DNA of 28,012 nt. It comes from a virus. The notes below the pieces were generated by a model that saw only the letters and a list, made by a program, of their open reading frames with translations, had not been told where the DNA came from and did not search any database. Position 1 is the stretch's first letter; the number at the start of each line of letters is the position of its first letter. The stretch is from positions 1-28,012 of the IMG/VR virus record IMGVR_UViG_3300007346_000162, one strand, 5' to 3'. Below are positions 1 through 28,012 of the stretch, piece after piece. The translations under genes and the position numbers were made by a program.

Positions 1-1
1 A

Positions 2-181
2 CCCATAATAGTCAATGACCAAGGACAGGAAGTTGCTAATCCACAAAGCGCACTTGATGCAGGGATTGCATCTATTAAGAAACTAACAGCCGACATTTTC
101 AAAAACGAACTGATGATAAGCGAAGCACAAAAGGCACAAGAGGCAGCAGCAGCAGAGGCTGATAGTTTACTGAACGGGTAA
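2..181 (+). CDS. C-terminal fragment of an unknown protein (5' end outside window)
   Basis: An open frame runs from the window edge to a TAA at 179-181 and encodes the last 59 residues of a protein. The visible part ends in a helical, Ala/Glu-rich tail (four alanines in a row followed by EADSLLNG). It sits 6 nt before a tail-fibre-like gene on the same strand, so it probably belongs to the same fibre or late-gene transcription unit. Nothing in the fragment identifies a family. A fibre-associated or chaperone role would be a guess from position only. Confidence 0.6.
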   Translation, partial: PIIVNDQGQEVANPQSALDAGIASIKKLTADIFKNELMISEAQKAQEAAAAEADSLLNG

Positions 182-187
182 ATAGAC

Positions 188-892
188 GTGGCGATATTTG
201 ATTGGCAAGACATACGAAAAGCTGCTGTTACCACTACCGGAACGCAGCCAAACTATACAGTCACGCTGTATGATGGACCCTCTAGCTACTATGATGGCTT
301 GACGTTTGTAATTAGACCACATCAAAATCAAACCAGCACTTCTGCAACATTAAATGTTAATGGTTTGGGAGCTAAAAGCTTAGTTTTTCATACTGTAAGC
401 GAATACTTTGCTCCGCTGGTGCCTAATATGTTGGGGAGTGAAGGCGCGTATAGAGTCACCTTTTCTTCTGCGGCAGATGCTTTTATTGTTCACAATCCGA
501 CCTTTGGACAAGAGACAAATTTCAATCCGACTTGGGGAGTCTCCGGTGGTGGTCCTGTTACTTTGCGTACTGATTTTGATACTAACTACAGGTGGCTTAA
601 TAACAAGACTGTGATGGTTAGAACGTATTGTTCTTTGGAGCTAGTCGGTGCTACTAGTGTCTTAACATTTGCTCTTCCTTATAAAGCAGACGGGGATGAC
701 CGTCTTGTAATTGGCTCAGGATATGTTTCAAGTATCTCAGGGCAAACTGAGTATATAGTTTTGGCGTATATTCCAACGAGTTTAACAATTATGAATATAA
801 TTACTAACGCTCTTGGAGGTACGTTTGCAGCGGACCCTGCTTTTAATGTGGTAGCAAACATTATTTACAATGTTGACGTCGCTACTCTCTAG
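188..892 (+). CDS. tail-fibre-like protein (receptor-binding candidate)
   Basis: The product is 234 residues with a GTG start at 188; the Shine-Dalgarno is weak. Residues about 35-70 contain the pattern DGLTFVIRPH...SATLNVNGLGAKSLV. This ATLNVNGLGAK signature recurs in phage tail fibres and host-recognition proteins, where it marks a small beta-rich module. The rest is rich in Thr, Ser, Gly, Asn and aromatic residues, as expected for a beta-structured fibre tip. It stands just downstream of another gene end and 8 nt ahead of a small unknown gene. A role in cell-surface recognition is inferred from the signature. At 234 residues it is short for a whole fibre, so it may be a tip or a short accessory fibre. 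Confidence 0.6.
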   Translation: MAIFDWQDIRKAAVTTTGTQPNYTVTLYDGPSSYYDGLTFVIRPHQNQTSTSATLNVNGLGAKSLVFHTVSEYFAPLVPNMLGSEGAYRVTFSSAADAFIVHNPTFGQETNFNPTWGVSGGGPVTLRTDFDTNYRWLNNKTVMVRTYCSLELVGATSVLTFALPYKADGDDRLVIGSGYVSSISGQTEYIVLAYIPTSLTIMNIITNALGGTFAADPAFNVVANIIYNVDVATL

Positions 893-900
893 GAAAAAAC

Positions 901-1308
901 ATGTATATACAATTTGCAATCGACCAGAAAATTAATAAGCGATTATTAGCTGAGGAACTAGCCCTTGTGCAACCCAATCTTGAGCTAAGCTTCATAGACC
1001 AAGTTAGTTGGATGAGTTTTCCATATCCAATAGATAAGTATCCCGAATATATTCTTGGCGTACCGGAAGACATCAGCGCTCCTTATGTGCAGCCAGCAGT
1101 AGTGCAAATTGAGAATGGATTGCTTGAAAATGAAGGGGCATTTTGGGCTGTTGTTCGAGCACATGCTCCAGACTTAAGCACAGAAGAAGAGCAGCAGCTA
1201 TTCAGTCTGCAACAACGAGCCACTCAATTGGTAAGTGCCTTGATGCTGCTACCTGATTCTGAGCTGCAGAAGATTAAGAAGCGGTTCGATGACCTTCCTC
1301 CAATGTAG
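901..1308 (+). CDS. hypothetical protein, possibly tail-fibre associated
   Basis: The product is 135 residues and starts at an ATG preceded by AGGA (start context TAGGAAAAAACATG). It has no membrane segment. The C-terminal half (about residues 85-130) looks helical and charged, with EEEQQLFSLQQRATQLV and KIKKRFDDL. I do not recognise a family. It follows the fibre-like gene by 8 nt. Fibre genes are often followed by a small assembly chaperone, so that is one possibility, supported by position only. Confidence 0.6.
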   Translation: MYIQFAIDQKINKRLLAEELALVQPNLELSFIDQVSWMSFPYPIDKYPEYILGVPEDISAPYVQPAVVQIENGLLENEGAFWAVVRAHAPDLSTEEEQQLFSLQQRATQLVSALMLLPDSELQKIKKRFDDLPPM

Positions 1309-1351
1309 AAATGTACTTTACGGTGCAAGATAACTATGACACGGTGAGCTT

Positions 1352-1828
1352 ATGATGCGATTATTGAGTACCCTCGTTCTTATCGGTCTATTTATTGGTT
1401 GTGGTAATAATATTTGCCACGATGCTGGTGACGGGAACTATGAATGCGTATCAGCTCCAGAGCCTACGCCTACGCCAGAACCTACTGTAGCCCCTACGCC
1501 GCCTCCTAAGAACAATCCGCTATGCACTAAGGTCATGGGTATAGATGGTCCTGGAAACTTCCTGTGGAAGCCAGAGGGAGACCATACGAGCGCATTGGTT
1601 GTGCTGCTCCCTGCAAGATTTGAGGTACCGTTCTCGGCATTGACCGTTAAGCGTAAGAATGGTGATTCGGAAAAGCTGCGTTTTACGGGATTTAGCAATG
1701 GAGACCGCCAGACGTGGCGAGGTGAGCTTAAAGGTGGCAGATACACGGGTGTGGTAGAAGCCTTTGGTGGTGAGCCTGCTCAGTTGTGTATCTGGGAAGT
1801 TGAAAAGCCGAGAGCAAGGCAAGACTAA
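1352..1828 (+). CDS. secreted lipoprotein with proline-rich linker and an LWKP-type domain
   Basis: The product is 158 residues. It begins with an Arg, a hydrophobic stretch (residues 4-16) and a lipobox-like LFIGC, with Cys17 as the predicted lipidated residue. A Pro/Thr-rich linker (about residues 35-53) joins this to a C-terminal beta-rich domain (about 69-147) that opens with FLWKPEGD and continues LVVLLP. The same pattern occurs in the 617-residue virion protein at 11138-12991 (ALWKPNSEKDG..LVMLFP). Three further Cys residues (22, 32, 58) lie before the domain, plus one near the C-terminus. It lies directly before the holin-like gene; its TAA shares one base with an upstream ATG of that frame. 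Possible roles are an outer spanin (proline-rich lipoprotein), a superinfection-exclusion lipoprotein, or a virion-related surface factor. The sequence does not decide between these. Confidence 0.7.
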   Translation: MMRLLSTLVLIGLFIGCGNNICHDAGDGNYECVSAPEPTPTPEPTVAPTPPPKNNPLCTKVMGIDGPGNFLWKPEGDHTSALVVLLPARFEVPFSALTVKRKNGDSEKLRFTGFSNGDRQTWRGELKGGRYTGVVEAFGGEPAQLCIWEVEKPRARQD

Positions 1829-1852
1829 TGTATTTAGCAATGCGAGAGCAAG

Positions 1853-1858
1853 AGGAGG
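1853..1858 (+). promoter_or_regulatory. strong Shine-Dalgarno site for the holin-like gene
   Basis: A perfect AGGAGG lies 5 nt before the GTG at 1864. It sits inside the longer open frame that begins at ATG 1828, so it selects the internal GTG as a start and raises the possibility of two start sites. Confidence 0.7.
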
Positions 1859-1863
1859 ATGAC

Positions 1864-2097
1864 GTGAAAACAAAACCAGCCGTTAAGAGCTTAGGCATCT
1901 GGGGTAGTATCAGTTCAATTGGTACTATGCTTGGCATGCTTGGAATGTTGAAAGATGTATGGGCATCTATTCCGCCAGAGCTAATCACAGAAACAAAAAC
2001 ATTTGCCACAGTAACGGTAGTTGCCGTAGTTCAACAGCTATTAGCATTGATTGGACGATGGAGAGCTACCACACCGATTAAAGGCATATTGAAGTAG
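1864..2097 (+). CDS. putative holin (two-transmembrane class)
   Basis: The product is 77 residues from GTG 1864 (chosen for the AGGAGG 5 nt upstream). The frame is open back to ATG 1828, which would give 89 residues. There are two hydrophobic segments: about residues 9-31 (GIWGSISSIGTMLGMLGML) and about 46-65 (TFATVTVVAVVQQLLALIG). They are joined by a short polar loop, and a basic RWRATTPIKGILK tail follows. The IGRWRATTPI ending resembles the GR(V/I/W)(K/R)ATxPI tail of small holin-like proteins in many phages of Gram-negative hosts. A holin would permeabilise the inner membrane so that the signal-less lysozyme encoded at 23107-23850 can escape. The assignment rests on topology and the tail motif. 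Confidence 0.6.
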   Translation: MKTKPAVKSLGIWGSISSIGTMLGMLGMLKDVWASIPPELITETKTFATVTVVAVVQQLLALIGRWRATTPIKGILK

Positions 2098-2104
2098 GAG
2101 AAAC

Positions 2105-2410
2105 ATGTTAAGCGAGAACCAACTACAATCCAAACTCGATACAACAATACAAGCATATGAGAGCATCTTTGGTGAAAAACCAACAAATGAGCAGTTGCTA
2201 GACGTATTGAATACAGCCATTGCTAAGCGACAAGAAGAAGTGCTGACATCGAGACTAACCGACCAACGAGCAGATAGAGATTTGTTAGGACTACGGGCTT
2301 TGCTTGCAGCAAAGTCTGAGGCTCCTAAACCGGAAAAGAAAGTGAAGGCTAAGAAGTCTCAGAAAGCTGAGTTCGTACCTAACGCATCTTTATATGCCGA
2401 AAATAAATAA
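2105..2410 (+). CDS. hypothetical protein upstream of the small terminase
   Basis: The product is 101 residues. It starts 7 nt after the holin-like stop, with GGAG 6 nt before the ATG. The first 70 residues look helical and charged, with no membrane segment. The C-terminus is Lys/Ala-rich (APKPEKKVKAKKSQKAE), so it may bind nucleic acid or be disordered. It overlaps the TerS frame by 17 nt. I do not recognise the family; its position suggests a packaging-associated accessory protein. Confidence 0.6.
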   Translation: MLSENQLQSKLDTTIQAYESIFGEKPTNEQLLDVLNTAIAKRQEEVLTSRLTDQRADRDLLGLRALLAAKSEAPKPEKKVKAKKSQKAEFVPNASLYAENK

Positions 2411-3086
2411 AGACAAAGAGAGGAAAAGCCCAGGCAAGCTGCCAACCACTCAACTGTTGTATTTAGACCAAGAGATAAATAAGCACATGACCGCTAACTA
2501 CATGCCCGAGGTTAAGGATAAGGCGATGGCTTTGTACTTACTCGGGCACGACGTATCTGCTATTGCCGAGCGTATGGGCATGGAATCACGCATTATCCAT
2601 AGTTGGGTAGATACTGGTAAGTGGACAGCAAAACGTGCAGAAATCTTCAAGAAAGCATATCAACAAAGTTGGGGTCAGATTGGTAACAATGCAGCAATTG
2701 CGCAGAATGTGGCGCAAGCTTTGTTCAATGACCAGATACAGAAGAAGATGGCTAAGGACGAAGAGCTGACGTGGGATGAGCTTAAGAAACTTTCAGACAT
2801 GATTGTTTCGATGCAGAAGGTTAGTCGTACTGAGGATGGTAAGCCAACTGAGATAACTCAGACGCTGACTATTCGTGAGCAACGTGCTCAAATCCGTATG
2901 ATATTGAAGGAAGACCCGTTTCAGGAGTTTGCTGATGTTATAGAACACGCAAGCATGAAACAATTAGGGCATAAAAATGTCGGACACGAAATTAGCACCG
3001 CTGGAACTAGCACAGAGGATTCAAAAACTGAATGCAAAGTGGAATCCTCATCCGGGGCAGCTGAAAGCCGGGAGAGCGATTTTTAA
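2394..3086 (+). CDS. terS: terminase small subunit (DNA recognition)
   Basis: The product is 230 residues. Residues about 39-76 form a helix-turn-helix-like segment (KDKAMALYLLGHDVSAIAERMG, then IIHSWVDTGKW), matching the phage small-terminase or transposase-like HTH pattern. The middle is helical and likely mediates oligomerisation. The C-terminal 37 residues are low-complexity Ser/Glu/Thr-rich and are encoded in the region shared with the next gene. It lies directly upstream of TerL, the usual order, and would recognise the packaging site and recruit the large subunit. The ATG at 2394 lacks a clear Shine-Dalgarno and overlaps the previous gene by 17 nt, so translational coupling or a later start (for example the Met at residue 32) is possible. 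The 110-nt overlap with TerL is unusually long. Confidence 0.75.
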   Translation: MPKINKDKERKSPGKLPTTQLLYLDQEINKHMTANYMPEVKDKAMALYLLGHDVSAIAERMGMESRIIHSWVDTGKWTAKRAEIFKKAYQQSWGQIGNNAAIAQNVAQALFNDQIQKKMAKDEELTWDELKKLSDMIVSMQKVSRTEDGKPTEITQTLTIREQRAQIRMILKEDPFQEFADVIEHASMKQLGHKNVGHEISTAGTSTEDSKTECKVESSSGAAESRESDF

Positions 3087-4431
3087 GGACAAGAAGAAGC
3101 GACTCTTCATACGTGCTGGTCGGAAATTCGGTAAGACTGAGCTATGCATGTACATTGCATGGCGGATAGCCCTCACCACAGACAATCCTCAAGTATACAT
3201 CATTGGTCCTTCTCAAAAGCAGCAGAAGGAAATCATGTGGCAGAATGGTCGGCTTAAGCAGTTCGGACCAGAAGAGTATGTAGACCAGATAATGGATTCT
3301 GAACTACGTATCAAACTAAACGGTGGGTTTATTAAGGTCGATGGTTCTGAAAACTACGAAGCCTATCGAGGGACCGAGTATCACGCCATGATACTTGATG
3401 AGATGAAAGACCAAGACCCTCGGTTCTATGACGCTGCTTATCCTAACCTGCGTTCTCTAAACGGCGTTCTAATCTGCATTGGTACTCCTCCTGACCACCC
3501 AGACAACTTCTATGTGCAGTTATTAAATGACATTAAGAACGATGAAGACTGGGCACATATCCATGGTACGGCGTGGGAAAACCCGTTCGTAGCAGGAATT
3601 GAGGACAAGGAAGAGGCTCATAAGTGGCTAAGTACTGAGAAAAAGAAGTATTACGAGCGAGGCGACAAGGAGCGTTGGCTACGAGAATATGAAGCAGAGC
3701 TGGCTTTTGGAGGTCGTAGCCGAGTTATTCCTAACATCTCTCGTAGTGAGCATATGAAGCCAGACTTCCATGTTCAGCAGTTACTTGAGAACCATCAGGG
3801 CAAACTTGAGTACTTCATTATGCTCGACCCTGGTACTACGACCTGCTTTGCTGGGTTGTTTGCAGCTATTGACCCATATAGCAGCCAAATTTTTATTCTC
3901 GACGAAATATACGAGAAAGACCAATATAAGACGAGTACCGACCATATATTTCCTACGGTTGTAAGCAAAGCTAAGCACTTTCATGCGCGTGAGGGTGCTT
4001 GGCGCATATTTTATGACGATGCGGCTGCATGGTTCGGGAACGAAGTCTTGAGTCGATATGGGGTTTATTGTCAGCCAGCAGGAAAATATGCTGCGGACAA
4101 AGAGCTTGGCATCAGCATGTTGAAAGACGTGGCTCGGGTCAAGAATCTCCTTACCATAAGCGACCGATGCGAAAACCTGATGTGGGAGATAGAAAACTAC
4201 GTCAGAGACGAAAACGGAAGGATACCGAAGAAGAATGACCACCTACTCGACTGCTTCAGATATTTGTTGACATGCAGTAGGTATGAGATAAATGAAGACG
4301 TTGCGCCGGAGCCAGAAGAGAAGAGAAGATATGTCACACTCGAGCAAGACATAAGAGCATGGCGACAACAGAGCGATATCATGTTTGGGAAAGAAATTAA
4401 CATATTTGATGATTCGGAGTTTGACTGGTGA
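2977..4431 (+). CDS. terL: terminase large subunit (packaging ATPase and nuclease)
   Basis: The product is 484 residues, a normal length for the family. The ATPase half shows an adenine-site-like KWNPHPGQLKAG (21-32), a Walker A variant AGRKFGKT (47-54) and a Walker B ending in Asp141-Glu142 (HAMILDEM). The RNase H-like nuclease half shows Asp284 (FIMLDPGTT), Asp347/348 (FYDDAAAW) and the C-terminal acidic site Asp421/Asp425 (KNDHLLDCFRYLL). It pumps DNA into the prohead through the portal and cuts the concatemer. The start is supported by the family-like N-terminus, which continues in frame through the region shared with TerS. The stop overlaps the next GTG start by 4 nt (GTGA). Confidence 0.95.
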   Translation: MSDTKLAPLELAQRIQKLNAKWNPHPGQLKAGRAIFKDKKKRLFIRAGRKFGKTELCMYIAWRIALTTDNPQVYIIGPSQKQQKEIMWQNGRLKQFGPEEYVDQIMDSELRIKLNGGFIKVDGSENYEAYRGTEYHAMILDEMKDQDPRFYDAAYPNLRSLNGVLICIGTPPDHPDNFYVQLLNDIKNDEDWAHIHGTAWENPFVAGIEDKEEAHKWLSTEKKKYYERGDKERWLREYEAELAFGGRSRVIPNISRSEHMKPDFHVQQLLENHQGKLEYFIMLDPGTTTCFAGLFAAIDPYSSQIFILDEIYEKDQYKTSTDHIFPTVVSKAKHFHAREGAWRIFYDDAAAWFGNEVLSRYGVYCQPAGKYAADKELGISMLKDVARVKNLLTISDRCENLMWEIENYVRDENGRIPKKNDHLLDCFRYLLTCSRYEINEDVAPEPEEKRRYVTLEQDIRAWRQQSDIMFGKEINIFDDSEFDW

Positions 4432-4718
4432 GCGATAAACTAGAAGATGCACTAGTACGTGCAAAGGTTGCAGAAAAAATAGCAGACAAAGCATTAGCCT
4501 TAGCTATGGAAGCTATTACTAAGGTCGAGGCAATGGAGAAGAGTACGCATAAAGCATACTTTGTTAATCCAAGCACAAACGCACAGGACTTAGTACCTGA
4601 GCATCCATATGAGCCACATCAGGTCAGTCCACAAGAACTTGAAGAGAGCCTGGATAAATTGTTTGAAGCTAGTCGAGGTCACTTAGACTCTGACGATGCA
4701 TTTATGGATGAAAACTAA
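4428..4718 (+). CDS. small acidic helical protein between TerL and portal
   Basis: The product is 96 residues with a GTG start inside a GTGA overlap with the TerL stop. Residues 1-40 form a heptad-like Ala/Lys/Glu helix (ALVRAKVAEKIADKALALAMEA). The rest is acidic and Pro-containing, ending LDSDDAFMDEN. Its stop shares one base with the portal ATG, so it is almost certainly translationally coupled to both neighbours. No family is recognised. A packaging or portal-assembly accessory is plausible by position only. Confidence 0.65.
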   Translation: MSDKLEDALVRAKVAEKIADKALALAMEAITKVEAMEKSTHKAYFVNPSTNAQDLVPEHPYEPHQVSPQELEESLDKLFEASRGHLDSDDAFMDEN

Positions 4719-6823
4719 TGTTTGAGACACCTGCCGAAGCCTTAGAAGACGGAGCTAAAACAATTATCCCACCTTGGGTGAATAATGTTGTTAAGTCGGA
4801 GAAGAAGTTTCTCCAGTGGTTTAAAGACACGTATCCTATCCTAGAAAAAGCCAACCAAGACCGGATAGAGCAACTCTTTAACAACCTTCTTTGGTATACA
4901 GGGCAGTATGACCACAGTAAGGAGTATCGACTAAGCCTTGGTGGAAACAGAGAAGAGAAGCTGACACCTAAGAAAGTGCCTCTCGTGGTCAATCACATGT
5001 TTGACCTGACTGAGCAGCGTATTGCTCGTTTGTCTCGATTCAAAAGCAACGTAAAAGCTCTTCCAGTAAACGATGAGTTCGAAGACAAGAAGAGCGCTCA
5101 GTTTGCTGACCTTATCTTACGACAGCTAAACAGGCAGAACCAATTTGACCTAAAGCTACAAGAGATTGAACGATGGAACGCTGTGTTCGGAGAGATGTAT
5201 CTGAACGTAGAGTGGAACCAGCGCATTGGAGACAAGGACAAGAAAGGTAAGCGCATCGGTGATGTTCAATACACGTTAGCGCCTCCGTTTTTCAAGCTAT
5301 TTGATAGCAAGCGCCATTACACTCAGTCTAAGTGGGTTATTGAAATTCACGAGGTACTGCACGTAGAAGAGGTGAAAAAGAAGTATGGGAAGAAGGTAGA
5401 GGCAGATGGTCGCACTTCTGTTTACTCTTATGAGTTCCTAAAAGATTACTTCCATAGCAAGCAGACTGACGAAGTAGTTGTTTATCGTTTTGTGTATCCG
5501 CCTGATGAGTTTCTCGAGGAAGGCGCGTATATTCTGTTTACCGATACTCAGGTACTGCAGATGGCTGATGTATATCCATACAGTCATGGCAAGTTCCCGT
5601 TCGTGCGAATTACCGACATTGATGTTCCGAACAGACTACATGGGATGAGCTTGTTCGAGCACCTAAAGCCAATCCAGCACAACTACAACAAGACTACGTC
5701 ACTCATTAGCAAGAACATCTTCTTAGTGGCGCATCCCAAGATTATGATGCCAGAGGGGGCTGCTAAAATTGAAAGCATGGGAAATGCTGCTACGGCTGTT
5801 ACGTTCCGTGGTCCTATTCCACCGTCGGTGGTCACGTTTGCTCCGAATCCTCCGGAAGTTTATGCGTTCCGAGATAAACTGAAGCAAGAGATGGAGCAGG
5901 TCGGAGGAGTATATGGAGTAAGTAGAGGTGCTCCGCCTCCAGGAATTCGAGCTGGTATTGCTCTCCAGTTCCTCGAGGAGCAGGAACTACAACGAGCCAA
6001 CACATCTATCGTGAAGCATAATAACTTCATTGTAGAAGTAAATGAGATGGCGATTGCTGTAGCCGGAGATTACTACAAGACTGATGAGCCTGCAGATGAT
6101 AGCCGTCTCGTGCGCATACTCGGAAATAACAACCAGTATCAGATTAAGACACTGGCAAATGTGAATCTGAGCGGTCCGTACAGCATCATTATTCAGAACA
6201 CTACAGCATTGTCAGATAGCCGAGCTGGACGTACTCAGCAGATTATCGACTTAGCGCAGAACATTCCGGGACTACTCAGCCGAGAGCAGATGGCTGACTT
6301 GCTCGAGCTTGGCGCTCCAGAGAAGTTCTACGACATTGCTACGGCTGCTCTAAGGTCAGCAGAGTCTGAGAACGAAGAAATACTACGTGGGGAAGAAGTG
6401 AGTGCTCCTGATGTGTATGAGCAACATATCGTACACTGGAAGGCACATACTATTATCATTCAGGGGCGTTTTTATAAGGAAGACGTTCCAGCTGAGTACA
6501 AGCAGCGCATGGCAGAGCATATTCTCGTGCACGAGGTCTTCTTGCTCGAGGCAGCCATGAACAACCCAGAGGCTGCAGCCGAAGTGCGTACATTGAACGG
6601 ATTTCCTCTGTTCTATACGCCTACCCCAGAAGAACAAGCATATCTCATTACTGGACAAGTTCAGCCACCAGCACCACCACAGCCAATGGGTGGAGCAGGG
6701 ATGGACATGGGGCAAATGGAGCAGATGATGGCACAAGGCGAAATGCCTATGCCTGAAGAAATACCACAGGGAGCTGAGGTACCTACTGAGCCAGTGCCAG
6801 AAGTAATGAATGAACAACCATAA
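4718..6823 (+). CDS. portal protein
   Basis: The product is 701 residues, close to the length of P22-type portals. The N-terminal part (WFKDTYPILEKANQDRIEQLFNNLLWYTGQY) leads into VPLVVNHMFDLTEQRIARL. A central segment near residues 300-335 reads DVPNRLHGMSLFEHLKPIQ and then NYNKTTSLISKNIFL. The GMSLFEHLKPIQ pattern followed by a long helix is typical of portal cores. The last 50 residues are Pro/Met/Gln/Gly-rich and probably disordered. It forms the dodecameric ring at the packaging vertex, between TerL upstream and scaffold downstream. The start overlaps the previous stop by one base (TAATG). I assign P22-like rather than T7-like from length and gene order; this is an inference. Confidence 0.88.
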   Translation: MFETPAEALEDGAKTIIPPWVNNVVKSEKKFLQWFKDTYPILEKANQDRIEQLFNNLLWYTGQYDHSKEYRLSLGGNREEKLTPKKVPLVVNHMFDLTEQRIARLSRFKSNVKALPVNDEFEDKKSAQFADLILRQLNRQNQFDLKLQEIERWNAVFGEMYLNVEWNQRIGDKDKKGKRIGDVQYTLAPPFFKLFDSKRHYTQSKWVIEIHEVLHVEEVKKKYGKKVEADGRTSVYSYEFLKDYFHSKQTDEVVVYRFVYPPDEFLEEGAYILFTDTQVLQMADVYPYSHGKFPFVRITDIDVPNRLHGMSLFEHLKPIQHNYNKTTSLISKNIFLVAHPKIMMPEGAAKIESMGNAATAVTFRGPIPPSVVTFAPNPPEVYAFRDKLKQEMEQVGGVYGVSRGAPPPGIRAGIALQFLEEQELQRANTSIVKHNNFIVEVNEMAIAVAGDYYKTDEPADDSRLVRILGNNNQYQIKTLANVNLSGPYSIIIQNTTALSDSRAGRTQQIIDLAQNIPGLLSREQMADLLELGAPEKFYDIATAALRSAESENEEILRGEEVSAPDVYEQHIVHWKAHTIIIQGRFYKEDVPAEYKQRMAEHILVHEVFLLEAAMNNPEAAAEVRTLNGFPLFYTPTPEEQAYLITGQVQPPAPPQPMGGAGMDMGQMEQMMAQGEMPMPEEIPQGAEVPTEPVPEVMNEQP

Positions 6824-6831
6824 GGAGTACA

Positions 6832-8016
6832 ATGAGCGAACCAACTACAGACACTTCAACAACAACAGATAGCAGCGCAGGAGATGATGGACTATTTGGT
6901 AGTCCTGGAGCCGGAATTGACATGGGAGATTCCTTGATTGATGGCTCAGCTATAGACAACATAGAAGCGTCTGACAGCGAGCTACAGGGATTTGACATAA
7001 CAGAGGAGGTGTCCAATGGGCTGCGGCAAGAGGAAGAAACCCAAACCAAAGAAGTAGTTTCTGAGGTTGCTGAGGAGCCAGAGGTAGACGCGAGACCGCC
7101 ACGTATGATTGCCTTAGGCGACAATCAGTTTGAGGCAGATACAGAAGTTGTTGTTAATGGTCAGCGAGTGCCTCTAGGTTCCTTGGTTGATGATTACATC
7201 GGTCAAAAAGAGATAAACCGTCGTTTTACTGAGTTCGATAAGCAAAAGAAGAGTTGGGAGAACGATGTTGTAGGACGATTCAACAAGAATGAGCAGCTAG
7301 TTCTTAACGAAATTAAGAAGCTCCAAGAGGCTGCAGATTCAGGTGAGTATTCGTCTGCTATTGCATCTCTGGCAAAAATGGCAGGGGCTAATCCTGTAGA
7401 GTTCGAGCGTAAGATTATCCAGCATGTTATGGAGTCTGCAGAAGGCATTAATCAGATGTCTGAGGCGGAAGAAAAAGCATATTGGGCACAGAAAGAAGCT
7501 GAACATGCCAAGAGTCAGCTACAGGAGCGCGAAACTGCTGAGAAAACCCAGCAAGAGCGAGCTGCGCTTAAGCAGAATCTGGTTGATATTATTCATACTA
7601 GTGGACTATCAGAACGGCAATTTGAAGAGGCATACAGGGTTATACGAGAAAACCCCAAGGCTATGGAGACTCTCCGGTCTATGAAGCCACAGGAAGCCAC
7701 GCAAGCTGTTTGTACGTTCTACTTAGATAGTGCCAAGGAAGACCGTGTAATACAGGCTGTGGAAGCCCTTGCGCCAGATTATAAGAACAAGGACTACCTG
7801 ATAAGCAGTATTTTTTCGGTTGCAGATTATGACTATTCTGTAGAAGATATGAAAGAAGTACTATCAGAGTACCTTGGGCTGAATACGAAAACGCAGTCCA
7901 GAGAGACCCCGAGTAAGGAGCCAGCGGCAAATGGCAAACCGGAAAGGGCAGCCTCGGCAATAAGTAACTTAAGCAACCTAGAGGCAGAAGATGCTATAGG
8001 TTGGGATTTTGCTTAG
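6832..8016 (+). CDS. scaffolding protein
   Basis: The product is 394 residues with AAGGAG 5 nt before the ATG, 8 nt after the portal. The N-terminal 100 residues are very acidic and Ser/Thr/Asp-rich. Residues about 125-250 are strongly helical and Glu/Lys/Gln-rich (likely coiled coil), and the C-terminus is short, with a small basic patch (NGKPERAA). This composition and the position directly between portal and coat are characteristic of phage scaffolds, which guide procapsid assembly and then leave. I see no protease gene next to it. The identification is by position and composition, not by a motif. Confidence 0.8.
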   Translation: MSEPTTDTSTTTDSSAGDDGLFGSPGAGIDMGDSLIDGSAIDNIEASDSELQGFDITEEVSNGLRQEEETQTKEVVSEVAEEPEVDARPPRMIALGDNQFEADTEVVVNGQRVPLGSLVDDYIGQKEINRRFTEFDKQKKSWENDVVGRFNKNEQLVLNEIKKLQEAADSGEYSSAIASLAKMAGANPVEFERKIIQHVMESAEGINQMSEAEEKAYWAQKEAEHAKSQLQERETAEKTQQERAALKQNLVDIIHTSGLSERQFEEAYRVIRENPKAMETLRSMKPQEATQAVCTFYLDSAKEDRVIQAVEALAPDYKNKDYLISSIFSVADYDYSVEDMKEVLSEYLGLNTKTQSRETPSKEPAANGKPERAASAISNLSNLEAEDAIGWDFA

Positions 8017-8040
8017 TCGGGGGTTCAGTCGCCTCCGACT
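8015..8040 (+). other. RNA hairpin between scaffold and coat genes
   Basis: AGTCGGGGG (8015-8023) pairs with CCTCCGACT (8032-8040): nine base pairs with one G-U wobble around an 8-nt loop. It begins within the scaffold stop codon and ends 5 nt before the coat Shine-Dalgarno. No U-run follows, so it is not a typical terminator. An mRNA-processing or 5'-stabilising hairpin for the coat message is a likely role. Confidence 0.6.
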
Positions 8041-8045
8041 TGTAT

Positions 8046-8051
8046 AGGAGG
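8046..8051 (+). promoter_or_regulatory. Shine-Dalgarno site of the coat gene
   Basis: A perfect AGGAGG lies 8 nt before the coat ATG at 8060, in line with high expression of this product. Confidence 0.6.
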
Positions 8052-8059
8052 CATAATAA

Positions 8060-9280
8060 ATGGCAACTGGTAATGCAGCTGAAACTGCGTTCAATCTGAC
8101 CGACCTCACCAATCTTTATAAGATTAAGTATGGTAAGCGGTCTGAGAACGCATACAACTCAGCTAACGTCGCCCTTGGGCGAATCAAAAAGTCGTACGAC
8201 TTCGTTGGAAAGAAGATGGAGTTCCCTATGGAGCTTTCTTTCCAAGGTGGTGTTGGTGCTGGAACTCTTCCAGAGGCTAACGTCGGTGAAGTCGAAGATG
8301 TAAACTTCACTGCTAAGAAAGTCTATGCTCGCGCTCTATATGACCGAGAGTCTATCAAAGCAGCTGCATCTTCTGAGGGAGCATTCTTTCAGAACACTGC
8401 AGAAACTGTGCGAAAGACTGTTGAGTCATTCAACCGTTGGGCTTCTATCATCCTTCACGGAGATGGAACTGGCTCTCTTGGTACTGTTGCTACAGGTGGT
8501 GTAACTGATAATGGTGGTGGTGATTACGACCTCGTTATCTCTGACGCTACTTGGATTGCAGCTAACTGGTCTAAGCGTGACTTCATAAACATTGAGTCAG
8601 GTAACACTGACCTGTTTGAAATCACTGCAGTAGACAAGGCAAACAAGACTATCTCAGTACAGAGAGCTTCTGGAGCTTCTCAGGTACCTGCAGCTGGAGA
8701 TGTTATCTTCATGCAAGGTTCTGAGAACAATGTTCCTCAAGGTCTTCGTGGTGTAGTTCTTGCGTCTTCTGGGACTAAGTTTGGTGTCTCGATTGCAGAC
8801 CCATACATCTCTCAGCAGATTGATGCGTCTAGCGCAACTATCACACCTGACCTCATCAACCAAATCGTTCTGTCTGTAGAAGAAGAGTCTGGACAAACTC
8901 CAAACATGGCTCTTTGTTCTTACACTCAGTTCCGAAAGCTCATCAACCAGCTTGATGACCAGAAGCGATACAACCTTCCTCCACGATACCAGTCGGATGC
9001 GATGAAGGGTGTTATCTCTTTCCGTGGTGTTGAGGTAATGACAACTCAAGGACCTATCGGAGTATTCCCGGACAGATTCGTTCGTGAAGACCTCTTCTAT
9101 GTCCTCAACGACAACTTCATCAGAGCTTTCCACCGACCTGGATTCGGATGGTTCGACGATGATGGAACTGTGTTCCTACGAGTAGCTGACAGTGACGAGT
9201 ACGAAGCGCGTTACGGTGGTTACTACGAGAACTACATTGCACCACCTTTTCATGGTGTAATCAGCAACCTCAGCGCATAA
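8060..9280 (+). CDS. major capsid (coat) protein
   Basis: The product is 406 residues, within the usual range for HK97-fold coats. It follows the scaffold, has the best ribosome site in the head block, and is followed directly by a strong terminator. The N-terminus (LTDLTNLYKIKYG) is followed by a GTLPEANVGEVEDVNFTAKKVYARALYDRE stretch in which capsid N-arm and E-loop features could lie. Residues about 160-235 look like a beta insertion (NIESGNTDLFEITAVDKANKTISV) before a C-terminal part rich in aromatic and Gly residues (PGFGWFDDDGTVFLRV). Codon choice is more uniform than in neighbours (many TCT, GCT, GGT, GAC), as expected for a highly expressed gene. No cleavage protease is visible, consistent with separate scaffold use. 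Confidence 0.88.
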   Translation: MATGNAAETAFNLTDLTNLYKIKYGKRSENAYNSANVALGRIKKSYDFVGKKMEFPMELSFQGGVGAGTLPEANVGEVEDVNFTAKKVYARALYDRESIKAAASSEGAFFQNTAETVRKTVESFNRWASIILHGDGTGSLGTVATGGVTDNGGGDYDLVISDATWIAANWSKRDFINIESGNTDLFEITAVDKANKTISVQRASGASQVPAAGDVIFMQGSENNVPQGLRGVVLASSGTKFGVSIADPYISQQIDASSATITPDLINQIVLSVEEESGQTPNMALCSYTQFRKLINQLDDQKRYNLPPRYQSDAMKGVISFRGVEVMTTQGPIGVFPDRFVREDLFYVLNDNFIRAFHRPGFGWFDDDGTVFLRVADSDEYEARYGGYYENYIAPPFHGVISNLSA

Positions 9281-9290
9281 TGAGGTTAGT

Positions 9291-9328
9291 GAGGGGGAGA
9301 GGCTTCTTTCCCCCTCCTTCTTTTTATT
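9291..9328 (+). terminator. rho-independent terminator after the coat gene
   Basis: GAGGGGGA (9291-9298) pairs perfectly with TCCCCCTC (9309-9316), and a T-rich tract (TTCTTTTTATTT) follows. It lies 11 nt after the coat stop. The next start codon is only 12 nt past the tract, so the downstream genes probably depend on read-through. Confidence 0.9.
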
Positions 9329-9340
9329 TACAGGAAAATC

Positions 9341-10381
9341 ATGTTACGACCTCTACAAACAGGCTTTCTAAATTCAAGGCTACTAGGATTTACTGCGACA
9401 ACAGCAGCCTCAGCAGTAAACACAGTTCAGCAAGGTAGCGGAGAAGCTACATTCACCAATGCTAGTAGCGACCATATTTTAGACCACGCATACACTCACC
9501 CGTTTGCTCAGACTCCAGTGCAGGTAGTAACTGCTGGAGCTGGGATTGGCGATGCTGGAACAGCAGCTGTTAAGGCTACTGCGACTGCTACAGCTGGTGG
9601 AGTGACCACACTTACTAGTACTGGCACAGCTGACGTAGGTCAGTGTCACAGCCTTGTCTTTGGACAGGAGACTGTTGAGGCTAGGCGTAGTGGGAACAAA
9701 GATGGCAAGCTATTCGATGTGAACAGCTCTCGACGAAGTGCGGAGCTTGTTGTTGGACAGGTGAGCAGCGCTGGTGCAGTAACAATCGGTGGACGGGAGT
9801 TTACTGTCGTTAAGAATGGTACTGGTGACTACACTGTCACGTTTACTCCAGGCTTCGGTGCTAACCCAGTCGTTTGTGCTACTCCATTCAATGCTTCAAC
9901 TGATGGGTTTGCTCTTCGAGTTGATGCAGTGACTGAGACAACAGCAAACATCCTGACGTTCAACGACTCAGGGTCAGCAGCTGATGCAGCATTTAACTTC
10001 GTGGCAATGGGCTTTCATGACCGTTCTGACTACACACTACAGAAAGGTGGAGATGTTAATTGCCGTCATCGAAGACCTCGAATCGTAGCAGGGAAGGTAA
10101 CGTATACAGCAGGAGTTCCTGCAGTAACTATTGGAACAGGTGAATTCACGTTGACTGACGTAGCTCTTGGTGAGTTGACAGTCACATTTGATGAGCCGTT
10201 TGCTAGAACTCCAGTAGTAGTTGCCTCTGCAGCAGATACAAACACACACAGCTGGGTGTCAGTAAAGGCAAACAGCACAACCGCCATAACACTAGAAGTG
10301 ACTGACGAAGCGGCAGCTGCTGCAGACCCAGCGTATCTGAACTTCCTAGTCTTTGGTTCTGATTCAGGAGACGTATTCTAA
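9341..10381 (+). CDS. triple-repeat beta protein, candidate capsid decoration or head fibre
   Basis: The product is 346 residues and is built of three related beta-rich units at about 28-110, 137-225 and 248-341. Units 2 and 3 share the pattern VTIG.(G)EFT, then TVTF..(P/E)(G)F..(N/T)PVV; unit 1 keeps HPFAQTPVQVV and the ending LVFG. Each unit ends with an F(V/L)V(A/F)G-like strand. The TVTFDEPFARTPVVV pattern resembles H-type lectin-like beta sandwiches. Basic linkers join the units. It directly follows the coat gene after a terminator, where decoration proteins and head fibres often lie. The function is inferred from position and repeat structure; a tail-fibre role is the alternative. Confidence 0.65.
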   Translation: MLRPLQTGFLNSRLLGFTATTAASAVNTVQQGSGEATFTNASSDHILDHAYTHPFAQTPVQVVTAGAGIGDAGTAAVKATATATAGGVTTLTSTGTADVGQCHSLVFGQETVEARRSGNKDGKLFDVNSSRRSAELVVGQVSSAGAVTIGGREFTVVKNGTGDYTVTFTPGFGANPVVCATPFNASTDGFALRVDAVTETTANILTFNDSGSAADAAFNFVAMGFHDRSDYTLQKGGDVNCRHRRPRIVAGKVTYTAGVPAVTIGTGEFTLTDVALGELTVTFDEPFARTPVVVASAADTNTHSWVSVKANSTTAITLEVTDEAAAAADPAYLNFLVFGSDSGDVF

Positions 10382-10746
10382 TGAAAATAGTACTAGCCTA
10401 CATATTAGCAATACTTATTCCGGTAGTTGCATGGGGGCAGAGCCAGCCACGAGAGTTGACGGCTTTGTCTACTACTGCAGCAGCCAGTGTACCAGCAGCG
10501 TATGCAGTAAAGCTAGCTACGAAGTCTTGGCTGATGGTGACTGTTGCTAACCAGAGTGACTGCGATGTGTCTATTAAATTCGTTGATGCAACAAACACTC
10601 CTGAAGTGGTTGTACTTGCTGGAACCATATATGACGTGCGGTTTGGAGAAAATGGAGGACAACTAACCTCGGCTGTTCATTTGCAGAAGTTAGCAGGTGA
10701 AACATGTGCAGCTGGTAGTGTCTACTTACAAGGGATGTACAGATAA
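10381..10746 (+). CDS. small exported protein with signal peptide
   Basis: The product is 121 residues. It starts MKIVLAYILAILIPVVAWGQS: one Lys, a 14-residue hydrophobic core and a likely signal-peptidase site after AWG (about residue 19). The mature part is beta-rich with two Cys (SDCDVS and GETCAAG) that could form a disulfide in the periplasm. The frame starts in a TAATG junction with the previous gene and ends in one with the next, so it is a true member of the virion operon. A Sec-exported product inside a head/tail block is odd. It could be a periplasmic or membrane-anchored lysis or exclusion factor, or the N-terminus may act as a membrane anchor. No family is recognised. Confidence 0.65.
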   Translation: MKIVLAYILAILIPVVAWGQSQPRELTALSTTAAASVPAAYAVKLATKSWLMVTVANQSDCDVSIKFVDATNTPEVVVLAGTIYDVRFGENGGQLTSAVHLQKLAGETCAAGSVYLQGMYR

Positions 10747-11138
10747 TGGCAGATGATGCAGGTGGAGGATTCTTCGACAAATTACTTGATGGCATAATCG
10801 AAAAAGCGCCCGACATACTACTAGAGGGCGGAAAGCAGATTATAGCTTCTGAAAATCAAGCTGATAGTCTCAAGATTCAAGAAAAGCAGCTAGAAGTTGA
10901 TTTAAGAGAAGTTGAGGAAAAAATTCGCAACAACAAAGCTAACGAGGCTTTTCAACGAGAAAAATTGCGAATAACGTTAGCTCTCGAAGCTATTAGAGCT
11001 AACATCGCAGCTGCTGAAGACAGAGAGTTTGAAGCCTTGCAAAGGATGGAACAGCAGAAGATGAGCCGTGGTGTTGCAGGTGATGTTACTAGTGCTTTGA
11101 ATCAAATAGTGGCACAGAGTCAAGCTGGAATTAAGTAA
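10746..11138 (+). CDS. coiled-coil protein of the virion operon
   Basis: The product is 130 residues. After a Gly-rich start (DDAGGGFFDKLLDGIIEKAP), residues about 35-110 form a long charged helix with heptad spacing (LKIQEKQLEVDLREVEEK, then REKLRITLALEAIRANI). Both ends are single-base TAATG junctions. It is short and helical like minor internal or ejection proteins, but no family is recognised. Confidence 0.6.
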   Translation: MADDAGGGFFDKLLDGIIEKAPDILLEGGKQIIASENQADSLKIQEKQLEVDLREVEEKIRNNKANEAFQREKLRITLALEAIRANIAAAEDREFEALQRMEQQKMSRGVAGDVTSALNQIVAQSQAGIK

Positions 11139-12991
11139 TGCGGTATTTAGATGATGCTAGGTTCGTCGGGAATGCGGCAACTCCTGCACAACCATTGCCT
11201 CTTACACCAGACCTGCCTCCTGCACAAGCTTTTGGCGGTGCAACTCCTAGTGATTTACAGCGCTTCTACGATGAGGTTGCTTTTTACACCGGGCAACCTG
11301 CTATGCAGCAAGCTCCTGTTGCTAGACAAGCCGTACCTGCACAAGCGCCACTAGCAGGACAACCAACTATCTTTGACCAGCCTGGGGCATTGGATGTCCG
11401 TCAGGCACAGATGCAGCCACAGCAGCCATTGCCTGGTGAGCCACAAATAATGACTCGTGCTGCAGTTCCTGAGTCGGAAACGCAAACACAACCAACGCAA
11501 GAGGAAACCCCTGGAGCTGAAGAAGTTATACAGGACGTGGCTACAGACGCCATTGTTGACGTGGCTAAAGATGAAATCAAAAAGGAAATAGGACTAGAAG
11601 TAAGTAAAGAAGCCATAACAGCAGGTGCTGAAGATTTGTATCCTGGCTCTACGCAAGCTGGAGGCGCTGGAATTGGCGGAAACATAGCGGAGGGCGCTGG
11701 TTGGGCTGCTGCTGCATATAATGTCTCGGATGCTATAAACAACATTAAAAATGACAGTCGTAGAGGTAAAGGAGCTGTAGAAGGTTTTTACACTACGTCT
11801 GGAGCCGTTATAGGTGGAGTAATTGGTGCTAGCTTTGGAATGCCTGGAGTTGGAGCAGGTATAGGTTCTGTTATTGGTCGTACTGTTGGTCGTGGAATGG
11901 CAAGCCTTGGTGAGAGTTTAGGATTTATTGGAGGTCGAAGCACTACTCAGTATCAAATAGACCGCTGGACTGCTGCTATGGAGCGAGCCGCCACCACTGA
12001 AGAACAAAAGTGGATTGCTCGTAAGATGAATCAAGTCATAGAGCAAAAGCAATCTGGCGAGGGTGCTCCCAAATTCAAGTATGGTGCGCTTGCTGGTAGA
12101 CAATATACTATAGAAGACCTGCATGGCATGGGTCGTGGCGAAGATGTCTGGGGTGAGTATGCGTTCTTTGAGGCATTTCCAGACTGGTTGACTGGCTGGA
12201 CTGAAGAAGAAAGAAGAATTATTGCTGAGGCTGCAATTAGAGAAAAACTACTTACATCGGACAAAGGCAGCACTCTTTTTAGTGGCAAACATGGCAAGTT
12301 AGCTCGTATCCAAGAAATTGGTTACCAAGTTAAACAAGGTACGTATACCCATGCTATTTCCGACGAACAACGGATGCAAGACAGGGCTGCTTATGCTGAA
12401 AGTATTGGCGTAAACTGGGACCCAGCTGAGGATGCTGAAATTGACAAGTTGCGCGCTGGAGAGCACATGCAGATGATAGCTGCTGAACGTCGAGAAGAAG
12501 CAGCAATTCGTGCAGAGGAGCAAGGTTTTCAAAAAATCCAAGGACAAGCACTGTGGAAGCCAAACTCAGAAAAAGATGGCAATCTTGTCATGCTATTCCC
12601 ATACACAGTTGGCGAAGTAACAATTAGAGATGCCAACACTGGGCAAGTGCTTGCGGTAGGACGGTCATCAGGTCCAAGCAATGGATTTGCAGACACTATT
12701 CGATTTGATAGACCAGGGGGCGCATTTCAGAATGTCATTGCAGAAGATAAATATGGCAACCAGATACCTATATCGGACGGTAGTCAAAGGATGGAAGGGA
12801 TATCTGTTACAGGGTACGTTCTCCCTGGTGCGGGCGTGGGTCCGCTCCCGAATTTCGGACCGCCACCAGCGGTAACAATACCAGAGCTTAAGCCACTCAA
12901 GAAAATAAAATACAAGAAGCGAGAGCTACCTAAAGTTACGTATCAAGCACCGAAAGCACCTGGGGCACAACAGTCTAAGGAGAAACAGTAA
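11138..12991 (+). CDS. large virion protein, glycine-zipper and LWKP domain (ejection or internal candidate)
   Basis: The product is 617 residues. Residues 1-130 are Pro/Gln/Ala-rich and probably disordered. Residues about 222-262 are a glycine-zipper membrane-insertable stretch (GAVIGGVIGASFG, then GIGSVIGRTVG). A charged helical region with many Glu/Arg follows (about 270-465). A beta domain at about 470-548 opens with ALWKPNSEKDG and matches the C-terminal domain of the lipoprotein at 1352-1828. The last 60 residues are Pro/Lys-rich. The combination of a membrane-active Gly stretch and long helices resembles podoviral internal or ejection proteins that enter the host envelope. The assignment is by architecture only. 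Confidence 0.6.
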   Translation: MRYLDDARFVGNAATPAQPLPLTPDLPPAQAFGGATPSDLQRFYDEVAFYTGQPAMQQAPVARQAVPAQAPLAGQPTIFDQPGALDVRQAQMQPQQPLPGEPQIMTRAAVPESETQTQPTQEETPGAEEVIQDVATDAIVDVAKDEIKKEIGLEVSKEAITAGAEDLYPGSTQAGGAGIGGNIAEGAGWAAAAYNVSDAINNIKNDSRRGKGAVEGFYTTSGAVIGGVIGASFGMPGVGAGIGSVIGRTVGRGMASLGESLGFIGGRSTTQYQIDRWTAAMERAATTEEQKWIARKMNQVIEQKQSGEGAPKFKYGALAGRQYTIEDLHGMGRGEDVWGEYAFFEAFPDWLTGWTEEERRIIAEAAIREKLLTSDKGSTLFSGKHGKLARIQEIGYQVKQGTYTHAISDEQRMQDRAAYAESIGVNWDPAEDAEIDKLRAGEHMQMIAAERREEAAIRAEEQGFQKIQGQALWKPNSEKDGNLVMLFPYTVGEVTIRDANTGQVLAVGRSSGPSNGFADTIRFDRPGGAFQNVIAEDKYGNQIPISDGSQRMEGISVTGYVLPGAGVGPLPNFGPPPAVTIPELKPLKKIKYKKRELPKVTYQAPKAPGAQQSKEKQ

Positions 12992-13329
12992 TGGAAAAAC
13001 AATTACGTAGAGAAGTTGATTTCGCAGCCATGCATAGAGATGCAATGGATACCATGGAAGCTATGGAGCAGATGTTAGCTACCGTACGTCGTATGGCGGA
13101 CTTTGCTGCTCACTACATGGAGAACTACGAAGAAGAAGAAGACTACGAGGACGAGGAAGACGAAGACAGTCATGAAGACCCGATGAAGGATGCGGACAAG
13201 GTAAAGAATGACCGTAACCTTAATCTCGAAGGCATGATGAACGACGACAGCGACGAGACTAACATGGTTGACCGTGGCAACAAAAAGCATCGTAAGAAGA
13301 TAGCAATCATCAAACTGCGAAGGATGTAA
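12991..13329 (+). CDS. small protein with a highly acidic middle
   Basis: The product is 112 residues. A helical Met-rich N-terminus (AAMHRDAMDTMEAMEQMLATVRRMADFAAHY) leads into a run of Glu/Asp/Tyr (about residues 45-67) and a basic C-terminus (KKHRKKIAIIKLRRM). AAGGAG lies 8 nt before the start. Both junctions are TAATG. It precedes the head-tail adaptor. The strong charge separation suggests a DNA-mimic or assembly factor, but this is speculation and no family is recognised. Confidence 0.6.
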   Translation: MEKQLRREVDFAAMHRDAMDTMEAMEQMLATVRRMADFAAHYMENYEEEEDYEDEEDEDSHEDPMKDADKVKNDRNLNLEGMMNDDSDETNMVDRGNKKHRKKIAIIKLRRM

Positions 13330-14279
13330 TGAGATACATTGGCGACCTGCTCACACAAGTACGTGAACGCAGTCACAACCAAGAATATACGATTGGTAGT
13401 GGCACATCCTCTATTGAAGATGTAGTAGAGGGCGTTGGTAATCAGCAGCTCATTGAATTTGTCAATGAAGGGCAGACGCATATTCAGAGTGCTATAATTA
13501 ACGCACATCCTGTTGAGTTCGTAGTCAGCAAGGAAATAAACATTGTGCCGAATCAGGAAGAGTATTCTATTCCTGATAACGTGTTCGTAAACAATAGATT
13601 AGTCAGCGTTCAGTACACATCTACTGGAAATGCAATCGACTACTACCGATTGCCACCACGTCCTCTACGAGACAGATTTACAGATATTACTAGTCATCCA
13701 AGTTGGTACATCCGCAGGTCAGGAAAGATTCTATTGAATCCTATCCCAACTACGGGTGTCGGCAAGATACGAGTTGAGTATTACCGAGAGGCAGATAGGC
13801 TGGCATTACGAGCTGGCAAGATATCTGCTATCACGGACAACGGTACTATCTCTGCTCTTACAGTGGGGACTAGTGATGACTTACCTAATCTTATTACTAA
13901 CATTGGCGATAAGTATCTTTGTATATGTGATAAGGACGGTAACGTCAAAGAATACAATGTTGCTTATACGAGCTATAATGATGGAACTGGTGTCTTTAGC
14001 GGTATTAGTCATACTCGTACTGGCACTGAAACCATTACTACAGATGATTATATTACGGTAGGAAAATACACTACCACTCACTCTGTATTACCTATCAACT
14101 GCGAAAGATTCCTTATCAGCTACGGCACATTGATGGCATTGAAGCTAGACAGCTCTGCAGACTGGCAGGATGAGTTGGCTGTAATGCAATCTATCAAGGC
14201 AGATATTATCGACAGTTTTGGCGATATGGATGAGGATGTAAAAGACTTCCCTGTTCTTGATAGTGAGATACTTTTCTAA
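13329..14279 (+). CDS. head-tail adaptor (P22 gp4-like connector)
   Basis: The product is 316 residues. The N-terminal part is helical (QQLIEFVNEGQTHIQSAI), followed by a beta segment (YSIPDNVFVNNRLVSVQY, then SHPSWYIRRSGKILLNPIPTTG) and VEYYREADRLALRAG. The layout of a helical bundle with a beta insertion, the phrase YRLPPRPL and the C-terminal helix are typical of gp4/gp6-like adaptors that bind under the portal. At this length it is larger than P22 gp4 (about 166 residues); a beta-rich insertion of about 80 residues (about 170-250) accounts for most of the excess. It is followed directly by the nozzle gene, the usual order. The assignment comes from pattern and position. Confidence 0.7.
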   Translation: MRYIGDLLTQVRERSHNQEYTIGSGTSSIEDVVEGVGNQQLIEFVNEGQTHIQSAIINAHPVEFVVSKEINIVPNQEEYSIPDNVFVNNRLVSVQYTSTGNAIDYYRLPPRPLRDRFTDITSHPSWYIRRSGKILLNPIPTTGVGKIRVEYYREADRLALRAGKISAITDNGTISALTVGTSDDLPNLITNIGDKYLCICDKDGNVKEYNVAYTSYNDGTGVFSGISHTRTGTETITTDDYITVGKYTTTHSVLPINCERFLISYGTLMALKLDSSADWQDELAVMQSIKADIIDSFGDMDEDVKDFPVLDSEILF

Positions 14280-17200
14280 TGAGCGCACCAGGTGGAATCC
14301 GACGCAACTTCAGCAATTTCAAAGGACTCAACCAGGGTGCTGATGACCTTACACGTCCTGTAGAGTTTGCTGATGAAGCCACCAACGTGGAGGTCACGAG
14401 AAAAGGTGCGATTATCAAAAGACGTGGGGGCAAACCTGAGAGTGGTTTAGAGTCAAATATAGGCGATGGTCTATATACGCATCATTTTGCCAAAGCAAAT
14501 GACATACAATTTACAGGATATAAATTTGGTGGCAGCGCTGCATTTGTTCCATATGTAAATCCTAGCACGGGTGTTGGTGGTGAGAACTGGACTGGCACAG
14601 CGTCTAGTGTTCTTGCGGATGATGCCAATATTATTACTATCAACACAGCAAATGCTGTCTTTGTCAGTGACTATGTTGTTCTGACTGATTTTAATTTTGA
14701 CATTCCTGAAAATGTGGAAATTACTGGATTCAGTTTTGAAACCAAAATGTCCAACGACATTGTTACGCCAGGTCTTCAATCCAGTAGAATAGAAATTACA
14801 ACAGATGGTGGCACAACCTTTAGTAGGGCAAACACGGTTCAGCCTTATAGTGAAAACACCCTTCCTAGCACAACGCCAGCAATAGCTCGATTTCACACTC
14901 CACAACATAAATATGGCGCAAGCGAATTAACATCTAGTGTTGTAAATAGTAGCAATTTTGGATTTGGCATTCGCATGTCTTGGGCATCTAACCGAGACAC
15001 TGCTATTAAAAACTATTTTTATATAAAGTGTGGGGTGCATTACAGAACTCGCACACTTACTGAGCGAGAAGAAACTCTTTTTACTATTGGAGACAATCTT
15101 TATCAAAAGAAAAGAGGTACGTTTGTTATTACATATAGTGGTGCAAACACAGCAACCTTAGATGTTTTGCCAAATCCTACTGCCAACACAATAGATGTAG
15201 ATATCAAAGAAAATGGCTCTAGCATTGCTGGCTTTCCAAAATCTTATAGCGCAACTGACACGATAGGCACGTTATATACAGATATAAATGGACTGTCAGA
15301 TTACAGCGTTGTGGCTACTCCGATTGCTAGGATTAATGGGAATCAAAGTGACACGCAAACAATTACAGTAGATTCATCTCCTTTGACATATAAGGCTAAC
15401 GACCGAATTGGCTTTTATCATTCCGGATTCAATTATGTTGTGTGGCGATGGGTGTTTTATACCACAGCAACAACGATTGTTGTAGATTCCAGAGTGTCAG
15501 TTTCTGACAACGCTTGGCTTGGGCTAGGAGCAGAGCCTGTTAGTAATTTACCTCAAATAGAGGCGCTATCTTTGCCCACAGGTACCGATGTGACAATAGA
15601 GGTTCCTTACTGGGAAGGAGTTAGTAATGTGGCAAGCACTGAATGTTATGCTTTGCAACAAGACAACTTACCACCAAATCCTGGTGTGTGGACTGAGCGA
15701 CCATTTAAAAGCGATGTAGAGCAAGACGTGGCGGAAAGTCGCAATGTTAGTTTCGTTAGCAGTCGAGACGTTATGTACTTTGCTATGCCATTTTATTTGA
15801 ACGATGGCATTCCTGACAGTGAATATTTAGATGGGCAGCCAGCACCAATCTTGCAAAATAGTGGGTTGTGGAAATATGACGGATTAGATTGTTATTTAGC
15901 TGGTCTGCCTAAAATGACTAAGCCAAGCTCAATTGATGTTACCAATGACAGTCTCGGCAGTGGCTTAACTACTAATTCGACCTATAAATACAGATTGCAA
16001 TATGTATACGTTGATTATCGCGGTAATGAAATATCAGGTCCGCTGACTGATGAAATTGCAATCAACACTAGCACCTACACCAATGTCGAATTTGTGTGGT
16101 CTGCTGCTGAGAACCCAGATGGTTCTGTTGTATATCTTGGTAATTTATTAAGAAATATGGCTGCTCCGTTCCCGGTGCGTGAGGCATCGATGAACCACGT
16201 TCTAGCGCCAAGTTTCACACAGCAAACCACTATTGATGTGTTTGAATATCATGGAATTATTCCAGGATTAAAAGTTGTTGTTTGGGACAATTCCGTTAAG
16301 CGTTTTGTTGAAAGAACCGTATTAAGTTGCACAGAAAATACAGTTACTATTGACGAGCCTATTTCGTGGGACATAGCAGACACTCAATTTCAATATAGCA
16401 CCTATATAATAACTCCATTTAGAATGCGGATGTGGCGTACCGTAGCAGATGGCTCATTGTTTTATTTCTGCCAAGATGTTGCTGGAATACGAGCATTTGG
16501 TGGTGTCACTGCAGGATACGTGAGGTTTGGCGATGGAGTACCTGACGCAGCTCTTGGTGCTCCGTTAATAGAAGTTGACAGGCAACCATCTTTGTTCCCA
16601 AAGCTAAAGTACCTTACAAATCATCAAGGTCTCATAGTCGGCTCAGGAAATCCCGATGACCCGGAAGCTGTATACTTTGAGGACATTGTTTCAATTGAGT
16701 CATCTCCAGCAGCCTCTTCTAATTTTCGAGTGTCTGGTTCTACTAGTAGTGGCGCAGTAACCGCATTAGCCTCTGACAATGATGACATGTTGGCGGTTTT
16801 TAAAGAGGATAGTTATTTTAACGTAGTCGGAGATTTAGACAGTCTTTCTTTCCAAGTCTTAGAAGTCAGTAAAAATGAGTTTGGATGCCCAAGCCATGCT
16901 GCGCTTGTAAAGATGGATAATGTACTTGTATTTCCATCAAATAATGGATTCAAAGCAGTTTCGGGTGGACAGTTAATTACAGATTTTCGTGACCGCCTTA
17001 TTGATGATTTGACGGATAATTTTTACGTGCAAGTCAACAATCAAGTTATCCCATTTGAAGATGAAGATAAGTTTGTAATCAAAAGAGCTACCGCTATCTA
17101 TGACCCGTCTACTAGACAATACATTTGTTACATACCTTGCGAATCTGGAACTCCAGGTTTTCTGCAGAACAGGACTGTAAACGACAACAGCCGAGTGTTT

Positions 17201-17746
17201 GTTTACAATAGAGGGAGAGACAGCATTGTAAAATGGAGACTACCAGTCTCTATGAACATGGCTGGTGGTATGGCTATCCACAAGGATAACCTATACTGGT
17301 GTGCTAGAACCTATGATGGCACTCGTCGTGGTCAGGTGTTCCATCGACGACAAACTGGCACTACGTATGATTATCTAGACAATCTTGATGCTATTTCAAT
17401 GACATTGCGAATGACTTGGGATTCAATGGAAGCACCGTCTGATTACTTCAATGCAATCTTCCTTAAGTTGTTTCAGTTTGCTCCTGAACAGTATGTCGGT
17501 GCCTTTGACTTGTCTGTTAAAGAGTACAGAAGCTACGACGAAAGTACTATATACACGAATGCTAATAGGACGTTTAGCACATCGACTGAGAGGCAAAAGC
17601 GTATCAAGTTAAAGAGCGGTAGAGCTTCAGCTATCAGTGTTAGCTTTACCAACGACACAGCTATGGAGAAGCCTGTACTTACTGGCTACGAGTATGAAGT
17701 TCGCAATCCATACCTTTCACGAATCAAAGCAGGGAGGAACGGATGA
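14279..17746 (+). CDS. large tail nozzle / DNA-stabilisation protein (P22 gp10 or T7 gp12-like)
   Basis: The product is 1155 residues. The N-terminus NFSNFKGLNQGADDLTRPVEFADEATNVEV..GAIIKRRG is the hallmark of podoviral nozzle proteins (F.G.N....P......A....N.......G...RRPG type). Many beta strands follow. The C-terminal third contains the propeller-like NHQGLIVGSGNPDDPEAVYFED, then DDMLAVFKEDSYFNV and FGCPSHAALVKMDNVLVFPS. It closes the tail channel below the adaptor. It is longer than P22 gp10 (about 470) and T7 gp12 (about 790). The extra length appears to be an N-terminal insertion around residues 80-400 with Ig-like or lectin-like features. The stop overlaps the next start as ATGA. Confidence 0.78.
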   Translation: MSAPGGIRRNFSNFKGLNQGADDLTRPVEFADEATNVEVTRKGAIIKRRGGKPESGLESNIGDGLYTHHFAKANDIQFTGYKFGGSAAFVPYVNPSTGVGGENWTGTASSVLADDANIITINTANAVFVSDYVVLTDFNFDIPENVEITGFSFETKMSNDIVTPGLQSSRIEITTDGGTTFSRANTVQPYSENTLPSTTPAIARFHTPQHKYGASELTSSVVNSSNFGFGIRMSWASNRDTAIKNYFYIKCGVHYRTRTLTEREETLFTIGDNLYQKKRGTFVITYSGANTATLDVLPNPTANTIDVDIKENGSSIAGFPKSYSATDTIGTLYTDINGLSDYSVVATPIARINGNQSDTQTITVDSSPLTYKANDRIGFYHSGFNYVVWRWVFYTTATTIVVDSRVSVSDNAWLGLGAEPVSNLPQIEALSLPTGTDVTIEVPYWEGVSNVASTECYALQQDNLPPNPGVWTERPFKSDVEQDVAESRNVSFVSSRDVMYFAMPFYLNDGIPDSEYLDGQPAPILQNSGLWKYDGLDCYLAGLPKMTKPSSIDVTNDSLGSGLTTNSTYKYRLQYVYVDYRGNEISGPLTDEIAINTSTYTNVEFVWSAAENPDGSVVYLGNLLRNMAAPFPVREASMNHVLAPSFTQQTTIDVFEYHGIIPGLKVVVWDNSVKRFVERTVLSCTENTVTIDEPISWDIADTQFQYSTYIITPFRMRMWRTVADGSLFYFCQDVAGIRAFGGVTAGYVRFGDGVPDAALGAPLIEVDRQPSLFPKLKYLTNHQGLIVGSGNPDDPEAVYFEDIVSIESSPAASSNFRVSGSTSSGAVTALASDNDDMLAVFKEDSYFNVVGDLDSLSFQVLEVSKNEFGCPSHAALVKMDNVLVFPSNNGFKAVSGGQLITDFRDRLIDDLTDNFYVQVNNQVIPFEDEDKFVIKRATAIYDPSTRQYICYIPCESGTPGFLQNRTVNDNSRVFVYNRGRDSIVKWRLPVSMNMAGGMAIHKDNLYWCARTYDGTRRGQVFHRRQTGTTYDYLDNLDAISMTLRMTWDSMEAPSDYFNAIFLKLFQFAPEQYVGAFDLSVKEYRSYDESTIYTNANRTFSTSTERQKRIKLKSGRASAISVSFTNDTAMEKPVLTGYEYEVRNPYLSRIKAGRNG

Positions 17747-18189
17747 GGCGGTTAAAGACAGGTCGTACGGCTAATACTGTAGGTAACGAACAGCGTGTAC
17801 CTAACGTACTCAGGGGGCTGCAGAACAAGTCTATATCTGAGGCTACGTATAAGCAGGGTCAGGAGAAAGAAACGGGAGAGACGTGGATAACGGGTGCTCC
17901 TATATATCGGCAGGTGCTAAGCCTTGGCACATTACCGGATGCTTCGACGGCACAAGTAATTAAGTTCTATTCAGTTCCGAACAGTGTAGGTAGAATGTTG
18001 AGCATGGAGGGTATGGCATACCGGGATGATGGGTTTGTGCATCTTCCTATCCCGTATGTTGATGACATGGCAGGAAACTATATTCAACCGACGTTCTATC
18101 CCAACGGAGGAGGATTGCGTATTCAATATGTTGGTTTTGATTACAGCATTTATAACGAAGCGCATGTAGTATTGAGATATATCAAGTAG
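17743..18189 (+). CDS. small fibre-like protein (GxPIYR domain)
   Basis: The product is 148 residues, starting within an ATGA overlap with the nozzle gene. Residues about 46-65 read GETWITGAPIYRQVLSLGTLP. This matches the TWxDGKPIYRKxxxxGxLP start of a small beta domain found at the C-termini of many phage tail or fibre proteins. The ending (GLRIQYVGFDYSIYNEAHVVLRYIK) matches the usual closing strands (a Y-aromatic pair then V.L.Y.K). Residues 1-45 are basic and perhaps form the attachment arm. It follows the nozzle protein, a natural place for a short tail fibre or plug. Function is inferred from the domain. Confidence 0.65.
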   Translation: MRRLKTGRTANTVGNEQRVPNVLRGLQNKSISEATYKQGQEKETGETWITGAPIYRQVLSLGTLPDASTAQVIKFYSVPNSVGRMLSMEGMAYRDDGFVHLPIPYVDDMAGNYIQPTFYPNGGGLRIQYVGFDYSIYNEAHVVLRYIK

Positions 18190-18197
18190 GGGATGAG

Positions 18198-19448
18198 ATG
18201 GCACAATTAACAGAAGAGCAAAGAGCGCAGATAAGAGCACTTCGAGCAGCTGAAGGTAAAGATGCAGCGAGGGCGATGCGCTTTAAAATGAGAACACAAG
18301 CAGGTTTACCAACTAATCCTGCTAATGTTCCTTCGGGAGTTAAGCAGGTTGTTCAGCAAACCCCTGAAGAGTTGGCGAGGATTAGAGAAGCTAGAAACAC
18401 TCCAGATGCAAATGGAATTAGTAATCAAATTGGCTATCGCGACGCGCAGTCACAAGGTCTTTCGCCGTTCATTCAGGAGACTCCATCTGCGCCAGCAGCT
18501 CCTCCTCCAGCAGCTCCTCCTGCACCTGCAGCCAATCCTAATCGACTAAGCCCTGAGCAAAGAGCACAGATAGCAGCACTGCGAGCATCGGAGGGTCAAG
18601 ATGCTGCGAAGGCTCTACGTTTTCAATTAAGAACGGAAGCAGGGTTACCGACTAATCCTGCTAATGCTCCTGTCCCTCCTCCTGCAGATACCGTCCCTCC
18701 TCCTGCAGACACTGCTCCGGCTGAAGACAAGCCTGTGACATTTGGTCCACGGATTAGCAAGCGTCTAGACAAGATGTTTGGTCTTGGTCAGGAGATGGTA
18801 GACAAGTTCTTACCGGACATCTCCGTACTAGGAACCGTAGACGCGTCTCGTAGTGCTCAGATGCAAGAAGCCATGGCACAAGCACAAGCAGGGCTAGGAG
18901 GACTCTCAGCAGCCGAGAATGAGGCTTTAAGAGCTAGAGGGTACGAGGAGCTTAACCGTCAGTTTATGGGCGGTCAGAGGGCACTAGGAAGGCTACAAGC
19001 GCGTTCTGGAGTACAAGGTGCAGCTGCTACAGCTCAGTTTGGGGATTTGATGAGACAAAGAGCTCAGCAGGCTGCTGGGATGGAGCAGGACCTCATGCTC
19101 AGGAACATAGCGGTACAAGACCAGCGTAGACAAGCATTCCAGAACCTTCTTAGAACAGCAGAGCAGGATGAGCTTGCAAGACAGCAGTTCAACATTGGTC
19201 AGCAAGCTAATCTCCTTAGTGGACAGCAGGCGCTCTTCTTTGGTGGTGCTGGGCTTGGTAATCAGCTTATGGAGCAAATGCGTCAGAGACGTATGGAGCG
19301 AGAGCAAATGGAGGCTATTAGGCAAGGGCAGTTGGCTCAACAAGCAGCTTGGCAGCAAGCTCAGAACGACATCTTGAATATATCTGGCGGCACAGGTCCT
19401 GGTTTGGATATGGGTCCTAATGAGCCTCAAGCTAATCCTAATGCGTAG
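18198..19448 (+). CDS. Gln/Ala-rich helical protein with duplicated module (ejection-protein candidate)
   Basis: The product is 416 residues. A 42-residue module occurs twice, at residues 4-45 and 117-158, sharing EQRAQI(R/A)ALRA.EG.DAA and RT.AGLPTNPAN. A Pro/Ala-rich linker with a 7-residue tandem repeat (PPPADTV-type) follows the second copy. From about residue 220 the protein is a long Gln/Arg/Ala-rich helix (RQAFQNLLRTAEQDELARQQF, then GQQALFFGGAGLGNQLMEQM). This length and composition fit an internal virion (ejection) protein such as P22 gp7 or T7 gp14 analogues. It is the first of three large helical products before the lysozyme. A weak GG/GAG site precedes the ATG. Confidence 0.6.
   Translation: MAQLTEEQRAQIRALRAAEGKDAARAMRFKMRTQAGLPTNPANVPSGVKQVVQQTPEELARIREARNTPDANGISNQIGYRDAQSQGLSPFIQETPSAPAAPPPAAPPAPAANPNRLSPEQRAQIAALRASEGQDAAKALRFQLRTEAGLPTNPANAPVPPPADTVPPPADTAPAEDKPVTFGPRISKRLDKMFGLGQEMVDKFLPDISVLGTVDASRSAQMQEAMAQAQAGLGGLSAAENEALRARGYEELNRQFMGGQRALGRLQARSGVQGAAATAQFGDLMRQRAQQAAGMEQDLMLRNIAVQDQRRQAFQNLLRTAEQDELARQQFNIGQQANLLSGQQALFFGGAGLGNQLMEQMRQRRMEREQMEAIRQGQLAQQAAWQQAQNDILNISGGTGPGLDMGPNEPQANPNA
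18207..18671 (+). repeat. two 126-bp intragenic direct repeats (18207-18332 and 18546-18671)
   Basis: The copies start 339 nt apart, in the same frame, and encode the duplicated 42-residue module. The DNA has diverged mainly at third positions, while the encoded EQRAQI and AGLPTNPAN are kept. This indicates an old duplication maintained by selection on the protein. Confidence 0.75.
18672..18713 (+). repeat. 2 x 21-bp tandem repeat in a proline-rich linker
   Basis: GTCCCTCCTCCTGCAGA recurs at 18672 and 18693. It encodes two VPPPAD units between the module copy and the helical region of the 416-residue protein. Confidence 0.7.
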
Positions 19449-19469
19449 TTATTAATTTGGTAGCAAGCT

Positions 19470-20828
19470 ATGGCTAAAGAAGACGAAGACGAAAAGAAGA
19501 AGGAAGAAGAGATGGCAGCCGAGGAAGCTGCTGCTGAAGCTCCTGCAGAGGAAGTTGCTACGGAGGAAGCTCCTGCTGAAGCTCCTGCTGAGGATGGCGG
19601 TGAGCCTGGTGAAGAGCAGACCGTTGGTTCTTCTTTGCGTGATGATGGCAGCGCACCAAAGTTCGAGCCTAGTGCTGAAGGTAGGCGCATGGTCGAAGAG
19701 CTTTTGACAGGCTCTGGTCCTAGTGAAGTGCAGCAGATAATTAACGACTTAGCAGACAAGATAAACACCGAACGCAAGGACATTAGAGACCTTGCTGAGC
19801 AGGCTCCGAAAGCTCCCGACCTTGCTGACCTCGTCGTTGCATTACTGCCAGTGGCACTAGGTGCTGCAGTAGGAGGCAAGCGTGGCGCTCTTGCTGGTGG
19901 AGTTGGTGGACTCGAAGGCATGGTTAAAAGCCGAGACAAGAGACAGGAGAGAATTGCTAAGGAAATAGAAAGCAAAGAAAAGTATGCTCGAACCCTAGAG
20001 GGCAGACTTACTAGTCTTCAGGGGCAAGTTGCTATTGCGTTGGAGAACCGGGTGGGCACTCTTCCGCAAGGGGTATTGGAGCAAATGGCAGGCTACACCA
20101 CGTCTGCAGTGACCACACAACAAACCTTGGACTTCTTGAATAAATTTTTCCCAGACGAAGAAAGTTTAGGGGGGTACGTCAATCGTCTTAAAGACCAATA
20201 TTTAGGCACCAAATTAAACAATGCTCAAATATTAAGTAACCTGCGTAGTAATCTTAGATTAGCGCAACAAGCAGGAATTAAAGGTGTTCCTAGTAAGCAA
20301 GACCAGGAGCTTATCGATGAAGTTCTTCGCGGTGGTAAAATTACCTTTGCCAAAATACAGAACCTCAAAAATGCGCTAGAAAACTCCGTACGTAGGCTAA
20401 TTATGGAGGCAAATGTTACGGGCGAGTCTTATAGGAAGTTTGCTAGTGGCGAAAAGCTGACGACGGAGTATGTCCAAGACATGGCTGCAAGAAGCCCCGT
20501 ACCAGGAGCAGAAGAAAGGAAGGAAGAAGAGCCGACCAAGAAAGGCGAGCCAACAAGTCCTACTATTGGAACAATAACTCAGGAGCTGACTGCAAATGGA
20601 ACCCCACAGGGGTTTTTAGTCGTGCCAATGAGAGATGACAAGCTAGGGCAGCGTATCGGAAAAGTGCCGTTTAGTATGCCGTGGGTACAAAAGTTCTTAA
20701 GTGATTCTCGAAACATGAATGCAGCAAAAAATTTCAATAACCTATCACAAAGAGAACAGGTTGAATATTTACAGCGGTTAGAAAAAGCCTTGGCAGATTA
20801 TGCTAAGACAGTACAAATTCAAGAATAA
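19470..20828 (+). CDS. acidic-headed virion protein with Gly-rich membrane segment (ejection candidate)
   Basis: The product is 452 residues. Residues 1-50 are almost only Glu, Ala, Lys and Pro (repeats of EEAPAEAPAE type). Residues about 115-150 are a hydrophobic Gly/Ala stretch (VVALLPVALGAAVGGKRGALAGGVGG) that could insert in a membrane. A charged coiled-coil region follows. The last part is helical with a GERK-poor, mixed sequence. It lies between two other large helical proteins. In P22 the gp7, gp20 and gp16 ejection proteins are clustered the same way, so an ejection role is the best inference. No clear Shine-Dalgarno precedes the ATG at 19470. Confidence 0.6.
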   Translation: MAKEDEDEKKKEEEMAAEEAAAEAPAEEVATEEAPAEAPAEDGGEPGEEQTVGSSLRDDGSAPKFEPSAEGRRMVEELLTGSGPSEVQQIINDLADKINTERKDIRDLAEQAPKAPDLADLVVALLPVALGAAVGGKRGALAGGVGGLEGMVKSRDKRQERIAKEIESKEKYARTLEGRLTSLQGQVAIALENRVGTLPQGVLEQMAGYTTSAVTTQQTLDFLNKFFPDEESLGGYVNRLKDQYLGTKLNNAQILSNLRSNLRLAQQAGIKGVPSKQDQELIDEVLRGGKITFAKIQNLKNALENSVRRLIMEANVTGESYRKFASGEKLTTEYVQDMAARSPVPGAEERKEEEPTKKGEPTSPTIGTITQELTANGTPQGFLVVPMRDDKLGQRIGKVPFSMPWVQKFLSDSRNMNAAKNFNNLSQREQVEYLQRLEKALADYAKTVQIQE

Positions 20829-20848
20829 GCGCACGGTAAGGCAAAGCT

Positions 20849-23104
20849 ATGGATGAAATCAACAACGAAGCCAGTGAGGAAGTAGCAGTAAAGGATGAAG
20901 CATCCTTGTTGTTAGAGGCTTTTGGCGATACTTCACCCGTACTTGACAGTAGGCAGGTGGCGACTGACCGTAGAACACGCAACCAACAAATCAATGATGC
21001 TTTAGGGATTATTCCATTTGATGTTGCTGAGTCAATGAGGAGAGAAGAGGAACTTGAACTTGACAAATCAATAATGGCACCTGAGGCGCTACAGGAAGCA
21101 GAACTATTTAGAAGTGGGGTTGTTGACCCTTTAATGACTGAAGCTGGCATGATTGAAACAGCTGCTGCTATCGCTGGCGCTGGACTTCCCTCTACTGTTG
21201 GTAAAGGTCTTGTTCGTCGGTATGGATTAAATATCCCTACGGAGTATGGCGGTAGTGTTATAGGCGACATTGGTAGAGGAGCAGTAGCTGGGTTTAGTTC
21301 TTCTTTGTCTGAGGAAATTGCCAACATAGTTTTGGGTGAGTTCGATTTACGAGAACAAAAAGAATTAGCCGAGAGAGGAGAGTCGGTAGTTGCTAACACT
21401 ATTTTGGACACATTGATAGAAACTGGTGTCATAGCTTTTGGTAGGCTCAGCAGTCCAGCGCGACAGTTAGTTGATGACATGAAATACATCACGAGGTCAC
21501 TGGATTCTAAAAGCGCAATAGTTAGAGCGTTTGTCGATGACGTAGAAGAATTTAATAAATACACGTTTGGTGGTGTTGGAGGAAACGCGCACACCGCTGC
21601 AGCTGCATTTGACTCATTTAAACGTAAGGTGCTTAGAAACACAAACTGGAATAAGGTTCAATCTGAAAAGATATTCAATGCAGTAGAAGAACAACTAGAT
21701 GTTGCGCTCAAAGATGTCACAACAGGCATGGATGAGGTTTTAGGAAGAGTTAGAAACAAATCCGAAGCTGCTTTCACATTACCAGACAAAAAACAAATTC
21801 CTGGCGCATACTACACAGCTCGCAATAATATTGTTAGAGGAGAAACTTCTCCCACACTAGATTTTAGACTAGGCGATTTAGAGCTTGAAGGTCTCTATGA
21901 CAATCTCAACGCTAAAAGCATCGGAGGTTTTCAAGAATGGAGTGGTGGCAAAAAGCTATCTGATGTTATCGACACGAAAAGAGGTAACACTCCTATCACA
22001 AAAGTTGTAAGACAGGAGATAGACGGTCTTTATCAAAAGTACGATAAAAAGCTTTATGATGAGCTTGTTATAACCGAACGTAATCTAATAAACAAAACGA
22101 AGAGATTAAATCAACTGCAGTTCGAGCAGAATAACAATCTATGGAATAAGCTGTCAGCAAAAGAGTATGAAGCGAAGGAGAAGCTGGTTGCTGACCTGCA
22201 AATGCAAACAGATGTGCTGAGCATCCGACGACAAAACGTCATGGATGAGCTGCAAGAGATAGTTATTCCAGCAGAAGACTTGCTTAACATTCGCAGAGGT
22301 TGGGACAAGCTATCAAAAATTGATGCCAAAACTGCAGAAGCAAATGTTGCTAGTAGACTTAGTTATGAGGCAAATTTTTTGCTTGCCAATAAATTGAGAA
22401 CTGCCATTGGTGATAGAATCACTCAGATAGACCCTAAGACAGGCGAGGTGTGGAAGAACCTCAATCAGACATATGGCGTGTTAAAACGAGTTGAGCCAAA
22501 AGTTCGCTTTCGAGCCTTGCCTGACCAAGCAGCAGACAATTTTAGAAGTCGAGGAGATGGTGGTTTTATTGCTAACTTCTTTACCAGAGAATCTCCGGTT
22601 GGCTTGTTCTATACTGGAATGCAGACGGCACAAAGCAGAAGCCAACTAAAAAAGATGACAGCAGAGGGCATCAAGCGCACAGCACAAAGCATTGCAATAC
22701 CAGCAGGATTTGTAGCGATACAGGGTCCAGGAACCGCAGCGGTCTTGTCACGTTTAGCTGAAGACTCTGGTGTGCCTGTTAGGGAATGGGCACAAGAGGT
22801 GGCGAATTACGGCGCTGAGGCTGGTTACGAAATGTTGCAGGGAGAAGCTAGAAACAGGGATATGCAGATGGATGCCATGCGTCCTCTTATTGACCTTAAA
22901 CAAGAACGTACAACCTACATCACAGATTTGATGAATGGAGTCTCACGCGCTGCAGACTATGCAAAGCAAAAGATGCAATTCAATAATGGCACGTTAGTGA
23001 AGAAACCTTTAGAGTCCACTATGCCTATGCCAGAAGAAGAGCCAGAGGAAACTCCTAAGGTTGAGATGGAAGACACTGGGCTTGGGACTAAGAAAAGGAA
23101 ATAG
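20849..23104 (+). CDS. large internal virion protein (ejection candidate)
   Basis: The product is 751 residues, mostly helical. Residues about 95-160 contain a Gly/Ala-rich hydrophobic pair (MIETAAAIAGAGLPSTVGKG, then GDIGRGAVAGFSSSLSEEIANI). A central coiled-coil region (about 390-480) has long Lys/Glu/Gln runs, and another hydrophobic stretch lies near 610-640 (SIAIPAGFVAIQGPGTAAVL). The C-terminus is Glu/Pro/Lys-rich. As the largest of the three proteins before the lysozyme, it is a counterpart by position of P22 gp16 or T7 gp16. I see no lysozyme or transglycosylase motif inside it. An AAGG lies upstream of the ATG. Confidence 0.6.
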   Translation: MDEINNEASEEVAVKDEASLLLEAFGDTSPVLDSRQVATDRRTRNQQINDALGIIPFDVAESMRREEELELDKSIMAPEALQEAELFRSGVVDPLMTEAGMIETAAAIAGAGLPSTVGKGLVRRYGLNIPTEYGGSVIGDIGRGAVAGFSSSLSEEIANIVLGEFDLREQKELAERGESVVANTILDTLIETGVIAFGRLSSPARQLVDDMKYITRSLDSKSAIVRAFVDDVEEFNKYTFGGVGGNAHTAAAAFDSFKRKVLRNTNWNKVQSEKIFNAVEEQLDVALKDVTTGMDEVLGRVRNKSEAAFTLPDKKQIPGAYYTARNNIVRGETSPTLDFRLGDLELEGLYDNLNAKSIGGFQEWSGGKKLSDVIDTKRGNTPITKVVRQEIDGLYQKYDKKLYDELVITERNLINKTKRLNQLQFEQNNNLWNKLSAKEYEAKEKLVADLQMQTDVLSIRRQNVMDELQEIVIPAEDLLNIRRGWDKLSKIDAKTAEANVASRLSYEANFLLANKLRTAIGDRITQIDPKTGEVWKNLNQTYGVLKRVEPKVRFRALPDQAADNFRSRGDGGFIANFFTRESPVGLFYTGMQTAQSRSQLKKMTAEGIKRTAQSIAIPAGFVAIQGPGTAAVLSRLAEDSGVPVREWAQEVANYGAEAGYEMLQGEARNRDMQMDAMRPLIDLKQERTTYITDLMNGVSRAADYAKQKMQFNNGTLVKKPLESTMPMPEEEPEETPKVEMEDTGLGTKKRK

Positions 23105-23106
23105 AG

Positions 23107-23850
23107 ATGCCAGACGAGTCAAAACAACAATCAGCATTAGATGAAGTAATTGATGCTACTGAAAAGAATCAGGAGCAAAGCTCGCTTGATTTAGCAACGA
23201 AGCTAGTTGCTGCTTTTGAGGGCTTTTGCCCACTAGCATACTATGCTACGGATATTGAAGAAAAAAACAACAAACTTACAGTCGGGTATGGCACTACGGT
23301 TATAGATGGCAAACCTGTTAAACCCGGAACAAAAGTAACGAAGGATGAAGCTAAGGCTCTGCTAAAAAAACGATTAGAGAAGGACTTGGTGCAAGTTCGC
23401 AAAATGGTGACTCGTGAAATTACGCCAGCACAAGAAGCCGTTCTTGTATCTTTAGCCTATAATTCTGGTGCTAAATTTGTACGCAATAGCAAGTTTCTTA
23501 AGAAGCTAAACAAATCTGGGTGGGAAGCTGCAAGGTCTGAGCTATGGGATTGGAATGTACAGGAAGACCCAGACACAGGAAAAATGAAAGTACAAAGGGG
23601 TCTAACACACAGGCGCGTTGTAGAAGAGGCAATAGGTAGCGGAGAGCCTCCTTCGGTAGTAAACCAGAAAAGACCAACGAAATATCAGTGGGATGAGAAA
23701 GTAGAAAAATTCAAAGACGTTGGTTTTAGCACTTGGGATGATTGGGAACCACCAAAGAAAGAAGAAAAGGAAAAACTCAAAGAAGAAGAGGAAAAACCTA
23801 AGGTAATGCAAAATGTCGGAATCTTCGATAGAAACAGTACAACGGCTTAA
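23107..23850 (+). CDS. T4-type lysozyme (GH24 endolysin) with C-terminal extension
   Basis: The product is 247 residues. Residues about 30-175 match the GH24 fold: AFEGFCPLAYYATD, then KLTVGYGTT, AQEAVLVSLAYNSG and VQRGLTHRR. Glu38 is the catalytic acid and Thr58 the usual third residue. The family Asp is expected nine residues after the Glu, but Ala47 stands there; Asp49 is the nearest acid and a short EEKNNK insertion follows. The last 60 residues are Lys/Glu-rich and outside the fold. There is no signal peptide, so a holin is needed for release. It cleaves the peptidoglycan glycan strand. It begins 2 nt after the previous stop and overlaps the next gene by 38 nt. Confidence 0.9.
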   Translation: MPDESKQQSALDEVIDATEKNQEQSSLDLATKLVAAFEGFCPLAYYATDIEEKNNKLTVGYGTTVIDGKPVKPGTKVTKDEAKALLKKRLEKDLVQVRKMVTREITPAQEAVLVSLAYNSGAKFVRNSKFLKKLNKSGWEAARSELWDWNVQEDPDTGKMKVQRGLTHRRVVEEAIGSGEPPSVVNQKRPTKYQWDEKVEKFKDVGFSTWDDWEPPKKEEKEKLKEEEEKPKVMQNVGIFDRNSTTA

Positions 23851-24103
23851 CTGGGCTGTTATCTTATTTCTGACTCTTCATACTGCTGGTGCAATCTGGT
23901 GGGCATCTAGGTTGCAAGCAGGCTTTGACTACATGTCCCAACAGATAGGTGAGCTAAAGGATGAGCTTCGTGCGGTAAGTAAGGACAAGTATACAGCGCA
24001 GGAAGCACAACGAGACTTGACTGTAATCTTAGATAGGTACGAAATACTTCGAGTTCGAATACAGAGGCTAGAAGCTCATGTCTTTAAACACGAGGGACAG
24101 TAA
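23813..24103 (+). CDS. single-membrane-segment coiled-coil protein, inner-spanin candidate
   Basis: The product is 96 residues. A single hydrophobic segment (about 13-32, LNWAVILFLTLHTAGAIWWA) is followed by a long charged coiled coil (ISQQIGELKDELRAVSK-type, then LDRYEILRVRIQRLEAHV). This N-anchor plus periplasmic coiled-coil layout is that of Rz-like inner spanins. Its place just after the lysozyme, overlapping it by 38 nt, supports a lysis role. I found no Rz1-like lipoprotein frame embedded in it. The lipoprotein at 1352-1828 is the only outer-membrane candidate in the window. A holin (class III) is the alternative. AAGGT lies near the start. Confidence 0.6.
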   Translation: MSESSIETVQRLNWAVILFLTLHTAGAIWWASRLQAGFDYMSQQIGELKDELRAVSKDKYTAQEAQRDLTVILDRYEILRVRIQRLEAHVFKHEGQ

Positions 24104-24584
24104 GCATACGCATTGCAATCTTACGAATCTCATGGAGTGGCACCAGATAGCCCTCGCTATAGTACGTCTCATTCTTGCAGCAGCGCTTTTGATATTTCTT
24201 AGTCCACTCGTGCAAGCTATCACGTAACGTCACCATATTAATTACTGCAGCTCTATTCATAGGTGGCACGTAGTATACTAGTAGCTGCGCTACGCTGGTG
24301 TATGCCCATCCCAGCTTTCCATTGCTGCTATTACTGAGAGTCTCGATGAAGGCGTTGGTTGTTAGCCCTGCCATCTCATCAGCTTTATACTCTACTGACA
24401 GTCTCCGTTTCGGAGTGCCCTTGTAGGTGAATATTCTATCGAGTCCAAGCTTTTGCAACTCCATAGGCACTGCTTTTACTTCGAAGAATCTCAGGAAGTA
24501 CAGGTCTAGTGTATGTTCGTGCTTAGCACCAATCTCAAGTTGTTCATTGAAGTTGTATGGTTTATCGGCAGTCGACATAGCCAC
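24084..24584 (-). CDS. PD-(D/E)XK-type nuclease
   Basis: The product is 166 residues. Residues 47-67 read GLDRIFTYKG...SVEYK, giving the nuclease motif Asp49...Glu65-Tyr-Lys67. Acidic residues in the N-terminal helix (Glu17, Glu23) could complete the site. A GNAFIE-like TTNAFIETLS follows, as in small phage nucleases. It is the last leftward gene and its 3' end overlaps the end of the converging spanin-like gene by 20 nt. The start is GTG 24584 (or ATG 24578), in the 3' end of a 40-residue membrane peptide gene, so translation is probably coupled. It could act in recombination, DNA processing or host DNA breakdown. Confidence 0.7.
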   Translation of the reverse strand: MAMSTADKPYNFNEQLEIGAKHEHTLDLYFLRFFEVKAVPMELQKLGLDRIFTYKGTPKRRLSVEYKADEMAGLTTNAFIETLSNSSNGKLGWAYTSVAQLLVYYVPPMNRAAVINMVTLRDSLHEWTKKYQKRCCKNETYYSEGYLVPLHEIRKIAMRMLTVPRV

Positions 24585-24684
24585 AGCTTTTCATCTCACA
24601 CGTTGGACAGCTGATGTATACGACAGTGAATGATAGTAGCAGCATGAATGCTCCCATCATGAAGGCAACTAATAAATCTCCCAT
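24562..24684 (-). CDS. 40-residue membrane peptide
   Basis: ATG 24684 is preceded by AAGGAG (8 nt away, on the leftward strand) and opens a 40-codon frame to TAA at 24562-24564. The product starts MGDLLVAFMMGAFMLLLSFTV, a single hydrophobic segment. It ends with four Cys (YISCPTCEMKSCGYVDC) in CxxC-like spacing that could bind metal or form disulfides. It overlaps the start of the nuclease gene by 23 nt. The strong ribosome site and the overlap support a real gene. The function is unknown. Confidence 0.6.
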   Translation of the reverse strand: MGDLLVAFMMGAFMLLLSFTVVYISCPTCEMKSCGYVDCR

Positions 24685-24759
24685 CGCGTTTTCTCCTTTA
24701 CGTGAAACTACTATAGCTCCAAACTATTTGAGCCGGAAGGCATAAAGTTGGTACTCGCT

Positions 24760-24794
24760 GGGGTAGGGGGTTGTATTATCCTCTGCCCCTTTTT
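24760..24794 (+). terminator. rightward intrinsic terminator inside the leftward module
   Basis: GGGGTAG (24760-24766) pairs with CTGCCCC (24783-24789) with one G-U wobble, and TTTTT follows (24790-24794). The T-run is only on the + strand, so it would stop rightward transcripts, about 650 nt past the last rightward gene. It lies over the 3' end of the leftward 168-residue gene. Confidence 0.6.
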
Positions 24795-25282
24795 CGTGTG
24801 GTCAGTTGATTCCATTCATTCTTGAAATGTTGAAAGGTGAGGTGGTTGCTCGAGTGCGGTTTGAGTACATCTCTAAAAAAAGTATGAGGCGAATCAGCTA
24901 CAATCAATCTCATCTTATTCACACCTTCAATGTCGCTAATATCCATTATCGCTCTTCGACGTTTGTAATAGTCATAGCTAATTTGTTGCGTTAGTAGTTC
25001 CTGTACCTCGGAGTACTCGTGAGGCGAGAGTGTGCGTTGTAATCTTTTGAGACGAGAGAAGGTGCTATCTGGTGAATACCATTTAATGACTGGAGGGTGG
25101 TACTCAACGATGAGATTTAGTTCAGGCAGAAAGAAGTCAGCATCATGTTTTGTACTGATAGGACGCTGATATGTTTTACCGTTAATTGCATCCCAGCCGA
25201 GATGCTTTGTTAGTAGAGCTGCACACGCTGCCTCTTCTCGGGAATGGAATTCAACCGGGAATCGGGGCGTATGTTCCAGCAT
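24776..25282 (-). CDS. restriction-endonuclease-fold-like protein (VEYH variant)
   Basis: The product is 168 residues. The N-terminal helix SREEAACAALL (14-24) is followed by DADFFLP (47-53) and IVEYHPP (58-64). This is the E...D-x-D-F..P...(I/V)-E-x-(K/H) layout of Vsr/DUF559-like restriction-endonuclease folds, with His62 in place of the usual Lys. The middle (KRLQRTLSPHEYSEVQELL) is helical. The start ATG 25282 has no clear Shine-Dalgarno and follows a terminator, so it may be made from its own promoter or be weakly translated. It lies next to a second nuclease-like gene. Function is inferred from the motif. Confidence 0.6.
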   Translation of the reverse strand: MLEHTPRFPVEFHSREEAACAALLTKHLGWDAINGKTYQRPISTKHDADFFLPELNLIVEYHPPVIKWYSPDSTFSRLKRLQRTLSPHEYSEVQELLTQQISYDYYKRRRAIMDISDIEGVNKMRLIVADSPHTFFRDVLKPHSSNHLTFQHFKNEWNQLTTRKRGRG

Positions 25283-25292
25283 AGTGTTCTAG

Positions 25293-25354
25293 AAAAGGTG
25301 GGCAGCAGCAGCGAGCATTCGCTTGGGAGAAAACACTTGGTGCCACTACTGCCC
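25293..25354 (-). terminator. leftward hairpin terminator after the PLA2-like gene
   Basis: On the leftward RNA, GGGCAGUAGUGGC (from 25354 to 25342) can pair with GCUGCUGCUGCCC (25312 to 25300): thirteen pairs including three G-U wobbles. An inner AGCGA/TCGCT hairpin competes with the base of this stem. ACCUUUUCU follows. The stem starts 4 nt after the stop codon of the PLA2-like gene. The U-run is short (four), so it may be leaky. Confidence 0.55.
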
Positions 25355-25358
25355 GAAA

Positions 25359-25628
25359 CTAAAACACGAGCCAACCGACGGCTCGCACAATGCCATAGTA
25401 TAGGTAGGCTTGTGCTTTCAGCAATGAAGAATTCTTGTGAGACGCTGTTTTGAGCATATGCTGCAGGAACAACTGGTCTACTTGGTATCTGTTGAGGTTA
25501 CCGGGATTCTCGTAGAGATTGTCGTGCAGGACGCAAGAAGAGGTTAGAGGGTCTACCTTGCTGAACAGTCCGTATATCCAGTCTGTGCTTGCCCAGAGGT
25601 ATCCACAACGTAATTTAGTATCTTTCAT
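25359..25628 (-). CDS. phospholipase-A2/DUF1353-like small protein
   Basis: The product is 89 residues from ATG 25628 (the frame also has an earlier ATG at 25679, but it lies in repeat DNA). The central part reads DPLTSSCVLHDNLY, then NRYQVDQLFLQHML: a C-x-x-H-D-x-x-Y motif followed by D-x-x-F. This matches the catalytic helix of PLA2-like proteins and the HD..Y...D..F pattern of phage DUF1353 proteins, in which His-Asp is the active pair. The C-terminus is helical and hydrophobic (LLKAQAYLYYGIVRAVGWLVF) and may contact the membrane. The start is one nt after the stop of the repeat-peptide gene (TGATATG), so translation is probably coupled. The activity is not proven. Confidence 0.6.
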   Translation of the reverse strand: MKDTKLRCGYLWASTDWIYGLFSKVDPLTSSCVLHDNLYENPGNLNRYQVDQLFLQHMLKTASHKNSSLLKAQAYLYYGIVRAVGWLVF

Positions 25629-25629
25629 A

Positions 25630-25911
25630 TCACCACGACTTCGACTCCGACTTAGACTTCGACCTCGACCACGCCCCAAACCCCGACCACGCCCCAGACC
25701 ACGACCACGCCCCCGACTCCGACTTAGACTTCGACCTCGACCACGCCCCAGACCCCGACCACGCCCCAGACCACGACCACGCCCCCGACTGCGCCCTAGA
25801 CCACGACCGCGACCACGCCCTGAACCACGACCCCGACCTCAAAGACACTTCCAACCCTTTTCTCAGTATTGCTGCTGTCATATTTGTTCTCTGGGCAAAG
25901 CGTGATTCCAT
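25630..25911 (-). CDS. Trp/Ser/Gly-rich repeat peptide, possible membrane-active protein
   Basis: The open frame has 93 codons, ATG 25911 to TGA 25630-25632. A normal-looking N-terminus (MESRFAQRTNMTAAILRKG) runs into units such as SGAWSWSGAW and SRSKSKSE. The 24-residue unit appears twice, following the 72-bp DNA repeat, and the copies differ by one residue (Ser or Phe). The product is rich in Trp, Ser, Gly, Arg and Lys, a composition seen in membrane-active peptides. No good Shine-Dalgarno precedes the ATG, but the frame overlaps the upstream gene by 34 nt and its stop lies 1 nt before the next ATG, as in a coupled operon. The repeat has no stops in any frame, so the frame could be accidental. 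I rate it uncertain. Confidence 0.4.
   Translation of the reverse strand: MESRFAQRTNMTAAILRKGLEVSLRSGSWFRAWSRSWSRAQSGAWSWSGAWSGSGAWSRSKSKSESGAWSWSGAWSGFGAWSRSKSKSESKSW
25642..25840. repeat. 72-bp tandem repeat built of 6-bp units (G-tract rich on the - strand)
   Basis: Copies at 25642-25713 and 25714-25785 match at 71 of 72 positions; a degenerate third part runs to about 25840. Each unit is twelve hexamers of the CGACCN/CGCCCC kind. Every unit contains four C-runs of four or five on the + strand (first copy: 25674-25677, 25681-25684, 25692-25695, 25710-25714), separated by 3, 7 and 14 nt. The leftward strand could therefore form a G-quadruplex. The tract is much more GC-rich than the flanking genes. 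Confidence 0.85.
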
Positions 25912-26135
25912 TCAAAGATGTCTACCACCGCACCTAAAGAGACTAGAACAAGCCCTTCCACTGGCTCTACCTCCGACAACTTGCCAGTCTTTAGCGCATC
26001 GCTGAATCTTCCAGTGTCAGCTACCCAAGCTGCGTCTCTTAATACGAGGAACTTATCGTCTACCTCTACCAGCCTTCCGGTGTGGTACATTGTTACAGTG
26101 CGAATGAATAATTTTCTACCAATCATGTCTTCCAT
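25878..26135 (-). CDS. conserved small phage protein (MIGxxxxIRTVTxxxTGR family)
   Basis: The product is 85 residues. It contains GRKLFIRTVTMYHTGRLVEV, FLVLRDAAWVADTGRF and GAVVDIFEWNHALPREQI. I recognise this pattern as a widely spread small phage protein, beta-rich and of unknown role. It has AGGAGG 9 nt before the ATG and starts within the end of the upstream coiled-coil gene (20-nt overlap). A second ATG three codons in (MIGRK) is a possible start and matches the usual family start. It probably belongs to the early DNA-metabolism transcription unit. Confidence 0.7.
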   Translation of the reverse strand: MEDMIGRKLFIRTVTMYHTGRLVEVDDKFLVLRDAAWVADTGRFSDALKTGKLSEVEPVEGLVLVSLGAVVDIFEWNHALPREQI

Positions 26136-26331
26136 TTCTAATGTCCTCCTTTAGTTGCTCCATTTCTTTCATCAAACGTGAAACTTGTTTTTTTAACACC
26201 TTTACAGTCGAGCCGTTTAGACCGTGACTGTCCAGTAACCTTTGCTTAGCAGCATCCAGCTCAGACTTCAGAGTTCGATACTTTCTGTCTGCAAGCATCT
26301 GACGCTGATACTCCTGCTTTAGCCTAACCAT
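26116..26331 (-). CDS. small coiled-coil protein
   Basis: The product is 71 residues, almost entirely charged helix (RQMLADRKYRTLKSELDAAKQ, then VKVLKKQVSRLMKEMEQLKE). AGGAGG stands 4 nt before the ATG. The start overlaps the RuvC-like gene by 8 nt and the end overlaps the next gene by 20 nt. This supports a real, coupled gene. No family is recognised; it may be a partner or multimerisation protein of a neighbour. Confidence 0.65.
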   Translation of the reverse strand: MVRLKQEYQRQMLADRKYRTLKSELDAAKQRLLDSHGLNGSTVKVLKKQVSRLMKEMEQLKEDIRNGRHDW

Positions 26332-26752
26332 ATGTCCTCCTAGCGTACTCAGCTATAAGGATGGCATCTGCTGTCTTATGAGTGATGTCTAGGTCAGGGT
26401 AGAGCTGCTGAGCTTTCTGCTTGGTGACGTTCTTATCGCCCTTTGTCAGGCATCCTAAGCTTCTCTGCCATGTGCTCGGTGCTACATCATCAAAGGGTAT
26501 TCTTCTTGCTACCAGACAGCCCCGTAGGAAGCCATAACCTTGTCCGAAGGTGAAAGTGCTCTTCACTCCTTGCTTAGGCATTGAATGTACCTTCTCGAGC
26601 AGCACGAAGCTGCCACTCCTTGCAAAATCACCGAGTAGCTCGGCAATATCCGCCTCGGTCTTAGGCATGCCCCACGCCTGCATCACACCCTCAGTATAGA
26701 CGGCTATCCCTCCGTTCTTTCCGGGGTCGATTCCGATGATGATTCCAGCCAC
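26324..26752 (-). CDS. RuvC-like Holliday junction resolvase
   Basis: The product is 142 residues, with a GTG start and AGGAG 7 nt upstream. The RNase H-like core shows IIIGIDPGKNGGIAV (catalytic Asp9), FVLLEKVHSMPKQG (Glu53) and the C-terminal HKTADAILIAEYA (Asp129). This is the acidic triad of phage RuvC-family resolvases and matches their length. It would cut branched recombination intermediates before packaging of concatemeric DNA. It lies in a leftward block with two single-strand DNA-binding-like proteins, which supports a replication or recombination role. The start lies 49 nt inside the end of the upstream OB-fold gene. Confidence 0.9.
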   Translation of the reverse strand: MAGIIIGIDPGKNGGIAVYTEGVMQAWGMPKTEADIAELLGDFARSGSFVLLEKVHSMPKQGVKSTFTFGQGYGFLRGCLVARRIPFDDVAPSTWQRSLGCLTKGDKNVTKQKAQQLYPDLDITHKTADAILIAEYARRTYG

Positions 26753-27360
26753 GGCTTCTCTCCTCTCTTTAGCTTATCAAATCCTAGCTGTATAAACCTT
26801 TCTTCCAACTGTCGATACTTCTTAACCTGTCCAGCATTAAAGTTCTGGAAATCAAAGTTCTGCGCCATGATAATCTTCTCCCAGTCTTTGCCGAACATCA
26901 TGAGCAGAAAGTCGAGCTTGCTGACAGTCTGGTTACCGACAGTCACGCAATGCTCACGGCGCACCCATCTACCACCGCAGTGCTTGGTTCTAATCCACAC
27001 GCAGTCGGCAAAGGCGTTTATCCACTCTTTATGCTCTTCATTTACAATGCTGTCAGCGCTCTCTCGTTTGGTAATCTTCTTGCTTTCTGCTTTCTGCTTA
27101 TCCTCATCCAGAAAGCCCCAGCTGTTTACCATCATCGTCCGTATATCGTCTTCTCCGGTAGTGTCGACCTTTCCCGACACTACGACCTTCTCCCCGTGAG
27201 AAAGCAGCTGTAGAGCGCGCTCAGCCTGTTCTCTGAACACTCTGCAGTGATACTGAATTGAATCTGTGTCTTTGATTACGAAGAGGCAGTATCTGTTGCC
27301 CTTCTGACTTACTCGTTCGGCAGGTCGTACCGTGACGCTGCCTTCTACTACTCGTTCCAT
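26704..27360 (-). CDS. OB-fold-like single-stranded-DNA-binding protein with C-terminal domain
   Basis: The product is 218 residues from ATG 27360, chosen because GGGAGGG lies 3 nt upstream; an earlier in-frame TTG at 27372 has no such site. Residues about 5-65 (VEGSVTVRPAERVSQKG, YCLFVIKDTDSIQYHCRVF, GEKVVVSGKVD) follow the five-strand pattern of an SSB-type OB fold. The C-terminal half (about 100-218) is a separate charged domain with two Cys (KHCGG and EHC) and many aromatics. It ends in a Ser/Glu/Thr-rich tail. Single-strand DNA binding is inferred from the fold; the C-terminal domain is not recognised. It lies downstream of a terminator. Confidence 0.6.
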   Translation of the reverse strand: MERVVEGSVTVRPAERVSQKGNRYCLFVIKDTDSIQYHCRVFREQAERALQLLSHGEKVVVSGKVDTTGEDDIRTMMVNSWGFLDEDKQKAESKKITKRESADSIVNEEHKEWINAFADCVWIRTKHCGGRWVRREHCVTVGNQTVSKLDFLLMMFGKDWEKIIMAQNFDFQNFNAGQVKKYRQLEERFIQLGFDKLKRGEKPWLESSSESTPERTEG

Positions 27361-27378
27361 ATACCCTCCCAAGCTTAT

Positions 27379-27415
27379 AAAAAGGGTGGCTCGACTCCGT
27401 TGGCGCGAACCACCC
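27379..27415 (-). terminator. leftward rho-independent terminator between the two OB-fold genes
   Basis: On the leftward RNA GGGUGGUUCG (27415 to 27406) pairs with CGAGCCACCC (27393 to 27384): ten pairs with one G-U wobble and a 12-nt loop. UUUUU follows (27383 to 27379). It lies only about 20 nt before the next start codon, so it would act as an attenuator unless a promoter overlaps it. Confidence 0.85.
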
Positions 27416-27430
27416 TCAAAGGAACATCGA

Positions 27431-27449
27431 CTTCACGAATGACGTGAAG
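27431..27449 (-). other. small perfect hairpin in the 3' UTR
   Basis: CTTCACG (27431-27437) pairs perfectly with CGTGAAG (27443-27449) around a 5-nt loop. It stands 8 nt past the DDDIPF gene stop and before the terminator. It may protect the 3' end, act as a processing site, or be an operator palindrome. Confidence 0.5.
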
Positions 27450-27457
27450 ATTTGACC

Positions 27458-27949
27458 TTAGAATGGAATGTCGTCATCCGCAAGGGAAATATCGTTGACA
27501 TCCTGCCGAGCCGGAGCTGCTGCTTGACCTGTAACAGGAGGCATAACAGCTTCGATGTTGCTATATTCCATGTCGCCCTTGCTAACAACCGTTACATTTA
27601 ACATGCAGTTCTTGCCTTTCAGACCTTCGATTACTCGTAATGCCGTCTCATCCTTATTCAGGTGACCTTTACGAATTGCTTCAGGGTCGAGAGCCTCTAC
27701 GACTTTGTAGAGCTTAGACTTGTTCGGCTTGCTTGCTAGGCTAACGGAAGTGACGTAACGCCCCTCCACTCCGCTCTGCAGCTTGAACACGAACTTCAAG
27801 GCATCCTCCAGCTCTTCGCTTTGGTACCGCTTCTTCTGGCATTCTTCCACGGCTACGCATGTAGCAGGGTAGAGTCCGGCAGGAACTACCTCGTCAAAGG
27901 TTCTTCCACCGCCACCAGTTGGTCTTTTAAGTGTTATTGTTAGTGCCAT
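27458..27949 (-). CDS. phage single-stranded-DNA-binding protein with acidic DDDIPF tip
   Basis: The product is 163 residues. AGGAG lies 7 nt before the ATG. The core (VVPAGLYPATCVAVEE, LKFVFKLQ, GRYVTSVSLASKPNKSKLYKV, GKNCMLNVTVVSKGDMEYSNI) follows the PAGxYxAxxxxVE...KFxFxL...NxxSKLYxxxEAL pattern of DUF669-like phage ssDNA-binding proteins. The C-terminus is acidic and ends DDDIPF, the classic SSB tip that recruits partner enzymes. It would coat single-stranded DNA during phage replication. It is followed by a hairpin and a terminator, so it may be expressed more strongly than the genes behind it. Confidence 0.8.
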   Translation of the reverse strand: MALTITLKRPTGGGGRTFDEVVPAGLYPATCVAVEECQKKRYQSEELEDALKFVFKLQSGVEGRYVTSVSLASKPNKSKLYKVVEALDPEAIRKGHLNKDETALRVIEGLKGKNCMLNVTVVSKGDMEYSNIEAVMPPVTGQAAAPARQDVNDISLADDDIPF

Positions 27950-27971
27950 ATTACATCTCCTATGTTGTTGG

Positions 27972-28012
27972 CTAATTTAACGTACGCATATCGTTTTCGA
28001 ATGCTTCGAGGT
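27972..28012 (-). CDS. C-terminal end of a leftward gene (start outside window)
   Basis: On the leftward strand an open frame enters at the window edge and ends at TAG 27972-27974. It gives only LEAFENDMRTLN. It stops 22 nt before the next start codon, a normal spacing with its Shine-Dalgarno in the gap. One other frame at the edge is also open, so this is a weak call. Confidence 0.4.
   Translation of the reverse strand, partial: LEAFENDMRTLN

Follow-up and report, generated by a model that had tools for sequence, protein, structure and literature searches.

The window analysed here, 28,012 nucleotides of viral DNA, carries towards its right end a 72-bp tandem repeat, which raises the question of whether the repeat acts as DNA or is there for what it encodes. 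The initial annotation had proposed a G-quadruplex roadblock, an iteron array or a recently expanded coding repeat. Our comparison with related phages supports the last of these: the tract encodes a low-complexity protein, hereafter SX, in which Ser alternates with Trp, Arg or Gly. Its ORF appears to be coupled to a predicted Sm-fold gene lying upstream, and its arrays are hypervariable.

As a piece of DNA, the repeat behaves largely as first described. TRF reports a period of 72 with 2.7 copies and a score of 312, the highest within the window. Two copies agree at 71 of 72 positions, compared with 37/72 for the best lag-72 self-match among 200 base shuffles, and a third, degenerate copy (from 25786) agrees at 48-49 of 72. 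Each unit consists, as had been noted, of twelve hexamers. The limits first given, 25642-25840, are corrected to approximately 25636-25839 for the hexamer tract. It is indeed far richer in GC than its neighbours (0.69 versus 0.465 and 0.485 in the flanks). On the minus strand every unit reads G5-N14-G4-N7-G4-N3-G4, so that the four announced G4/G5 runs are present, with the spacers of 3, 7 and 14 nt in the opposite order (14, 7, 3). The description of the tract as stop-free is correct for the SX and GR frames (minus strand) and for the PR and D frames (plus strand), but stops occur in the V frame of the minus strand and in the T frame of the plus strand. Further short tandem repeats are found in the window at 18492-18712 and 19520-19594, within long rightward ORFs.

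The tract makes up most of the 83-residue SX ORF on the minus strand (Table 1). In the window every second residue of SX is Ser or Ala, with W, R, G, K or E in between; this array has diverged from the canonical form, with Ala, Lys and Glu at some places and few canonical units. The sole mismatch between copies 1 and 2 is nonsynonymous: read in the coding frame, it gives Gly-Phe in one copy and Gly-Ser in the other. Ahead of the array, the N-terminus follows the family consensus M-N-A-A-[IV]-L-R-x-G-[FY]-D-x-S. Judged from composition and not with a predictor, SX is probably disordered. Its TGA lies 2 nt ahead of the ATG of a DUF1353-like gene.

Table 1. Features of the repeat ORF and of its upstream partner gene, in window positions
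Feature	Position	Strand	Basis or remark
SX repeat protein ORF, 83 aa	25630..25881	-	MTAAILRKGLEVSLRSGSWFRAWSRSWSRAQSGAWSWSG...SKSESKSW, pI 11.9
72-bp repeat copy 1	25642..25713	-	24 codons of the SX ORF
72-bp repeat copy 2	25714..25785	-	71/72 identity to copy 1
Third, degenerate portion of the hexamer tract	25786..25839	-	Closest to the SX N-terminus
Non-repeat SX N-terminus MTAAILRKGLEVSL	25840..25881	-	Column counts across SX starts
ATGA overlap, SX start codon on the stop of the Sm-like gene	25878..25881	-	Putative translational coupling
Predicted Sm/LSm-fold protein gene, 85 aa, SX partner	25878..26135	-	AlphaFold2 model, Foldseek, VIA, viral homologues

We also considered whether the DUF1353-like protein owns the repeat, through a GR-frame extension (25359-25679). 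This was rejected: in that frame a stop precedes the tract and no start codon occurs until 25679, PHROG 6098, a short relative, starts past the tract, and in the related phage L004 the gene has no repeat. The small protein itself (25359-25628) matches DUF1353 in Pfam at E 7e-4 and a PHROG tail assembly chaperone at 6e-7, and its gene belongs to the early genes read leftward, at a distance from those for structural proteins; used as a query in the first viral scan, it found no relative.

We then examined the 85-aa product of the gene whose stop overlaps the SX start. AlphaFold2, given an alignment of 85 sequences, returned a model with a pLDDT of 97.4 and a pTM of 0.87, in which an N-terminal helix is combined with a strongly bent five-stranded sheet, that is the Sm-fold arrangement. 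The top 50 Foldseek entries from the PDB are all Sm/LSm proteins or contain Sm/LSm chains, and VIA superpositions on such structures give Z scores of 9.1-10.2 with an rmsd of 1.1-3.1 across 59-73 residues. The partner is thus confidently predicted to adopt an Sm/LSm fold. Its sequence profile has no match in the PDB up to E 10, so the assignment stands on the predicted structure; a sequence-level match was not found in Pfam either. With positions placed by eye, the Sm2 motif (Arg-Gly in loop 5) has R at 67 in 43 of the 85 members and G at 68 in 44, the window partner having Leu-Gly there; the Sm1 Asn of loop 3 seems to be missing, its expected place being taken by hydrophobic residues. A DAAWIADTGRF segment is conserved after strand 3. 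A plasmid search found no partner homologues, and none of 198 ORFs is an Sm-SX fusion. That the tract is a coding repeat and has an Sm-fold partner appears to us highly probable.

The pair recurs in many phages. Two scans of IMG/VR returned at least 135 and at least 28 relatives of the partner, and an SX ORF, scored as an in-frame Ser-X tract, lies downstream in 89 of the 108 loci analysed, a set which is partly redundant and in which the repeats are where metagenome assemblies break. Four of the 19 loci without a tract are truncated by contig ends, and some (L089 and others) have degenerate tracts below the detection threshold. In a partner-blind pattern scan the partner was found upstream of 41 of the 57 (TCGNGG)5 tracts lying at least 400 nt from the contig 5' end, among the matches listed; for some SX ORFs, no Sm partner was recognised. 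SX starts one base before the partner stop (offset -1) in 58 of the 86 loci with an assignable start, and Shine-Dalgarno pairing at SX starts is stronger than at control positions inside the Sm gene (p = 8e-9); that of the window itself is weak (-2.9 kcal/mol).

The closest relatives found first, L004 and L005, have the repeat elsewhere in the cluster, between two SSB-type genes and, in L004, together with the 85-aa gene. L004 has two SX ORFs in tandem, and its DUF1353-like gene directly borders the next gene, with no intervening repeat. The case named initially as a refutation, related phages with an ordinary gene and no repeat at this place, thus applies only by half: it holds for the DUF1353-like locus of L004, but the repeat has moved with the Sm-like gene to another site. 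The Manatee Spring phages MW202825 and MW202573 carry diverged 85-aa homologues followed by SX ORFs overlapping the stop; that of MW202573, annotated as a hypothetical protein, is read here as 43 residues. Translations near the repeat of MW202825.1 contain FPTRRSSDL, which is adapter-like, and the record is flagged UNVERIFIED_CONTAM. Two Nitrospinaceae/Nitrospinota MAGs (L195, L196) have a homologue of the second partner type, and the SX-like ORF that follows it is degenerate. The genomes L210, L248, L253 and L271 each contain more than one SX or SX-like array, in some cases behind non-Sm genes, e.g. a polymerase-like ORF in L253. We found no relevant description of the pair or of its repeat peptides in the open full-text literature, and our searches of Pfam, PHROGs and NCBIfam gave no name for the module.

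Our main reading, to which we give a probability of roughly 60%, is that SX is translated by coupling from the 4-nt overlap behind the phage Sm-like gene and that the pair is an RNA or ssDNA chaperone or a condensate scaffold. The Sm-like protein would assemble into a nucleic-acid-binding ring, on which the conserved SX N-terminus (about 12 residues) would dock. SX would thereby provide a tail in trans, disordered, largely cationic and rich in aromatic residues, in which the stickers are Arg and Trp and the spacers Ser and Gly. This tail would be comparable in role to the RG tails of SmB/D1/D3 and LSm4 or to the disordered C-terminal domain of Hfq, and together the two proteins might chaperone or concentrate RNA or ssDNA early in infection, during replication and recombination. 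The setting fits a nucleic-acid chaperone: the pair is next to SSB and RuvC-like resolvase genes in the window, and beside polymerase, helicase and exonuclease genes in other genomes. Against the reading count the Sm RNA-binding residues, which are only partly retained, the 19 partner loci without an SX tract and the SX ORFs without a recognised Sm gene, the failure to find an Sm-SX fusion among the 198 ORFs, and the divergence of the window's own array. Taken separately, the functional proposal has in our estimation slightly less than an even chance. The arrays would lengthen and shorten by in-frame duplication, the 72-bp copy being one such event.

Among relatives the repeat DNA is written as TCGNGG, AGCNGG, TCTNGG, TCANGG or AGTNGG, with the same encoded pattern. 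Over all arrays the serine codons are TCG 1114, AGC 323, TCT 262, TCA 118 and AGT 23, the codon being nearly uniform inside each array and different between arrays. On the partner tree, serine-codon classes cluster no more than shuffled labels do; AGY serine needs 9 changes, at least 6 of them forced by supported branches, and the sister partners L105 and L120 are followed by AGC and TCT serine, respectively. Since TCN and AGY are not one silent step apart, the same protein pattern has arisen anew, or been exchanged, with other DNA beneath it, and the scatter of serine codons over the tree indicates that conservation concerns the protein pattern and not the DNA. About nine X codons in ten are NGG (G 587, R 577, W 514), and per locus W, R and G are about equally frequent (28, 30 and 31%). 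Deviations from the locus consensus affect position 1 of the X codon, which decides between W, R and G, in 53% of hexamers, against 3.6% for the silent third position of serine. No clustering of identical X residues was detected (496 observed vs 523 expected). Only about 2% of hexamers, counted across all arrays, vary at serine positions 1-2; as this includes the 12 of 75 arrays using AGC or AGT, the variation does not follow adenine. Targets of diversity-generating retroelements vary specifically at adenine, with a template repeat and a reverse transcriptase. The comparison of arrays shows fast turnover, with conservation at the protein rather than the DNA level; the simplest reading would be that silent sites are made uniform by array turnover and that a mixture of W, R and G is maintained by selection.

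This concentration of the variation at X would also suit an array serving as a hypervariable decoy or inhibitor against host or phage-phage defence, with the W/R/G order under diversifying selection. In its favour, and as a sign of recent turnover, near-clonal phages carry different arrays: outside the array, 6 kb of L004 and L005 show 99.97% identity, and their arrays, at contig ends where assembly calls for caution, only about 80% with many gaps. Moreover, the first 120 nt of the window SX gene are nearly identical to the second copy in L004 (nt 60-120 of the ORF are identical), while the Sm genes are 75.6% identical, which points to an exchanged cassette. However, what seems to be kept is composition and not order, and an Sm-fold partner suggests nucleic acid; we hold the decoy to be unlikely, if the best placed of the alternatives.

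A parallel module was found with DUF6948 (PF22253). Viral matches to the window's partner include DUF6948 proteins; the Pfam model matched none of 85 partner members at E <= 0.1, and a profile-profile comparison gave a probability of 6%. DUF6948 is predicted to be Sm-like: the 50 best PDB entries for its predicted structure are all Sm/LSm or have such chains, with middling Z scores of up to 6.9. Behind it, a Gly-X ORF is present at all 79 IMG/VR loci scored, among the matches listed, versus 1/1290 for a coupled ORF of alternating Ser or Gly behind unrelated phage ORFs, a control with a somewhat narrower start-search range. Its X residues are S 999, Y 701, D 570, N 179, K 4 and R 3, and the two genes usually overlap by 13 nt (offset -10 in 58/79). 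Among cultured phages the pair occurs in Iodobacter phage PhiPLPE, Pectobacterium phage Koroua, a Vibrio phage and Chlorobiaceae phage CV-1-33. Only the L095 genome, among the SX-partner genomes searched, has DUF6948 alongside SX. There the order is Sm-like gene, HNH-type ORF, SX, DUF6948 and repeat ORF (about 2250-3371); in this genome (L095/L317) the cationic and the acidic dipeptide polymers stand in a single cluster. We found nothing relevant on DUF6948 in the literature. In CV-1-33 (L324), CV133_gene25 (QOE32032.1, 1780-2025) is annotated in an Ala-Met/Leu frame (MAMAMALAMAL...), and the DUF6948-coupled frame reads Gly-[Tyr/Asp/Ser] through the same repeat. At least this one phage gene is thus probably annotated in the wrong repeat frame, and is corrected here.

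The acidic arrays bear on a further alternative, which we rate marginally below the decoy: SX as a membrane- or ribosome-active cationic Trp/Arg peptide, acting as toxin, host shut-off factor or lysis factor, with the Sm-like protein as antidote or regulator, as in toxin-antitoxin pairs. Two small, coupled genes would fit such a system, as would the pI of SX near 12, and Arg/Trp-rich peptides are known to be membrane-active. But the Gly-[Ser/Tyr/Asp] arrays, almost devoid of Arg and Lys, would not be membrane-lytic, and we noticed, without a predictor, no signal or transmembrane-like N-terminus in SX. As a broader reading of the two modules, to which we give rather less than an even chance, we tentatively suggest that they represent a widespread type of phage operon not described before. 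It would pair an Sm-fold protein with a coupled, hypervariable and strictly alternating dipeptide polymer, in a cationic or an acidic version, and the products may build RNP condensates or act as RNA chaperones.

Instead of re-initiation, a -1 frameshift at the 3' end of the Sm gene could make an Sm-SX fusion, which we regard as improbable. With respect to its Sm gene, SX occupies the -1 frame at 72 of 86 loci, and the DUF6948-coupled ORF, with its 13-nt overlap, mostly has the same relative frame; however, the -1 frame is dictated anyway by a 4-nt overlap, 14 of the 86 SX starts are in other frames, and SX starts carry a Shine-Dalgarno signal.

A DNA-level role as G-quadruplex, iteron or roadblock, suggested by the four G4/G5 runs of each unit, is very improbable for a tract that is inside an ORF: strict G3+ motifs with loops of 1-7 nt occur in 11 of 75 homologous arrays against about 14 from hexamer shuffles and nowhere in the window, the looser four-G4 pattern is limited to 18 of 49 TCG-serine arrays (0 of 26 others), and, against iterons, the repeat DNA varies between relatives while the encoded pattern is constant. 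Just as improbable is a product of the antisense PR/LR frame (25519-25905, plus strand) or of the GR frame: both are open across the tract, but the former is not conserved and was rejected, and the latter has a TGA just upstream, no ATG, GTG or TTG until 25679, and reads GL, AG, HG/QG or VG in relatives depending on the serine codon.

What looked like a DNA curiosity has thus led to a two-gene module found in very many phages. Sm-SX pairs are simple test objects for phage use of Sm proteins, for selection on low-complexity proteins whose composition is kept while the DNA turns over, and for the question of whether phages make condensates with dedicated polymers.

In eukaryotes, SmB, SmD1, SmD3 and LSm4 have low-complexity RG-rich tails. 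The phage partner shares with the Sm/LSm superfamily (SmAP, LSm1-8, SmB/D1/D3) the predicted fold of an N-terminal helix and five strands; unlike these proteins it has its low-complexity part in a separate coupled gene with strict dipeptide alternation, carries the DAAWIADTGRF segment, and keeps the RNA-binding residues only partly. A parallel in gene arrangement, a predicted Sm-like protein and then a coupled alternating-dipeptide ORF, is given by the DUF6948 phage proteins, whose repeat is Gly-[Ser/Tyr/Asp] instead of Ser-[Trp/Arg/Gly] and which, in contrast to the window's partner, have a matching Pfam model. Bacterial Hfq likewise combines an Sm core with a low-complexity region, a disordered C-terminal domain that tunes RNA annealing (PMC5606850) and that has Gly-rich repeats in A. 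baumannii (PMC11617691). The Hfq domain is fused and acidic or Gly-rich, whereas phage SX is separate and hypervariable, and we found no sequence match of the partner to Hfq. Finally, Sm proteins of Borgs have N-terminal in-frame tandem repeats that are fast-evolving and predicted to be disordered (PMC9879509), and thus also associate an Sm protein of a mobile element with quickly evolving repeats. The Borg repeats belong to archaeal elements and are N-terminally fused, with units of 4-17 aa, whereas SX is encoded by a separate gene, with units of 2 aa, in tailed phages.
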